Shown: positions 1-64,000 of the stretch, one piece after another | Layout of the letters: every line of letters starts with the position of its first letter | Position numbering within the stretch: the first letter of the stretch is position 1 | Source: Posidoniimonas corsicana | Lineage (GTDB): Bacteria > Planctomycetota > Planctomycetia > Pirellulales > Lacipirellulaceae | NCBI RefSeq assembly: GCF_007859765.1 | Contig: NZ_SIHJ01000001.1 | Span: 1,508,067-1,572,066 of the forward strand | Reading direction: 5' to 3' | Length of the DNA stretch: 64,000 bases | The notes under the pieces: model-generated | Databases searched by the model: none | Told to the model about the DNA's origin: nothing | Seen by the model: only the letters and a program-made list of their open reading frames with translations | Program-made: the position numbers and the translations under genes

Positions 1-306
1 TTCGCGGGCCATTACCCGGACTACCCGATCACGCCGGGCGTGCTGCTGTGCGAGGCGGCCATGCAGGCGGGCGCCGTGATGCTCAGCGGCATGCTGGGGA
101 GCGAGACCGACGGCAAGGTGCCGGTGGCCACGCGGGCGAACAACGTGCAGTTCCGCCAGATGGTGCGGCCGGGTGACACGGTCGAGATCTCGGTCGAGCT
201 GACCGAACGGCTGGCCGACGCGTTCTTCATGAAGGCCCGGGTGACCAACGCCGGCAAGCTGGCGTGCCGGTTCGAATTCGCGTGCACGCTGGCCGAGCCG
301 CGGTAG
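1..306 (+). CDS. FabZ/FabA-like 3-hydroxyacyl-ACP dehydratase, 3' part
   Basis: The reading frame is open from base 1 and ends at TAG 304-306, so the N-terminus lies outside the window. The first residues carry the hotdog dehydratase signature: GHYPDYPITPGVLLCEA corresponds to the FabZ pattern GHFPxxPxxPGVLxxEA, including the catalytic His and the downstream Glu. The remaining part fits a single hotdog domain, ending with strands RMVRPGDTVEISVEL and FEFACTL. The family dehydrates 3-hydroxyacyl-ACP in type II fatty acid synthesis. It converges on the sulfatase gene with only 7 nt between the stop codons. A MaoC-like or other hotdog dehydratase is possible, because the specificity-determining N-terminal part is missing. 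Confidence 0.85.
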   Translation, partial: FAGHYPDYPITPGVLLCEAAMQAGAVMLSGMLGSETDGKVPVATRANNVQFRQMVRPGDTVEISVELTERLADAFFMKARVTNAGKLACRFEFACTLAEPR

Positions 307-313
307 CGCCGCC

Positions 314-1771
314 CTACTTGCCCGCCCGCTCGACGCGGCCGGGTGGGCGGACTTCGGACCCCTGGGTCTTGGTGAGAGTGTCGCCCAGGGCTTCGCGGGC
401 CTGCTGCGCCGCCGCCTGCAGCCGCTCTACCACGTCGGGGTGCTCGCCAGCGACGTTGGTCGTCTCGCCGGGGTCCGACTTCAGGTCGAACAGCTCGAGC
501 CCGATCGTGGTGTGGTCGTAGCCAACGGGCGTGCCGCCGGTCCCGCCGGGCCGGCCGCTGAGTGTGCGGTAGCGGTGCCGCAGGTGCAGCTTCCAGCGGC
601 GGTCACGCACCGCGCGGAGCTCGCGGCCGTAGTAGCAGTAGAACTCCTGGTGCGGGCTCAGGGCGCCGGACTCGCCGGAGAGCAGCGGCCAGATGTCGCG
701 TCCGTCGATCGTGCGGTCGGCGGGCGGCTCAGCGCCGATCAGCGCGGCGATGGTGGGCAGCAGGTCCATGGTGCTGGCGAGCTCGTCGCACGAGCTGCCG
801 GCGGGGATCCGGCCGGGCCAACGCACCACGCAGGGCACACGGTAGCCGCCCTCGAACATGGTGCCCTTGCCCTCACGCAGCGGGCCGGCGCTGCCGGCGT
901 GGTCGCCGTAGCTGAGCCAGGGGCCGTTGTCGGAGGTGAACACCACGAGCGTATTCTGGTCGACGCCGTTGCGCTGCAACGCGTCGAGCACTTGGCCGAC
1001 TGACCAATCGAGCTCCATTGCCACGTCGCCGAACAGCCCGGCGCCGCTCTTGCCGTGAAACTTGTCCGACACGAACAGCGGCACATGCACCATGGTGTGC
1101 GGCAGGTACAGGAAGAACGGCCGGTCGGCGTGCTGGTCGATGAACTCGACCGCCCGCTCGGTGTATTGCGTGGTGAGCTGGGCCTGGTCCTCGGCGGTCA
1201 CCTCGTCGTCGATGATCTGCTCGCCCTCGTAGAGCGGCAGGTTCGGGTAACGGCTCTTCCGCTTCGCAGCGTCGGCTGGCAGCCGCGCCAGGTCCGGGTG
1301 CTGCGGCCACATATCGTTGGAGTAGGGGAGCCCGAACCACGCGTCAAACCCTTGGCGGGTCGGCAGGAACTCGGGCTGGTCGCCCAGGTGCCACTTGCCG
1401 AAGCAGGCGGTGGCGAAGCCCTGCGCCCGGCAGAGCTCGGCAATCGTGACCTCGTCCGGGTGGAGGCCGATGCGGGCCCTGGGGCCGAGTGCCCCGGCGA
1501 TGCCGACCCGCTCCGGGTAGCAGCCGGTCAGCAGCGCCGCGCGGGACGCGCTGCACACTGCCGTGGCGGCGTGGAAGTCGGTCATCACCCGCCCCTCAGC
1601 CGCCATGCGGTCAAGATGCGGGGTCGGGTAGTCCTCCGCACCGAACGGGCCGATGTCGGCGTAGCCCATGTCGTCGATGAAGATCACCACGACGTTGGGC
1701 GGCCGCTCAGCCCCCGGGCAGGGCGCCGCGGCGAGCAGCATCAGCAGCGAAGCGACGCACAGGCGATGCAT
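314..1771 (-). CDS. Secreted sulfatase (arylsulfatase/alkaline phosphatase superfamily)
   Basis: Predicted protein of 485 residues with an N-terminal signal peptide (MHRLCVASLLMLLAAAPCPG). The sulfatase signature is complete: metal-binding DDMGY near residues 33-37, then CSASRAALLTG with Cys73 as the residue normally converted to formylglycine, and downstream GKWHLGD and SDNGPW motifs. It should hydrolyse sulfate esters in the periplasm, probably on sulfated polysaccharides as is typical of planctomycetes, though the substrate cannot be read from sequence. It lies 38 nt downstream of a transporter on the same strand, so the two are probably co-transcribed. The open frame continues upstream of the chosen ATG, but that part overlaps the transporter gene in another frame and is not coding. 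Confidence 0.93.
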   Translation of the reverse strand: MHRLCVASLLMLLAAAPCPGAERPPNVVVIFIDDMGYADIGPFGAEDYPTPHLDRMAAEGRVMTDFHAATAVCSASRAALLTGCYPERVGIAGALGPRARIGLHPDEVTIAELCRAQGFATACFGKWHLGDQPEFLPTRQGFDAWFGLPYSNDMWPQHPDLARLPADAAKRKSRYPNLPLYEGEQIIDDEVTAEDQAQLTTQYTERAVEFIDQHADRPFFLYLPHTMVHVPLFVSDKFHGKSGAGLFGDVAMELDWSVGQVLDALQRNGVDQNTLVVFTSDNGPWLSYGDHAGSAGPLREGKGTMFEGGYRVPCVVRWPGRIPAGSSCDELASTMDLLPTIAALIGAEPPADRTIDGRDIWPLLSGESGALSPHQEFYCYYGRELRAVRDRRWKLHLRHRYRTLSGRPGGTGGTPVGYDHTTIGLELFDLKSDPGETTNVAGEHPDVVERLQAAAQQAREALGDTLTKTQGSEVRPPGRVERAGK

Positions 1772-1809
1772 AGCGTTTCCCAACGGTGCAGCGTGACGGA
1801 ACCGGATCG

Positions 1810-3168
1810 CTAGGCGGGCGTTTCTGCCGGCGGCTCGGCGAGCTGCTCGGCGGCGGCCTGTTCGACCTCCGGCTTCTCGTGGAACGCGGCCAGGAAGAGT
1901 ACGAAGATCACGGCCGCCATGCCGGCGGGCAGCAGCCAGAATTCCTTCCACTGGGCCATGGTCTCTGAGAGCAGTGCGGGGTCGACGCCCTCGGGGATGT
2001 TCTGGCTGAACATCTTGGTGAACGCCTCGAAGAAGCCGACCTCGGTCTCGGGGCGGGCGGCGGCGATGGCGGCCTCCAGGTCGGCCTGGCTGGTCATCGT
2101 CGAGTTGAAGCGGTCGCCGGCCACCATGTAGCCGAAGAACATCCCCACGCCCTGGGTGAAGAACACCAGCATGCTCTGCGCCTGGTTGCGCACGGCCGCC
2201 GAGGCCTTCTGGTCGGTGTACATGAACCCGGTGACGAAGAAAAAGTCGTAGCAGATGCCGTGCAGCAGCACGCCCAGCAGCAGCATCCAGGTGACCTGGT
2301 CGGGCGCGCCGAAGGCGAACAGCAGGTACCGGCCCACCCAGGCCGCCATGCCGACCAGGATCATCCACTTCACGCCCAGGCGGCGGAAGAAGAACGGGAT
2401 CAGGATCATGAAGATGATCTCGCTCATCTGGCCCAGCGTCATGGTCGACGCGACCTGCTCGAAACCGGTCTGCAGCAGCAGCTTGGAGGTAAAGCTGTAG
2501 TAGTACGCCAGCGGGATGCAGATGAGCGTCGAGCAGACGATGAACACCAGGAACGGCACGCTCTTCATCAGACGGAACGCGTCGAGCATCAGCAGGCTGT
2601 TCATGTCGATCGGCTGGCCCTTGGCGGGGGGCGGCGTGTGGGGCAGCGTGAAGCTGTACACGCCGAACAGGCCCGACGCGATCGCGCCGAGCCAGAGGAT
2701 CTTGGTCGACGCCGACCAGCCAAGGGCGCCCACCATCAGGCCCGCGACGATCCAGCCGATGGTGCCCCACACGCGGATCGCGGGGAACTTGTTCTGGTCG
2801 TCGATGTTGGCGAAGGCGATCGAGTTGCCGAGCCCGAGGGTCGGCATGTAGCACAGCATGTAGGCGATAAACAGCCACACGGCCAGCGGGCCGTCGCCGG
2901 CCTCGACGGCGCGTGTGGCGGCGACCATCAGCCCCGCGCCAATCAGCATCAGCACGCCCTGCACGATCTGCGACGGGAACAGTCGGTCGGCGATCAGGCC
3001 CAGGAACAGCGGCGCGATGATCGCCGCGATGGGGGCGCTCTGGTAGGCGCTGCCGATCGAGTCGTCGAGCCCCTGGGCGCCGAGGCAGATAGCCAGGGTC
3101 GCGAACCACGCGCCCCAGGTGAAGAACTGCAGGAACATCATCACGCTGAGTCGTGTTGCTACGCCCAC
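1810..3168 (-). CDS. MFS transporter, nucleoside:H+ symporter-like family
   Basis: About 452 residues with roughly 12 hydrophobic segments, beginning VATRLSVMMFLQFFTWGAWF, which resembles the start of the NupG/XapB-like nucleoside H+ symporter branch of the MFS. The GTG at 3168 is chosen because AAGGAG sits 6 nt upstream (revcomp of 3175-3180); the longer open frame before it is Arg/Pro-rich and lacks transporter character. The central cytoplasmic loop contains TLPHTPPPAKGQ, and the C-terminus is Glu/Ala-rich. Inference: it takes up a nucleoside or sugar-like product; its position directly upstream of the sulfatase suggests the pair handle one scavenged substrate. Confidence 0.85.
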   Translation of the reverse strand: MGVATRLSVMMFLQFFTWGAWFATLAICLGAQGLDDSIGSAYQSAPIAAIIAPLFLGLIADRLFPSQIVQGVLMLIGAGLMVAATRAVEAGDGPLAVWLFIAYMLCYMPTLGLGNSIAFANIDDQNKFPAIRVWGTIGWIVAGLMVGALGWSASTKILWLGAIASGLFGVYSFTLPHTPPPAKGQPIDMNSLLMLDAFRLMKSVPFLVFIVCSTLICIPLAYYYSFTSKLLLQTGFEQVASTMTLGQMSEIIFMILIPFFFRRLGVKWMILVGMAAWVGRYLLFAFGAPDQVTWMLLLGVLLHGICYDFFFVTGFMYTDQKASAAVRNQAQSMLVFFTQGVGMFFGYMVAGDRFNSTMTSQADLEAAIAAARPETEVGFFEAFTKMFSQNIPEGVDPALLSETMAQWKEFWLLPAGMAAVIFVLFLAAFHEKPEVEQAAAEQLAEPPAETPA

Positions 3169-3379
3169 TCCGCACTCCTTGTGCTCAGATAAGAACCGGC
3201 GCCGCGGGGGCGCCCGGGGTTGAGATCGCTCGTTGATGACGCGGCGCGAAACGCGTCCGCACAAGCTTGGCAACAGAATAACTGCTGGCGCCGCCCGGGG
3301 AAACCGATCGGGCGACGAATCTTGCAACGGCGACGCCGCTTAGCGCCCAACGGGTTTGCCTAGTCGGCGCGGTCGACAG

Positions 3380-3417
3380 AAAAAACGCCCCGCCGTGGGC
3401 GGGCCACGGCGGGGCGT
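3380..3417 (-). terminator. Rho-independent terminator of the Gfo/Idh/MocA gene
   Basis: A perfect 14-bp stem (ACGCCCCGCCGTGG at 3385-3398 paired with CCACGGCGGGGCGT at 3404-3417) with a 5-nt loop is followed, in the minus direction, by six T residues (A run at 3380-3385 on the plus strand). It lies 29 nt beyond the stop codon at 3446, where a terminator for that gene is expected. Confidence 0.88.
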
Positions 3418-3445
3418 TGGTCGTTGCTCTTGGCGCCGGGCGGCG

Positions 3446-4906
<1,461 letters not shown>

Positions 4907-5121
4907 GTAACGAATCCTCCTGTGCGATAGATCTCGAGAATACACTTCGGCCCGACGCCCCGTCGGCCGTGATGGGCAGGCTGTCATGATAACCGAAAAG
5001 CGTCGTAAATTGGCGTTGCGCTTGCAAAAAATGCGTCTCGCAGCGCTCCACAAAACGCCAATCGGTTACATGGATTTCAGCAAAAAGAAGGATGTCTTCC
5101 CGCCGGGCGCCAGACCCGCTG

Positions 5122-7059
5122 CTAGGGCGCCGCGGCGGCCGGGGCAGCGTCGGCGCTGACGTCGGCGAAACCGCCCAGGTACGCGATCGTGCGGGCGGTG
5201 ATGTTGGCCTCCCACAGCAGCTGCAGCGCGTACAGCCGGTCGAGCGGTTCGCGTCGAGAAAGGGCGTCGGCGCACATCTTGGTGCAGATCAGGTCGGCCG
5301 GGTCCACGCCGGCATCCCGCAGCAGCTGGATGTTGCGGCGGACCTGGTCCTCGGAGAACTCGAGCATGAACTCCAGCGCGGCGTCGCGCCGCACGCCGGT
5401 CACCTCGCCCTCGTCATCGGTGACGAGCCCCAGCGAGTAGTCCTTGGCCAGCAGCACCGACGAGAGGGAGTACGTGTGCAGGGCTTGGCCGAGCTTGACG
5501 TACGGCCGTTGGGACTCGTCGAAGTCGGTCATCAGGCTGGCGTGGGGCCGCTTGGTCCTCCACCAGACGATTAGGTAGTCGAGGTCATCGACCAGCGCGT
5601 CCATCTGGGCACGGTCGAAGCTGACGTGCGCGGCGGCGGCCTTGGAGTCGATGACGGTCTTCTCGTACTGGTTCAGGTTGGCCTGGGCCGCACGGCGGAA
5701 GAACTCGGTGGTGGTCGCGATTGGCAGGTCCCTGGGGAGCGGGCGGCCCTGCAGGTCGTCGCTCAGGTCGAGCAGGTCGTCGATGTACTCGCAGTCGTAG
5801 GCGGCCTGCTGGAGGTACTCGACCGCTTCGAGCAGCCGCTCGATCTCTTCCTCGTCGGGGTCCTCGATCTCCATGAACATCGGCAGCTCGAGCTTGCCGC
5901 TGACGATCGCCATCCCGATCTGCTCCAACGCGATCGCCTGGGTGAGCATCGCGTAGCCGTAGATCAGCGGGCCGAGCTGACCCAGCGTCTTGGGCTGGTA
6001 GTTCTTGAGCTTCTGCTTGGCGGTGCGGATCTTGGCGGCCGTCTGCGCGAACCGCTCGACGTACAGCCGCGCCTGCTCGCGTCCCCGCTTGTCGTCGACC
6101 CAGATCGCGCGGGCCACCTCGGACGCGAAGGCCGCGTAGTAGGCGGCCTCACTCACGTCGGAGTAGGCGACCGGCGCAAGGCCCTGGGCGTTGAGCGAGT
6201 CGACCCGCGCGACCAACTCCTCGGCGTCGGCGATGAGGCCGTCGGTGTAGTCGCTCTGGTAGGCCCTGGGGACCTCGCGGTACTTCGCCAGCTGGTCGCG
6301 GTACCGCACCAGCCACTCGTCGGTCTTGACCCGCATGCTCTGGTAGGACCGGTTGCTGAGCGACGGGCTGGCGGCCGGCGCGGCGCGGGGCAGTTGGGCG
6401 CCGGTGGCCAGCTGGTACGCCGTGTAGATGTCGCCCACCAGACGCACCTCAACGCCCAGGTCCTCGCCGTGCTGCACCAGGTCGATCTGCTTCTTGGTGT
6501 TCGGGTCGAGCTCGGTCCGCGAACCGTAGGGGACCAGCACCAGCTTCATACCGGCCGCGGCGGCGCCGCTGATCTTGTAGGGCACCCCGCCCACGGGGCC
6601 GATCGTCCCGTCGGGGTTGATGGTGCCCGTCATCGCGACATCGGGCCGCACGGTGTCGCCCCGCAGGGCGGCCAGCACGCCGATGGTGGTGATCGCGCCG
6701 GCGCTGGGGCCGTCGACGCGGCCGTTGCGTTCCATGAAGATCCGCACGCCAGAGAGGTCGCGGCCGCACAGGTCGGCGGCGACCAGCACCGCCTGCCAGG
6801 CGGCGGCCCGCCACATCTCGCCGTAGCCGTCGATCTCGTCCTCGATGAACGCGACCCGCGTCCGCTTGTCCTGGGAGTGGTCGTACCAGATCGTGACCTT
6901 GTCGCACGCCCCGAACGACTGCCCGGCCACGGTGAAGTAGCCCAGCATGTTGATCTCGACATGCCGGTCCGGGTCGCCCGTGGGGCTGCCCGCTCCTGCG
7001 GCGTTCACGGTCCCAAGAATCGACAGGGCGGCGAGCAGGGCGGCAATCGACGGTCGCAT
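5122..7059 (-). CDS. Exported protein with Lon-type (S16) protease domain
   Basis: 645 residues with an N-terminal signal peptide (MRPSIAALLAALSILGTVNA) and, unlike Lon, no AAA+ or LON-N domain. The proteolytic core sits at about residues 35-215: Ser119 in DGPSAG and Lys162 in GGVPYKISGA. The 43-residue spacing equals that between the E. coli Lon catalytic Ser679 and Lys722. TINPDGTIGPVGG is the typical Lon segment just before the lysine. The C-terminal 400 residues are Tyr/Leu-rich and mostly alpha-helical, without a recognised domain. It is probably an ATP-independent periplasmic serine protease; substrate unknown. It is divergent from fabI with about 200 nt between them. Confidence 0.82.
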   Translation of the reverse strand: MRPSIAALLAALSILGTVNAAGAGSPTGDPDRHVEINMLGYFTVAGQSFGACDKVTIWYDHSQDKRTRVAFIEDEIDGYGEMWRAAAWQAVLVAADLCGRDLSGVRIFMERNGRVDGPSAGAITTIGVLAALRGDTVRPDVAMTGTINPDGTIGPVGGVPYKISGAAAAGMKLVLVPYGSRTELDPNTKKQIDLVQHGEDLGVEVRLVGDIYTAYQLATGAQLPRAAPAASPSLSNRSYQSMRVKTDEWLVRYRDQLAKYREVPRAYQSDYTDGLIADAEELVARVDSLNAQGLAPVAYSDVSEAAYYAAFASEVARAIWVDDKRGREQARLYVERFAQTAAKIRTAKQKLKNYQPKTLGQLGPLIYGYAMLTQAIALEQIGMAIVSGKLELPMFMEIEDPDEEEIERLLEAVEYLQQAAYDCEYIDDLLDLSDDLQGRPLPRDLPIATTTEFFRRAAQANLNQYEKTVIDSKAAAAHVSFDRAQMDALVDDLDYLIVWWRTKRPHASLMTDFDESQRPYVKLGQALHTYSLSSVLLAKDYSLGLVTDDEGEVTGVRRDAALEFMLEFSEDQVRRNIQLLRDAGVDPADLICTKMCADALSRREPLDRLYALQLLWEANITARTIAYLGGFADVSADAAPAAAAP

Positions 7060-7259
7060 GGGGGCCTCGCATCGGGCTGAGGACTAGCACCTGGCAGCCG
7101 CTGCTGCGGCCGGACACAGTTTAAGCAGGCCGGTGGCCCTGTTCCACCAACGCCCACTGGCATCCGTCCGGGCGTTGGGCGCCGGACCGTGGCGGGCCCT
7201 TGCCGCTCCCCGGGCGGTGATTGATAACGTAGCGGACCCGTCCCCCCGCCCGATCCGAC

Positions 7260-8075
7260 ATGCCCGAAGACTTTCTCCAGCTTTCCGGAAAAACCGTCCT
7301 GGTGTGCGGTGTCGCCAACCGCAAGAGCGTGGCCTGGCACATCGCCCGGGTGCTGACCGCCGCGGACTGCCGCGTGGTGTACTCGGTCCGCAGCGACGCC
7401 CGCCGCGAGCAGCTGGCCAAGCTGCTAGGCTGCGATGAGGATATCCTCGTGTGCGACGTTGAGCATCAGGACCAGATCGACCGGCTCGCGGCCAGCGTCG
7501 CCGAGCGGTACGGCAAGCTCGACGGGCTGGTGCACTCGATCGCCTTCGCCGACTACGAGGACGGCATGCGGCCGTTCCACGAAACCACCCGGCGGGCGAT
7601 GCTGCGGGCGTTCGACATCTCGTGCTTCTCGCTGGTCGCGCTCTCGAATGCGCTGCAGGGCTGCCTGGCGGAGGACGCCTCGGTGGTGGCGGTGTCGATC
7701 TCGACGACCGAAATGGCGAGCGAGAACTACGGCTACATGGCGCCGATCAAGGCGGCGCTCGACTCGTCGCTGGCGTTCCTGGCGAAGTCGTTCAGCGGCT
7801 TCTCGCGGGTCCGGTTCAACGCGGTCGCCCCCGGTCTGCTCAAAACCTCGGCCTCGGCCGGCATCCCAGGCTACGTCGACTCGTACTTGTTTGCGGAGCA
7901 GGCGACCCTGCGGGGCCAAGCGGTGCAGACCGATGAGGTTGCGTCTGCCGCGGCGTTCCTGCTCAGCCCGCGGTCGTCGGGGATGAACGCTCAGCACCTG
8001 GTGCTGGACGCCGGGATGCGGGTGAATTACTTCGACGAGCGGATTGTCCGGTCGGCGGTGGAGAACCGCCCCTAG
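7260..8075 (+). CDS. fabI: Enoyl-[acyl-carrier-protein] reductase, FabI-like SDR
   Basis: 271 residues, the usual length for FabI. It begins [19 protein letters not shown], the FabI-type nucleotide-binding motif (GxxxxxSxxxx) rather than the classical GxxxGxG. The catalytic pair is Tyr157 and Lys164 in [12 protein letters not shown], with the Tyr-x6-Lys spacing that separates FabI from other SDRs (Tyr-x3-Lys). [18 protein letters not shown] matches the mobile substrate-binding loop. Expected role: NAD(P)H reduction of enoyl-ACP, the last step in fatty acid elongation. The segment around DYEDGMRPF departs from E. coli FabI, so a specialised paralogue is possible. Confidence 0.85.
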
Positions 8076-8539
8076 ATTGCGGGTGAACCCAAAGCGGCGG
8101 GCGGGCGCGGTTGGATCCCCCCTCGGGGCGGGGAAGGACCGGCGGAAACGATCGTGGCGGTGGGGCCGATCTTACGTGTCGGACAGCCGCAATCGGACGA
8201 AACGGAGTTTTCGTAACTGGCAGAAGCTGGCAGACTTAGGTAGCTAGTGATACCATGCTAGTAAGCAGTCAGCTCGCAAGGCTGGCTGTGGCTCACTCAA
8301 CTGGCATAAGAGGCTGCCGTTGGGAGAGCACCTTTTCTCAGGTGGACTCCCAAGTCTGGGAGAGCAAAAGGAAGAAGAGGTCAGGAAGACAATCGATACC
8401 GCAACATTCTGGCCCGCCGGCCGCGAATAGTGGTGAGTCGTCCGAGGCTCGCCATCGCGACTGCCGTCCAGGGTTGAGGGACGCTAGTTCACGCACCGGA
8501 ACCGAGACCGAGCGCCGAGCCCTTGCTGGCCCGTCACTC
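8076..8539. other. Intergenic region upstream of the kinase gene
   Basis: 464 nt with no convincing gene. The kinase reading frame is open back to an ATG at 8255, but that translation is Arg/Ser-rich, resembles no kinase N-terminus, and is treated as leader. A short imperfect inverted repeat around CTAGTGATACCATGCTAG (8245-8262) is the only structure seen; no clear promoter was recognised. Confidence 0.4.
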
Positions 8540-10123
8540 ATGCCTGAATTGACCGCCAACAAACTTGTCGAGCTAATCCGCAAGAGCGGGCTCATCAAAG
8601 AGGGACGTCTTGACGACTTCCTCGACGAGCTGGCTCAGGCGTCTGGGGGCGCTCTGCCCGAAGACAATCAGGTGATTGTCGATCGGTTGATCGAGGCCGA
8701 GATGCTCACCAAGTGGCAGTCGGAGAAGCTGCTAGCGGGCAAGCACAAGGGGTTCCGTCTAGGCAAGTACAAGCTGCTGGGCCAGATCGGCAAGGGCGGC
8801 ATGAGCAGCGTGTACCTTGCCGAGCACGTAATGATGAAACGCCGGGTGGCCATCAAGGTTCTGCCCCGCAACCGCGTTAAAGACAAATCCTACCTCGAGC
8901 GGTTCCAGCTCGAGGCCCGTGCTGTCGCGCGGCTCGACGACCCGAACATCGTCCGCGCCTACGACATCGACAGCGAGGAGAACGTCCACTACATCGTGAT
9001 GGAGTACGTGGACGGCAAGGACCTCCACCAGATCGTGGCCGAGCACGGCCCGCTCGACTTCATCACCGCCGCCGACTACATCGTGCAGGCGGCCAACGGC
9101 CTGCAGCACGCCCACGAGATGGGCCTGGTGCACCGCGACATCAAGCCCGCCAACCTGCTGGTCGATCAGCACAAGGTCGTGAAGCTGCTCGACCTGGGCC
9201 TGGCCAAGATGGCCAACGACGACGAGGCGTCGCTCACGCTGGCGCACGAAGAAAACGTGCTCGGCACCGCCGACTACCTGGCGCCCGAGCAGGCCCTCAA
9301 CAGCCACACCGCCGACGAGCGGGCCGACATCTACAGCCTGGGCTGCACGCTGTACTACCTGCTGACGGGCCGCCCGCCGTTCCCCGAGGGGACCATCAGC
9401 GAGCGCCTGCTTAAGCACCAGGTCGAGACCCCCGAGCCGATCATCAAGTTCCGCCCCGACGCGCCGCTGTCGCTCGTCGAGATCTGCGGCCGGATGATGG
9501 CCAAGCGGGCGGAGGAACGCTACCAGACCGCCGGAGAGGTGGGGCAGGCCCTGACCGCCTGGCTCGCCGAACGCGGCCGCAAGCCGGGCGGCGCCAGCAC
9601 CGAGGACCACGGCGAGGGGAGCGGCGTCGGCAGCGGCATCCTGAGCCGCTTCTCTGTCAAGCCGCCGATGGCCACGCCCGGGTTGTCCCCCAACAGCAGC
9701 GGTGGGCTGTCGTCGCCGATGCGCGACACCACCAAGCTCAACGGCCCGGACACCGCGCCCGTTGACGAGGACGACCTGGAACTCGCCCCGCTCGACGAGG
9801 AGGGCGACGGTCCCAAGAAGAAGCCCAAGCCGGCGTCGCCATCGTCGGGTGTGCTGTCAGACGACTCGTCGCCGACGGGGTCGAAGAAGGGCGGCGCGTC
9901 GTCGCCGTCAGCCAAGAAGCGCTCGATCTTCGAAGAGGAGTTCGAGGAGAAAGAACGCGAGGCCGCCGCGCTGGCCGCGGCCCAGGCGCGCCGAGAGTAC
10001 AATCCGCTGCACCCGCCGGGGTACCGGAGCCCGTACAACCGCACGCCCTGGCTGGCGTGGGTGCTGGGCGGGCTGGCCGCGCTGATCCTGATCGCGGTGG
10101 TGGTGGCGATCGCCAACAACTAG
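8540..10123 (+). CDS. Membrane-anchored serine/threonine protein kinase
   Basis: 527 residues from ATG 8540. A helical N-terminal region (about 1-75) containing MLTKWQSEKLLAGK precedes the kinase domain, an arrangement common in planctomycete kinases. Seen in order: Gly loop GQIGKGGMSS (81-90), Lys106 in VAIKVLP, HRDIKPANLL with catalytic Asp200, DLG at 218-220 in place of the usual DFG, and APEQ in the activation segment. A low-complexity Ser/Pro/Asp-rich linker follows, then one C-terminal transmembrane helix (WLAWVLGGLAALILIAVVVA), so the kinase faces the cytoplasm with almost no outer domain. It should phosphorylate Ser/Thr; target unknown. Confidence 0.9.
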   Translation: MPELTANKLVELIRKSGLIKEGRLDDFLDELAQASGGALPEDNQVIVDRLIEAEMLTKWQSEKLLAGKHKGFRLGKYKLLGQIGKGGMSSVYLAEHVMMKRRVAIKVLPRNRVKDKSYLERFQLEARAVARLDDPNIVRAYDIDSEENVHYIVMEYVDGKDLHQIVAEHGPLDFITAADYIVQAANGLQHAHEMGLVHRDIKPANLLVDQHKVVKLLDLGLAKMANDDEASLTLAHEENVLGTADYLAPEQALNSHTADERADIYSLGCTLYYLLTGRPPFPEGTISERLLKHQVETPEPIIKFRPDAPLSLVEICGRMMAKRAEERYQTAGEVGQALTAWLAERGRKPGGASTEDHGEGSGVGSGILSRFSVKPPMATPGLSPNSSGGLSSPMRDTTKLNGPDTAPVDEDDLELAPLDEEGDGPKKKPKPASPSSGVLSDDSSPTGSKKGGASSPSAKKRSIFEEEFEEKEREAAALAAAQARREYNPLHPPGYRSPYNRTPWLAWVLGGLAALILIAVVVAIANN

Positions 10124-10171
10124 CCGCGAGCGTCCGTATTCTCGACGCGGCGGCTGAACTTAGGCCGCGCT

Positions 10172-11248
10172 CTACGCGCCGGTTACCGCCGCGCCGACCT
10201 CGCCGGCCAGGACCGGGCTCTCGCGCCACTCGACGCCCATCATCAGGCAGTTGATGCCCGACCCGATGCCCAGCAGCGCGACCCGGTCGTTCGGGTCGAG
10301 CCAGCCCTCCTGGCGGCCCAGGCAGAGCGCCGCGGGTAGCGCGGCCGAGCCGGTGTTGCCGAGCCACTCGAACGTGGGGAAGTCGATCGCCGGGTTGATG
10401 CCCAGCCGGTCCAGCATCATCTTGCGGTGCGCCGAGCCGACCTGATGGCAGAAGGTCTTGTCGATCTCGTCGACCGCCCAGCCGCTCTCCTCACGCAGCT
10501 GGGCGAAGGTCTCGGCGCCGACCTCGACGCCGCGCCGCATGAGGGTCTCGCTGTCGGTCTGCATCACCTCGGCCAGGCCGACGCTCTGGCAGAGGTCGTG
10601 GCCCGAGGTAGCGCTGCGGCAGACGGCCGTGGTGAGCTGGTTCTCGGTCTGGCTCAGCTCGGCGTCGCACAGCACCATGGCGGCCGAAGCCGAGCCGATC
10701 GTCAGCGACGCGACCGACAGCTTCACCGAGTCGCGCGTGAGCGACGTGTCGGCGTTGAGCCGCTCGATGGTGTTCTCCACCAACGCGCGGCCGCACTCGG
10801 TGCCCACCACGACGCCGGCCCGGATCTGGCCCAGCTCGATCATCCCGGCCACCTGCACCGCGGCGGTCAGCACGCCCAGGCATGCGTTGGACACGTCGTA
10901 CACCAGGCAGTCGCTGGGCAGGCCCAACTCGTGGTGCACGCGGCAGGCGGTGGCGGGCTCGAGGAAGTCGCGGCAGACCGACCCGTGCACCAACGCGCCG
11001 AAGTGACGCCGGTCGATGCCGGACGCCTCGATCGCCTGGTTGGCCGACTCGATGCTGATGTCGCTGGGCCGTGTGCCGGGCGGGAAGAACCGCCGCTCGC
11101 GGATGCCGGACATCAGTTCCAGCCGCCCCTCGGGCAGGCGGAGACGCTCGTACAGGGGGGCGAGCCGCTGCTCGATCTCGGCCGTCGTGACCCGTTCTTC
11201 CGGCAGGACGCAGCCGAGCCCTTCGAGGCAGACACGCGAATATTGCAT
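10172..11248 (-). CDS. oleA: KAS III-fold OleA-like acyl-CoA condensing thiolase
   Basis: 358 residues of the FabH/thiolase fold. The catalytic triad is complete: Cys123 in SNACLG, His268 in CHQV, Asn298 in GNTGSA. A Glu at position 97 (RDFLEP) lies exactly 26 residues before the cysteine, like the OleA-specific Glu117 relative to Cys143 in Xanthomonas OleA, which FabH lacks. Segments GWAVDEIDK and VALLGIGSGINC also recall OleA more than FabH. Known OleA condenses two fatty acyl-CoAs head-to-head to a beta-keto acid, the first step of long-chain olefin synthesis. The oleBCD partners are not next to it, so the assignment rests on sequence. It is divergent from the CPBP protease gene. Confidence 0.75.
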   Translation of the reverse strand: MQYSRVCLEGLGCVLPEERVTTAEIEQRLAPLYERLRLPEGRLELMSGIRERRFFPPGTRPSDISIESANQAIEASGIDRRHFGALVHGSVCRDFLEPATACRVHHELGLPSDCLVYDVSNACLGVLTAAVQVAGMIELGQIRAGVVVGTECGRALVENTIERLNADTSLTRDSVKLSVASLTIGSASAAMVLCDAELSQTENQLTTAVCRSATSGHDLCQSVGLAEVMQTDSETLMRRGVEVGAETFAQLREESGWAVDEIDKTFCHQVGSAHRKMMLDRLGINPAIDFPTFEWLGNTGSAALPAALCLGRQEGWLDPNDRVALLGIGSGINCLMMGVEWRESPVLAGEVGAAVTGA

Positions 11249-11342
11249 AGCGTTGCGATTAAACTATGGGGGCGAGAAAGCCGTACCCAAGGTTATCGTT
11301 TGACCCCTGCCTGGTAAACCGACCCCGTCCCCGGAGCCCCGT

Positions 11343-12050
11343 GTGCCGTCCCGCAAGTCCGAGTGTTGGCTGATGGTCTTTGCGCTGCTGCTGCCGACGG
11401 TGGTGACCCTGGCGTACTTCAAGCTGGCCGCGACCCTGCCCTCAGCGGCGCAGCAGGCGATCTACGGGGTGGGCAAGGGGGTCCAGTTCCTGCTGCCGGT
11501 GGTGTGGGTGCTGGGGGTGCTGCGGCTGCGTCCCCGCTGGAACTGGGGCGGCTGGGCCAACGCCGCGATCGGCGTGGCGTTCGGCCTGACGGTGCTGGTG
11601 GTCACCTGGTTCGGCTACGACCTGCTGGCGGGCGGCGCCGTCATGGGCCCGGCCCTCGCTCCGGTGCACGAGAAGGTGGCCAGCCTGGGGATCGACCAGC
11701 CGTGGCGGTTCGCCCTGGTGGGGGTGTTCTACGCGTTGGTCCACTCGCTGCTGGAGGAGTACTACTGGCGGTGGTTCGTGTTCGGCCGGCTGCGGACGTT
11801 GATCTCGGTCCCGGCCGCGGTGATGGCCTCGTCGCTGGGGTTCATGCTGCACCACGTGGTGGTGCTGGCGACCTACTTCTCACACTCGCCGGCCGCCACC
11901 GCGGCGCTCAGCCTCTGCGTGGCGGTGGGCGGGGCGTTCTGGGCCTGGCTCTACCTCCGCAGCGGCAGCCTGGTCGGCCCCTGGCTGGGCCATCTGCTGG
12001 TGGACGCGGCGATTTTCGCCGTTGGCTACCGGATTGTGTTCGCGGGTTGA
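11343..12050 (+). CDS. CPBP (Abi/CAAX) family intramembrane metalloprotease
   Basis: 235 residues with about six to seven hydrophobic segments, starting at GTG 11343. Motif 1 of the family, EExxxR, is EEYYWR (Glu138, Glu139, Arg143); motif 2 is represented by HH at 170-171 in FMLHHVVVL; a further His occurs in GPWLGHLLVDAAIF near the C-terminus. These residues bind zinc in the Rce1-like fold. CPBP proteins cleave prenylated or membrane peptides, or act in immunity to bacteriocins; the role here is unknown. It is divergent from the oleA-like gene with 94 nt between the starts, so the two may share a control region. Confidence 0.87.
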   Translation: MPSRKSECWLMVFALLLPTVVTLAYFKLAATLPSAAQQAIYGVGKGVQFLLPVVWVLGVLRLRPRWNWGGWANAAIGVAFGLTVLVVTWFGYDLLAGGAVMGPALAPVHEKVASLGIDQPWRFALVGVFYALVHSLLEEYYWRWFVFGRLRTLISVPAAVMASSLGFMLHHVVVLATYFSHSPAATAALSLCVAVGGAFWAWLYLRSGSLVGPWLGHLLVDAAIFAVGYRIVFAG

Positions 12051-12600
12051 GCCGCGACCAATCGGGCTGGTAAATGCGCGTGTTGGAAGTGTGAAATCCA
12101 TCACAAACGTCCAAGACGTTCAGGGAGGAAAACCGCCCAAGGCACACGATCTTGTGCAAGCACTTTTGCCGCGGCCCAAAATCATCGCGGCGCGTTGCTC
12201 CTCGCGATCGGTTCGGTAGGCTCTCTAGCGACTTGCATCCCCCCGAACGCAGCCGAGTGACACGGCTGTCATCATAAGGAGCCGTGCCGCCTCGAGAACC
12301 AGATAGGGATATCAGAGCGGGAGTGCTGGCGCCGCCGTCGCGGCGCCGATTGGGCTCCCCCGCCGACCACAGATCACGCTGGCGTGTTAGGGAAGACACG
12401 TTGCCCGCATTGCCGGGCAGGCACGCCTCGAGACCAGCCGCCGCGCCCTGGGGTGCGGAGGGCCGCCTTGAAATCGTTGTGATCGCCACACGGCCTAGCC
12501 GCGTGGGCGCTAGTTCCCCGTCCGGGCGCCGATTCGGAACGACCCCGCACTATCAGGGACGACACCCCGCGTGGGTGTTGTGGAAAGGGATTCCAGAGTC
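12051..12600. other. Intergenic region, no gene recognised
   Basis: About 550 nt between the CPBP gene and the amidotransferase-like gene. Open frames here give only compositionally biased peptides. A purine-rich stretch (GGAAAGGGA) shortly before ATG 12601 may be the ribosome site of the next gene. No promoter, RNA gene or repeat was recognised. Confidence 0.4.
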
Positions 12601-13344
12601 ATGTCCAAGCCAGTTATCGCGATCAACGCCGACTACCGCGCCGCCGCCGCCGACAAGCCGGCCTACTCGTACCTCGCCTCGGGGTATTACGACGCCATCC
12701 TCGAGATCGGCGGCATCCCAATGATCCTGCCGCCGCTGGCCGACGAGGCTGACGTGCGTCAGGTGCTCAGCCAGGTCGACGGCGTGATGCTGATCGGCGG
12801 CGCCGACCTCGACCCGCGTCGCGACGGCTGGATGCTGCACTCGTCGGTCCGCCCGATGGACGGCCGCCGCGAGTCGTTCGACCGGATGCTCGCCCGCTTG
12901 GTCGGCGAGATGCGGATCCCGGCCTTCGGCATCGGCGTCGGCATGCAGCTGCTCAACGTGTCGCAGGGCGGCAACCTGTTCCTGCACATCCCGGAGGACG
13001 TGCCCGGCGCGCTGCCGCATAAGGACCCCATCGACCCGGACCACCGCCACACGCTGGAGCTGACCCCCGGCACGCTGATGGAACGCGTCTACGGTGACGG
13101 CGAGCTGCGGGTGAACAGCCGCCACCACATGGCGATCGACGAGCTGGCGCCCTGCTTCGACGTCAGCGCCCGCTGCCCGGACGGCGTCATCGAGGCGATC
13201 GAGTCGAACACGCCGGACTGGTTTGTCATTGGCACGCAGTTCCACCCCGAGGCCGACACCGCGTCGGCGCTCGACCTGCGGATCTTCGAAGAGTTTCTGA
13301 TGGGCGCTAAGGAAGGCGCCTCGGCCATGCGGTTGGTTGCTTAG
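12601..13344 (+). CDS. Peptidase C26-like class I glutamine amidotransferase fold, nucleophile missing
   Basis: 247 residues starting MSKPVIAINADYR. The fold matches gamma-glutamyl-GABA hydrolase (PuuD-like): GVMLIGGADLDP in the middle, RRESFDRML, and the His/Glu pair in GTQFHPEAD (His215, Glu217). At the nucleophile elbow, where active members read GICRGMQ, this protein has GIGVGMQ: the cysteine is replaced by Gly112. Hydrolysis by the family mechanism should therefore be impossible. It may bind a glutamyl compound or act as a scaffold or regulator. A strong terminator follows at 13462. The ATG 12601 start is preferred over an in-frame GTG 30 nt upstream. Confidence 0.85.
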   Translation: MSKPVIAINADYRAAAADKPAYSYLASGYYDAILEIGGIPMILPPLADEADVRQVLSQVDGVMLIGGADLDPRRDGWMLHSSVRPMDGRRESFDRMLARLVGEMRIPAFGIGVGMQLLNVSQGGNLFLHIPEDVPGALPHKDPIDPDHRHTLELTPGTLMERVYGDGELRVNSRHHMAIDELAPCFDVSARCPDGVIEAIESNTPDWFVIGTQFHPEADTASALDLRIFEEFLMGAKEGASAMRLVA

Positions 13345-13461
13345 GCCGCCGCGACCCTCGAGCCTGGCTGTGCCGTCTCCGCGGACGGCATAGCTCCATG
13401 GGGGAGGGAGCCGCACGACCCAGCAGGCATGGACGCCTGCGCTGTTGCTTCCCGCGTGGAC

Positions 13462-13507
13462 TATGGCCCGGCAAGACACGGATCGTCTTGCCGGGCCATA
13501 ACTTTTT
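13462..13507 (+). terminator. Rho-independent terminator after the C26-like gene
   Basis: Stem TATGGCCCGGCAAGAC (13462-13477) pairs with GTCTTGCCGGGCCATA (13485-13500) around a short loop, followed by ACTTTTTA on the plus strand. It lies about 120 nt beyond the stop of the upstream plus-strand gene and in front of the converging acyl ligase gene. Confidence 0.87.
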
Positions 13508-13549
13508 ACAGAGGCCGGTGAAGTCTCATCCTCCTGCTGGCTGCTGACG

Positions 13550-15103
13550 TCATCCCGTCGCCAGTCGCTCCATTGCCATCTGCTTTAACGCCACCCGGTC
13601 AACCTTGCCGGTGGCGTTGAGCGGCATCCGGTCCAGCACCACGACCTCGTCGGGCGCCTTGTAGCCGACCTGCTGGCGGGCGAAGGCGATCACCTCGGCG
13701 GTTGTCGGCCGTGGCGCGCCTTCGCGGAGGGTGACGTACGCCCGCACGTTCTCGCCGTGGACGGCGTCGTGCACGCCGATGACGCCGGCCGACGCGATCG
13801 CCGCGTGCCCGGCAACCGCCTCCTCCACCTCCTGCGGGCAGATGTTGGACCCGTCGTGAATGATGATCTGCTTCTTGCGGCCGCAGAACCACAGGTAGCC
13901 CTCCGGGTCGGCCCGCATCACGTCGCCCGTGTCGAGCCAGCCGTCGACGATCGCCTCGCGGGTCGCCCGCGGGTTGTCCCAGTAGCCGGGCGTGTTGGCC
14001 GCCGAGCGGAGCCACAGCCGGCCCGGCTCGTCGGTAGGGACCTCGCCGCCGGAGTCGTCGCGCAGCGAGACCTCATACCCGCTGATCGGTTGGCCGACCG
14101 AGCCGATCCGGTTCTCTCCCGCCGGCGGGTTGATGGTGGTCAGGCCGCACTCGGTCATGCCGTAGCTCTCGTCGACGGGGAACCCGGCCAGGCTGGTGAA
14201 CTCGCGTTCCAGCTCGGCGGACACCTTGTCGCCCCCCGAGAAGCAGCAGCGGACGGAGGAAAAGTCGGCGCGGCCGGCGTCGTGGTCGCGGACGAGCGCG
14301 ATCAGCGCCGCTGGCAGCATCCACAGCACAGTGGGGCGGTGGTTGCGGAGCAGCGGCAGCACCTCCGGCCCTTCGCCGCGGCGGGCGATAACCAGCCGCG
14401 CGCCGCGGGCGAGCGTGGCGAGCCCGAACAGCGAGCCGCCGATGTGCGACAGCGAAGCCGCCGACAGGAACGCGTCGTCGGCTGTTAGCTCCAGCCCCCG
14501 GATGGTGAGCAGCGTCATCCAGGCGAACGTCTGCTGCGTGTGGGTCACCCCCTTCGGCTTGCCGGTGCTGCCGGACGTGAAGTAGATGAACGCCGGCGAG
14601 TCAGGCGGGGGAGGGGAGAGGTCGCGCTGGTCGGCGGGGCGGTCGAGCAGCTCTTCCAGCTGGGGACCCCGCGCATCGGGCGCCCCGCAGCGGACCAGGC
14701 CGCACCGCAGGCGCCCGCTCTGCTGTGTCGCCGCGATGTCGGGTTCACGCTCGGCGTGGTGCAGCAGCATCGCCGCGCCGCTTACCGCCAACGCGTGGTC
14801 GATCTCCGCCGCCGTGTAGCGGTAGTTGAGCGGCGTCGCCACCAAACCGGCCTTGAGGCAGGCCAGGTAGTGGACGATGAGCTCGGGGTGGTTGGGCATC
14901 AGCGACGCCACGCGGTCGCCCGGCGAAAGCCCGAGCGACAGGTAGCCGCTCGCCAGACGCGAGCTCTGCTGCTGGAGCTCGCGCCAGCTCAGGTTCTTTG
15001 TGGCCGACGCCAGGGCCAGCGCATCGGGGTCCTTGGCTAGCCCAACGGTCAGCCAGCCGCCGATGAGGTCGGTGGGCGTCGATGGAGGAGCGGGCGAGGG
15101 CAT
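13550..15103 (-). CDS. Class I adenylate-forming enzyme (acyl-CoA synthetase-like)
   Basis: 517 residues from ATG 15103 (MPSPAPPSTP); the open frame extends further upstream but that part is not conserved-looking. Core motifs of the ANL superfamily are present in order: A3 YFTSGSTGKPKGVTH, A5 ESYGMTECG, A7 WLDTGDVMR, A8 with FCGRKKQIIIHDGSNI, and A10 PLNATGKVDRVAL with the catalytic Lys. Expected chemistry: ATP-dependent activation of a carboxylate to acyl-AMP, then transfer to CoA or a carrier. The acid used cannot be read from sequence. It could feed acyl-CoA to the OleA-like enzyme 2.3 kb away, but no operon links them. Confidence 0.9.
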   Translation of the reverse strand: MPSPAPPSTPTDLIGGWLTVGLAKDPDALALASATKNLSWRELQQQSSRLASGYLSLGLSPGDRVASLMPNHPELIVHYLACLKAGLVATPLNYRYTAAEIDHALAVSGAAMLLHHAEREPDIAATQQSGRLRCGLVRCGAPDARGPQLEELLDRPADQRDLSPPPPDSPAFIYFTSGSTGKPKGVTHTQQTFAWMTLLTIRGLELTADDAFLSAASLSHIGGSLFGLATLARGARLVIARRGEGPEVLPLLRNHRPTVLWMLPAALIALVRDHDAGRADFSSVRCCFSGGDKVSAELEREFTSLAGFPVDESYGMTECGLTTINPPAGENRIGSVGQPISGYEVSLRDDSGGEVPTDEPGRLWLRSAANTPGYWDNPRATREAIVDGWLDTGDVMRADPEGYLWFCGRKKQIIIHDGSNICPQEVEEAVAGHAAIASAGVIGVHDAVHGENVRAYVTLREGAPRPTTAEVIAFARQQVGYKAPDEVVVLDRMPLNATGKVDRVALKQMAMERLATG

Positions 15104-15233
15104 AGCCGGTCGGATAGGTTCGACGACTGAGCGGGTGCTCCCGCGAGTGTAGCCGATCGGCGCAGCTGAAATCGACCAGAATCGGCCGTGGGAGACGGCG
15201 GAGTGAACACCACCTTCTGCCGATTTCTTTGTC

Positions 15234-15491
15234 GAAACCGGCCACCCGGCGCGGTCCAATGAAAGGTGGCTGCGGGTGGCGTTGCGCGCGGAAGCCACCA
15301 CCACTCCCCACAACTGCCGGCGGAAGACTTTTGTCCCTATCGATGCGTTGCCGGGGACAAAAGTCGCTGCTCGTTGGGAACGCCGTTTGGCGTAAGCTAT
15401 TACTGCGCAAGGGTTAATCGCGAAGCGACTCGACCGGTAGGGGCCGACTTTTGTCCCTAAGGATCGTTAGCGCCAAAATGGACAAATGTCC
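15234..15491 (-). repeat. Paired-hairpin intergenic repeat, copy 1
   Basis: Read on the minus strand: hairpin 1 (GGACATTTGTCC at 15480-15491, loop 22 nt, GGGACAAAAGTC at 15446-15457), a core of 80 nt, hairpin 2 (GACTTTTGTCCC at 15354-15365, loop 16 nt, GGGACAAAAGTC at 15326-15337), a 65-nt spacer, then the 27-bp block at 15234-15260 that ends GTGGCCGGTTTC. Reverse orientation is supported because the minus-strand sequence after the first hairpin (GTCGGCCC) and within its loop (GGCGCTAACGATCCTTA) resembles copy 2. It lies between the acyl ligase start and the DJ-1 gene end, in non-coding DNA. Confidence 0.8.
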
Positions 15492-15519
15492 CGCCCAGCG
15501 TCAGCCGTACGAGGCAGCG

Positions 15520-16110
15520 TCAGTCGATCGAGATCGACGCGCCCAGCTGGCCGGCCAGCGCCCTGATCCAGGCCGGGTTGGCGGGCCAGGCGGGGGCGGT
15601 CACCAGGTTCTGGTCGACACACGCGCTGTCCAATCCGGCCGAGGGCTCGTCCCACTCGCCGCCGGCCAGCAGCACGTCCGGCTTGCAGGCGGGGTAGGCC
15701 TGGCACTTCTTGCCGCGGACCACGTCGGCGGCCGCCAGCAGCTGGGCGGCGTGGCACGTGGCGGCGATCGGCTTGCCGGCGGCGTTGAAGTCTTGCACCA
15801 GCTGGATCACCGCCGGGTTGAGCCGCAGGTACTCCGGCGAGCGGCCGCCCGGCAGCACGAGCGCGTCGTAGTCGGCGGCCTGGGCGGAAGCGAAGTCGCG
15901 GTTGAGGGCGAAGTTGTGACCCCGCTTCTCGGTGTAGGTCTGGTCGCCCTCGAAGTCGTGGATGGCCGTCGGCACGACATCCCCCGCCGCCTTGTCGGGG
16001 CAGACCGCGTGGACCTCGTAGCCCAGCATCAGGAGCATCTGGAACGGGACCATGACCTCGTAGTCTTCCACGAAGTCGCCGGCGAGGATGAGGATTTTCT
16101 TCGGCATCAT
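15520..16110 (-). CDS. DJ-1/PfpI family protein
   Basis: About 196 residues of the class I amidotransferase-like DJ-1/PfpI fold: [21 protein letters not shown] at the start with the conserved Glu (FVEDYE), [12 protein letters not shown], and the nucleophile elbow ATCHAAQLL with the predicted reactive Cys followed by His. Members act as glyoxalase/deglycase, protease or chaperone; which applies here is open. Starts at 16107, 16110 (ATG) and 16119 (GTG) are all in frame and none has a convincing ribosome site. It sits alone, with the thioesterase gene 133 nt upstream on the same strand. Confidence 0.88.
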
Positions 16111-16243
16111 TGCGGGCACAGGGAAGGGGGAGATTGTTTAACTCAGCATCAGCCGCGGGGCGTCAGCCCCAGGATTGCAGCGCGGGCCGACCACGATCGA
16201 ACGGGGCTTACGCCGCTCGGCTGATCGGCACGGCGCCGTGCCG

Positions 16244-16633
16244 CTACTCGTCGATCTCTAGGTACTCGGGGATCCGCTGCACGTGGCCGTTGCGGTCGAC
16301 GCAGGCGATGGTGCTCTGGGCCTCGGCGATCAGCTCGCCGCCCCGTTTGACCTGGTAGCTGTGGTCGATCCGGGCGCCGCGGGCCCGCTCGGTCCGCATC
16401 GAGATGGTGAGCGTGTCGCCGAAGCGGGCCGGGCGGTGGTACTTGCAGGAGATCTTGCTGACCACCAGCATCAGGCCGGACCGCTCGAACTCGGCGTAGT
16501 CGTACCCGGTGGCCTTGAGCTGTTCGATGCGGCCGATCTCGAAGTACTTGAAGTAGTTGGCGTGGTGCACCACGCCCTGGCCGTCGGTCTCGTAGTAGCG
16601 GACGGTGAGGTCGAACTCGTATTCGCGGGACAT
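16244..16633 (-). CDS. Acyl-CoA thioesterase, YbgC/4HBT hotdog family
   Basis: 129 residues, the length of a single hotdog domain. The 4-hydroxybenzoyl-CoA thioesterase signature is clear: RYYETDGQGVVHHANYFKYF with the catalytic Asp, followed by EIGRIEQL. YbgC-type enzymes hydrolyse short or medium acyl-CoA; in proteobacteria ybgC lies with tol-pal, but here no tol-pal genes are nearby. The predicted protein is cytoplasmic. Start ATG 16633 gives MSREYEFDLTVRYYE, in agreement with the family; the longer open frame is discarded. Confidence 0.9.
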   Translation of the reverse strand: MSREYEFDLTVRYYETDGQGVVHHANYFKYFEIGRIEQLKATGYDYAEFERSGLMLVVSKISCKYHRPARFGDTLTISMRTERARGARIDHSYQVKRGGELIAEAQSTIACVDRNGHVQRIPEYLEIDE

Positions 16634-16823
16634 GCAGGCTTCGGCGGGGAGGGGGCGACCCGCTGACGGGTTGCCCGAGGGGCGGCCGAGTTGCAACAAG
16701 GCCTTTGATTGCTTACACTTGCGGCCGTTTCGAGGGGCCGGCGCCGGCGGGCGGAACCGCCGCGACGCCTCGTTGTAGCCTCTCGCGATCCACCTCGGCA
16801 ACCGTTAACCAAGGGCATCCGTG

Positions 16824-17321
16824 ATGAGCACGGGCGAAGGACTCGGCTCCGACTTCATGACCGCCCGGGGGCGGGACTACCCGACCATCCGTCAGTTCAC
16901 CGTGTTCCTGGAGAACCGGGTCGGCCAGCTGATGGAGGTGGTGCGGCGTTTCGAGGGGAGCAACGTGCGGATTGTCGCGCTGACGATCTCGGACTCGACC
17001 GAGTGCGCGTTGGTGCGGTTCCTGCTGAGCGACCCGGAGGTGGGCCGCGAGATCCTGGAGCGGGCCGGCCTGGCGATTGTGGAGTCGGACCTGGTGGGCG
17101 TCGAGCTGCCGGACTCGCCCCAGCCAATGCTGCAGGTCTGCACGGCCCTCTTGGCGGCGGAGATCAACATCTCGCAGGTCTACCCGCTGATCGTCCGCCC
17201 GACCGGACGCCCGGCCGTGGCGCTGATGGTCGACAACATCGAACACACGCTGGAAACCCTCGAATCCAAGGGGTTCCACCTCATCCACGAGGATGAGCTG
17301 AAGGACTATGATAAGCCGTAG
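16824..17321 (+). CDS. Tandem ACT-domain protein
   Basis: 165 residues. The first ACT domain (about 20-90) begins IRQFTVFLENRVGQLMEVVRRF and the second (about 95-160) contains LQVCTALLAAEINISQVYPL. ACT domains bind amino acids and regulate enzymes; there is no catalytic domain here, so it is a stand-alone sensor or small regulatory subunit, and its partner is unknown. A ribosome site AAGGG lies at 16811-16815, 8 nt before ATG 16824; the preceding GTG at 16821 is the alternative. It is followed by a gene for a zinc-ribbon membrane protein 116 nt downstream on the same strand. Confidence 0.82.
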   Translation: MSTGEGLGSDFMTARGRDYPTIRQFTVFLENRVGQLMEVVRRFEGSNVRIVALTISDSTECALVRFLLSDPEVGREILERAGLAIVESDLVGVELPDSPQPMLQVCTALLAAEINISQVYPLIVRPTGRPAVALMVDNIEHTLETLESKGFHLIHEDELKDYDKP

Positions 17322-17437
17322 GCGGCGGTTGCTTTGTTAGCCGCTGGCGGCGGCATTGCCCCGCCGCGTCGTGCTGAGCCGCCCGACCCCTCTGAACCCT
17401 CCTGCTCTCGCTACCGCCGCGGAACCGAACCGTACCC

Positions 17438-18136
17438 ATGCCGATTGATGTCACGTGCCCGGGCTGCCACAAGCGATTCAAGGTCAGCGACAAGTTCGCC
17501 GGCCAGAAGGGCCCGTGCCCGCAGTGCAAGACCGTCATGGAGATCCCGAAGCTGGAAGACCAGGTGGTCATCCACGCGCCGGACGAGACCAGCGGCCCCA
17601 AGGACGCCAAGGGCCGGTCGGTCCTGAAGACCGCCAAGAAGAAGGACGCCAAGTTCAACCCGATCATGGCGGGCGCCGTGGGCGGCGTGGTGCTGCTGAT
17701 GCTGCTGGCCGCGTTCCTGCTGCGGGGCCAGGAGGAGAAGAGCATCGTCGCGCTGGCCGGCGGCGCCGTGCTGCTGGGGCCGCTGATCGCTTGGGCCGGC
17801 TACCCAATCCTGCGTGACAACGAGCTAGAGCCCTACAGCGGCGGCGAGGCCTGGCTGCGGGCGCTGGGCTGCGGCCTGGCGATGGCGGCCGGCTGGGGCG
17901 TGTACTGCTACATCGGCTACTACTTCGGCGGCGGCGACTGGCCGATCCGGCAGCTCGAAATGGTGCACATGCTGTTCGCCGTTGGCTTCGCCCTGGCGAT
18001 CGGCGGGCTGGCCGCGTTCGTGGCGTTCGACCTGGAGCCGCTCAACGCCGCGCTGCTGGCCGGCTTCTACTTTGTCGTGACCGTCGCTTTGCGGCTGGTG
18101 ATGGACCTGCCGGCGCTGCCGGGGCTGGTCACGTAA
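17438..18136 (+). CDS. Zinc-ribbon integral membrane protein
   Basis: 232 residues. The N-terminus is a four-cysteine zinc ribbon of the MJ0042/planctomycete type, CPGCHKRFKVSDKFAGQ followed by CPQCKTVMEIP. A charged Lys-rich linker (about 45-70) leads to five hydrophobic segments (about 73-92, 98-117, 133-155, 172-194, 203-222). The ribbon should be cytoplasmic. This architecture is frequent in planctomycetes but has no assigned function. No catalytic motif was found in the membrane part. Confidence 0.75.
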   Translation: MPIDVTCPGCHKRFKVSDKFAGQKGPCPQCKTVMEIPKLEDQVVIHAPDETSGPKDAKGRSVLKTAKKKDAKFNPIMAGAVGGVVLLMLLAAFLLRGQEEKSIVALAGGAVLLGPLIAWAGYPILRDNELEPYSGGEAWLRALGCGLAMAAGWGVYCYIGYYFGGGDWPIRQLEMVHMLFAVGFALAIGGLAAFVAFDLEPLNAALLAGFYFVVTVALRLVMDLPALPGLVT

Positions 18137-18192
18137 CGGTTGATTCCCCGCGCGGCGGCGCCGGCCGCGCGTCCCTCTAGACCTGGGCGAAC

Positions 18193-19524
18193 GTGTCCAC
18201 GCTGCTCGACATCCCCGAGATCGCCGGCCTGCGCGGGTCGGCCGGACTGGTGCGGATCCCGCCTGGGATGGACGTGCCGCTGACGCCGCGGGTGCGGCAG
18301 CTGATCGACACGCCGGAGTTCCGCCGGCTGACGCGGATCAGCCAGCTGGGTCTGGTGGCGCACGTGTACCCGGCCGCCAACCACACCCGACAGGAGCACT
18401 CGCTGGGCGTGTTCCGCGCGGCGGTGGACTACGTGTCGCGGCTGGCGTGCGACGACCGCTTCGCGGCGGTGGTGGGCGTTCAGGACGCCGAGCTGTTCCT
18501 CGTGTCGGCGCTGCTGCACGACCTGGGGCACTGGCCGTTCTGCCACCCGATCGAGGACATCTGCCTGCCGCAGACGCCCGACCACGAGCACTTCGCCAAC
18601 AGCTTCCTGCTGGAGGGCGAGGTGGCGGACGCGCTGCGGGACGACTGGGGCGTCAACCCGCGGGACGTCGTGACGCTGCTTTCGGGCAAGCCGACCGACC
18701 GCAAGAGCAAGATTCTCAAGTCGATGCTCTCCGGGCCGATCGACGTCGACAAGGTCGACTACCTGATGCGCGACAGCCTGCACGCGGGCGTGCCTTACGG
18801 GCAGAACTTTGACCGCGGCCGGCTGATCCAGAGCCTCTGCCTGAACGAGGCCGGCGACGGCCTGGCGATCACCGACAAGGGCAAGACCGCCGCGGAGATG
18901 ATGGTCTTCGCCCGCTACGTGATGTTCAGCGAAGTCTACTGGCACCACACGGTGCGGTCGGCCACGGCGATGCTGCAGCGGGCCTTCTACCTGCTGAGCG
19001 GGTCGCTCGACATGGACTCGCTGTTCCGCCTGACCGAGCAGCCGATGATCGACGCCATGCGCGCCGCCGCCGGCGACGGCCCGGCGGGCGATCTGCTGGA
19101 CGCGCTGTTCGGCTCGAGCCGGCGGCTCTACAAGCGGCTGGCCCAGTACAGCCTGTTCGAGGAGCCGCAGCTCTACGCCCGGCTGGCCCGCAAGCCGTTC
19201 CCGTGGCTGGCGGCCGTGGCGGACCAGTTCGCCTCGGTGGCGAGCACCGCGATGTCGCGGGTGGTGGCGCCGCACGAGGTGCTGTTCGACGCGCCGCCGG
19301 TGGGGCTGGAGGTGGAGTTCAACCTGGACGTGTACTTCGCCAAGGACCGCGCCTACCGCCGGCTGGGCGACGTCTCGCCGGTGGTGCGGACCCTGGCCCG
19401 CGAGCAGTTCGACGACTACGTCAAACGGGTCAGGCTGTTCGTGCACCCCCGCCTGGCCGACGACATGCGCGACCTGCGGAACCTGCCGGAGCTGCTGGCC
19501 GAGGCGATCGACCGGGTTGGCTGA
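18193..19524 (+). CDS. HD-domain phosphohydrolase, dGTPase/SAMHD1-like
   Basis: 443 residues from GTG 18193. Metal-binding HD residues are seen: His in TRQEHSLGV, the HD pair in LLHDLGHWPFCH, and Asp in PIDVDKVDYLMRDS. This order and the YLMRDS segment match the SAMHD1/dGTPase-like group, which hydrolyses dNTPs or related phosphate esters. The C-terminal half is helical with VHPRLADDMRDL near the end. The stop lies 4 nt from the end of the convergent pseudopilin-like gene. dNTP hydrolysis is inferred from family, not shown. Confidence 0.85.
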   Translation: MSTLLDIPEIAGLRGSAGLVRIPPGMDVPLTPRVRQLIDTPEFRRLTRISQLGLVAHVYPAANHTRQEHSLGVFRAAVDYVSRLACDDRFAAVVGVQDAELFLVSALLHDLGHWPFCHPIEDICLPQTPDHEHFANSFLLEGEVADALRDDWGVNPRDVVTLLSGKPTDRKSKILKSMLSGPIDVDKVDYLMRDSLHAGVPYGQNFDRGRLIQSLCLNEAGDGLAITDKGKTAAEMMVFARYVMFSEVYWHHTVRSATAMLQRAFYLLSGSLDMDSLFRLTEQPMIDAMRAAAGDGPAGDLLDALFGSSRRLYKRLAQYSLFEEPQLYARLARKPFPWLAAVADQFASVASTAMSRVVAPHEVLFDAPPVGLEVEFNLDVYFAKDRAYRRLGDVSPVVRTLAREQFDDYVKRVRLFVHPRLADDMRDLRNLPELLAEAIDRVG

Positions 19525-19527
19525 CCG

Positions 19528-20319
19528 CTACGGCTGGGCCGGCTCGGCGAAGTTGAAGCCCTCGGCGGCCCACTCCGCGATCTGCGAGGACGGGATGGTG
19601 TGCACGTGGCCGTCCGCGAACAGGTAGTTGGCGCAGTTGCCAGAGTGCCGCTCGATGGCGAGGTCGTGCTGGATGCGGTCGAGCGTGGAGGCCTCTTCGC
19701 CGTGGTCGTGGTCGTCGTGCCCGTGATCATCGACGAACCACTCGTGCGAGTCGACGTGGTCGAAGAACGCGTGCTCTTCTTCATGATCGTCGGCGTGGTC
19801 GTGGTGCTCGGTGGGCGGCGCCTCGAAGAGCATCATCGTGTTGTGGCTCTGCGGCAGGTCGAACAGGTTGCGGACCGAGGCGTCGTACGCGGGGCGTGGG
19901 TCGGTCTTGATCACCAGATAGGCGTTGAACGCGTAGCTGGAAACATGCTGACGCTCGAGCAGCGTCTCGGGTCGCAGGTCGTCGGGGCAGATCCGGATGC
20001 TGTCGGACTGCTCGGTGTACGGGGCCAGCGAGTAGATCCACGACACCGGCTCATCGTGGTGCTCGTCGTCATGCTGGTCGTCGTGATCATCGCCGTGGTC
20101 GTGGTCGTGCTCCGACAGACCGACCTCGGGGAAGCGGCCCCGGTGGTCGTTCGCGTACAGTTGGATTGCGATGCCAAGCTGCTTGAGGTTGTTGGAGCAT
20201 TGCATCCGGCGGGCCGACGCCCGGGCGGCCTGAACCGCAGGGAGCAGCAGCGAGATGAGCACGCCGATCACGGCGATCACCACCAGCAGCTCGACGAGTG
20301 TGAAGGCTTTCTTGTTCAT
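19528..20319 (-). CDS. DUF1559 pseudopilin-like protein with His/Asp-rich regions
   Basis: 263 residues. The N-terminus is a type IV pilin/pseudopilin signal ([19 protein letters not shown]) followed by [20 protein letters not shown], the mark of planctomycete DUF1559 proteins; the C-terminal [10 protein letters not shown] motif is also family-typical. Two long clusters of His, Asp and Glu, at about residues 69-90 and 165-206 (for example [20 protein letters not shown]), are unusual and suggest metal binding outside the cytoplasm. The next gene upstream on the same strand is a small Cys-rich exported protein, so the pair may form a metal-related unit. DUF1559 proteins are abundant in planctomycetes and mostly uncharacterised. 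Confidence 0.87.
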
Positions 20320-20446
20320 AGCTAGTATCTTTGCGCTTTGCACGCGCCGAGAAGGAATCGCAAGCTTCAGGACTGGGGAGCTTTCCAGCGCATCTGGGCG
20401 CCGGATGTCCTGAGGGAGAAGCGGCTCGGCAGAGCCGCGACCGAAA

Positions 20447-20881
20447 TCAGCAGTCGGTGACGGGGGTGGGGGGGCCACGTGCGGCGCGGACGCCGAGGGT
20501 GATGAGCTCGGCCTGCGCTGGTGAGCCGAGGAGGGCAGGGGTGGTCAAGCCGCAGGCGACCAGCGCGGGCGAGTCCGCGGTCGGCTGCGCCACCAGCTGC
20601 CGCAGCGATTGGCAGATCACACAGTCCGCACACAACCGTTGGGGAGCCTCGGAACGGAGCTGCTGGACGCCGTCGTCCGCCGGACACGGCTGGGTGTCGC
20701 GCCACCGCAAGAACGGCGACTCGGCGTGCCTGCAGCCGTCGGCGCAGCACGCGTCAGCGGTTGAGCCGTGGCATGATCCGCCTGGAGATAGGTAGTGGAG
20801 TCCTTGGTCGGCTCCGGCGATCAGCGCGTACAGGGCGACAACTACCGCCCGCAACGTCTGATTCCGGAACGCTTTGGCCAT
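20447..20881 (-). CDS. Small Cys-rich exported protein, possibly DUF2946-like
   Basis: 144 residues. An N-terminal hydrophobic segment ([22 protein letters not shown]) looks like a signal peptide or anchor. Ten or so cysteines occur, including ADACCADGC and [14 protein letters not shown], and the C-terminus ends in [15 protein letters not shown], which resembles DUF2946 proteins found near metal-handling genes. The match is tentative. The gene lies 127 nt upstream of the His/Asp-rich DUF1559 gene on the same strand. No function is assigned; metal binding by the Cys clusters is an inference. Confidence 0.6.
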
Positions 20882-20986
20882 GGACCGAACCCTGGATGGC
20901 GGTGCAGCGAACCAATCGCCGCAGCACCGTCAGCATAGTCGCGGGCCAAAAACAGAGCAATAACAGGGCCGAAATGGGGTATTCGG

Positions 20987-21391
20987 CTAAGTGGTGGCCC
21001 TGGCCAGGGAGTGCGGCAGCTTGAAGACGCCGGTGTCGTCCATGTGTCGCTGGAACCGTTCGAAGTACAGTTCCGCGGCCTCGGCGGTAAGGACGCCCAG
21101 CTCAACAAACACCTCCCGCAGTGGGGGGCGGAGGTCGGACTGGGTCATCAGGACTTCCGCCAGCTCGGACCTGGAAATCAGTCCCATTTCGATGGCGATG
21201 TCGCCGAACCGGTCTCGCTTCAGGCCGGATTGGGCCTTCACGATGTCGAACAGGTCGTGCACGGACACGAGCCCCGCCTCGATAGCCAGCTGACCAACAG
21301 GTGGGGTGTGCCGCTGCTGCTCCTCGACGGCCGAAATCAGCTGCTCCGCGGTAATGACGCCCTGGTGATAGAGATAGATGCCGAATCGCAT
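20987..21391 (-). CDS. MshEN/T2SSE N-terminal-like domain protein
   Basis: 134 residues from ATG 21391, chosen because GGGAGG lies about 5 nt upstream. It consists of repeated two-helix units: FGIYLYHQGVITAEQLISAVEEQQ, VGQLAIEAGLVSVHDLFDIVKAQS, FGDIAIEMGLISRSELAEVLMTQ, REVFVELGVLTAEAAELYF. The pattern G-x-L-(V/I)-x-x-G-L-I-(S/T)-x-x-x-L-x-x-(A/V)-L-x-x-Q is that of the MshEN domain, which binds c-di-GMP in some secretion ATPases. Here it stands alone without an ATPase domain, so it may be a ligand-binding adaptor. Confidence 0.7.
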   Translation of the reverse strand: MRFGIYLYHQGVITAEQLISAVEEQQRHTPPVGQLAIEAGLVSVHDLFDIVKAQSGLKRDRFGDIAIEMGLISRSELAEVLMTQSDLRPPLREVFVELGVLTAEAAELYFERFQRHMDDTGVFKLPHSLARATT

Positions 21392-21762
21392 GATCGCCTC
21401 CCGGGCCGGTGGGTTGGGCCCTGCTGATTGGGATCGCTCGCTACTCAAGTGTGGGCCATGCGGCCGGTTTGGGGGGCGGTTTCGCGGAAATGTCCGGCTG
21501 GCCGGGTCCCACGGGATCGGGATGGAAGGTGTTTTAGGGATCTGCGCCCGGCGCCAAGTTGCTGAGCATGGGCGCCTAGCAGTCGCGCGGCGTTCGCGTA
21601 GGTGTTCGGCTAAATGCAGGCTCTGACAGCAGTTGCGACTACTCGGAAAGCCTTTGTTTGGAACGGTTTAGCACAGCCTGGGATGTTCGGCAGGCGGTTT
21701 GGTCCAGTGTTTGCCTAGGGATTCACCCGTTGACTCAACCCCTGTGCTAGGAGTGCTCACCG
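21392..21762. other. Intergenic region upstream of the FecR-N-like gene
   Basis: About 370 nt between divergent genes. TAGGAG at 21748-21753 is a plausible ribosome site for ATG 21763. A TTGACT hexamer occurs near 21731 but no suitably spaced -10 was seen. Nothing else recognised. Confidence 0.4.
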
Positions 21763-22038
21763 ATGAGCTCTATGGATTTCGGACTGCCTTCCCCTTCGAC
21801 CCCTGACTGCGGCACTCCGATGAACTTCGCGTCTGGCTGTGAGCAGGGCGATCAGCAGAGCGAGGTGCTCGCGCTGGGGTGGGCAGCCATCGACGGTCTG
21901 GCCGACGAAGCCTCGATTGCGCGGCTTGACCACCTCATCCGCACCGAGCATGGCGCCAAGGAAGAGTACGAGTCGATTCTAGCACTCGACGAGGGGCTGA
22001 GGTGCTTCTTCCGGGACGCGACTCCGCCTTCCCCGTAG
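21763..22038 (+). CDS. Small stand-alone anti-sigma/FecR N-terminal-like protein
   Basis: 91 residues. The region ALGWAAIDGLADEASIARL followed by LIRTEHGAKEEYESILAL resembles the N-terminal helical domain of planctomycete FecR-type anti-sigma factors (helix, xARLxxLLxxDPxAxxxY, helix), which binds ECF sigma factors. In those proteins a membrane helix and periplasmic domain follow; here the protein stops after FFRDATPP, and no ECF sigma gene is adjacent. It may be a free cytoplasmic regulator or a remnant. A ribosome site (TAGGAG) supports expression. Confidence 0.6.
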   Translation: MSSMDFGLPSPSTPDCGTPMNFASGCEQGDQQSEVLALGWAAIDGLADEASIARLDHLIRTEHGAKEEYESILALDEGLRCFFRDATPPSP

Positions 22039-22071
22039 GTCACGATCGGCCCCACGGCAGGTGTGGCCAAG

Positions 22072-22100
22072 AAAAAACGTCCAACTGCTAGCTGTTGGAC
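22072..22100 (-). terminator. Terminator-like hairpin with T-run on the minus strand
   Basis: GTCCAAC (22079-22085) pairs with GTTGGAC (22094-22100) over an 8-nt loop, with AAAAAA at 22072-22077, so the U-run would be produced on the minus strand only. Flanking genes are both on the plus strand, so it would stop antisense transcription or be a chance structure. Confidence 0.35.
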
Positions 22101-22202
22101 TGGATGTTCTGGGTGGAGGCGGACGATAGGGTAATTCAGGTCCCTGGGGGGCTCTGTTCCGCGTAGCGGCAGAGCGCCACCGCTACCTGAACCCTGCCCG
22201 CC

Positions 22203-22853
22203 ATGCTCCCTGCCACCCCCCGATACGTCCTGCAAGCCGACGCCCTCTTTCCACAAGCAGATTGTGGTGAGTGGCGGTTCGTCCTGACCGACCAGTCCAC
22301 CGGGAAGCTCGTCGCCGCTAGCGACAGCGAGCCTGGTCTCAATCACGACCGGCTTGCCCTGCTTGCCCTCGTCCGCGGGCTCGAGGCGATTCCCCGGCCC
22401 GGCCGCGTGACACTGCTCACCTCTAGCCGCACACTGCGGGACGGCCTCCGCAGCGGTCTCGCCAACTGGAAGGCAAACGACTGGAAGTGGGAGCGGTTTG
22501 GACGGCTCGTAACGATCCGCGACCACGATCTTTGGCAGCGGATCGATCAGGCCCTCCAGATCCACAGCGTGCAGTGTCGATCCTGGCGACTGTGCGTGGC
22601 CGACCACGCTGGGTTCCAAGCGACCCATCCCCCCGATTTCCAACCAGCTTCCCTCAGGGGCGAATCGGCGACCCGGGTCTCCGACGCTCGATTCCAACCT
22701 TCTGCCGCGTCTCGCTCGACTTCCGCGGGACCGGCGACGTTTTTGCGTGAACCAGCCCTACTGGTGATCCGCAAAGCGGAGAAACGCAACCGGCTGCGGA
22801 TCGATCACCACAACGATGCGGCGTCTGGCTTCGCCCAGGCGTCAGCCGGATGA
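22203..22853 (+). CDS. RNase H-fold protein lacking catalytic acids
   Basis: 216 residues. Residues 5-130 align by eye with RNase [13 protein letters not shown] at strand 1, [15 protein letters not shown] at helix [15 protein letters not shown] at strand 4, then [29 protein letters not shown], and IHSVQCRSW. The active-site Glu (MEL in RNase HI) is replaced by Ala and the Asp of TDSQ is replaced by Ser, so RNase activity is unlikely. The C-terminal 80 residues are Ser/Arg-rich and look unstructured. The gene overlaps glgB by 4 nt (ATGA), implying translational coupling with glycogen branching enzyme. Confidence 0.72.
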
Positions 22854-25117
22854 AGGCGTCCCCTGCCCGAGAAGAGAAAGCACAAGTCATTATGCGCACC
22901 CAAGTTCCGCTCGAGGCGATCTCGCCGCTGATCGGATGCCATCACGAGAACCCGTTTGCCCTGCTGGGCCCGCACCAGGTGGAGGACAACGGGCGTAAAG
23001 CGTTAGCTGTCAGGGCTTTCCTGCCGGAGGCAAAGCAGGCTTGGGTGGTCGACGCGGCCCATGGAGAGGCGCGGCCGATGCGGCGGATCCACCCGGCGGG
23101 CCTGTACGAGGCGATTCATTCCACGGAAGATAGTGGTCTTAGCCAACTGGATGGCGCAAGTTACGCAATTCAGGTAATCGACAAGAACGGCGAGCGGACG
23201 ACTATGCACGACCCTTACGCGTTTGAACCCCTGCTCGGCGATATCGACCTGCACCTGCTGGGGGAGGGCAAGCACTGGAGCAGCTACGAGCGGCTCGGCG
23301 CCCACCTCCGCACGATCGACGGTGTGACCGGCGTCAACTTCGCCGTCTGGGCCCCCAACGCGCAGGGCGTGAGCGTCGTGGGCGACTTCAACGGCTGGAA
23401 CGCCAAGCTGAACCAGATGCGAAAGCACATCCCCTCGGGGGTGTGGGAGCTGTTTGTGCCCGGCCTCACTGACGGCACGCTCTACAAGTTCTCGGTCAAG
23501 CAGCAGAGCGGCCGGGTTGTGGAGAAGTGCGACCCGTACGCCTTCGCCGCCGAGGTGCCGCCCAAGACGGCCAACGTCGTCACGAATCTAGACAGCTACG
23601 AGTGGTCCGACAGCGAGTGGATGGGCGGGCGCGAGAAGCTCAACGGCTTCGACGCCCCGATCTCGATCTACGAGCTGCACCTGGGCAGCTGGCGCCGTGA
23701 TCCAGCGGACCCCGACCGCTGGCTGAGCTACCGCGAGATCGCGCCGCAGCTGGTGGAGTACTGCCAGCAGATGGGCTTCACGCACGTGGAGCTGATGCCG
23801 GTCAGCGAGCACCCGTTCACCGGCAGCTGGGGTTACCAAACGGTCGGCTACTTCGCCGCCACCAGCCGTTACGGTTCCCCTCAGGACCTGATGTTCCTGA
23901 TCGACGCCCTCCACCAGGGTGGCATCGGCGTGGTTATCGACTGGGTGCCGGCCCACTTCCCGAAGGACGATCACGGCCTGCGGATGTTCGACGGTTCGGC
24001 CCTGTACGAGCACTCCGACCCGCGTCAGGGAGAGCACCCCGACTGGGGCACGATGATCTTCAATTACGGCCGCAACGAGGTGAGCAACTTCCTCATCTCC
24101 AACGCGCTGTTCTGGTTGGACAAGTACCATATCGACGGCCTGAGGGTCGACGCCGTGGCCTCGATGCTGTACCTCGACTACAGCCGCGAGGACGGCGAGT
24201 GGATCCCCAACCGCTTCGGCGGGCGTGAGAACCTCGAGGCGATCGACTTCCTCAAGCGGTTCAACGAAGAGACCCACCTGCAGTACCCCGGTGTGCTGAC
24301 GATCGCCGAAGAGTCCACCGCGTGGACCGGCGTCTCGCGGCCAACGTACGTGGGCGGTCTCGGGTTCAGCCTGAAGTGGAACATGGGCTGGATGAACGAC
24401 ACCCTGCGTTACTTCCACCACGAGAGCATCCACCGCAAGTACCACCACGACGAGCTGACCTTCAGCCTGATCTACGCGTTTACAGAGAACTTCTGCCTGC
24501 CGTTCAGCCACGATGAGGTGGTGCACGGCAAGGGCAGCATGCTGGACCAGATGCCGGGCGACATGTGGCAGAAGTTCGCCAACCTGCGGCTGCTGTACGG
24601 CTACATGTGGACCCACCCGGGCAAGAAGCTGCTGTTCATGGGCGGCGAGTTCGGGCAGTGGCACGAGTGGAACTACAACGAGTCGCTGCAGTGGCACCTG
24701 CTGCAGTGGGAGAGCCACGAGGGGCTGCAGAAGTACGTGTCGCACCTGAACCACCTGTACCGCAACGAGCCGGCCCTCCACGAGGTCGACTTCGAGAACG
24801 GCGGGTTCGAGTGGGTCGACTGCCACAACCACGAGGACAGCGTGCTGGCCTACCTGCGGAAGGCCAAGGACCCGAAGGACTACCTGCTGGTCTGCAGCAA
24901 CTTCACGCCGGTCCCCCGGCAGGGCTACAAGCTCGGCGTGCCCGAGGCGGTCTGGTTTGAAGAGATCAGCAACAGCGACTCGACGTACTTCGGCGGGAGC
25001 GACGTGGGCAACGACGGCGGCATCCAGGCCGTGCCGATGGAGAGCCACGGCCGACCGGCGTCGCTGGAGATCTCGCTTCCGCCGCTCTCGACTGTGGTGC
25101 TGAAGCCGCGCCGCTAG
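22850..25117 (+). CDS. glgB: 1,4-alpha-glucan branching enzyme
   Basis: 755 residues, the usual size for GlgB. N-terminal beta-sandwich (CBM48) domains precede the GH13 barrel: [21 protein letters not shown] at about 160-180, then [27 protein letters not shown] with the catalytic Asp nucleophile, TIAEES with the acid Glu, and [12 protein letters not shown]. It transfers alpha-1,4 chains to alpha-1,6 positions in glycogen, in the cytoplasm. The ATG at 22850 overlaps the stop of the preceding gene; ATG 22892 ([11 protein letters not shown]) is an alternative closer to family N-termini. No other glycogen genes are adjacent. Confidence 0.95.
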
Positions 25118-25149
25118 GCCCAGTGGATGCCCGCGAGACGCCGTTCGGG

Positions 25150-27579
25150 CTACGCGCCCTCGGCGGCCTCGCGGTCCATGGGCGAGACGTCCGCGGTCCG
25201 CTTCCAGTCGGGTTCGACGCCGCCCAGCAGGTCCATCACCACCGCGCGGGTGGCGTCGCGGACGTGGTCCCGCTGCATGCTGAAGATGCCGGGCCAGACC
25301 TGCCACTCTGACAGGAATGCCTGACGCAGCTCGGATCGCGACTTCTCACGCTGCGAGACGCGGATCAGATAGGCGTGGTCTTGGCCGTTGTCCAGCGCTG
25401 CGCCGACCTCGTTGGGTCCCAGGCTGAACACCTCCTTCATGAAGTCCGGGCCGGCGCCCTCGATCGATCCCGGGTCGTCCAGTCGCAGGGCGTACATGCC
25501 GGTGGCCGACGCCCCGACCGGCTCGAGCCAAGCGAACATGTCCGACTCCGCGATGGTCAGCTCGCTGCGGTTGCCGAACAAGTCCTCGAGCGAGCGGCCG
25601 GCGTCGGTCGCCTCCTTGGCCAGCTCCTTGGCCTTGGCTAGCGCCAGCTCGGCCGCCTTCTCGTGCTTCCAGGCGGCGACCACCTCGTCGCGGATGTCGT
25701 CAAGCGTTGGCTCGCTCTCCTCCACCGCCTCGATCTTCATGACCAGGTAGAAGTTGCGGTCGGTGTCGTACGCGGAGTCGGGCTCATAGAGCTCCATTCC
25801 GCCGCGGCGGAACACCTGCACCGCCAGGGGCCGGGCCTGGTCGACCTGCTGGAAGTAGTACATCAGCTGCGGGTCTTCCATTTCCTGCATCTGGAAGAAC
25901 GTGAGCAGCTCCGTTTCGCCAAATTGGAGGCCGTTGTCGGCTGCAAGCTTCTTGAAATCGACCAACGCCTCGGCGGGTTCGGGCGGCGTTTCGCCGGCCG
26001 CCTCGGCGTCGATTCGCTGCGTGAAGTAGACGTTGTAATCCCGTTTCAGCACGGCGAGCAGGTCATCGACCTTCTGCCGCTGGCTCTCCACCGCCTTGCG
26101 TTGGGCCAGTGTGTCGCGGATCTCTTCCGAGACCTCTTCCAGCGGCTGGTACTGAACCTCGGGCTCCTCCGACTCCGCGGCAGGCGCCGTGGGCGAGTCG
26201 TCCGCGGCTTGCTCGTCGGTCGGCGCCTCGTCGTCGCCGCCCGCCATGAACTCGTCGAGCACGTTGGCGTCGTCCGCTTCTTCCGTAGTGGCCGGTTCGG
26301 CCTCGGCTTCTACCTCGACAGTTTCTTCCGCAGCTGCATCATCTGCGGCGTCTTCTTCTTCCTGGAAGCTCGCCAGGCGGAACGGGCTCGCCTGTCCGAC
26401 GACGCTCGATTGCTCGGGCGCGGGGGAAGTCGTTTCGTCGTTTTCAGCATCGGCGGCGGATTCTTCGACCGAGTCCGCGTCGGTGCTGTCGGCGTCGGCT
26501 TCGCTCGCAGGCGTCTCGCTGTCGGAACCCGAGTCTTCGCTGTCGGCGGGGTCTGCGGGTTCGTCCGGCGTATCGTCGACGGGCTCCACCTCCAGATCGT
26601 CCTCGGACATCAGGAGGTCACCGCCCAGCTTCACAAACTGGGTCTTGTTGGTCTCGTAGTACTCGGCGATCTCTTCTTCGGTCACCTCGTCCATCGCGGC
26701 CGCGAGGGCCTCCTCGTAGCTGGTACGCACGTACTGCAGCTTCGCCTTGGCCGGCTTGCGGAAGCCGGGCGTCGGGGAGGGCAGCTCTCGGTTGTCCACA
26801 ATTTCCGGGGCGGCAATGACGTCGCGGTACTTCTCGAAGTACTCCTCAAGCTCGCTCTCGCTCGGGCTATCGACCTCGCTGACGAAACCGTCGACGTCGA
26901 GCGCCGCGGTTTCGACAACCACGCGGTCGTTCACCTTGAGCCAGTCGTTCCACCTTTGATCGGGGGTCACGGTCGCCTGCGTATAGGCGTAGCTGGACAG
27001 GTAGCTCTGCGCCAGCAGGGCCTCGCGGAGCAGATCGAACATGAACTCTGGGGTAGCCCGCGTGCGGCCCAGGTTGATGTTGCTGATCATCTCCCGCATG
27101 GCGTTGATGTCGACCCGGTCGCGTCCCAGGGCCATCAGGTAGTCGACTATGGTCTCGTCGCCGATCACCATGCCCGTCTTGCGGGCCGCATCGGCCAGGA
27201 TCTTCTTCTGCAGGACATCGCGTTCAACGCCCTGTTCGTACTCGGTCGGCAGGCGGAGGGGCTGCACGCGGGTGGGCAGGTTAGCCGGAGCGCCGGCCAG
27301 CATCGCCTCGTAGGCGCCCATCTGCTCCACCTGACGTAGGAACGCGACGAGGATGTTGCGCTTGGAAACCAGCGAGCTGAGCTCGCCCTCGGTGAGCTTG
27401 CCGCCGTCCCAAGTGACCGCCACCTCGCCGCGGCGGCTGGCCGAGCCGCCGGTCTGGGCCGCGTTCATCCATTGCATCAGCGGGTCGGCGACCACGAACG
27501 CCATAATGCACAGCACGCCCAACAGGATGACTGCGAACTTGGAGTTCTTGCGGAAATAATCGAAGGAGGAATTGGCCAT
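25150..27579 (-). CDS. PpiD/SurA-like membrane-anchored periplasmic chaperone
   Basis: 809 residues. MANSSFDYFRKNSKFAVILLGVLCIMAFVVAD shows a short cytoplasmic tail and one transmembrane helix, as in PpiD. The periplasmic part has the helical SurA_N-like region (about 60-250), then an insert of roughly 130 residues extremely rich in Asp, Glu, Ser and Ala (about 355-490), and a C-terminal helical part. The PPIase (rotamase) consensus is not evident, so chaperone activity without isomerisation is likely. The start at 27579 is preferred over the longer frame. It is divergent from topA. Role in outer-membrane protein folding is inferred. Confidence 0.72.
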   Translation of the reverse strand: MANSSFDYFRKNSKFAVILLGVLCIMAFVVADPLMQWMNAAQTGGSASRRGEVAVTWDGGKLTEGELSSLVSKRNILVAFLRQVEQMGAYEAMLAGAPANLPTRVQPLRLPTEYEQGVERDVLQKKILADAARKTGMVIGDETIVDYLMALGRDRVDINAMREMISNINLGRTRATPEFMFDLLREALLAQSYLSSYAYTQATVTPDQRWNDWLKVNDRVVVETAALDVDGFVSEVDSPSESELEEYFEKYRDVIAAPEIVDNRELPSPTPGFRKPAKAKLQYVRTSYEEALAAAMDEVTEEEIAEYYETNKTQFVKLGGDLLMSEDDLEVEPVDDTPDEPADPADSEDSGSDSETPASEADADSTDADSVEESAADAENDETTSPAPEQSSVVGQASPFRLASFQEEEDAADDAAAEETVEVEAEAEPATTEEADDANVLDEFMAGGDDEAPTDEQAADDSPTAPAAESEEPEVQYQPLEEVSEEIRDTLAQRKAVESQRQKVDDLLAVLKRDYNVYFTQRIDAEAAGETPPEPAEALVDFKKLAADNGLQFGETELLTFFQMQEMEDPQLMYYFQQVDQARPLAVQVFRRGGMELYEPDSAYDTDRNFYLVMKIEAVEESEPTLDDIRDEVVAAWKHEKAAELALAKAKELAKEATDAGRSLEDLFGNRSELTIAESDMFAWLEPVGASATGMYALRLDDPGSIEGAGPDFMKEVFSLGPNEVGAALDNGQDHAYLIRVSQREKSRSELRQAFLSEWQVWPGIFSMQRDHVRDATRAVVMDLLGGVEPDWKRTADVSPMDREAAEGA

Positions 27580-27884
27580 TTTCTGCTTTAGGGGTGAGCA
27601 ATCGCGCTCTCCAGCGGCCGGGGGCACACTTGACAGCGTCTGCGGCGGGTTCCTATATCCTTGACAACCCGACCAATCGATTAGAAGCGGGCAATTCTAT
27701 GGCAGATTGACGTAAATGCAATGGCAATCGGGAGTGTGGGCGACTCCCGCGGCCGAAATTCGACTAACAGCAGTTCACCCAGAGCGGTAGCACGTCCTAC
27801 CATGACTCAGGGCGGCGACATCCAGGCCGCCCGCGGCCGCGTTGAGTCGCGCCGCTGAAGGACGCAGCGAGAAGTCAGGAAGCA
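27580..27884. other. Divergent control region between the chaperone gene and topA
   Basis: 305 nt. A plus-strand TTGACA occurs at 27661-27666, but no good -10 was found at 16-18 nt. AGGAAG shortly before ATG 27885 is a plausible topA ribosome site. Nothing else recognised. Confidence 0.4.
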
Positions 27885-30563
27885 ATGGCCAAGAAGAAGG
27901 CGGCAAACGGGGCGAGCGGCAACGCGTTGGTGATCGTAGAATCGCCAGCCAAGGCCAAGACAATCGGCAAGTACCTCGGCAAGGGCTTCACGGTCGAGGC
28001 CTCGGTAGGCCATGTCCGCGACCTGCCGCAGGGCGCCAAGCAGATCCCTGCCAAGTACAAGGGGGAACCCTGGGCAAACCTGGGGGTCAACGTCGAGGAC
28101 AACTTCACTCCGATCTACGTCACCTCGCCCGGCAAGTCGAAGCAGATCAAGCTGCTGAAAGACCAGCTGAAGAAGGCCGACACCCTCTACCTCGCGACGG
28201 ACGAAGACCGCGAAGGGGAGGCCATCAGTTGGCACCTGCTGGAGCTCCTTAAGCCCAAGGTGCCGGTCCACCGCTTGGTGTTCCACGAGATCACCAAGGA
28301 CGCCATCCAGGCCGCGCTCGCCACGCCCCGCGAGGTTGACGACGGCCTGGTCCGCGCCCAAGAGACCCGCCGCATCCTCGATCGGCTGTACGGCTACGAG
28401 GTCTCCCCCCTCTTGTGGCGGAAGGTCCGACCGAAGTTGTCCGCCGGCCGCGTCCAGAGTGTGGCGGTCCGCCTGATCGTCGAGCGGGAACGCGATCGTA
28501 TGGCGTTCGTGTCCGCAACCTGGTGGGACCTGATCGGCACGTTCGCCAAAGAGGACGGCCAGAAGCTGGAAGCGGCGATCGTCTCGGTGGATGGGAAGAA
28601 GATCCCCAGCGGGTCCAACTTCGACCCGATGACGGGCAAGCTGAAGAAGCCGGACATGCTGCTGCTGGACGGCCCGGCGTCCGAAGCCTTGGCGGAGAAG
28701 CTCCGCACCGGTGAGTTCACCGTCACGAAGGTCGAGGAGAAGCCGTACACGACCAAGCCGTACGCGCCGTTCACCACCAGCACGCTCCAGCAGGAGGCGA
28801 ACCGCAAGCTGGGGTTCACCGCCCGTCGCACCATGGGCGCCGCCCAGAGCCTGTACGAGAACGGCCACATCACCTACATGCGTACCGACTCGACCAACCT
28901 CGCGAAGGTGGCCGTCGAGGACGCCCGCAACCTGGTGGCGAGCGAGTACGGCGATTCCTTCCTGCCGGCCGAGCCCCGCACCTACAGCGGGAAGGTTAAG
29001 AACGCCCAGGAGGCACACGAGGCGATCCGCCCGGCCGGCCACCCGTTCCCGCTGTTGTCGGAGATGCGCAGCTCGCTTAATTCCGACGAATTCAAGATCT
29101 TCGAGCTGATCTGGAAGCGGACGGTCGCCAGCCAGATGGAGAACGCCCGCGGGCGGCGGATCGTGGTGACCATTGAGGGCGGCGGCTGCGTCTTTCAGGT
29201 GAGCGGCAAGACCATCGACTTTCCCGGTTACCTGCGGGCGTACGTGGAGGGGTCGGACGACCCGGACGCCGAGCTGGCCGACCAGGAGAAGGCCCTGCCG
29301 AGCGTGGTCGAGGGCGAGAAGCTGACCTGCGTTGAGATGCTCAACAAGGACCACACCACCCAGCCCCCCAGCCGGTACAGCGAGGCCGCGCTCACCAAGG
29401 CGCTGGAAGAGAAGGGCATCGGCCGGCCGTCAACCTACGCGTCGATTATCGACACCATCCAGGCACGCAATTACGTGTTCAAGAAGGGCGGGGCGCTGGT
29501 CCCGACCTGGGTCGCGTTCAGCGTGATCAAGCTGCTGGAGGACCACCTGGGCGGGTTGGTCGATTACCAGTTCACCGCCGAGATGGAGGACGACCTCGAC
29601 GCGATTAGCCGTGGGGAGAAAGAGTACCTGGAGTACCTCAAGGGCTTCTACTTCGGGAACGGCAAGCCCGGCCTGAAGAAGCAGCTTGAGAACAAGATCG
29701 ACGACATCGATCCCCGCACCATCAGCCGCATCAAGATCGGCGACGCCGAAGGCGACGAGGTGTTTGTGCGGGTGGGCAAGTTCTCGCCGTTCGTCGAGAA
29801 GGGCGAACGCACCGCGTCGCTCCCCGAGGAACTGCCGCCCGACGAGGTGAAGCTGGACTACGCGCTTGAGCTGCTCGCCCAGGCGGCCAAGGCGGACGAG
29901 CCGCTGGGAACCTGCCCGGAGACCGGTAAGCCGGTCTACCTCAAGACCGGCCGCTTCGGACCTTATGTCCAGCGTGGCACGATGGAGGACGACGAGAAGC
30001 CAAAGAACGCCTCGCTGCTCAAGGGGATGAGCGTCGACGACGTCGACTTCCCGACCGCCCTGAAGCTGCTCAGCCTGCCGCGGGAGCTCGGCGTTCACCC
30101 CAAGCTCGAGAATGTCATCACCGCCTACAACGGCCGATACGGACCGTACGTTAAGTGTGGCGATGAGACCCGCAGCCTGCCGGCCGACGTGTCGCCGCTG
30201 GACGTCACGGTCGAGCAGGCGATCGAACTGCTCAACCAGCCCAAGGCCCGTGGCCGCGGCCGTGGCGCGGCAAAGCCGCCGATCAAGGTGTTCGACGAAT
30301 CGCCGGTCACCGGGACCAAGGTTCAGCTGCTGGAGGGCCGTTACGGCCCGTACGTCACCGACGGCGAGACCAACGCGTCGCTCCCCAAGGGCGCCGACCC
30401 GGAAGAGCTCGACTTCAACGAGGCCCTCAACCTGCTAGCGGCCCGAGCGGCCGCCGGAGGGTCGAAGAAAAAGAAGGCGCCCAAGAAGAAGGCCGCCAAG
30501 AAGAAAGCAGCGAAGAAAACGACCAAGAAGGCTGCTAAGAAGAAAGCGGCCAAGAAGGAGTAG
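27885..30563 (+). CDS. topA: DNA topoisomerase I
   Basis: 892 residues. The TOPRIM domain opens with LVIVESPAKAKTIGKYLG and contains TDEDREGEAISWH; the catalytic Tyr is in GHITYMRTDSTNL; RILDRLYGYEVSPLLW and KVRPKLSAGRVQSVA are standard type IA motifs. The C-terminus carries repeats of the form TGRFGPYVQRG / NGRYGPYVKCG / EGRYGPYVTDG rather than four-Cys zinc ribbons, followed by a Lys/Ala-rich tail of about 35 residues that should bind DNA non-specifically. It relaxes negative supercoils and is essential in most bacteria. Confidence 0.97.
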   Translation: MAKKKAANGASGNALVIVESPAKAKTIGKYLGKGFTVEASVGHVRDLPQGAKQIPAKYKGEPWANLGVNVEDNFTPIYVTSPGKSKQIKLLKDQLKKADTLYLATDEDREGEAISWHLLELLKPKVPVHRLVFHEITKDAIQAALATPREVDDGLVRAQETRRILDRLYGYEVSPLLWRKVRPKLSAGRVQSVAVRLIVERERDRMAFVSATWWDLIGTFAKEDGQKLEAAIVSVDGKKIPSGSNFDPMTGKLKKPDMLLLDGPASEALAEKLRTGEFTVTKVEEKPYTTKPYAPFTTSTLQQEANRKLGFTARRTMGAAQSLYENGHITYMRTDSTNLAKVAVEDARNLVASEYGDSFLPAEPRTYSGKVKNAQEAHEAIRPAGHPFPLLSEMRSSLNSDEFKIFELIWKRTVASQMENARGRRIVVTIEGGGCVFQVSGKTIDFPGYLRAYVEGSDDPDAELADQEKALPSVVEGEKLTCVEMLNKDHTTQPPSRYSEAALTKALEEKGIGRPSTYASIIDTIQARNYVFKKGGALVPTWVAFSVIKLLEDHLGGLVDYQFTAEMEDDLDAISRGEKEYLEYLKGFYFGNGKPGLKKQLENKIDDIDPRTISRIKIGDAEGDEVFVRVGKFSPFVEKGERTASLPEELPPDEVKLDYALELLAQAAKADEPLGTCPETGKPVYLKTGRFGPYVQRGTMEDDEKPKNASLLKGMSVDDVDFPTALKLLSLPRELGVHPKLENVITAYNGRYGPYVKCGDETRSLPADVSPLDVTVEQAIELLNQPKARGRGRGAAKPPIKVFDESPVTGTKVQLLEGRYGPYVTDGETNASLPKGADPEELDFNEALNLLAARAAAGGSKKKKAPKKKAAKKKAAKKTTKKAAKKKAAKKE

Positions 30564-30610
30564 CGTTAGTTTCGGGCGCGCGATCGGTGGCTCGTGTGGC
30601 GGCCGCTCTC

Positions 30611-31624
30611 CTACGGAAGCAGGGCCTGGCTCTCAGACCACTGCCCGTGGATGCTCACGTCCAGCTTGTCCCGGTTCTTGGGCGGCACGATCAGCGGGGG
30701 CGAGGTTACCCCTTCGGCCAGGTTGCCGAGCTTGCGCCCGTTGCCGCCTACCAGACGCAGCCGCCCCGTTGGGTTGCGGCTGAAGTCGACCAGCGGCTCC
30801 ATCCCGACCGCGTCCGCCGTCTTGCGGTTCGTGTCGATCCAACCGCCGATCCAGGTCACGGAGGTCAGTGCGCTCGGGCACTGCTCCAGCACGAACGGCC
30901 CGCCGCTGTACCGCGCACAGGAGTAGCACGTGATATTGCCCGACCGCTTGAAGTAGCCCATCAGCCCGCAGCGGCGCCAGTGGGTGCGGACAAAAATCAT
31001 CCGCGTGGTCTGGGGGCAGTCGAGGTCGATCCCCCGCTCGAGGTTCTGGAACACGCAGTCGACGAACGCGTAGTTGTCACAGCCGTTGTCGCCGTAGACG
31101 CCCAGTCCGTACTTGCCATTGTTCTCCCCTAGGCCTAGCCCGCCCAGCGGGTCAGCGATGCCGGCATCCGGCGCCCGTGTGCGGTGGTAGAAGCCGCAGT
31201 CAACAAAGGTGTGGTCCCCTGAGTTTCTCCCCTTGGCGTTCTGGTCCGTGACCAGGCAGCCAGGGGTCGTGCGGCAGAGGTTCACCCCCTTGAGCTCAAT
31301 CGCCCGACAACCAACCATCTGAATCCCGGCTTCTCCCTCCGGCAGGTCGAAGCAGATGATGCAGGCCCGCCCCTTGTTGCCCGCCCACCACGCGCGGCCC
31401 CACCCGACCGGGTCCATCAGCGTCCGGGAGGGGCCCTCTAGCTTCAGTGAGTGGACCCCATCGAGCACGATCGGTTCCTTCACCACGTGGACGCCCGGGG
31501 CAAGCACCTTCGGTTTGCCCGACAGCGCCGACGCCACCCAGTCGGCGACCGTTTCGGCGTTTTCGCCCGCAGCGGCGGGGGAGGCAGAGATCAACAGCAG
31601 GAGCAGCGTCAGGCGCTTTGGCAT
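30611..31624 (-). CDS. Secreted right-handed beta-helix-like protein
   Basis: 337 residues with a signal peptide (MPKRLTLLLLLISASPAAAG). The body has short repeated strands such as FVDCGFYHR, FVDCVFQNLERGI, SGGPFVLEQCP and ITCYSCARY, the pattern of parallel beta-helices of the pectate-lyase superfamily, and begins with VADWVASALSGKPKVLAPG like a pectate-lyase-type N-cap. No catalytic motif is assigned. Polysaccharide binding or cleavage is a guess from the fold. It converges on topA with 47 nt between stops. Several Cys residues could form disulfides in the periplasm. Confidence 0.72.
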   Translation of the reverse strand: MPKRLTLLLLLISASPAAAGENAETVADWVASALSGKPKVLAPGVHVVKEPIVLDGVHSLKLEGPSRTLMDPVGWGRAWWAGNKGRACIICFDLPEGEAGIQMVGCRAIELKGVNLCRTTPGCLVTDQNAKGRNSGDHTFVDCGFYHRTRAPDAGIADPLGGLGLGENNGKYGLGVYGDNGCDNYAFVDCVFQNLERGIDLDCPQTTRMIFVRTHWRRCGLMGYFKRSGNITCYSCARYSGGPFVLEQCPSALTSVTWIGGWIDTNRKTADAVGMEPLVDFSRNPTGRLRLVGGNGRKLGNLAEGVTSPPLIVPPKNRDKLDVSIHGQWSESQALLP

Positions 31625-31716
31625 GCTTTAGCGGCTTCGTTGGAATGCGGCGGGGCGGATGGCGCTAATAAAGGGTACGCCACCGATCCATCGGAAGTTC
31701 CGCAAATCACGACGAT

Positions 31717-32100
31717 TCAGTCGTCGCTCTCCGCCACGGCGTAGGCCGTGGCGTGGCTGCGGCAGTGGCTGATGCTGAGGTGGATCCGCTGGATGCCGGA
31801 CCGCTCCAGTGCGTCGCGGGCGCCCCCTTGAAGCCGCACCACCGGCGCGCCGGAGGGCTGCTTGAAGACCTCGATGTCCCGCCACGAGATGCCCCGCACC
31901 CAGCCGGTGCCGAGCGCCTTGAGCACCGCCTCCTTGGCCGCCCAGCGGCCCGCGTAGTGCTGCGTGGCCGCCTTCTGGGCGCTGCAGTAGCTGATCTCGT
32001 GCTCGGTGTAGACCCGGTTGATGAACAGCTCGCCGTGCCGCTCAATCATCTTGGCGATGCGGAGCGTCTCGATGATGTCCGTGCCGATGCCGACAATCAT
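31717..32100 (-). CDS. acpS: Holo-[acyl-carrier-protein] synthase
   Basis: 127 residues, the typical AcpS length. MIVGIGTDIIETLRIAKM at the start contains the Mg-binding Asp; HYAGRWAAKEAVLKALGTG contains the second metal ligand (Glu) and the active Lys; IHLSISHCRSHATAYA is the CoA-binding end. It transfers 4'-phosphopantetheine from CoA to the acyl carrier protein. It has about 100 nt to the upstream PLP enzyme gene on the same strand, and may share its transcript. Confidence 0.95.
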   Translation of the reverse strand: MIVGIGTDIIETLRIAKMIERHGELFINRVYTEHEISYCSAQKAATQHYAGRWAAKEAVLKALGTGWVRGISWRDIEVFKQPSGAPVVRLQGGARDALERSGIQRIHLSISHCRSHATAYAVAESDD

Positions 32101-32203
32101 GGGGCACGCTGTTGGAAGACGCTGGGAGCTAGTTGTTGTTTGAAATCGGAGAACGCGCGAGTTGGCTGCGGAGAACTAGCGCCGAGCGCCCTCCAACTCC
32201 CAA

Positions 32204-33460
32204 CTAACCCAGCGCCTGACCCAGGTCGGCAATCAGATCCTCGGCGTTCTCCAGCCCGCAGGCCAGGCGGATCATGTTGTCTGGGATGCCGAACTGCTTG
32301 CGCTCCTCCGGGGTCCGCTTGTAGTAGCTCATCACCAGCGGCTGCTCGATCAGCGACTCGGCGCCGCCCAGGCTGGGGGCGATGCGGAAGATCTTGGCCG
32401 CGTCGACCACGTCGGCCGTGGCCCGCCAGTCGGCGTCCTTCACCAGGAACGTGACCAGCCCGCCGAAGCCCCGCATCGTCTGCGCTGCCACCTCGTGGTC
32501 GCGGTGCGATTCCAGTCCGGGGTAGTACACCTTCTGCACCCGCGGGTGCTCCTCCAGGAACCGCGCCACGGCCAGGCCGTTCTCGTTGTGCCGCTGCATG
32601 CGGAGCTCGAAGGTTTTCAGGCCACGGTTCAGCAGGTAGATGTTCTGCGGGCCGTTGACGGCGCCCATCACGCCGCGGAGGTCGCGGATGCTGGCCATCT
32701 GCTGCTTCGACCCGCACACCACGCCGGCCAGCAGGTCGTTGTGGCCGCCCAGGTACTTTGTGGCCGAGTGCAGCACGTAGTCGACGCCCGCCTCGATCGG
32801 CCGCAGGTTGTACGGCGTGGCGAGCGTGGCGTCGATCATGGTCTCGACCTCGTGCTGGCGGCCGATCTCGGCGAACCGCTCCAGGTCCACGCAGCTCTGG
32901 TGCGGGTTGGTGGGCGACTCGCTGACCAGCAACCGCGTGCGCGGCGTGATGGTCGCCTCCAGGGCCTGGTAGTCGCCGGTCTTGACCTCGTGGGTCACCA
33001 CGCCGAAGCGCGACAGGTGCTCCTTGCAGAACTGTCGGCTGCGGTGGTAGCACTCGTCGAAGAAGATGACCTCGTCGCCCTGGCTGAGCTTGGCCATCAG
33101 CAGCCCGACCAACGCCGCCATCCCGCTGGAGAACAGCACGGCCGACTCGGCGCCTTCCAGCGCGGCCAGCTTGGCCTCGACCACCTTCTCGCCGGGGTTG
33201 CCGTAGCGGCCGTACTCCTCGCGGGGCTGGTCCTGCTCGATGAAGTTTATGATCGACTGCGTGTCGGTGAACGTGTAGGTCGACGCGCAGAAGATGGGGT
33301 CTGTGATCGAGTCGCCCGGCTTCTGCCGGGCCTCGCCCGCGTGCACCGCGACGGTCGACGCGCCCGGCTGGGAGGTCAGCCCGGCCTGCGGTTGCTTGGC
33401 GGCTTCGGGATTGCTTTTTGCTTCTTGCACTTTGTTCTGGATCGCTTCCGTCGTAGCCAT
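32204..33460 (-). CDS. Cys/Met metabolism PLP enzyme, cystathionine gamma-synthase-like
   Basis: 418 residues from ATG 33460. The PLP lysine is in HSATKYLGGHNDLLAG; RYGNPGEKVVEAKLAALEGAE and SSGMAALVGLL form the cofactor phosphate site; SLGGAESLIEQP is the substrate-carboxylate loop. This is the trans-sulfuration family (MetB, MetC, MetZ, methionine gamma-lyase). Features such as the YGRYGNP loop fit cystathionine gamma-synthase, which joins an activated homoserine to cysteine, but the exact member is uncertain. The N-terminal 35 residues are a polar extension. Upstream lies a long non-coding region with repeat copy 2. Confidence 0.88.
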   Translation of the reverse strand: MATTEAIQNKVQEAKSNPEAAKQPQAGLTSQPGASTVAVHAGEARQKPGDSITDPIFCASTYTFTDTQSIINFIEQDQPREEYGRYGNPGEKVVEAKLAALEGAESAVLFSSGMAALVGLLMAKLSQGDEVIFFDECYHRSRQFCKEHLSRFGVVTHEVKTGDYQALEATITPRTRLLVSESPTNPHQSCVDLERFAEIGRQHEVETMIDATLATPYNLRPIEAGVDYVLHSATKYLGGHNDLLAGVVCGSKQQMASIRDLRGVMGAVNGPQNIYLLNRGLKTFELRMQRHNENGLAVARFLEEHPRVQKVYYPGLESHRDHEVAAQTMRGFGGLVTFLVKDADWRATADVVDAAKIFRIAPSLGGAESLIEQPLVMSYYKRTPEERKQFGIPDNMIRLACGLENAEDLIADLGQALG

Positions 33461-33790
33461 CGTTGGCGCGCCTCGCGCTGGTGAAGTGGGGGAGGCTGAC
33501 GGCGCCAATACGAAACAAGCCGCCAACCTAGTTCAGGCTCGCGGCTTACTTGGCGTTCCACGGCGTCGATCAGACTACGCGCGGAAGAAACATTGCGTTG
33601 GAGTACGACCAGCCGAAGTCGATGATCATAGCTGGCTGGTGCGTTGGCTCTTTAGCAGTTTCGGCTGCAAGCGGCCACAAATCCCGAATTGCCATAAGCT
33701 TAGCTTATTCTAGGGGCTCCTTCAAGAGGCCGGCCAGCCGCCGCGCCGCCAATCAGCCGCCGCTAAGGCAAGGCCGGCACGCGGCAGCTC

Positions 33791-34090
33791 GAGTTTTGTC
33801 CCGTTCTGCGCTATCGATTCTTAGGGACAAAAGTCGGCCCGTACCGTCATCCGCCATTGCCGTAAGTTGTTTTTGAATAACGGCTTGCCGCGCCGCGTCT
33901 GGCCTGCGGGCGGCGACTTTTGTCCAAGGTGGTGCGCCCATAGGGACAAAAGTCGGCGATGCGAGATTGCGCGGAGCTCATCCTGACCGGCGACGCGGCG
34001 CAGCGCCTACCGAGCGGGTCCGGTTTCCAAAGAACGAGCGGACGGAATCCGCCGCATGCCACTATTGGAAGCGACCAGGTGGCCGGTTTC
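33791..34090 (+). repeat. Paired-hairpin intergenic repeat, copy 2
   Basis: Hairpin 1: GAGTTTTGTCCC (33791-33802), loop 21 nt, GGGACAAAAGTC (33824-33835). Core of 79 nt. Hairpin 2: GACTTTTGTCC (33915-33925), loop 17 nt, GGGACAAAAGTC (33943-33954). After a 109-nt spacer the 27-bp block occupies 34064-34090 (starts ATTGGA, ends GTGGCCGGTTTC). It lies in the roughly 880-nt gap between the PLP enzyme gene and the first DUF1593 gene, which are divergent; nothing else was recognised in that gap. Confidence 0.82.
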
Positions 34091-34340
34091 TACAACAAAG
34101 TCACCTTTGAGCCGGACTCGTTCTGTGGGTCAGGTCATCGACGGCATGCTGACGACCGGCGGCGCAGCAGCGGACCAGGCCACGCCGCCGTCGTGAGAAC
34201 AGGATTGGACGGACGATCGTTAGTAGTCATTCCTTGAATTGAGACACGTTTGCTGAAAACCGATAGGCGAGTCGATAGATTTGTTGCATCTGCCGTTGAT
34301 TGATCTGACGGCCGTCTCTCTCTTCGTTCGCATAAGAGTG

Positions 34341-35663
34341 ATGCTGGGATCTCCGATGCACCGTCTCCTCTTCCCAATGCCAATCTTGGCAATCCTATTG
34401 GCAACCGCTGCTTGCGGCGGCTGCGCTACCCAGGTCGCCCAGGCAGCCGACGCCGCACCCGACGGCGCCCGCCACCGGGTGCTGGTCTCGACCGACATCG
34501 GCGGCACCGACCCGGACGACTTCCAGTCGATGGTCCACCTGCTGGTCTACGCGGACCTGTTCGAAATAGAGGGGCTGGTCGCCTCGCCCTACGGCCCTGG
34601 TCGGAAGCAGGACCTGCTGCGGGTGATCGACGCCTACGAACAGGACTACCCGTGCCTGGCCCGCCACTCCGAGCGTTACCCCACCGCCGACACGCTCCGC
34701 GCGGTCTGCAAGCAGGGCGCTACGGAGCTGCCGGGCGCCTCGGGGCTTGGCGAGCCGACCGAGGGCTCGCGGTGGATCATCGAGTCCGCCCGGCGGGACG
34801 ACCCGCGTCCGCTGCACGTATTGGTGTGGGGCGGTCTGGAGGACCTGGCCCAGGCCCTGCATGACGCGCCGGACATCCTCCCCAAGCTGCGGGTCTACTT
34901 CATCGGCGGGCCCAACAAGAAGTGGAGCGTGAACGCGTACAACTACATCGAGCAGCGCCACCCCGAACTGTGGATGATCGAGGCCAACGCCACCTACCGC
35001 GGCTGGTTCACCGGCGGCGATCAGCAGGGCGAGTGGGACAACCGCCGGTTCGTCGCCAGTCACGTCGCCGGTCACGGCGCGTTGGGGGCGTTGTTCGTCG
35101 ACGCCAAGGACGACCTCAAGATGGGCGACACGCCGTCGGTCGCTCGGCTGCTGCACGGCGTGCCGGACGACCCGGCCGCGCCGGGCTGGGGCGGCAGCTA
35201 CGTGCGGATCTGGGATGGAAGGAAGACCGTTTTTCATGGGCTCCCCACCCGCGATGCCCAGTCCGAGGCGTTTGGCGTAACCGAGTTCGTGCTGCACACC
35301 CCGGACGGCTACCTGCCCGAGCACCACACGCAAATGACGTTCTCGGGCGGCCGGCCGCCGTCGCCGGGCGTGGTGGAGGAGGGGGGACTCCGCTTCCGCT
35401 TTTCGCCGCGCGACGCCAAGGTGTGGGACGTCAAGGTCCAGAGCGATCACGCCGCGCTCGACGGTCTGACCGCACAGTTTGAAGCGACGCCGGCGTCGGC
35501 AGCGCGGACCCGTAGCGTTTCGACGCGGCATCCCAACTGGTGGATCGACGACCCCGACCCGGCCCAGGCGGTCGGCGTGCACCCCGGCGCGAAGTCGGTG
35601 AGCCGCTGGCGGAAGGACTTTTTAGCCGACTTCGCCGAGCGTATGGACCGCTGCCGGCCCTAG
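34341..35663 (+). CDS. DUF1593 nucleoside hydrolase-like exported protein 1
   Basis: About 440 residues. A hydrophobic leader (LLFPMPILAILLATAACGGC) marks export; a lipoprotein Cys is possible but the lipobox is weak. The nucleoside-hydrolase-like Asp cluster reads VSTDIGGTDPDDFQSMVHLL, and GDTPSVARLL, WIIESARRDDPRPL and PNKKWSVNAYNYI fit DUF1593. Family members are found with polysaccharide-degrading genes; the substrate is unknown. ATG 34341 and ATG 34356 are both possible starts. A paralogue follows 35 nt downstream on the same strand, so this is probably a two-gene operon. Confidence 0.82.
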   Translation: MLGSPMHRLLFPMPILAILLATAACGGCATQVAQAADAAPDGARHRVLVSTDIGGTDPDDFQSMVHLLVYADLFEIEGLVASPYGPGRKQDLLRVIDAYEQDYPCLARHSERYPTADTLRAVCKQGATELPGASGLGEPTEGSRWIIESARRDDPRPLHVLVWGGLEDLAQALHDAPDILPKLRVYFIGGPNKKWSVNAYNYIEQRHPELWMIEANATYRGWFTGGDQQGEWDNRRFVASHVAGHGALGALFVDAKDDLKMGDTPSVARLLHGVPDDPAAPGWGGSYVRIWDGRKTVFHGLPTRDAQSEAFGVTEFVLHTPDGYLPEHHTQMTFSGGRPPSPGVVEEGGLRFRFSPRDAKVWDVKVQSDHAALDGLTAQFEATPASAARTRSVSTRHPNWWIDDPDPAQAVGVHPGAKSVSRWRKDFLADFAERMDRCRP

Positions 35664-35698
35664 TAGGTTTTCGACAACTTGACCGCTAGATTGTTGCT

Positions 35699-37135
35699 AT
35701 GAGAAACCCAAACGCCGCGCTTCTAATCTTGTTTATGCTGACTGCCGGCGCCGGCGTTGGTCGGGCCGCCGACGCCAAGCAGCGACTGCTAGTGCTGACG
35801 GACATCGAGAACGAACCAGACGATGCGCAGTCGATGGTGCGGCTGCTGACCTACGCCAACCACTTCGATATCGAGGGGCTGGTCGCGACCACGTCGATCC
35901 ACCAACACAGCAAGACCGCCCGCTGGCGGATCGAGGAGATCGTCGACGCCTACGCCAAGGTCCGTGACAACCTGCTGCTGCACGAGCCCGGCTACCCCAC
36001 GGCGGAGCACCTGCGGTCGGTGATCCGCGAGGGCCTGCCCGACTACGGCATGAACGCGGTCGGGGAGGGGAAGGACTCGACCGGCTCGGATCTGCTGATC
36101 GAGGCCGCCGGCCGCGACGACCCACGCCCTCTGTGGGTTACGGTGTGGGGCGGCCCCAATGTGCTGGCGCAGGCGCTGTGGAAGGTTCGCGCCACCCGTT
36201 CGCCCGAGGAGCTGGCCCGGTTCGTCGCGAAGCTCCGCGTCTACACGATCTCCGATCAGGACAACAGCGGCCCCTGGATCCGCAAGACGTTCCCTGATCT
36301 GTTCTACGTCGCGAGCCCCGGCATGCACGCCGGCGGCGCCTACCACTACGCGACCTGGAGCGGCATCAGCGGCGATCGGTTCCACGGCCGGTTCACCGGG
36401 GCCGACTTCGAGCTGGTCAGCAACGAGTGGCTGGACAAGCACATCCGCAAACACCACGGCCCCCTAGGCGCCGAGCACCCCCACACCGAGTACCTGATGG
36501 AGGGCGACACGCCCAGCTTCCTGGGCCTGGTCAACAACGGGCTCAACACGCCCGAGCACCCCAACTGGGGCGGCTGGGGCGGGCGGTACGAGCACTACAC
36601 GCCGCGGATGCAGAAGTGGTTCCAGGAGCCCGAGACCCGGCCCTTCTGGTCGGACACGGTGGACGAGGTGATGGGAGTCGACGGGCGATGGCACAGCGGC
36701 AACCACGCCACGATCTGGCGGTGGCGCCCGGCCTACCAGAACGACTTCGCCGCCCGCATCGACTGGACGACCAAGTCATTCGACCAGGCCAACCACCCGC
36801 CGGTGGTGAAGCTGGCCCACTCCGACCGACTGACGGCCCAGCCGCGGGGCCGGGTCGACCTGGACGCGACCGGGACCACCGACCCCGACGGCGACGACCT
36901 CGACTACCACTGGTTCTACTACGGCGAGGTGGGCACGCTCGCGACCTCCGACGGCCGAACCGGGCAGCCATTGGACATCAAGAACGCCAACAGCCCGCAG
37001 GCTTCATTCACCGTGCCCAGCGGCAGGGTGATGCCGCCGGGCACGGGCACGATGCACATCATCCTGGCGGTCACCGACCATGGCGCCCCGCCGCTGACCC
37101 GCTACCGGCGGGTTGTCGTTGATGTACAGGAGTAG
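35699..37135 (+). CDS. DUF1593 nucleoside hydrolase-like exported protein 2
   Basis: 478 residues with a signal peptide ([18 protein letters not shown]). The Asp-rich motif is [19 protein letters not shown], and [40 protein letters not shown] and [12 protein letters not shown] follow. Unlike its neighbour, it keeps the C-terminal beta-sandwich-like domain seen in this family (about 370-478), with [24 protein letters not shown], a PKD-like calcium-binding pattern. It is a paralogue of the preceding gene; the two probably act in the periplasm on related ribosyl or sugar substrates (inference). Confidence 0.87.
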
Positions 37136-37138
37136 CAG

Positions 37139-37726
37139 CTACCGGCTCTCCTCGTTCTCGAAGATCTCGCCGTCCTTGGTCGCCGCGTACTGGAACGCGA
37201 TCTTGTTGTAGTAGAACGCGACCTCCTCGGTCGGGCGGTCGTCGGCGTCGCCGCTGCCGGCCACCTCGACAAAGTCGATCTCGGCCGTGCCGGGCGAGTT
37301 GCCGTTGATGGCGAACTGGGCCAGCGCCGTGGACATCGCGACCTCTTCGGTGGGCCGGTCGTCGGCGTCACCGCTGATGGACCAGCTCTTCACGAAGCAG
37401 CGGTCCAGCTTGTACTTGAGGTAGCACATCGGCTCGCCGGAGTCTCCCGCCTCGGTGTGGGCGAGGTCGATCGACGCGGAGTCCATCGACTTGCTGATGG
37501 TGCACTCCTGCAGCTCGCCGACCCCGATGTTGATGTCGGCGGTGCCGCCCTTCTCGCCGCTCTCCTTCATCTCACGCTCGACGCCGAACGAGAAGGAGTC
37601 GGCGATGAACCATTCGGTGTTGTCGTACGCCTCGGTCGGCGCGACATCGGCGGCGCCCAGGTCGGCGGCCATCAGCTGACGGGACTCCAGGGACTCAACA
37701 CGCGACAGGCGGCGTTGGCGGGACAT
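37139..37726 (-). CDS. Hcp-like protein with planctomycete LExRxL N-terminus
   Basis: 195 residues from ATG 37726. The N-terminus RRLSRVESLESRQLMAAD is the planctomycete/verrucomicrobial export-associated motif. Residues 40-186 match the Hcp tube-protein family of type VI secretion: INIGVGELQECTISKSMDSAS, CYLKYKLDRCFVKSWSISGD, DDRPTEEVAFYYNKIAFQY. The segment SGDADDRPTEEVA occurs twice, at 118-130 and 158-170, exactly 40 residues apart. No other T6SS genes lie nearby, so this is an exported Hcp-fold protein rather than part of a known T6SS locus. Its stop is 3 nt from that of the convergent DUF1593 gene. Confidence 0.82.
   Translation of the reverse strand: MSRQRRLSRVESLESRQLMAADLGAADVAPTEAYDNTEWFIADSFSFGVEREMKESGEKGGTADINIGVGELQECTISKSMDSASIDLAHTEAGDSGEPMCYLKYKLDRCFVKSWSISGDADDRPTEEVAMSTALAQFAINGNSPGTAEIDFVEVAGSGDADDRPTEEVAFYYNKIAFQYAATKDGEIFENEESR
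37218..37378 (-). repeat. Internal 120-nt offset duplication in the Hcp-like gene
   Basis: Segments 37218-37258 and 37338-37378 are nearly identical and lie exactly 120 nt apart, both encoding SGDADDRPTEEVA. The intervening 40 codons replace what would be one loop-to-strand transition in Hcp. This looks like a tandem duplication of a loop plus strand. Confidence 0.75.
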
Positions 37727-37941
37727 GGTTCTGACTCCGGTAAGGTGGGGTGAGGTGGAGGGGGCCGTCCTGCGGATCGCTGCGGGCGGCATGTTGCATG
37801 CTGGTCTATCACCGGCGGCGGCCGCGGCCCGCCACACGCTCCCCAGATTCTCTTGACCCGCCGCGGCCGTCCTGCGAACGTCGCCGGGCGACTCTAACGA
37901 CGCTAGCACGCCTGCCTCTAGGCCCGACCCCGCCCCGGCCG

Positions 37942-38574
37942 ATGTTCGGAACCATGACGATGCGCACCCCCTACGCCTGGTTGACGCTGCTGGCCGTGTT
38001 GGCGGCCGGGTGTCGTTCTCCGTACTACGCGGATCGCGGCGCGGCCGCGGGCAGCCTGGCGGGCGCCGGCATCGGCGCCCTGGTGGGCAGCCAGACCGGC
38101 GACGCCGGCGCAGGGGCGGTGATTGGCGCCGGCATCGGAGCGTTGACTGGCGGCGCCGTCGGCGGCGAGATGGACCGCCTGGCTGCGGAAAACCGGGCGG
38201 CGATCGCCACCCAGATGGGACGCCAGGTATCGGCCGGCGCGGCGACCGTCGACGAGGTGATCGCGATGAGCAAGTCGGGCGTCGACCCGCGGCTGATCAC
38301 GCAGTACGTTCAGACCTCCGGCGTGGCCCACCCACTGACCGCCAACGAGGTGGTGCTGCTGTCTCAAAATGGGGTGCCCACCGAGGCGATCCAGGCCATG
38401 ATGAACCCGCCGGCCCAGCCGGCCGTGGCCCAGGCGTCGGCCGCCCAACCGGTGATAATCGAGGAACACCATTACGGAGCGCCGGTGTTTTATCCCCCAC
38501 CGCGGCACTTCCACCACTACCACCGGCGTGCCTGCGGCCCCCGCGTAGGGTGGTCGGTCAGCGTCGGGCATTGA
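37942..38574 (+). CDS. Glycine-zipper lipoprotein
   Basis: About 210 residues. The leader [18 protein letters not shown] ends in a lipobox (LAAGC), so the mature protein is probably lipid-anchored. A glycine-zipper region follows: [19 protein letters not shown] and [18 protein letters not shown]. Next is a helical part with two similar units ([18 protein letters not shown] and [18 protein letters not shown]), and a C-terminal tail rich in His and Pro ([13 protein letters not shown]). Role unknown; similar proteins sit in outer membranes. Starts at 37942, 37954 and 37960 are all in frame. Confidence 0.78.
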
Positions 38575-38744
38575 TTGCCGTCGCCCGCCTGCCCCGCGGA
38601 TTGGATTTGACGTAACTGTCGAACTATAGTGGGGTTAGGCCTTCTGGGGTGTCCCCGAGGCCACGTTCTGAGAGGGCGCAGCCGCGCCCACTCGCATACT
38701 CGGCCGCGCGGGTGACGCGCGGTCTTAGGACCGTGAACAGGGTG

Positions 38745-41700
38745 ATGCTCCGTATGGCCGTTGTTGTCCGCCACCTCCCGTTGGCGATGTTGATCGCTGT
38801 GTCCCTGCTCGCCGGGGCAGCCTCCGCGGCCATGCCCGAACTTGTGGGCTTCGTCGACCTGCTCGTAAAGCCCGACGCCGCCCGGCAACTCGGCCTCAGC
38901 CCGGAGCAGAGCCAGCAGCTCACAGCGCTCGCCGACCAGCGCGAGCTGGACGGCATCGACGCCGCGATGAAGGCCAGCCGGCTGCCGGCCGAAGAGCAGA
39001 AAACCGTCCTGGCGCCGTTCCGGCTGGAGTCCGAGCGGAAGGCCCTCGCCATCCTCAATGACGACCAGCAGGCCAAGCTGACTGCGCTGCTTCAAGAGAA
39101 CCCCAGCCCGCATTACGACGCCGTGGCCCACGTGCTGGGCGAGGTGGAGTCGATGCAGCAACCGCCCGCCCAGGCGCAGGCCGAATCGCCGACCGCCGAC
39201 CCCGCCGCGCCGGCTGCCCCGCAAGATGCCCCCACGACCTCTCGCCGGGACGACGCGCCGCCAGCGCGGGCCGAAGCCCCTCGCGAGGCGTCGCCAGCCG
39301 ACCAATCGGCGACCCGCGACGGCGATGGGCGGCTGTCGTTCAACTTCCGCTTCCAGCCGTGGGAGGACGTGCTCGATTGGTTCGCCGATCAGGCGGACCT
39401 GTCGCTGGTGCTCGACGCCCCGCCGAGCGGCACGTTCAACTACCGCGACAACCGCCGCTACACGGTCGGCGAGGCGATGGACGTCATTAACAACGTGCTG
39501 CAGACCAAGGGCTACACGCTGGTCCGCAAGGACCGGATGCTGCTGCTGATCAACCTGGAGGACGAGATCCCGCCCAACCTGGTGACCGACGTGTCGGTCG
39601 ACGAGCTCGACGAGCACGGCTCGCACGAGCTGGTGCGGGTGCTGTTCAACGTCCGCAGCATGCCGTCGGGCGACCTGGCCGAGGAGCTCAACGCGATGGT
39701 CGGGCCGCAGGGCAAGATCATCGTGCTCACCAAGGCCAACATGATCCAGGTCACCGAGACCGTGGGCCGCATCAAGGCGATCCGCCGTGTGATCGAGTCG
39801 ATCGACGGCCCCGGCGACGGCGACATCCGCGAGCTGGCCCTGCAGTATGTGATGGTGGACGAGGCCCTGCCGATCATCCGCCAGATGCTCGGCATCCCCA
39901 GCGACGCGCTGGCCACCCCCGCGGGCACGCTGCAGCTGGCGGTCGACCCGCTGGGCGGCAAGATCTTCGCCCGCGGCGACGCCGAGGAGATCGCCCGGGT
40001 CGAGGAGGTGCTGCGGCTGGTCGACAAGCAGGACGCCGCCGCCGGCGCCGGCTCGGTCGAGACGCCGCAGCTCGAGGTGTACTCGACCGGCGGCATCGAC
40101 AGCGAGCTGGTGCTGAAAGTGCTGCAGACGCTGCTGGCCGACGCCCCCGGCGCCCGCATCGCGGCCGACGCCGCCACCGGCAACCTGGTGGCCCTGGCCC
40201 GCCCATCGGACCACGCCACGATCCGCGCCACGCTCAACCAGATGCAGCAGGACGTGCGGCAGGTGGAGGTGATCGCGCTGGACCGCGTCGAGCCGACGCT
40301 CGCCAAGCTGGCCGTCGACAAGCTGTTCAACACCGGCACCGCCGAGAAGCCCGACCCCAAGGCGCCGATCGTCGAGGCCGACCTCAACTCCTACAGCCTC
40401 ATCGTCCGCGCGACGCCGCCCCAGATCCGCGAGATCAAGAGCCTGCTCAGCCAGCTCGGCTCCAGCGGCGGCGGTGCGCTCGCCAGCGGGTCGGGCGGCA
40501 ACATCCGCATGGTGCCGCTGACCGGCTCCGCCGCCCGCGGCGCCCTGGCCCAGGTCCAGCAGGTCTGGCCCGCGCTCCGCAGCAACAAGATCCGCATCGT
40601 GACCCCGTCGGCCGACTCCGACATCCGCGAGTACCGCCCCAGCGGCGCCGAGGAAGCCCAGCCCAACCAGCCAACAGCACCAGCCATTGGCGATCCCCGG
40701 CTGGACGAATTCTACCGCTGGCTCGACCAGGGCGGCGATGAAGAACCGGCCGCGGCGCAGCCGGAGCCGACGCCGCGCGACCCGAGCGCCTCGCACGCCC
40801 GCACGTCGCCGTTCCGATTCGCCGCCGAGCAGCAGCCGCTGCCGACCGGCCCGACACAAGAATTCAAGACCGCCTCGGGCGCGACGATTGTCGTCGCGGA
40901 AGGGCCGGGCGGGCTGCTCCTCGCCAGCGAGGACACCGAGGCGCTGGACGAGTTTGAGGACCTGCTCCGCTCGGCCGCCGGGCCGACAAGCGGGGGGCGG
41001 CAGTTCGCCGTGTTCTACCTGAAGTACGCCGAGGCTAGCTCCGCCAGCGAGATCCTGGGCGCCATCTTCGGCGCCTCGGGCGGCGGGGGCAGCCTGATGG
41101 GCGACATCGCCGGCGGCATGATGGACGAGATGGGCGCCGGCATGATGGGCGACCTGCTCGGCCTCGGCGGGCTGGGCGGCAGCTCCGCTGGGTTCAGCTC
41201 CGGCGCGGTCGATATCGTGCCCGACCTGCGGCTCAACGCGCTAATTGTCTACGCGAATCCCCAGGACCTCGACATGGTCGAGCAGCTCCTGAAAATCGTC
41301 GACCAGCGGACCGGCCCGGCCTCGGTCGAGGCGGGCGGCCGCGCTCGGATGATCATGGTTGAGAATTCGTCGGCCGCGGCCGTGGCTGAAGTCGTCAAGC
41401 AGGTGTACTCCGACCGGCTGCAGGGCGGCGGTGGCGGCGGGGGCGACCAGCCCAACCCGCGGGACTTGATGCGGATGCTCCAACGCGGCGGACGCGGCGG
41501 TGGTGGGGGCGGCGGCGGTGGGATCGACCAGGAGCCGTCTAAGATGTCGATCGGCGTTGACACCCGCAGCAACGCTCTTATCGTCCGAGCGCCGGACCCG
41601 CTGTTCGAAGAGGTTGCGCAGCTCGTCCGGCAGCTCGACGCCGAGGGGCTCGAGACCCCGCAGTCGACCCGCGTGGTTTCGCTGCAGCACACCAACGCCG

Positions 41701-41945
41701 AAGCGGTGAAGGACGCGCTGGAGTCGCTTCTGGGCGCCCAGGCCGTGACCTCCAGCACCACCAACCAACCCAACGCCGGCGACAACAACCGCAACCGCGG
41801 CAACAACCAGAACAACGCCGACGAGGTGCGCCGCCGCATGGAGTTCTTCCGCAACCTGCAGCGTGCCCGCGAGGGCGGCGGTGGACGTGGAGGACGGGGT
41901 GGCGGCGGCGGTGGCCGAGGTGGCGGTGGCGGCCGCGGTCGCTAG
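38745..41945 (+). CDS. Large exported protein with repeated secretin-N domains
   Basis: About 1066 residues with a signal peptide (LPLAMLIAVSLLAGAASAA). A helical region (about 30-115) and a Pro/Ala-rich linker precede repeated secretin N-domain units, for example FQPWEDVLDWFADQADLSLV, ELVRVLFNVRSMPSGDLAEEL, RELALQYVMVDEALPII, FAVFYLKYAEASSASEIL, VDIVPDLRLNALIVYANPQD, VVSLQHTNAEAVKDALES. No C-terminal secretin pore domain is visible; instead the tail is Asn-rich then Gly/Arg-rich (GGGGRGGRGGGGGGRGG). It may be a periplasmic assembly or a scaffold related to type II/IV secretion. It converges with the RGG/EF-hand gene. Confidence 0.82.
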   Translation: MLRMAVVVRHLPLAMLIAVSLLAGAASAAMPELVGFVDLLVKPDAARQLGLSPEQSQQLTALADQRELDGIDAAMKASRLPAEEQKTVLAPFRLESERKALAILNDDQQAKLTALLQENPSPHYDAVAHVLGEVESMQQPPAQAQAESPTADPAAPAAPQDAPTTSRRDDAPPARAEAPREASPADQSATRDGDGRLSFNFRFQPWEDVLDWFADQADLSLVLDAPPSGTFNYRDNRRYTVGEAMDVINNVLQTKGYTLVRKDRMLLLINLEDEIPPNLVTDVSVDELDEHGSHELVRVLFNVRSMPSGDLAEELNAMVGPQGKIIVLTKANMIQVTETVGRIKAIRRVIESIDGPGDGDIRELALQYVMVDEALPIIRQMLGIPSDALATPAGTLQLAVDPLGGKIFARGDAEEIARVEEVLRLVDKQDAAAGAGSVETPQLEVYSTGGIDSELVLKVLQTLLADAPGARIAADAATGNLVALARPSDHATIRATLNQMQQDVRQVEVIALDRVEPTLAKLAVDKLFNTGTAEKPDPKAPIVEADLNSYSLIVRATPPQIREIKSLLSQLGSSGGGALASGSGGNIRMVPLTGSAARGALAQVQQVWPALRSNKIRIVTPSADSDIREYRPSGAEEAQPNQPTAPAIGDPRLDEFYRWLDQGGDEEPAAAQPEPTPRDPSASHARTSPFRFAAEQQPLPTGPTQEFKTASGATIVVAEGPGGLLLASEDTEALDEFEDLLRSAAGPTSGGRQFAVFYLKYAEASSASEILGAIFGASGGGGSLMGDIAGGMMDEMGAGMMGDLLGLGGLGGSSAGFSSGAVDIVPDLRLNALIVYANPQDLDMVEQLLKIVDQRTGPASVEAGGRARMIMVENSSAAAVAEVVKQVYSDRLQGGGGGGGDQPNPRDLMRMLQRGGRGGGGGGGGGIDQEPSKMSIGVDTRSNALIVRAPDPLFEEVAQLVRQLDAEGLETPQSTRVVSLQHTNAEAVKDALESLLGAQAVTSSTTNQPNAGDNNRNRGNNQNNADEVRRRMEFFRNLQRAREGGGGRGGRGGGGGGRGGGGGRGR

Positions 41946-42323
41946 CCGGGCGGCAGCCGGAACTGGCAGCCCAACTGCTCCGACACGTGGGCTGACTTAG
42001 GTAGTCGCGCCCTAGGCATGCGACGCTCCGCCTTCCTCCCCGCGGACGGCGGCGAGAGAGGGGCGATGATTCGAAGGCAATTCAGCCGCGCCTCCGCATT
42101 GCCTGAAACGCTCTTAGGGGCGGCCGTCCGGGCGGCATCGCCACAGCCTCCACACCAGCAAAGTGGGGGTGGCGTTCTCGCGTTGGGGGAGAACTCACTC
42201 TCCAGCACCGGTCAGGCCTAACCCGTACGGCATGGGGCCGGCCTGGATGTGACAGAACGGGGGTGAGGAGGCGTCGCGGGATAGCGACAATCTCCCTGGA
42301 ACCCGCAGCAGCGAAGCCCGGTC
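41946..42323. other. Intergenic region between convergent genes
   Basis: 378 nt between the stops of the secretin-N and EF-hand genes. No terminator with a clear U-run, gene or repeat was recognised. Confidence 0.4.
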
Positions 42324-43487
42324 TTACTTGTTCGACAGGTACTCTTCGGGCGTGATGATGCCGTCGGAGTTCGCGTCGTAGCGGGCAAAGTCGCGGACCC
42401 GGCTGTCGGTCCAGTTGCTGCTGTACTCGTGCATCGCAACCTGACCGTCGCCGTTCTTGTCGTGATCGGTGATCCAGCTCCGGGCGTCCTTGGGGATCCG
42501 CTCCTCGGCCGTGACGAACCGGTAGGAGCGGCGCTCGCCGCCGCCTGATGAAGAGGCCGACCGGTCACGGTCCCGTTCGCGGCGGTCTGAGCCCCGGTCG
42601 GATTCCTCCCGGTCTTCGTCGTCGCTGGAGCCGCGGGCCCGACGCATTACAATCAGCCGGTTGATCAGCTCGGTACGGCTGATTTTTCCATCGCGGTTGG
42701 TGTCGGCGTTGGCCGGGCTGCCGCTGATCTTTGTCCACTCATCCCGTTCGAGGATGCCGTTGCGGTTCTCGTCGTACCGCCGAACGAGGCCATCGGCGGA
42801 GTCACGCGCGCCCTCAAGCTCTTCTTCGGTCGACGGGATGAAGCCCGATGTGCCGGCGTCACCGCCGACGGAGATCCCGAAACCCGGCGTCTGCTTCTCC
42901 TCGGCAGGTTCGCCGAAATCGAGGGGGTTGGCTTGGTCGTCGTTGTCGCCGCCACGGCTGAGGCCGGCGAGCGTCTCGACCTTGATGCGGCCGTCGGCCG
43001 ACACGCCGGCCTGCTCGGCCAGGCGGTCCAGGAACCCGTGCATCCGCTCGGGAACTTCCTGCTTGGTGACGTAGCCATCGCCGTCGCGGTCCCAGGAGCG
43101 GATAAAGCCGGCCCGGCGGTCCTCGCGGTTGCCGCCCCGGTCATCGTCATCGCCGCCGCGTCCGCGGCCGCGGTCATCCCCGCCGCCCGGGCCGCCGCGG
43201 AACCCTCCGCGGAAACCGCCCCGGCCGCGTTCTTCACCGCCGCCGGGAGGGCCGCCTCGGAAGCCTCCCCGACCGCGCTCCTCTCCCCCTCCAGGGGGAC
43301 CGCCGCGGAACCCGCCGCGTCCCCGCTCTTCACCCCCCCGTCCTCTTCGACCGCGGCCCCCCTCCTCGTCGCCGCCGCCGCGACGGAAGTCTCCCCGACC
43401 GGGCGGTTGAGCCTCGGTGGGGGCGGGGAGCGACGAAACGGTGAGGGCCGCCGCGACGCAGGCGACAAGCAGGTTCCTGACAAGCAT
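42324..43487 (-). CDS. Exported RGG-repeat EF-hand protein
   Basis: 387 residues with a signal peptide (LLVACVAAALTVSSLPAPTEA). Residues 28-120 are Arg/Gly-rich. The rest carries at least five EF-hand loops: SWDRDGDGYVTKQE, RYDENRNGILERDE, ADTNRDGKISRTE, DHDKNGDGQVAMHE, RYDANSDGIITPEE, so it should bind calcium outside the cytoplasm. An Asp/Arg/Ser-rich linker lies at about 280-320. Such proteins are common in planctomycetes but uncharacterised. The convergent gene also ends in a Gly/Arg-rich tail, a shared composition that may reflect a shared location or partner. Confidence 0.85.
   Translation of the reverse strand: MLVRNLLVACVAAALTVSSLPAPTEAQPPGRGDFRRGGGDEEGGRGRRGRGGEERGRGGFRGGPPGGGEERGRGGFRGGPPGGGEERGRGGFRGGFRGGPGGGDDRGRGRGGDDDDRGGNREDRRAGFIRSWDRDGDGYVTKQEVPERMHGFLDRLAEQAGVSADGRIKVETLAGLSRGGDNDDQANPLDFGEPAEEKQTPGFGISVGGDAGTSGFIPSTEEELEGARDSADGLVRRYDENRNGILERDEWTKISGSPANADTNRDGKISRTELINRLIVMRRARGSSDDEDREESDRGSDRRERDRDRSASSSGGGERRSYRFVTAEERIPKDARSWITDHDKNGDGQVAMHEYSSNWTDSRVRDFARYDANSDGIITPEEYLSNK
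43191..43334 (-). repeat. Three tandem 48-nt repeats encoding GEERGRGGFRGGPPG
   Basis: Within the EF-hand gene, residues 52-99 consist of three copies of a 16-residue unit GEERGRGGFRGGPPGG; the third diverges at its end (GGFRGGFRGG). The Gly/Arg repeat is of the RGG type known in eukaryotes to bind RNA, but here it is in an exported protein. Confidence 0.8.
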
Positions 43488-43696
43488 CTGGGGGCGTCTT
43501 GAATTGGGGGCGTAGGGGTAGAAGGCCGCAGCGGATTAAACCGCCTGGGCGCCTAGCAGGTTTCGGTGAAACTCTATTGTAATCGCGGCTAGACGCCACC
43601 CTGGAAACATGCCGGTCAACGCCCTGGGCGAATTGGGGCGCCGCGGGCACAATGCACGACTGAACGAAACTACTCTCCCAGGCTAGGGATTGCTGC

Positions 43697-44884
43697 ATGC
43701 GTGGCGAAATCATTGCCATCGGCGACGAGCTGACCACCGGCCAGCGGCTGGACACCAACACCCAGTGGCTGGCCAGTCGCCTGACCGACGCGGGCGTGCA
43801 CGTCCTCTATCACACCACCGTGGCGGACGACCTGCGGGCCAACGTGGACGCGTTCTCCGCCGCCATCAGCCGGGCCGACGTGGTCGTCACAACCGGCGGT
43901 TTGGGCCCCACGGCCGACGACCTGACCCGCGAGTCGATGGCCGCCGCCGCGGGCGTGCCGCTCGAGCTGGACGAAGTATCGCTCGCCAAGATCCAAGAGA
44001 TGTTTGCGTCCCGTGGCCGCGAGATGCCCGAACGCAACCGCCTGCAGGCGATGTTTCCCGCTGGTGCGCGGCCCATCGGCAACGAGCACGGCACGGCGCC
44101 GGGCGTCGCGATGTCGGTGGACCGGCCGGGTCAGGGGCCGTGCTCTCTGTTCGCCCTGCCCGGCGTGCCGGCAGAGATGAAGCCGATGTGGACCGACAGC
44201 GTGCTGCCGGCGATCCAGACGCTGCAGCCCGCGCCCCGCACCATCCGGCACCGGCGGCTGAAGTGCTTTGGGGTCGGCGAAAGCCACCTGGAGCAGATGA
44301 TGCCCGAGTTGATCGCCCGCCAGCGCGAGCCGCTGGTCGGCATCACCGTGCACAAGGCGACCATCACGCTGCGGATCACGGCCTCGGGCGCCGACGAGGC
44401 GGCCTGCCGGGCGGCGATCGCGCCCACCGAGGACGAGATCCGCCAGACGCTCGGCGCGCTGGTGTTCGGCGAGGAGGATGAAGAGTTGCAGCACGTGGTG
44501 CTGCGGGCCCTGGCGTCGCTCGGCCAGACGCTTGCCGTGTGGGACGCGGCCTCCGACGGCCTGCTGGTGCACTGGCTGGCGCAGGCCGACCCCAACGGAG
44601 AGGTTGTGCTGTCGAGCGAGGTCACGCCTCGTCTGCAGCGGGGGGAGCGCGCCGCTTCGTCCGCTGCCGAGCGGCTGCGGGCTGACCGCGGCGCCGACCT
44701 GGCCCTGGTCCTCGCCCGCGGCGAAATCGACCTGCCGGTCGAGTCGGTCGTGGTTGCGATCGCCTACGAGGGCGGGGTGCGGCTGCGGCAGATCCCGAAC
44801 GCCGTGCACCCGGACATCAATGCCGACCGTTCCGCCAAGCTGGCGCTGAACGAGCTCCGCAAGCGGCTGATGGGCGCCGAGTAG
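43697..44884 (+). CDS. CinA-like protein (COG1058), C-terminal amidase domain degenerate
   Basis: 395 residues. The N-terminal MoaB-like domain is canonical: EIIAIGDELTTGQRLDTNTQWLA, VVVTTGGLGPTADDLTRE and LFALPGVPAEMKPMW. The C-terminal domain (about 262-395) corresponds to PncC nicotinamide-nucleotide amidase, but the ESCTGGLL motif around residues 284-290 reads DAASDGLL, so the catalytic Ser is apparently replaced. The ADP-ribose pyrophosphatase-type activity of the N-domain may remain; NMN deamidation is doubtful. The start codon agrees with the family (MRGEIIAIGDEL). It converges with the AAA ATPase gene 20 nt away. Confidence 0.85.
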   Translation: MRGEIIAIGDELTTGQRLDTNTQWLASRLTDAGVHVLYHTTVADDLRANVDAFSAAISRADVVVTTGGLGPTADDLTRESMAAAAGVPLELDEVSLAKIQEMFASRGREMPERNRLQAMFPAGARPIGNEHGTAPGVAMSVDRPGQGPCSLFALPGVPAEMKPMWTDSVLPAIQTLQPAPRTIRHRRLKCFGVGESHLEQMMPELIARQREPLVGITVHKATITLRITASGADEAACRAAIAPTEDEIRQTLGALVFGEEDEELQHVVLRALASLGQTLAVWDAASDGLLVHWLAQADPNGEVVLSSEVTPRLQRGERAASSAAERLRADRGADLALVLARGEIDLPVESVVVAIAYEGGVRLRQIPNAVHPDINADRSAKLALNELRKRLMGAE

Positions 44885-44903
44885 AGGCGACCGCGTCGCC
44901 GGT

Positions 44904-46367
44904 TTACATCACCGCGAAGTAGTTCTCCACCGCGGCGTCGAAGTTCTCCGGCGACATGACCGGGTCGCCGCCGACGTAGCGGGTGAAGTTGCGGATCTGC
45001 AGCAGCAGGTCGCGGGGCTGGCAGCACCGCATCGGCCGGTCGACCGCCTTGTAGTGCGTGGCGATTAGGTACTCCAGCGCGGCCTGGTCGTACTGCACGC
45101 CGACAATCGGCGCCATGATCTCGAACAGCTTGCGGAACGCGCCCTCCTCGGGGTCGTTGACCTCGATCTTGTACGGGATACGACGCAGGAACGCGTCGTC
45201 CACCAGGTCGCGGGGCTCGAGGTTGGTTGAGAACACGATCAGCTGGTCGAACGGCACCTGGATCTTCTTACCGCTGGCCAGGTTGAGGAAGTCGTACCGC
45301 TTTTCGAGCGGCACGATCCAGCGGTTGAGCAGCTCGTCGGTGGTCATCCGCTGGCGGCCGAAGTCGTCGATCACCAGGGTGCCGCAGTTGCTCTTGAGCT
45401 GGACGGGCGCCTCGCTGACGTTGGTGGCGGTGTTGAGCGTCACCTCCAGCGCGTCCATGGTGAGTTCGCCGCCCACTACGATGGTCGGCCGCCGGATGCG
45501 GACCCACCGCTGGTCGGCGCGGCTGCTGTCGATCAGGCCGTCCTCGGCCTCCAGCGGCGCCTCCTCGTGCATGCTGGGGTCGAACAGCCGCAGGATCTCG
45601 CCGTCGATCCCCAACGCGCGGGGGATCCAGACGTACTGGCCGAACGCCTTGGTGACGCGTTCGGCGATGCTGGTCTTGCCGTTGCCCGGCGCGCCGTAGA
45701 GGAACAGGCCGCGGCCGGAGTTGATGGCGGGGCCAAGCCGGCGCAGCATCCGCTTGTCGATCAGCAGGTCCTCGAACGCGCGGTGCAGGTCCGCCTCGGT
45801 CGGGTGCTGGTCGGCGATGGTCTGCATCTTGACCGCGGTTACGTAGTCGCGGAGCGTGACCGGGGCGCTGCCGAAGTAGGTGCAGTGCTCCACCAGCTTC
45901 TTGCCGCGTTCGCGGCCCAGCTCGGTCAGCTGGTAGACGTAGTCGTTCATCATGGCCGCGCCTTTGTGGGCGACCATGCGGTCCTGCTTGAGGTTCTGCA
46001 GCAGCGGGTCGACCAGCCCGAACGGCAGCCGGACGGTCTCGGAGATCAGCCGGCCGGTCGCCTCGCTGCGGCTGGTCAGCAGCTTGAGGATGAGGTCCTC
46101 GACCTCGCTGTCCGTGAGCCCGCCCGCGGCCAATGACTTGGGCTCTTCCGGGCGCCACTCGGCGCGGGGCGCGTGCGCAGGGCGCCGCGCCGGCTGCTGC
46201 GGGGAGGGGGAGGGCGGCGCCGACTGCGTTGGCGCCGCCGCGGCCGACGGCTCCACCCCGGCGCCGCTGTCCGATGTCAGGGTGTTGATGCGGCTGATCA
46301 ACTCGTCGAGCCGCTGCTGCCCGTCGAGAGCGGGCGCTTGGTCTTGTGCGAGCGGGGCGTTGGACAT
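44904..46367 (-). CDS. AAA+ ATPase with N-terminal winged-helix-like region
   Basis: 487 residues. A Pro/Ala-rich N-terminus (about 1-85) leads to a helical region ([18 protein letters not shown]) that may be a winged helix, followed by the ATPase domain with Walker [10 protein letters not shown] (about residue 220), Walker [11 protein letters not shown], and sensor-like [30 protein letters not shown] follows the Arg-finger region. This family is conserved in planctomycetes without an assigned role. The start at 46367 is preferred over an in-frame GTG 15 nt upstream. It is divergent from the HDOD gene. Confidence 0.8.
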
Positions 46368-46642
46368 GCTGAGACCCACCAAAGGGAGACGCGGTAATAA
46401 GGAGCGGCCGGGGCCACCTCAAACCTAGGTCATGTGCGGGATTAGGCAAGCGGCTTGCGGGCCGGCGCTCGCCTGGTCCGTCTGTAGCGGCCCGGGCGGG
46501 TGCGACAGGCGCGCAGGGTCAGAAATGACGGACCCCGGTGGGCGCCGTCCGCTCCCTCCAAAGTCGTGTGATAGGCTTCATCAGTACCCGGCCAAGGGAC
46601 CCGGCTGAAGGCGAAAACCCATCACCTCTGGCGACGACTACT

Positions 46643-47551
46643 GTGAGTGCCACTACGCAAACCCCCGCGGCCGACGAGCCGCAGACGTCGGCGCACCTCA
46701 GCGCTTCGGTCGACCCGAAACTCGAGGCCCTGTTCGACCGCCTGGCCAACCTCGCGTCGCCGCCTTCGATGGTGCCCCAGGTGCTGGCCGTCGCGACCCG
46801 CGCCGAGCCGAGCGCCGAAGACCTGCGGATGGTCATCGAGAAGGACCAGGCGCTCTCTGTGCGTCTGCTGACGCTCATCAACTCCAGCTACTACGGCCTG
46901 CGGAACGAGGTGTCGGACCTGCAGACGGCCGTTTCGCTGCTGGGCGTCGACAAGGTGAAGAACGTCGCCCTCACGATCGCCATGTCCGAGCAGTTCAAGG
47001 CGCCGTCCGTTGTGGGCAACCTGGACCCCCGCCAGCTATGGGACCACTCGGTCAGCACCGCCGCCGTGGCGCGGCTGATCTCGACCCGCTGCGGCATCGA
47101 GGACCCCGAGGCGGCCTACCTGGCCGGCCTGGTGCACGACCTCGGCCTCAACGTGCTGGAGCAGCACATGCCCGAGCACGCGCCGCGGGTGTTCGTCCGG
47201 TTCACGTCCGGCCAGGACTGGGTGAACGCCGAGCAGGAAGTGCTGGAGTTTGACCACGCGCAGCTGGGCGCCTACCTCGCCTCGCGGGTGGGCTTCGGCC
47301 GCAAGACGATCGAGGCGATCGAGTTCCACCACGCGCCGATGGCCGCGCCGCCCGAGTCCCGCGACCTCGCCGCGCTGATCGCCGCCGCCAACTACCTCGT
47401 GACCCGCTGCGGCCACGGCTCGATCGACCGCCGCCGCATCGTCGCCGACGACGCCATCGAGCACCTGAACCTGACCAACAAGAAGCTCCGTGGGCTGTGG
47501 GAAGAACTCGACGTGACCCTGCAGGGCGTGGCGGAGCTGACCAACCGCTGA
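46643..47551 (+). CDS. HDOD-domain signalling protein
   Basis: About 302 residues from GTG 46643; an earlier GTG at 46538 is possible but the added residues look untranslated. The HDOD domain (about 35-235 of the chosen start) is recognised by LANLASPPSMVPQVLAVA, DQALSVRLLTLINSSYYGL, VSLLGVDKVKNVALTIAM and AYLAGLVHDLGLNVL. HDOD proteins are regulators without the full HD metal site. They often act in chemotaxis-linked or stress signalling; the partner here is unknown. It lies 70 nt upstream of purU on the same strand. Confidence 0.85.
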   Translation: MSATTQTPAADEPQTSAHLSASVDPKLEALFDRLANLASPPSMVPQVLAVATRAEPSAEDLRMVIEKDQALSVRLLTLINSSYYGLRNEVSDLQTAVSLLGVDKVKNVALTIAMSEQFKAPSVVGNLDPRQLWDHSVSTAAVARLISTRCGIEDPEAAYLAGLVHDLGLNVLEQHMPEHAPRVFVRFTSGQDWVNAEQEVLEFDHAQLGAYLASRVGFGRKTIEAIEFHHAPMAAPPESRDLAALIAAANYLVTRCGHGSIDRRRIVADDAIEHLNLTNKKLRGLWEELDVTLQGVAELTNR

Positions 47552-47621
47552 TTCATCGCGGCGCCCGCCTCTGCTAGAATGCGGGCATCCCGACTGGTCC
47601 CAGCAGGAACAGAGGACCCCC

Positions 47622-48476
47622 ATGCAGCTCATCATCACCGCCGTGGGCCCCGACAACCGAGGGCTGGCGGACCCGATCGTGCACACCGTGACGCGTCTGG
47701 GCGCGAACATCGCCGAGATCCAGATGTTCGACCACGACGAGCACTCGGTGTTCTCGATGCTCACCCGCGTCGAGATCGAACCGGCCGTCCGCGGCGAGGT
47801 CGACGACGCGATGGCCGAGGTCGCCAAGTCGACCGGCCTGTCGATCCGCACCTGGAGCCCCGACCGCCAGGGACGCAAGCCGCGGCTGGCGATCTGCGTC
47901 ACCTACCGACCCGAGACCCCGCTCGCCCTCTTGCGCGGCATCCGCGACGGCCACATCAAGGCCGAGGCGGCCGTCATGATCGGCAACCGCAAGAAGTGCC
48001 GCCGACTTGCCGAGCAGTTCGACGTCCCCTGGGAGTCGATCGGCGACGACGCCGGCAGCCCCGACGACGACCGCCTGCTGCAGATCTGCGACCACCACCA
48101 GGTGGACTACGTCATCCTCGCCCGCTACATGCGGGTGCTGCCGCCGGCCAGCTGCTGGAGCTACGCCGGCGGGCGGATCATCAACCTGCACCACGGGCTT
48201 CTGCCCAGCTTCCCCGGCATGCGGCCCTACCACGAGGCCTACGCCAGCCGGATGCTGACCTACGGCGCCACGTGCCACTTCATCGTGCCGGAGCTGGACG
48301 CCGGCAACCAGATTATCAACCAGGCGACCTTCACCGTGCCGCCCGGCACCCCGCTGGAGGACATCGTCCGCCGCGGCCAGGAGGACAACGAGCCCGACTG
48401 CCTGGTCGAGGGCGTCCGCCGCGTTGTCGACGGCGAGGTGCAGCTGCACTTCAACCGCGTGGTGGCGCTCAGCTAA
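47622..48476 (+). CDS. purU: Formyltetrahydrofolate deformylase
   Basis: 284 residues, the usual size for PurU. An N-terminal ACT domain (QLIITAVGPDNRGLADPIVHTV) is followed by a formyltransferase-fold domain containing VMIGNRKKC, ARYMRVL, INLHHGLLPSFPGMRPYHEAY and ATCHFIVPELDAGNQIINQ, which supplies the catalytic His and Asp of the family. PurU hydrolyses 10-formyl-THF to formate and THF, supplying formate for purine synthesis. A ribosome site AGAGGA lies 5 nt before ATG 47622. Confidence 0.93.
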   Translation: MQLIITAVGPDNRGLADPIVHTVTRLGANIAEIQMFDHDEHSVFSMLTRVEIEPAVRGEVDDAMAEVAKSTGLSIRTWSPDRQGRKPRLAICVTYRPETPLALLRGIRDGHIKAEAAVMIGNRKKCRRLAEQFDVPWESIGDDAGSPDDDRLLQICDHHQVDYVILARYMRVLPPASCWSYAGGRIINLHHGLLPSFPGMRPYHEAYASRMLTYGATCHFIVPELDAGNQIINQATFTVPPGTPLEDIVRRGQEDNEPDCLVEGVRRVVDGEVQLHFNRVVALS

Positions 48477-48520
48477 ACCGGCCCGCGCACCACCCTGTAG
48501 CCGACGATTCTGTCCGAAGT

Positions 48521-48779
48521 GTTTTGTCCAAAAACACGCGTGGAGGGGACAAAACTCGGGGCGTATGATCCCTTGTTTTTTCTGTAAGTGCTTTCGCGCT
48601 AGTCGATTATGTTGACCTCCTCGGGAACGGCCTGCCGGGGTTTTGTCCGTTCTTGCCAATCAAGATCGGACAAAACGGCAGTGCCGTGACGCTTGGCGCC
48701 GGGGTGCTCGCTATCCCTGACTTCGATAGGCGTCCAACCGCCCGCACCCCGTATTAGAACGCGCTGGGTGGCCGGTTTC
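48521..48779 (+). repeat. Paired-hairpin intergenic repeat, copy 3
   Basis: Hairpin 1: GTTTTGTCC (48521-48529), loop 17 nt, GGACAAAAC (48547-48555). Core of about 84 nt. Hairpin 2: GTTTTGTCC (48640-48648), loop 19 nt, GGACAAAAC (48668-48676). The 27-bp block follows at 48753-48779 (starts ATTAGA, ends GTGGCCGGTTTC). It shares GTAAG 27-28 nt after hairpin 1 with copy 2. It lies between the convergent purU and TPR genes. Confidence 0.8.
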
Positions 48780-48887
48780 AGCAACTAACCGAGCGAAAGC
48801 CGCCCCCCGATTGGACGCGACACCTGGCGAGACAGCCCCGCAGCGGATTGCATTCCGCTCTCCTAGAAGCAGGTCGGACGAGCACGC

Positions 48888-48925
48888 AAAACGGGCCGCT
48901 CGGTGCGTCGCACCGCGCGGCCCGT
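48888..48925 (-). terminator. Predicted terminator of the TPR/DUF2089 operon
   Basis: ACGGGCCGC (48891-48899) pairs with GCGGCCCGT (48917-48925), and the inner CGGTGCG pairs with CGCACCG, giving a long nearly perfect stem. An AAAA run at 48888-48891 gives Us in the minus direction. It lies about 110 nt beyond the TPR gene stop at 49032. Confidence 0.7.
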
Positions 48926-49031
48926 CAGGTTACATTGGGTTTCAGCGCGTGGTCGGTAGGAGCTTGGCGCGTGGGGCCTTCTGTCGCCAAACGGTGGGGC
49001 CCCGCGGGTCGGCCCTGCCGGCCACCCTTCT

Positions 49032-50264
49032 TCAGCTCTGCTTCTTCTTGTCGGACTCGGCGTCCTTCCCCTGGGCGATCGCCTCCTCGCACGCCTCAAC
49101 CGCTTGGCGGTACTGCTGGTTCTTGGGGTAGGCCTTGAGCAGCTGCTGGTAGTAAGGCAGCGCCTTGGCGTGTTCGCCCTGCTCCAGATAGGTGCTAGCC
49201 AGCCCGACCGTGGCGGCGTTCACGCCCGGGTTCTGCTTCTGCATCTTCTCCCACAGCGCGATCGCCTCGTCCAGCTTGTCCTCGGAGTACAGGCAGCGGG
49301 CCAGGCCGTTCATCGGGCCGGCCGCCTTCGGCTCGAGCTCCAGGCACTTGTTGAAGTACGCCTTCGCCTTGCCCGCCTCGCCGGCGTTCAGGAGGGCGAA
49401 GCCCATGCCGTTGTTGGCGCCGAAGTTGTCCGCGTCGACCTCCAGGATCTTGGCGAACGCGTCGGCGGCCTTGTCCGGCTGGCCCCGGTTGAGCAGCTGC
49501 CACGCCTGCGGAACGGTCAGCCGGTCGGGGTCCGCCGCCAGCTTCTGCTCCGCTTCGGACGGCCTGCCGGGGCCGACCATCTTGGCGCGGGTCTCTTCGT
49601 CGAGCTCTCCCTTCTTGGCGGACTCGAGCAGCCGCTTCAGGTCGGCGTCGCCCGGCTGCTGGGTCAGCGACTTGCGGATCCACCGCTTCGCCTGGTCGTA
49701 CTCGCCGGTCAGCATGTACAGCCGCGCGAGGCCGAACCACGCGGCCGGCGCATTGGGCGCGGCCTTCTTGAGGTGCTTCTCCGCCGGCTCGTACTCGTTC
49801 CAGCTCAGGTAGACCTGCCCCAGCCCGTTCTGCGCCGCCGGGTGCTTGGGCGCTAGCTTGACGCACTGGTCGAACGCCTCGACCGCGCCGACCGAGTCGC
49901 CGCCGTTGAAGCGGGCCCAGCCGAGCCCATTCCACGCGCTCACGTCCTTGGGGTCTTGCTCGACGGCGGCCTCGAACTTCTTCTCCGCCTCGGCCATCTG
50001 GCCGCTCTGCCACAGCTTCCAGCCCTCCTGGCTCAACGCCGAAGCGGGCTGCGCGCCCGCGTCCGACGCGACGGCCGCCAGGCCGCCGGCCGCTAACACA
50101 ACAGCGATACCAATCATCAGAGCACCTCCTAGGCACACGATCGCCACAAGCCGCCGTCGGCGACGCCGCCGCCGGTCGTCCTGCAGCAGGGAATCAGCAA
50201 GCAGCGAGTCGCTGTCCGCAAGAACCGCGGAGAGCGCGTCGTTGGTGGCAGCCGGATCGTTCAT
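49032..50264 (-). CDS. Membrane-anchored TPR protein
   Basis: 410 residues. An Arg-rich cytoplasmic start (RRRRRRRR near 31-38) and one transmembrane helix (LVAIVCLGGALMIGIAVVLAAGG) are followed by at least six TPR-type repeats on the outer side, for example AEAEKKFEAAVEQDPKDVSA, GAVEAFDQCVKLAPKHPAA, KAYFNKCLELEPKAAG and KALPYYQQLLKAYPKN. It should be a protein-interaction scaffold. It follows the DUF2089 regulator gene by 41 nt; the two probably share the promoter at 50674-50702. Confidence 0.87.
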   Translation of the reverse strand: MNDPAATNDALSAVLADSDSLLADSLLQDDRRRRRRRRLVAIVCLGGALMIGIAVVLAAGGLAAVASDAGAQPASALSQEGWKLWQSGQMAEAEKKFEAAVEQDPKDVSAWNGLGWARFNGGDSVGAVEAFDQCVKLAPKHPAAQNGLGQVYLSWNEYEPAEKHLKKAAPNAPAAWFGLARLYMLTGEYDQAKRWIRKSLTQQPGDADLKRLLESAKKGELDEETRAKMVGPGRPSEAEQKLAADPDRLTVPQAWQLLNRGQPDKAADAFAKILEVDADNFGANNGMGFALLNAGEAGKAKAYFNKCLELEPKAAGPMNGLARCLYSEDKLDEAIALWEKMQKQNPGVNAATVGLASTYLEQGEHAKALPYYQQLLKAYPKNQQYRQAVEACEEAIAQGKDAESDKKKQS

Positions 50265-50305
50265 GGCTCGAGCGGGGGTAGGGAAGGGGCGCCGGACGCG
50301 CGGTG

Positions 50306-50641
50306 CTAGATCGCTTTGAGCACCTGCGCAGCGTCGGGCAGCGTGGTTGGTTTCTTGTTGGCCTGCCGGTTGGACGCCTCAATGGACTCGCGAAGCGTGA
50401 GGATCACCTTGTCCAGCCGCGAACGGACCGTCGGGTACGACACGCCCGCCTGCTCGGCGATCTGCTTGAGCGACCCACCGGCAAGCACGAACAGCTCGAT
50501 GAACCGCTGGTGCTCGGTCGGCAGGTCCGCCAGCCGAGACGCGGGGAACGCGGCCCGCAGTTCGACCTCGCAGGGCTCGCATCGCATGACGCTGACCTCC
50601 ATCGTTCGCTGGCAGAACGGGCATTGGTTGGTGGGCGGCAT
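50306..50641 (-). CDS. DUF2089-family zinc-ribbon/HTH regulator
   Basis: 111 residues. The N-terminus is a four-Cys zinc ribbon (CPFCQRTMEVSVMRCEPCEV), then an HTH region: FIELFVLAGGSLKQIAEQ followed by VSYPTVRSRLDKVI. This is the DUF2089 arrangement, resembling sigma-factor region 4 in the HTH. It probably regulates transcription, perhaps of its own operon; targets are unknown. It is the first gene of a likely two-gene operon with the TPR protein. Confidence 0.87.
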   Translation of the reverse strand: MPPTNQCPFCQRTMEVSVMRCEPCEVELRAAFPASRLADLPTEHQRFIELFVLAGGSLKQIAEQAGVSYPTVRSRLDKVILTLRESIEASNRQANKKPTTLPDAAQVLKAI

Positions 50642-50673
50642 GGGCTGGATTCCGTTAGCAGTGGTTCGACGAG

Positions 50674-50702
50674 AGTTTAATAATATTCAATCGGTGTGTC
50701 AA
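50674..50702 (-). promoter_or_regulatory. Sigma-70-type promoter for the DUF2089/TPR operon
   Basis: On the minus strand TTGACA (50697-50702) and TAAACT (50674-50679) are separated by 17 nt; the -35 is a perfect match and the -10 matches at 4 of 6. Transcription would start near 50667, leaving a leader of about 25 nt before ATG 50641. The region is noticeably AT-richer than its surroundings. Confidence 0.65.
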
Positions 50703-50905
50703 AAACTTTCAAAAACAGGAATCGCAGCCGACTAGGAAGTTGTTTTTGTGTCTGACGAGGACCTGGCAAGAATTGGGGGATATTTCTGAGAAACTGGGGT
50801 TGCTCTGCCGGGCAACCGCGGTTACTGTCCCGCCGCCTTGGGCCCCGGCCCAAGGTCTCTTCCGCATCTACCGCCAATACGATCGTCCGATATTCGGAGT
50901 CCGAC

Positions 50906-53900
50906 ATGCCCGTTCGTTGCAGCCTTGCCGCCCTCGCAGTTGCGTTGTGCCTATGCAGTTCCTCCGCATCCGCCCAGGAAGGCTCTAGCGGCGGCACGCT
51001 GTCGCTGCCGCCCGACCTGTTCGGCACGGGCGACACGGGCGCGGCGGGTTCGACGCCCAGCCGCACGATGTCCTCCGGCGTGACCGGCTCTGAGCTGCCG
51101 CCGGCGGCGCCGTACGGCGGCCCCTCGTCGTACAGCGGCGGCGGCATGAGCTACAGCCCGTCGCTCGGCGGCCACCTCCGCGCCCAGTACAACACCAAGA
51201 GCTACGGCCAGTCCGCGGGCAACCTGGACCTCGGCACGATGTTCATGCAGCAGGACGGCGACCGCGCCTGGTTCCTGGATGGGCAGGTGACCCTCAACGA
51301 CGAGTCCAAGGTCGGCTTCAACCTGGGCCTCGGCGCCAGGACGATCATCGACATCGACCACTCCCTGCTCGGCGACAACCAGAAGGTCCTGGGCGTCAGC
51401 ATCTGGGCCGACGGCTCCTCGACCCAGAACGACAACTTCTTCCCGCAGCTCGGCCTGTCGGGCGAGCTCCTGGGCGAGCGGTGGGACCTGCGGGCCAACG
51501 CCTCGTTCGTGCTGGAGAATCAAACCCTGCTCGGCGAGACGCAGATCGCCGGCGACGGGCTCGGCTACAGCGGCTTCAACATCGGCACCGACACGCTCAC
51601 CGGCCGCGACAACGCGATGCACCTGACGGAGCTGGAGGCCGCCCGCCGGGTCGGCAACAACGACTTCTGGGCGTTCGCAGGCGGCTACGGCCTGTACGGC
51701 GGCGACGGCGTCGACACCGCGGGCTACCAGCTCGGCGTCCGTGGCTTCGCCACGCCGGACCTGGCGCTGCAGCTCAAGGTCACCGACGACGACCTGTTCG
51801 CCACCAACACCGTGTTCAGCATCACCTGGTTTATTGGCCGCACGCGGACCAACACCCAATTCTGCGGCGACCTGACCGACCGGTTCCGTGAACGCGTGAT
51901 CCGTAACGACTACGTCCCGGTCTACCAGGACCAGGTGGCCGGCCAGATCGACCAGCTGACGCACGACTTCGACGGCGACGGCGAGTCCGAGGCGATCCGC
52001 GTGGTGCACGTCGACTCCAACGCGGCCGCGGGCGGCGACGGCTCGTTCGAGAACCCGCTGCAGTCGCTCGACTCCGTTCAGGGCGCCAGCCAGGACGGCG
52101 ACATCGTGCTGGTCCACGCCAACACCACCTACGCGGATCAGACCGCTACGCTGCAGGACTTCCAGCGTCTGCTGGGAGAGGGCAACGACCTGACGTTCAA
52201 CATCAACACCGACCAGTTTGGCACGATCGCCCTGCCCGAGAGCAGCGACGGCGCCATGTCCGGCGTCTCGCCGATCATCAACAACACGGCCGCCAGCGCG
52301 GCCGCGGTGGTCCTGGCCAACGACAACGAGGTGGCTGGCTTCACCATCAATGGCGGCGTCACCGCGATCGACGGCTCTGCGGGCGCCGGCAACCCGAACC
52401 TGCACGACCTGACCATCAACGGGACCACCGGCGACGCGATCGTGCTCACGCCGGCCGAGATCGTCGACGGCTCCGACACCACGATCGCGTTCAACGCCAC
52501 GCTGGACAACATCACGTTCGACAGCGTCGGCGGCAACGACATCAGCATCGACGCCGCCACGACGGCCGACCCGAGCTCGCCCAACGTGACGCTGAACGAG
52601 GCGATCTCGATCACCAACATCACCAGCACCAACAACGGCGCCACGAGCCTGGCGGTGTCGAACACGCACAGCGGCGGCACGCTGGACGTGAACGGCTACG
52701 ACTGGGACGGCGGCGGCTCGGGCCTGGTGGGCATGTCGTTCACCACCACCGCGGGCATGGTCGACGTGATCAACTCGAGCCTGACCGGCGGCGCCGCCGG
52801 CGCGGTCGGCTTCTCGGTCTCCGAGACCACCGGCACGGTGGCGATCGGCTCCAGCAACACGGTGACCAACATCAACGGCCAGGCGGCCGAGATCTACCGG
52901 AACGAGGAGTCGGTTGACTTCGCCGCGACCGTGAACAACACCACCACGTCCGGCGGCACGGTGACCATCACCGAGAACGCCGGGGCGGTGACCGTCCAGA
53001 GCGCCAGCATCACCACGCAGGACGCCACCAGCATCGAGATCAACGACGCCGCCGCCAACGTCACGGTCAGCAGCGACGTCACCCGCAACGGCACGGCCGG
53101 CATCGCGGTGGCGATCAACGACACCAACCCGGGCGACGACGACCCGAACGACGACATCGTGATCTCGTTCTCGGATCCGACCAGCACCATCGAGAGCAAC
53201 GGCGGCAGCATGGCCGTGGTGATCAACGGCGGCGACGACGAGGTGAACTTCCTCGGCGCCATCGAGGACACCGGCGGCATCCGGGTGACCAACCGCACCG
53301 GCGGCGAGGTGACCTTCAGCGGCGGCGTGACCTCCGACACCGGCACGGCCGACGCGGTCGCGATCACCTCGAACGCGGACGACGCGGTCGTCACGTTCGA
53401 CGGCGCCGCCGCGGGGCTCGACATCACCACCAGCAGCGGCCGCGGCTTCTTCGCCGACTCCGGCGAGGTGAACGTCACCGGCTCGTCCAACACCATCACC
53501 ACCACGGCCGCCACCACCGGCGGCCTGGTGCTGCAGGGCACGCCGGCCAACCCGATCACGTCGACCAGCGGCGTCACGTTCGCCTCGGTCGACACGGCGG
53601 CCGGGTCGACCAACGCGATCGTGCTGGCCAACGTCGAGGGTAACGTCACGGTCAACGGCGGCACGCTTAACACGGCGGCCAACGCCGCGGTGCAGATCGA
53701 CAACGCCACCGGCCTGACGCTCAACGACGTGCAGCTCGCCAGCGGCGGCGCCACGGCGGTCACCGCGAGCTACAGCAACGACGTGGCGAACGGCCTGTCG
53801 CTGAACGATGTCGACATGAACGACGGCGCCATGGACGTCACCGCCAACACGACCGCCGCGGCCGCGGGGACGACCGTCTCCGTGTCATCGACGACCGAGG

Positions 53901-55381
53901 CGGGCGCCATGACCTTTACGAACAACGGGACCGGCGACCTCGACGCCATCCTGAACGACGTCACCGGCTCGACCGGCGGCGCCGTCTCGCTCGACGTCAC
54001 CGGCGCGGGCGACGGGTCGCTCGCCATGAGCGACGTCGACACCAACGGCGGCACGGTGTCCGCGACGAGCTCGGGCGCGGCGTCGGGCGACCTGGCGTTG
54101 ACGATGACCGACTCCGGCAACACCAACGAGTTCGGCGCCATCACGGTCAACGACCAGGGCTCCGGCAACGTGTCCGCGCTGCTGAGCAACGTCGAGACGA
54201 GCTCGACGCTCGACTTCGACGCCGCCTCCGGCGGCACCGCGTCCCTGACGGTGACCGGCGGCGCCTACAACGGCGCGGTGACCGCCGACGCGGCGAACAC
54301 CGGCACCTTCACCGCCACCATCAACGGTGGCGCCGACCTGGCCAGCACGCTGGATGTCAACGCAGGCAACACCGGCGTGGCGACCGTGTCGGTCGGCGGC
54401 GCCAGTACGATCGACGGAGCGGTCAACGTGACGGCGACGAATACCGGCAACGCCACCGTGACCGTCAACGGGGGCAGCACAATCGACGACTCGCTGACCG
54501 TCAACGCGACCAACACCGGCACCGCCACGGTGAACGTCAACGGCAACAGCTCGGTAACCGGCGTGACCACCATCAACACCGGCAACACCGGCGCCGCGAA
54601 CGTCGATCTGGATGGCACGTTCGGCGACCAGGTCACGGTTGCGGCGACGAACACTGAGGACTTCAACTTCGAGATGTCGAGCTCAACGGTCACCGCCGGC
54701 GCCGCGGCGACGGCGCTCGACGTGAGCATCGGTGATTCGGTTAACAACGCGAGCCTGGACTTCGTTGGCAACACGTACGACTCGGGGGTGAGCATCGCTG
54801 CCGACAACAGCCAGGCGTTCGGGCTGAACGTGAACGGTGACTCGGTCACCACCGGCGACAACACCGTCGCGTTCGCCCTGCTGCTGGACGACGGCCCGTC
54901 GACCTCGGACATCCAAATCGCCAACTCGTCGTTCGATACCAACGATGCTGTGGCCTTTGATTTTGACAACCCGGCCAACACGGGCTCGGTTCGGTTCTGG
55001 CTGGACAACAACGACTTCGAGAACGAGAGCGCCACGCTCGCCGCGGCCGATCTGACCGTTGGAGCCGGCGCGCTCGACATCACGGTTGGCATCTCGGATT
55101 CGGGAGGTTCGGGCAACTCCTTCACCAACAACGCCAACGCAACCTCTCAGTTCCTTCTCACCGCGAACACCGGCTCCACGGTCGATATGCGGTACAACGG
55201 CAACTCCCACAACGGGGCCGCCGGCAACTACGAGTTTGACAACACCGATGGCGTGTCATTCGAGGTGTTCGACTTGGCCAACGCGAACGGTGACTTCCAA
55301 AACAGTGGAACGTTTGTTCCCACACCGAATGCAGGCGCCTTCACGGACACCAACGTCAACCCGGACCTGCCGAACCCGTAG
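50906..55381 (+). CDS. Giant surface protein: beta-barrel-like N-terminus plus beta-helix-like passenger
   Basis: 1491 residues with a signal peptide (LAALAVALCLCSSSASAQ). Residues about 85-320 have alternating amphipathic strands with aromatic and Gly residues (FNLGLGARTIIDID, DLRANASFVLENQTL, FAGGYGLYGGDGVDT, AGYQLGVRGFATPDLALQL), resembling the barrel of inverse autotransporters (intimin/invasin type). After the linker DQLTHDFDGDGESE the passenger is a long series of short strands rich in Asn, Thr, Gly and Asp, typical of parallel beta-helices, with near-perfect tandem repeats at 1127-1258. It is probably an adhesin or matrix protein. The barrel assignment is an inference. A strong terminator follows. 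Confidence 0.78.
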   Translation: MPVRCSLAALAVALCLCSSSASAQEGSSGGTLSLPPDLFGTGDTGAAGSTPSRTMSSGVTGSELPPAAPYGGPSSYSGGGMSYSPSLGGHLRAQYNTKSYGQSAGNLDLGTMFMQQDGDRAWFLDGQVTLNDESKVGFNLGLGARTIIDIDHSLLGDNQKVLGVSIWADGSSTQNDNFFPQLGLSGELLGERWDLRANASFVLENQTLLGETQIAGDGLGYSGFNIGTDTLTGRDNAMHLTELEAARRVGNNDFWAFAGGYGLYGGDGVDTAGYQLGVRGFATPDLALQLKVTDDDLFATNTVFSITWFIGRTRTNTQFCGDLTDRFRERVIRNDYVPVYQDQVAGQIDQLTHDFDGDGESEAIRVVHVDSNAAAGGDGSFENPLQSLDSVQGASQDGDIVLVHANTTYADQTATLQDFQRLLGEGNDLTFNINTDQFGTIALPESSDGAMSGVSPIINNTAASAAAVVLANDNEVAGFTINGGVTAIDGSAGAGNPNLHDLTINGTTGDAIVLTPAEIVDGSDTTIAFNATLDNITFDSVGGNDISIDAATTADPSSPNVTLNEAISITNITSTNNGATSLAVSNTHSGGTLDVNGYDWDGGGSGLVGMSFTTTAGMVDVINSSLTGGAAGAVGFSVSETTGTVAIGSSNTVTNINGQAAEIYRNEESVDFAATVNNTTTSGGTVTITENAGAVTVQSASITTQDATSIEINDAAANVTVSSDVTRNGTAGIAVAINDTNPGDDDPNDDIVISFSDPTSTIESNGGSMAVVINGGDDEVNFLGAIEDTGGIRVTNRTGGEVTFSGGVTSDTGTADAVAITSNADDAVVTFDGAAAGLDITTSSGRGFFADSGEVNVTGSSNTITTTAATTGGLVLQGTPANPITSTSGVTFASVDTAAGSTNAIVLANVEGNVTVNGGTLNTAANAAVQIDNATGLTLNDVQLASGGATAVTASYSNDVANGLSLNDVDMNDGAMDVTANTTAAAAGTTVSVSSTTEAGAMTFTNNGTGDLDAILNDVTGSTGGAVSLDVTGAGDGSLAMSDVDTNGGTVSATSSGAASGDLALTMTDSGNTNEFGAITVNDQGSGNVSALLSNVETSSTLDFDAASGGTASLTVTGGAYNGAVTADAANTGTFTATINGGADLASTLDVNAGNTGVATVSVGGASTIDGAVNVTATNTGNATVTVNGGSTIDDSLTVNATNTGTATVNVNGNSSVTGVTTINTGNTGAANVDLDGTFGDQVTVAATNTEDFNFEMSSSTVTAGAAATALDVSIGDSVNNASLDFVGNTYDSGVSIAADNSQAFGLNVNGDSVTTGDNTVAFALLLDDGPSTSDIQIANSSFDTNDAVAFDFDNPANTGSVRFWLDNNDFENESATLAAADLTVGAGALDITVGISDSGGSGNSFTNNANATSQFLLTANTGSTVDMRYNGNSHNGAAGNYEFDNTDGVSFEVFDLANANGDFQNSGTFVPTPNAGAFTDTNVNPDLPNP
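54286..54680 (+). repeat. Tandem beta-strand repeats in the giant surface protein
   Basis: Repeated units of about 22-24 residues of the form (V/A)NATNTGTATVNVNGNS: seen as ANTGTFTATINGGADL, GNTGVATVSVGGASTI, TNTGNATVTVNGGSTI, TNTGTATVNVNGNSSV, GNTGAANVDLDGTF. This is the most regular part of the passenger. Confidence 0.75.
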
Positions 55382-55410
55382 GAATCGTCCGCGAAGCGAC
55401 GCGAGCACCC

Positions 55411-55444
55411 AAAAGCCGCTCCCCCTGCGGGGAGCGGCTTTTTT
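55411..55444 (+). terminator. Rho-independent terminator after the giant surface protein
   Basis: GCCGCTCCCC (55415-55424) pairs with GGGGAGCGGC (55429-55438) over a CTGC tetraloop, followed by six Ts at 55439-55444. AAAA at 55411-55414 could also give weak termination on the other strand. Confidence 0.92.
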
Positions 55445-55486
55445 CGTAGAATGACCTGCCACCCACGGTCCACATTGGCTGTCACC

Positions 55487-55957
55487 ATGCTCTCCAAACA
55501 GCTCCACTGCACCGGCTGCGGCTACCAGACCACGCTCGGCGCCGACGACATCGCCGTCCGCCTACGGCTCTTGGGCCACCTCCGGCGGGACGCCGACCCG
55601 GACGAGGGCGTGCTGGCGGAACTGCTCGCCAGCTCCGCCCAGAACATGACCTGCCCGACCTGCAAGAGCGTCGGGCTGGGCGTAAGCGACACCGCCGCAC
55701 AGGACGAAGCGGACGACTGGCAGGCGGCCGTGCTGTGCGAGGTCTGTCGACAGCCGATCCCGGAGGAGCGCCTGGAGTTCGCGCCCGACGCGAAGCGGTG
55801 CGTCGGCTGCCAAGAGAAGGCCGAGCAGGGGACCCTGCCGGAAGAGCCCGACTTCTGCCCGCGGTGCGGATCGCTGGTCGAGCTCCGCGTCAGCCGCGGC
55901 GCGGGCCTGACCCGCTACAAGCGGTTCTGCACGGGCGACCCGCCCTGCCGTCTGTAG
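55487..55957 (+). CDS. Multi-zinc-ribbon protein with DksA-type finger
   Basis: 156 residues from ATG 55487 (MLSKQLHCTGCGY). Cys pairs occur at CTGC (about 8-11) and CPTC (about 56-59). A DksA/TraR-type finger follows with CEVCRQPIPEERLEF and then CVGC (C-x2-C-x17-C-x2-C), then CPRC with CTGDPPC at the end. Several zinc ions are therefore likely. The DksA finger suggests a link to RNA polymerase, but the coiled coil needed for DksA action is absent; the role is unknown. An upstream in-frame ATG at 55451 overlaps the terminator region and is less likely. Confidence 0.72.
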   Translation: MLSKQLHCTGCGYQTTLGADDIAVRLRLLGHLRRDADPDEGVLAELLASSAQNMTCPTCKSVGLGVSDTAAQDEADDWQAAVLCEVCRQPIPEERLEFAPDAKRCVGCQEKAEQGTLPEEPDFCPRCGSLVELRVSRGAGLTRYKRFCTGDPPCRL

Positions 55958-55991
55958 CGCAGCGCGGCTCGTGAGTTTCCTGCGGGGCGCG

Positions 55992-56909
55992 CTACCGCTG
56001 CCGCCGACGCAGCAGCACGCCGGCGCCGGCCATCAGGCCGAGCAGGGCCGCGGTCGGTTCCGGCATGTGGGGGGCGCCAGTCGCGGGCAGGCCGCTGCCG
56101 CCCGAGCTGCTCCCTCCACCCCCAGGCGCGGTTGAGCCGCCGCTCGGGTCAGAGCTGTCATCGTCGGTCGACAGCAGCTCGGCGCCGTCCACCACCAGCG
56201 ATGAGACGTTGCGGATCGGCCCTGCGAAGTCCAAGTACGGGTTGGAGACCACCATGATGCTCTCCAGGATGATGAATTCGCCGTCCGGCGTGAGCGGCAC
56301 GTCGGTGTAGGCGAGGCTGCCGGGCTGGCCCACCTGGTTGCTGAGGTCGACCTTGTTGGCGCCCGTGATCGGGGCCAGGTCGGACATGTCGGTGATCTGC
56401 GCGAACGGCACAAACCCCTGGCTGTCGAGGAACGAGTTGTCGGTCAGGCTCACGAAGAAGCTGCTCGTGCCGCTGTTCGGCTGGCCCGACTGCAGCGCCA
56501 AAGCCACGGTGCCCTCGGTGTTGCTGAGCGCTTCGAAGTCGACCTGGCCGTCGCCGTCCGCGTCGACGATCACGTCGTCGTACTTCTCGATGCTGTCGAA
56601 CCCTCCAACCGGGAGCGTGCTGGGGCGGTAGTTGCCCAGGTCAAAGCCGCCCATCTGCAGCACAAACCCGTCCGGCGCCCGGTTCAGCACGGTGTCGTGG
56701 TACCGTCCGGAGCCGATGTACGCCAGGATGTTGTCCACGTGGCCCTGCAGGTCCGGGTTGTTCTCCGGGTTCAGCTCCATGTAGAAGTCGCCCACGCTGG
56801 TCAAGAACCGCACCGTTTGGGCGGAAGACTCGGCGGGCGGGAGGGCGAACGCCAGGGCAGCGACAGCGGTGGCCAGCAGGCCGGGCCACGGGGAGGAGGG
56901 TCGCAACAT
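55992..56909 (-). CDS. Exported cyclophilin-type peptidyl-prolyl isomerase with PEP-CTERM tail
   Basis: 305 residues. A signal peptide (LLATAVAALAFALPPAESSA) is followed by a cyclophilin domain (about 32-220): VRFLTSVGDFYMELNPENNP, YHDTVLNRAPDGFVLQMGGF with the catalytic Arg, and NSGTSSFFVSLTDNSFLD. A Gly/Ser-rich linker leads to the PEP-CTERM-like end MPEPTAALLGLMAGAGVLLRRRQR, so the protein should be sorted to the cell surface by an exosortase system (not in this window). Compared with cyclophilins it has long insertions containing DADGDGQVDFE, a possible calcium site. Confidence 0.87.
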   Translation of the reverse strand: MLRPSSPWPGLLATAVAALAFALPPAESSAQTVRFLTSVGDFYMELNPENNPDLQGHVDNILAYIGSGRYHDTVLNRAPDGFVLQMGGFDLGNYRPSTLPVGGFDSIEKYDDVIVDADGDGQVDFEALSNTEGTVALALQSGQPNSGTSSFFVSLTDNSFLDSQGFVPFAQITDMSDLAPITGANKVDLSNQVGQPGSLAYTDVPLTPDGEFIILESIMVVSNPYLDFAGPIRNVSSLVVDGAELLSTDDDSSDPSGGSTAPGGGGSSSGGSGLPATGAPHMPEPTAALLGLMAGAGVLLRRRQR

Positions 56910-57071
56910 GCAGGTCTGCTCGGTAGTCTGAGGTGCTTACGCAGTTGAGGGTTCGGTGAACCTTCATAGTAATTGCCGCCCCCGGATCGTGCGCGTATTC
57001 GCACAGATTTCGCTATTCGGGCAGCCGCTACAACCGCTCCCCACCGCCCCCTCCGCCCCAGAAACCCGCCC

Positions 57072-59270
57072 ATGCCGCTGCCGCTCGCCGCCACCACCGC
57101 GTTCGGCGTCGAGGCGGTCGTGCGCCGGGAACTGGAGGCCCTCGGCTACCCGGCCAAGATCACCGCGCCGGGCCGCGTCGCGTTCGAGGGCGACCCGCAG
57201 GCCATCGCCCAGGCCAACCTGTGGCTCCGCGCAGGGGAGCGGGTGGTCGTCGAGCTGGCCAGCTTCCCGGCGACCGACTTCGGCCAATTGTTCGACGGCG
57301 TTGCCGCCCTCGACTGGGCCGCCTGGATCCCGCCCGACGGCGAGTTCCCCGTCCGCGGGCGGTCGCGCGGGTCGCAGCTCTCCAGCGTGCCGGCGTGCCA
57401 GAAGATCGTGAAGAAGGCCATCGTCGAGCGGCTCCGCCAGCAGCACGGCGTGCAGGAACTGCCGGAGACCGCCGGACTATACGGCGTTGAGGTCGCGCTG
57501 GTGGACGACGTCGCGACTCTGACGCTCGACACCACAGGCGTGGGGCTGCACAAGCGGGGCTATCGACCGGTTACCTCGTCGGCGCCGCTCCGCGAGACGC
57601 TCGCCGCCGCCATCGTGCAGCTCAGCTACTGGCGCAACGGCCGCCCGCTGCTCGACCCCTTCTGCGGCGCCGGCACGCTGGCCATCGAAGCCGCGATGAT
57701 CGGCCGCCAGATCGCGCCCGGCCTGCGGCGGGTGTTCGCGGCCGAGGACTGGCCGGCCGTCCCCGCCGACGTGTGGCAGGCCGCCCGCGAGCAGGCCCAG
57801 CAGCGGATGCTGCCGGCCCTCGACGAGCGGATCCTGGCCACCGACGCCGACGACCAGGTGCTGGTCACCGCGCGCAGGTCCGCCGAGCGGGCCGGAGTGC
57901 TGGAGGACATCCACTTCCAGCAGCGCGCGTTCGCCGACACGCTCAGCAAGCGCGAGTACGGCTGCCTGATCACCAACCCGCCGTACGGCGAGCGTCTGGG
58001 CGAGCAGCGCGAGATCGAGGAGCTGTACCAGGCGATGCCGCTGGTGCTGCGGCGGCTGCCGACCTGGTCGCACTACGTGCTGACCTCGCGGCTCGACTTC
58101 GAGCAGCTCGTCGGGCAGACCGCCGACAAACGCCGCAAGCTGTACAACGGCCGGCTGGAGTGCACGCTGTTCCAGTACCAGGGCCCGAAGCCTCCGAAGG
58201 GGGAAGGGGGAGGGCGGAAGCAGGGCGCCGAACCAGCGTCGGCCGCCAAGACGTCAGTAGTCGAACCCGCTCCCAAGGCCTCGGTTGATGCACCCCAGCG
58301 CGCGTTCGGCGGCCTCAAGCCCGAGGCGGCCCGCCAGGCGGAGGAGTTCAGCAACCGCCTGAAGAAGCTCGCGCGTCACCTGCGGAAGTGGCCGACCAAG
58401 CGGGGGATCACGTGCTATCGGATCTACGATCGCGACATCCCCGAGGCGCCGTTCGCCATCGACCGCTACGACGACGCGCTGCACATCGCCGAGTACGAGC
58501 GGCCGCACGACCGCACGCCGGCCGAGCACGCCGACTGGCTGGACCACATGGTCCGCACCGCGGCCGACGCGCTCGAGACGCCCCGCGAGCTGGTGTTCGT
58601 CAAACGCCGCTTCCGCCAGCGGGGCGAAACCCAGTACCAGCGGGTCGCCGAACAGCAGGCGGTCCGCCTGGTGAAGGAGGCGGGCCTCACCTTCCGAGTG
58701 AACCTGTCGGACTACGTCGACACCGGGCTGTTCCTGGACCACCGCGTCACCCGCGGCCGCTTCCGCGACGAGGCCGAGGGCAAGCGGGTGCTGAACTTGT
58801 TCGCCTACACCGGCGCGTTCAGCGTCTACGCGCTGGCCGGCGGCGCCGAGCGGGTCACCACGGTCGACCTCTCGCCCACCTACCTCGACTGGGCCCGCGA
58901 CAACGTGCGGCTCAACAAGCTGGACGCGTCTCGGTGCGACTTCGTGGAGGGCGACAGCCAGGAGTTCGTCGAGTCGCTCCCCGCCGAGCCGCTGTTCGAC
59001 CTGGCAATCGTCGACCCGCCGACCTTCAGCAACACCAAACGGGGCGCCGACGACTGGGACGTGCAGCAGCACGCCGCGCCGCTCTTGGTCGAAGTGGCCA
59101 AACGGATGCCGCCCGGCGGGGTGATCTACTTCTCCACGAACTCGCGCCGCTTCAAGCTGGACGAGGACCAGCTGTCCGGGCTAGCCATCCGTGAAATTAG
59201 TCGGCAGACGGTCCCCGAAGACTTCCGCAACAAACGCATCCACCGCTGCTGGCGGATGGTGAAGGAGTAG
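57072..59270 (+). CDS. rlmL: Bifunctional 23S rRNA methyltransferase RlmKL
   Basis: 732 residues, the length of the fused RlmK/RlmL. The N-terminal THUMP region is followed by the RlmL N2-guanine methyltransferase: DPFCGAGTLAIEAA and the NPPYGERLG catalytic motif. The C-terminal RlmK half contains VLNLFAYTGAFSVYAL (SAM site) and DPPTFSNTKR. Between them is a Lys/Pro-rich linker (about 375-420) that is longer than in E. coli. It should methylate 23S rRNA at G2445 (N2) and G2069 (N7), E. coli numbering. ATG 57072 agrees with family N-termini; the longer frame is rejected. The MITE-like element follows 13 nt after the stop. Confidence 0.94.
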   Translation: MPLPLAATTAFGVEAVVRRELEALGYPAKITAPGRVAFEGDPQAIAQANLWLRAGERVVVELASFPATDFGQLFDGVAALDWAAWIPPDGEFPVRGRSRGSQLSSVPACQKIVKKAIVERLRQQHGVQELPETAGLYGVEVALVDDVATLTLDTTGVGLHKRGYRPVTSSAPLRETLAAAIVQLSYWRNGRPLLDPFCGAGTLAIEAAMIGRQIAPGLRRVFAAEDWPAVPADVWQAAREQAQQRMLPALDERILATDADDQVLVTARRSAERAGVLEDIHFQQRAFADTLSKREYGCLITNPPYGERLGEQREIEELYQAMPLVLRRLPTWSHYVLTSRLDFEQLVGQTADKRRKLYNGRLECTLFQYQGPKPPKGEGGGRKQGAEPASAAKTSVVEPAPKASVDAPQRAFGGLKPEAARQAEEFSNRLKKLARHLRKWPTKRGITCYRIYDRDIPEAPFAIDRYDDALHIAEYERPHDRTPAEHADWLDHMVRTAADALETPRELVFVKRRFRQRGETQYQRVAEQQAVRLVKEAGLTFRVNLSDYVDTGLFLDHRVTRGRFRDEAEGKRVLNLFAYTGAFSVYALAGGAERVTTVDLSPTYLDWARDNVRLNKLDASRCDFVEGDSQEFVESLPAEPLFDLAIVDPPTFSNTKRGADDWDVQQHAAPLLVEVAKRMPPGGVIYFSTNSRRFKLDEDQLSGLAIREISRQTVPEDFRNKRIHRCWRMVKE

Positions 59271-59283
59271 ACGGTCGTCTAGG

Positions 59284-59571
59284 TAGCCGGCGAGCTACGC
59301 CTCGGCGGTGTTCATCTTGGCCAACCACCAAGGCACAAAGCCACGAAGGGGTGGCGCCAACCGGGCAAACAGCTCTTTGTGCTCTTTGTGACCTTGGTGG
59401 TGAAAAGAATCCCGTTGCATTAAGCAAGGCCTCGCGGATCCGATTTGATGCACCACGACGGTCACAAAGGGCACAAAGCCATTGCCCCGCGATGATTCGC
59501 GAGGCAAGCAATCCTTTGTGCTCTTCGTGGTGAATCCTCCCTGAATCCGCCGAGGCGTAGCTCGCCGGCTA
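59284..59571. mobile_element. MITE-like element with perfect 25-bp terminal inverted repeats
   Basis: The ends 59284-59308 (begins TAGCCGGCGAGCTACG) and 59547-59571 (ends CGTAGCTCGCCGGCTA) are exact reverse complements over 25 bp. The outermost TA at both ends is compatible with a TA target duplication, as for Tc1/mariner/IS630-type MITEs, with 23-bp repeats inside. The 288-bp element has no gene. Inside are several copies of CACAAAG/CTTTGTG in both orientations (for example ACCACCAAGGCACAAAG against CTTTGTGACCTTGGTGGT), and GCCTCGCG against CGCGAGGC, so it can form a large cruciform. It lies between convergent rlmL and nadE and ends 2 nt from the nadE stop. Confidence 0.82.
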
Positions 59572-59572
59572 T

Positions 59573-61567
59573 TCACTTGTTGCTGAGCAGCATTTCCAGC
59601 TCGGCCAGCTCTTTCTCGTAGCCGCTGGAGAGCAGCGGGAAGCGGCACCACGATTTGGGATCAAGATTCTCGTCGTCCAGGTGGAAGCTGGGCGCGTAGC
59701 GTTCGCGCTTCCACTGATTGCGGCTCCAGAGCTGGAAGAAGCGGATCACCCAGCGGCCCACCTGCGTGCGGTCGTGCTCGGGGAACTGCGCGGCGACCGC
59801 GCGGAACGCCTCCAGCGGCAGGCGTTTGTCCCGCATGGCCGAGCGCTCGATTGCGTCGAGCACCGGGTAGGGCATCAGGTCGCCCTCGTCGGTCTGGTCC
59901 TGATCGGCGGGGCGGAGCTCGGCGGTCGGCTCCAGGCCGTTGACCGCTTTCAGATACGGCTGCGGTCCCACCCCGTGCGGGCCGACCTGCTCCATCCACT
60001 GCAGCCACCGCCGCAGGAACGCCTTGTCGATGCCGGCCACCGGCGAGAGCCCGCCGCAGGTGTCGCCGTCCATGGTGGCATAGCCCACGGCCGCCTCGCT
60101 GCGGTTGCTGGTCGCCAGCAGTAGCGCGCCGCGGAGGTTGGCCAGCATCCACACCGCCGGCCCGCGGGCGCGGGCCTGGATGTTCTGCAGCGCGATGTCG
60201 TCCTGTTCCCACGTGAGCTCCCGGCCGACCGACTTGCTGACCGTGCTGACGTAGCCTTTGACGAGCTCGTCGACGCTCCAGTCGAGGAACGCAGCGCCGA
60301 CGCCCTCGGCCACCGCCCGGGCCGAGTTGAGGGTCTCGTCGCTGGAGTTCTCCGTCGCCTGGTAGACGCACGCCAGCAGCCCGGCGACCAGCTGTTCGAC
60401 GCTGGCCGACTCGTCCAGTCCCGCGGCGGCGGCGACACTTTGGATCCGCTCGAGCACCTCCGGCATGCCGAGCTCATCGACGGCCAGGCGGGCCATCATC
60501 GCCGACAGCACGGCCACGGCGGACGAGTCGGCGCCGCCGCTCAGCGACACCACAAACCCGTTCGCGCGGCTCTTACGCAGGTAGTCGAATAGCGCCAGCG
60601 AAACCGCGCGGGTAAACTCCTCCTCCTTGTGGTCGGGGCCGGCCTCCCAGTTGGTGGGGGGCGCACAGTGCTCGTCGGGCGCGTCGGCGCCCGGATCAGG
60701 CCACGCAAAAGACCACTGCACCAGCCCGTCGGGCGGCAGGGGCCGCGTCACGCCCGCGTCGAACGACTGCGCCCGACTCCGCCGCACCGCGTCGATGTCC
60801 ACGACCGCGGTGGTTAGCACGTAGTCGGCGAACGACAGCCGCGGCCCGCTGGCGACAATCTTGCCGCCGCTGGCGATGATCGTGTCGCCGTCGTACACGG
60901 AGCGTCCCGACTCGTTGCCCAGCAGGTTGCAGTGCACGTAGCTGACGCACTGCGCCCGCGAGCCCTCGATCACGATCCGCTGGCGGGTCTGCTGCTTGCC
61001 GAACGCGAAGTGGCTGGCGCTGGGGTTGAGGATGATGTCCGCGCCGCGCTGGGCCAGGCCCGGCCCGGAACGGTCGGCCACCCACGCGTCGCGGCAGATC
61101 TCGAAGCCGACCCGCACGCCGCCCAGGTCGAACAGCAGGTCGCCGATCGGGTCGCCCAGCATGCTGACCACTCCGGGCGTCCAGCGGCGGAACCAGCGGG
61201 ACTCGTAGTGGATGCCGTCGGTCGCGAGGAACTGCTTGCAGACGATGCCCGCCAGCTCGCCGTCCACCAGCAGAGCGCACGCGTTGTAGAGGGCCGAGTC
61301 GTAGAACACCGGCAGCCCGACCGCCACGGCCATCCCCTCGGTGGCCGGGCGCAGCGCGAGCATGTTCTCGTAGGCGGCCTGCTGCACGCCGGTGCTGAAG
61401 AACATGTCCTCGCAGCCGTAGCCGCTGACGCACAGCTCCGGCAGGCAGAGCAGCCCGACGCCGCTCTGGCGGGCGTCGGCGATGACGGCCTCGATCCGGC
61501 GGCGGTTGCCGTCCCAGTCCATGGGCGTCTGGTTGACCGACGCGGATCCCAGGCGGATGAGTTTCAC
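59573..61567 (-). CDS. nadE: Glutamine-dependent NAD+ synthase
   Basis: 664 residues. The N-terminal nitrilase-type glutaminase domain has the triad Glu44 (LPELCVSGY), Lys111 (IVCKQFLA) and Cys158 (FEICRDAW). The C-terminal synthetase domain has the ATP pyrophosphatase loop SLSGGADSSAVAVL and ATSNRSEAAVGYATMDGDTCGG. It converts deamido-NAD+ to NAD+ using glutamine and ATP. The stop codon at 59573-59575 is adjacent to the MITE-like element, which therefore may act as its 3' end. Next upstream on the strand is dcd. Confidence 0.95.
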   Translation of the reverse strand: MKLIRLGSASVNQTPMDWDGNRRRIEAVIADARQSGVGLLCLPELCVSGYGCEDMFFSTGVQQAAYENMLALRPATEGMAVAVGLPVFYDSALYNACALLVDGELAGIVCKQFLATDGIHYESRWFRRWTPGVVSMLGDPIGDLLFDLGGVRVGFEICRDAWVADRSGPGLAQRGADIILNPSASHFAFGKQQTRQRIVIEGSRAQCVSYVHCNLLGNESGRSVYDGDTIIASGGKIVASGPRLSFADYVLTTAVVDIDAVRRSRAQSFDAGVTRPLPPDGLVQWSFAWPDPGADAPDEHCAPPTNWEAGPDHKEEEFTRAVSLALFDYLRKSRANGFVVSLSGGADSSAVAVLSAMMARLAVDELGMPEVLERIQSVAAAAGLDESASVEQLVAGLLACVYQATENSSDETLNSARAVAEGVGAAFLDWSVDELVKGYVSTVSKSVGRELTWEQDDIALQNIQARARGPAVWMLANLRGALLLATSNRSEAAVGYATMDGDTCGGLSPVAGIDKAFLRRWLQWMEQVGPHGVGPQPYLKAVNGLEPTAELRPADQDQTDEGDLMPYPVLDAIERSAMRDKRLPLEAFRAVAAQFPEHDRTQVGRWVIRFFQLWSRNQWKRERYAPSFHLDDENLDPKSWCRFPLLSSGYEKELAELEMLLSNK

Positions 61568-61612
61568 GGCGCAGTAGTCCCTAGGGGCAAAAAGAGCGGC
61601 GGCCCGGCCGCG

Positions 61613-62170
61613 CTACTTGTTGTCGAACTGCAGCGGCAGCTGCGGGTCGTGGGCGTGGCCGAACTCTTGGAAGAGCTTGCTCGGCTGGATGTCGCGGTTG
61701 TGCTGGTACTTGCTGGCGTACTCGCTCACCTCGCCGGTCAGCTCGTGGTAGAAGATCTGGCAGATCGGCACGCCGGGGTAGATCCGCACCGGCTGGATGC
61801 AAGAGATCTCGAGCGTCCAGTAGCCGGAGAAGCCGGCGTCGCCGAAGCCGGCGGTCACGTGCACAAACATGCCGAGCCGCCCGATCGACGAGCGGCCCTC
61901 GATCTGCGGCACCAGGTTGTGCGTGGTGGTCTTCTCGACCGTGCGGCCCAGGTACAGGTGGTTGGGGCTGATCACCAGCCCATCGGACGGGATCTCGATC
62001 CGCCGGACGCGGTTCTCTTTGGCCATGTCCAGCACGACCTCTTCGTACACAATCAGCTCGTTGTGCAGGCAGAGGTTGTAGCTGTTGGGGTTGAGGTTGG
62101 CCTCGTCGTACGGCTCGATCTGGATCTCGCCGTCGAGCCGCCGACGGATTTCGTTGCCTGAGAGGATCAT
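61613..62170 (-). CDS. dcd: dCTP deaminase
   Basis: 185 residues from ATG 62170 (MILSGNEIRRRL). The family motifs are present: IEGRSSIGRLGMFVHVTAGFGDAGFSG with the Arg/Ser nucleotide-binding region, and YWTLEIS with the catalytic Glu. It deaminates dCTP to dUTP; bifunctional members also hydrolyse dUTP, which cannot be settled here. It is 53 nt downstream of nth on the same strand and 45 nt from nadE, so nth-dcd-nadE may form one transcript. Confidence 0.93.
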   Translation of the reverse strand: MILSGNEIRRRLDGEIQIEPYDEANLNPNSYNLCLHNELIVYEEVVLDMAKENRVRRIEIPSDGLVISPNHLYLGRTVEKTTTHNLVPQIEGRSSIGRLGMFVHVTAGFGDAGFSGYWTLEISCIQPVRIYPGVPICQIFYHELTGEVSEYASKYQHNRDIQPSKLFQEFGHAHDPQLPLQFDNK

Positions 62171-62223
62171 GGGGGGCCGGGTGCTGTGGGCGGGGCGCGT
62201 TCCGCGCGACTCGCTGGGCTGCG

Positions 62224-62916
62224 CTACACGCCGATCTGGGGGCAGAACTTGTTCATCGAGCACGCTCCGCAGTCGGGCTTCCTTGCGTTGCAGACCGCCC
62301 GCCCATGATGGATCATGCGGTGCGAAAAGTCGATCCACTCTTTCTTGGGCAGCAGCTCCATGAGGTCGTTCTCGACTTTGACCGCGTCCTTCTGAACGGT
62401 CAGGCCGAGTCTGCGGCTCAGCCGCCCGACGTGCGTGTCGACGACCACGCCGGTCGGGATGCCGTAGGCGGTCCCCAGCACAACGTTGGCCGTCTTGCGG
62501 CCAACCCCCGCCAGACCAACCAAAGTGTCCAGATCCTCGGGCACCTGGCCGTCGAACTTCTCGACCAGCTCAGCGGAGCACGCCTTGACGTTCTTCGCCT
62601 TGTTGCGGAAGAAGCCGGTGCTCTGCACGGCCTTCTCGAGCTTTGCGATCGACATCTTGGCGATCGCGTGGGCGTCGGGGTGCGTGGCGAACAGCTTCTC
62701 GGTGACCATGTTGACCCGCTCGTCGGTGCACTGGGCCGACAGGATGGTCGCGATTAACAGCTGGAACGGGGTCTCATGGACCAGGGCGCAGGGCGCTTCT
62801 GGGTAGTCCGCCTTGAGCCGCCGCACGACCCGTTTGGCCTGAGATTTCCGTTCCTCGGCAGGGAGCTCCGGCGTCTTGGACGCGGCTGGCTTGGCGGCGG
62901 TCTTCTTCTTGGCCAT
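62224..62916 (-). CDS. nth: Endonuclease III
   Basis: 230 residues from ATG 62916 (MAKKKTAAKPAASK). The helix-hairpin-helix and catalytic Lys are in LVGLAGVGRKTANVVLG, the catalytic Asp in VVDTHVGRLSRRLGL, and the [4Fe-4S] cysteines in CNARKPDCGACSMNKFC (C-x6-C-x2-C-x5-C). It excises oxidised pyrimidines in base excision repair. The N-terminus has a Lys/Ala-rich extension of about 25 residues, similar in composition to the topA tail in this window. Confidence 0.96.
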   Translation of the reverse strand: MAKKKTAAKPAASKTPELPAEERKSQAKRVVRRLKADYPEAPCALVHETPFQLLIATILSAQCTDERVNMVTEKLFATHPDAHAIAKMSIAKLEKAVQSTGFFRNKAKNVKACSAELVEKFDGQVPEDLDTLVGLAGVGRKTANVVLGTAYGIPTGVVVDTHVGRLSRRLGLTVQKDAVKVENDLMELLPKKEWIDFSHRMIHHGRAVCNARKPDCGACSMNKFCPQIGV

Positions 62917-63106
62917 GCGGCGGGCTTCGGGATGGGGGCGGCCGGGGAAAGGCCTCATTTTGGGGGGCCGGCGACCGGTGTCAACGCCCGGGACAGGCCC
63001 GTAGCGGGGCGACGGCGGCTTGATCTAAGTGCTTCGCACAATTAGTTTTGAGTGTTGACTCAAGCTTCGGATTTCCTTTCTGTCCAACCCTCAGCCGACC
63101 GCGACG

Positions 63107-63790
63107 ATGAGCGCCTGGATGCCCGCCGACCCGCCGTTCGACCCAGAGACTTTCTCGGGGGTGGGTCGGCTGTTCCCGCTGCCGCAGGTCGCCGCGTTCC
63201 CGCATGTCGTGACGCCGCTGCACGTGTTCGAGGAACGCTACGTGGCGCTCACCGCCGAGGCCCTCGCCAGCGACAAGCTGATCACGATGGCCGTGCTGGA
63301 GCCCGGCTGGGAGCATGACTACGCGGGCCGGCCGCCGCTGTCGGAGGTTGGCTGCCTGGGCAAGGTGATCTCGCACCACAAGACGTCCGAGGGACGCTAC
63401 AACCTGCTGCTGCTTGGCCTGCGGCGGGTCCGACTGGCCGAGGAGCTGGAGCCGCCCCTGGCATACCGCCGGTCGCGGATAGAATTGATTGAGGAGCGGG
63501 AGCCGAACCAGGACCCGCACCCGGAGACGCTGCGGGAGCAGCTGGTCGGCCTGCTGCGTGACCGGCTGGCGTCCAGCGGCGCCGCCGAAGAGCTGACGCA
63601 CGCCCTGTCGGCGACAGCCGCGCTGGGCGCCGTGGCGGACCTAGCGGCGCACAGCCTGCCGATCTCGCCAGAGCTGAAGCTGCGGCTGCTGGGCGAAGGC
63701 GACGCCGTGACGCGGTGCCGGCTGCTGGTGGCGGCGATCGACGCGCCCGAGCCCGGCGACGCGTTCCCGCCCCGTTTCAGCAGCAACTAA
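63107..63790 (+). CDS. Stand-alone LON N-terminal substrate-binding domain protein
   Basis: 227 residues from ATG 63107. The LON-N (PUA-like) domain begins RLFPLPQVAAFPHVVTPLHVFEERYVALTAEAL, and GCLGKVISHHKTSEGRYNLLLLGLRRVRL is the typical central strand pattern. There is no ATPase or protease domain. Such proteins are common and of unknown function; they may bind degradation substrates. The C-terminal 90 residues are helical. Together with the exported Lon-like protease near 6 kb, the window holds two separate parts of Lon architecture, but they are 56 kb apart. Confidence 0.87.
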   Translation: MSAWMPADPPFDPETFSGVGRLFPLPQVAAFPHVVTPLHVFEERYVALTAEALASDKLITMAVLEPGWEHDYAGRPPLSEVGCLGKVISHHKTSEGRYNLLLLGLRRVRLAEELEPPLAYRRSRIELIEEREPNQDPHPETLREQLVGLLRDRLASSGAAEELTHALSATAALGAVADLAAHSLPISPELKLRLLGEGDAVTRCRLLVAAIDAPEPGDAFPPRFSSN

Positions 63791-63867
63791 TCGACCCCAA
63801 CCGGCGGCGTTGGAACGCGGCCGGACCGCTTGAGTGCTTTCGAACCGACTTCTCCCACGAGCTGACT

Positions 63868-64000
63868 GTGCCCTCCCGAACCGACAACGGCGCCATGAAA
63901 GACCACCTGCAAGAGTTACCCGAACCGGCGTGCTGCGGCGCCGAGGACGCCCCGGCCGACAGCCAGGGCGTCGACATGCCGCGGCTGCAGAACGCCGTCC
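63868..64000 (+). CDS. Unidentified gene, 5' part, cut by window end
   Basis: An open frame continues to the last base. GTG 63868 (PSRTDNGAMKDHLQELPEPACCG) and ATG 63895 (MKDHLQELPEPACCGAEDAP) are both possible starts; the latter is in frame. The roughly 40 residues seen contain a CC pair and are Ala/Asp/Glu-rich; no family was recognised. It starts 77 nt after the LON-N gene stop on the same strand, so it may be in its operon. Confidence 0.5.
   Translation, partial: MPSRTDNGAMKDHLQELPEPACCGAEDAPADSQGVDMPRLQNAV

Follow-up and report, generated by a model that had tools for sequence, protein, structure and literature searches.

Bacteria seldom carry large families of dispersed repeats, and among the known ones many are tied to RAYT transposases. 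ERIC and BOX are modular intergenic repeats without a known mobiliser, as is the element described here, which differs from both of them in sequence, taxon and architecture. BIME-1, which by its layout appears to be the nearest functional analogue, consists of inverted REPs with an IHF-binding segment between them, and RIBs are found at the ends of transcription units (PMC2817692). As far as that source describes them, BIME-1 and RIBs share with our element two inverted palindromes at a fixed distance with a segment between them, intergenic position, high copy number, location near transcription-unit ends and occasional tandem modules. However, our element has another sequence, no GTAG foot and no pairing covariation, and it carries a far, oriented 36-bp block after a spacer of variable length. 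The other close system is the class-3 TnpAY1 REPIN/REPtron of planctomycetes and Acidobacteria, for whose planctomycete proteins a CnGA foot is reported (PMC6006769). The likeness lies in the phylum, in the inverted hairpin pair and in a CnGA-like foot at some stems, whereas at the 24 loci that we read no Y1 gene is bracketed by the hairpins and the gene of locus L022 has another repeat. A search of titles and of the first part of abstracts found no description of our repeat, which may have been published elsewhere. It appears to be a new repeat family of the BIME/RIB-like kind, seemingly without kinship to the REP/BIME repeats of E. coli, and its asymmetric anatomy is unusual.

The window, that is, the whole stretch of 64,000 nucleotides analysed, corresponds to C1:1508067-1572066 of the genome of Posidoniimonas corsicana (G000; 6.77 Mb in 13 contigs). 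A first-pass annotation had described three oriented copies in it, and all of them were found where it placed them and on the same strands (Table 1). Our recount of the 27-bp block also agreed with its identities of 21/27 and 24/27, and our gene calls with the tandem, divergent and convergent contexts that it gave for the three copies. However, the core, given there as 79-84 nt, measures 86, 85 and 86 bp between the 8-bp arms 2 and 3 of copies 1, 2 and 3 respectively. Between arms of the same length, the loops of copies 1, 2 and 3 are 23, 23 and 17 in hairpin 1 and 18, 18 and 19 in hairpin 2.

Table 1. Coordinates of the element copies (positions in the window) and of the insertion sequence that enters the arms.
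Feature	Position	Strand	Basis or remark
Copy 1, whole element, subtype B	15225..15491	-	arm2-arm3 pair match at C1:1523421, block at 1523300
Copy 1, arm 1, one mismatch (ATTTGTCC)	15480..15487	-	
Copy 1, arm 2	15449..15456	-	
Copy 1, core, 86 bp	15363..15448	-	
Copy 1, arm 3	15355..15362	-	
Copy 1, arm 4	15329..15336	-	
Copy 1, block, 36-bp conserved stretch	15225..15260	-	sequence and block logo
Copy 2, whole element, subtype B	33791..34099	+	
Copy 2, arm 1	33794..33801	+	
Copy 2, arm 2	33825..33832	+	
Copy 2, core, 85 bp	33833..33917	+	
Copy 2, arm 3	33918..33925	+	
Copy 2, arm 4	33944..33951	+	
Copy 2, block	34064..34099	+	sequence and block logo
Copy 3, whole element, subtype A	48508..48788	+	degenerate extra outer arm at 48508-48515
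Copy 3, arm 1	48522..48529	+	
Copy 3, arm 2	48547..48554	+	
Copy 3, core, 86 bp	48555..48640	+	
Copy 3, arm 3	48641..48648	+	
Copy 3, arm 4	48668..48675	+	
Copy 3, block	48753..48788	+	sequence and block logo
IS5-like copies	L059:267-1258; L026:154-1147; further places		

Read toward the block, the unit consists of arm 1 (TTTTGTCC), a loop, arm 2 (GGACAAAA), the core, arm 3 (TTTTGTCC), a second loop, arm 4 (GGACAAAA), the spacer and the block. The four-arm parse succeeded for 86 of the 92 block-anchored copies, 6 being left unparsed, and among these 86 the gap between arms 2 and 3 is typically 85±1 bp, with 84-86 in 73 copies (83 in 7, 84 in 9, 85 in 44, 86 in 20 and 87-91 in 6). The loop of hairpin 1 clusters at three lengths, namely 17 (23 copies), 23 (38 copies) and 31 (16 copies), that of hairpin 2 is 17-19 in 74 copies, and the spacer varies from 20 to 235. 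Arms 1, 2, 3 and 4 are exact in 75, 75, 81 and 49 copies respectively; since arm 4 is so often degraded, the element need not hold a symmetric complex on four sites. Arrays with three consecutive hairpins make up 2 of 86 in G000 and 1 of 17 in the congener G001. There are two subtypes, A with GTTTTGTCC arms and B with CTTTTGTCC arms, and the 103 copies of both species with exact arms 2 and 3 split into 59 A, 38 B and 6 mixed, so that these two arms co-vary by subtype (C/G or G/C in 97/103). The centre of the core resembles a loose dyad that depends on the subtype, as judged by eye from the consensus.

Regarding the block, it is conserved from -14 to +21 around GGTGG, with the logo ATTrGACCgCGC..GGTGGCCGGTTTCtAC.A.AAA, and it stands on one side of the hairpins only. 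We read 99 arm-anchored copies from the 128 arm pairs of the genome (about 30 were left out), and on the better side the score for the 36-bp block exceeds 20 in 95 of them and lies between 10 and 20 in 2, so that 97 are above 10 and two, L115 and L117, fail. None of 1000 random 450-bp windows exceeded 10, the best reaching 0.7. Most of the 99 copies were picked through their block, and the block matrix was trained on exact-block copies; therefore the independent test is that of the 27 non-exact copies outside the training set, 25 of which score above 10. Furthermore, the exact 13-mer of the block is present in 24 of the 50 pairs first listed on C1, which were picked regardless of the block. 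Of the 22 hairpin pairs read in G001, which have 21 distinct blocks, 13 exceed a score of 20, 3 lie between 10 and 20 and 6 range from -5.4 to 8.8; these six are still above the 99th percentile of the null (-7.4), although they gain from taking the better of the two sides. In 97 of the 99 copies the block was found within 450 bp, and no gene separates it from the hairpins; an autonomous version carrying a gene, which we also considered, was found in none of the 99 copies, each searched over 450 bp. The hairpin pair at L115:1375-1502, which has no block, lies within a weakly supported ORF and was possibly captured by a gene.

The copy number in the genome is high. The hairpin pattern TTTTGTCC-N8-36-GGACAAAA occurs at 216 places, some of them overlapping, and the pattern GGACAAAA-N72-100-TTTTGTCC, which joins arms 2 and 3, at 128, the reversed controls giving 0 in both cases. 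The exact block GGTGGCCGGTTTC was matched 92 times (43 forward, 49 reverse), and at 85 of these sites an arm precedes it by no more than 400 bp. Among the other seven, an insertion sequence interrupts the copies L026 and L090, and at L101 a surplus block directly precedes a complete element, both being on one strand.

The loose pair pattern was found in 11 of 79 genomes, with 128 matches in G000, 89 in G001, 24 in G028, 8 in G027 and 1-2 in seven others, a level that reversed controls also reach; the arms of G028 have a different arrangement. The strict three-arm pattern is present in 4 of the 43 genomes of Lacipirellulaceae, G000 included, with forward/reverse counts of 86/98 in G000, 41/46 in G001, 2/0 in G027 and 1/0 in G011. 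Thus, among the 43 genomes compared within this family, high copy number is a trait of the genus. The blocks of the Lacipirellula copies L199 and L219 and of the G011 copy L129 are diverged and still recognisable.

Pattern matches also turned up in other collections. The viral collection has 25 stretches that match the three-arm pattern, by pattern match alone, and a wider scan of genome contigs gave 0 stretches for the first pattern and 32 for the second, from which we read the four planctomycete ones (L199, L216, L218 and L219) and two of the eight from Desulfobacterales (L202 and L208). These last two are look-alike TTTTGTCC-hairpin arrays on MAG contigs of another phylum (L202:4117-4704 and L208:211-560), whose core is a long inverted repeat, with 91-92 bp between two neighbouring hairpins in L202; since the scan fixed the range of spacings, this likeness is partly built in. 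The Pirellulales MAG contig of L218 has a dense cluster of GGACAAAA and TTTTGTCC words in another arrangement (2759-3101).

Genes around the copies were called with a simple finder based on codon usage, and 81 of 87 oriented copies are flanked by genes within the fetched piece. Convergent, tandem and divergent contexts account for 26, 41 and 14 of these 81 copies, against 29, 101 and 29 of the 159 gene junctions in a 212-kb region taken as background. The median distance is 52 or 92 bp to the 3' end of a neighbour, compared with 177 or 170 bp to a start. Gaps to the genes are positive except for one small overlap on the left (15 bp) and one on the right (14 bp). The copies are intergenic and favour gene 3' ends. 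Within tandem contexts their orientation shows no preference relative to transcription (21 vs 20). The earlier view of a dispersed, oriented, intergenic element that is not tied to one gene was borne out, and the same architecture extends beyond the window. Along contig C1 there is no significant strand bias (19 forward and 32 reverse blocks) and the spacing does not differ from random (gap variation P 0.09); as the positions are random-like, an ordered role in the nucleoid gets no support.

The arms of copy 3 had been interpreted in the first-pass annotation as compensated changes, arguing for selection on pairing. Actually these changes mark the subtype, and within the subtypes there is no excess of compensation: in the 24 gap-free copies of subtype B, changes on both sides were seen in 1 pair (0.9 after shuffling), and the named hairpins have a covariation score of 0.012, the same as for shuffled data. 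Among the 86 block-anchored copies arm 4 carries 62 changes, and for none of them does arm 3 carry the identical change; where arms 1 and 2 are both changed at one position pairing is kept in 1 of 5 cases, and for arms 3 and 4 in 0 of 2. For half-hairpins, core halves and block halves alike, pairing inside a copy is no better than pairing across copies; the exception, one of 16 sub-tests, is the core quarters of subtype B (p 0.04). Two column scans, the first with z up to 6.9 in scattered pairs and that of the block with z up to 7.6, showed no ridge along a stem. The subtype test, the first column scan and the half-pairing tests of hairpins and core drew on copies with exact arms 2 and 3, a selection that masks compensation in these arms; however, the block-anchored tests led to the same outcome. 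More than about ten genome copies of one architecture and an excess of compensatory changes had both been expected at the outset; the first stands, with around 130 copies (128 hairpin pairs and 92 exact blocks), and the second does not, as hairpins, core and block all lack covariation. The arms behave like fixed words, as protein sites do.

Comparison with the congener shows how the copies persist. The region around the window is syntenic with G001:C12 over about 200 kb, at roughly 70-92% identity, and eight loci at which arms appear to occupy matching positions in both species were compared. Arms 1-3 are intact or nearly so in both species at three of them, L121 and L043 with 24/24 identical positions and L104 with 23/24, although arms were located in G001 by their closeness to the consensus, which biases this identity upward. 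The lengths 23/85/18 are unchanged at L043 and L104. The core is 0.81 identical at L121 and 0.48-0.49 at the other two, and the block 0.64 (L121), 0.72 (L043) and 0.64 (L104); the spacer identities, which stand without a computed null, are 0.50, 0.42 and 0.60 in the same order, and the flanks of L121 are at 0.48-0.55. At L036, window copy 2, L084 and L088 the counterpart in G001 is partly decayed, doubtful or of the other subtype, the locus of copy 2 holding an element with subtype-A-like arms, and L057 was unparsed. The orientation of the element relative to the conserved flank agrees at the loci that allowed a check, namely L121, copy 2, L104 and, judged from the flank beside arm 1, L036, L043 and L088.

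The first-pass annotation had proposed to look for empty sites in relatives. A flank match within 1 Mb of G001 was obtained for 24 copies, 4 with both flanks and 20 with one. The arm pair is absent at the four loci with both flanks aligned (window copy 3, L044, L105 and L120), which have at most one arm-like word between the flanks, that of copy 3 being mismatched. Of the 20 one-flank copies, 5 keep exact arms within 900 bp, the other 15 having none. So, the same-locus and flank comparisons point to both local constraint and turnover, the latter being high. Similarity among the copies of G000 is limited: of the 15 best-scoring pairs among 86 copies, 14 align over 264-382 bp at 70-78% identity and one over 174 bp at 88%, with no near-identical copies among the 86 compared (about 40 copies were outside this comparison). 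Yet arms 1-3 are exact in most of the 86. The congener also has a second palindromic repeat with GCGCTGGTTGGAGG ends (for example at C12:190310 and C2:176424), which occupies two loci, L120 and L044, where G000 has the four-arm element. Another repeated stretch of about 130 bp lies at 20174-20308 of the window, as part of the gene 19528-20319 on the minus strand, with at least 39 further matches in G001.

Our preferred reading, which we hold with moderate confidence, is that of a BIME/RIB-like dispersed element, a fixed array of short motifs recognised in duplex DNA by a putative protein. Its strongest competitor is a REPIN-like selfish element moved by a Y1 HUH transposase (RAYT or class-3 TnpAY1), whose hairpins would be inverted REPs processed as single-stranded DNA and whose block would be baggage or the far end. 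The element indeed resembles REP/BIME in its imperfect palindromes, arranged as inverted pairs, extragenic, in high copy and occasionally in arrays. Regarding the foot, the GTAG or CGTC tag of REP/BIME is absent. Next to the stem, arm 2 has CCGA as its inner flank in subtype B (T at +2 in 37/38 and C at +3 in 38/38) and either CnGA (T at +2 in 39/59) or CnGG in subtype A; in subtype B and part of subtype A this resembles the foot of the planctomycete class 3 as reported in PMC6006769. The foot of arm 3 is CGA in subtype B, with the first C in only 20/38, and is not CnGA-like in subtype A. As the tag is absent and no cognate RAYT was found at the Y1 loci read, the element is not a member of REP/BIME with RAYT.

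The Y1 genes themselves give a mixed picture. There are 5 Y1_Tnp matches in G000 and 6 in G001, and the Y....Q motif is present in L020 and L022. Within about 1.5 kb there is an element at 1 of the 5 Y1 loci of G000 and at 2 of the 3 fetched from G001, compared with 160 of 2000 random pieces of G001, so that the proximity of 3/8 in the genus is a weak excess on small numbers. However, the arms bracket none of the 24 Y1 loci read, including the 5 of G000 and 3 of the 6 of G001, and G013 and G005, without the pair pattern, have 13 and 11 Y1 matches. The class-3-like gene at L022:1349-1974 (also in L079) adjoins an element, but it is bracketed by inverted CCCGACGCGTAAGCGAGGG, likely the REP of this Y1 gene itself; having its own repeat, it probably neighbours the element by chance, and we rejected the adjacency as a RAYT link. 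Furthermore, near-identical copies are lacking among the 86 compared, and so are compensatory changes, whereas the REPs of RAYTs preserve palindromy according to PMC2817692. The inner flank of arm 2 keeps a REPIN-like origin in consideration, as a possible but rather doubtful explanation. We know of no counterpart of the block in REPINs.

A structured RNA, either a small RNA, a terminator or a 3' UTR element, would account for hairpins with fixed loop lengths and for the preference for 3' ends, and in exact copies the 3' half of the block is self-complementary beyond shuffled letters (-8.18 vs -5.64). A block hairpin is therefore possible, but the variation lends it no support. The RNA fold that the first-pass annotation had put forward was rejected on four pairing tests across hairpins, core and block, and arm 4 mutates freely; moreover, the absence of a preferred orientation in tandem contexts and, within the window, of any match to 4227 Rfam families at gathering score also speaks against a structured RNA, which we consider unlikely. 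Quite unlikely, too, is a MITE of a DDE transposon with its ends at arm 1 and the block: the copies are alignable over their full length and their presence differs between the congeners, but no target-site duplication or terminal inverted repeat was found at any tested offset, the peaks of the scan being letters of arms and block, and neither a near-identical pair nor a gene between hairpins and block was seen in the copies mentioned above.

An insertion sequence of 992-994 bp with ends AGCTCTGTAGAAA, which has 31 end matches in the genome, enters the arms. Its transposase resembles the IS5 group, with 133.2 bits for NF033579, just under the curated cut-off of 140, and 55.4 bits for PF01609, above the cut-off. 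Out of 30 distinct ends, 28 directly adjoin ACAAAA[C/G]T or the complementary sequence, and a pair among these 28 forms the boundary to a 100-bp miniature copy; the remaining two ends read ACATAAGT and its complement and may belong to one insertion. In L059 and L026 the sequence itself shows an 8-bp duplication. The 8-mers ACAAAA[C/G]T in 212 unselected kb all lie within elements (17/17), and those of the 3-kb loci fall on an exact arm with 11 exceptions among 211, so plain target preference suffices to explain the pattern. No arm words were found in the loci of the homologues L315-L318 from other genomes, and L319 has one, which is distant. The miniature copy (L026:1156-1255) has the same inverted ends and stands beside the insertion sequence, with ACAAAACT on both sides. 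Of the 26 contig ends in the assembly, at least 15 have an end of the insertion sequence close by. That the arms are landing pads kept or spread by this inserter, instead of host sites, is very improbable in spite of the abutting ends and of the eight letters that its end TTTCTACA has in common with a frequent form of the block (by eye), as the insertion splits the element on entry, the nearest homologue in G001 (48% identical) has no arms in its 3.9-kb locus while that genome has 89 pairs, and target preference alone explains the pattern. REP-targeting insertion sequences have already been reported (PMC1525189). ISPsy8, ISPpu9/10 and the IS1202 family (PMC1525189, PMC10132070) likewise have copies in a repeated or conserved site. 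Compared with these REP- or dif-targeting elements, ours is IS5-like, makes an 8-bp duplication and has a new repeat as its target. It is an example of a transposon specialised on a dispersed repeat.

Returning to the fixed array of short motifs as our preferred reading, a binding site for a dimeric protein fits best among the three suggestions of the first-pass annotation, of which a non-autonomous mobile element is possible as well. A sequence-specific dimeric protein would bind the arms, two dimers sitting on arm pairs about 93 bp apart, and perhaps a second protein would bind the loosely palindromic centre of the core or the block. Such a site might influence how the chromosome is organised or what happens where transcription units end, in the manner of the IHF and gyrase sites of E. 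coli BIMEs. The family may once have spread by transposition and would now be mostly fossil as a mobile unit. More speculatively, and on balance doubtfully, the roughly 130 copies could be genus-specific docking sites for a putative multi-protein DNA complex, in which pairs of dimer sites at a 93-bp step around a central dyad, with an oriented block across a flexible spacer, would be kept by selection on sequence and spacing, as a planctomycete counterpart of gyrase/IHF sites with an origin independent of REP/RAYT.

At some loci the exact motifs and their spacings are kept in both species while the intervening DNA looks near-random, which hints at a role for the host. The short exact sequence of the arms is a direct bait for finding the putative binding protein. 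Planctomycetes have condensed nucleoids, and the element could help to test how these bacteria organise their chromosomes.
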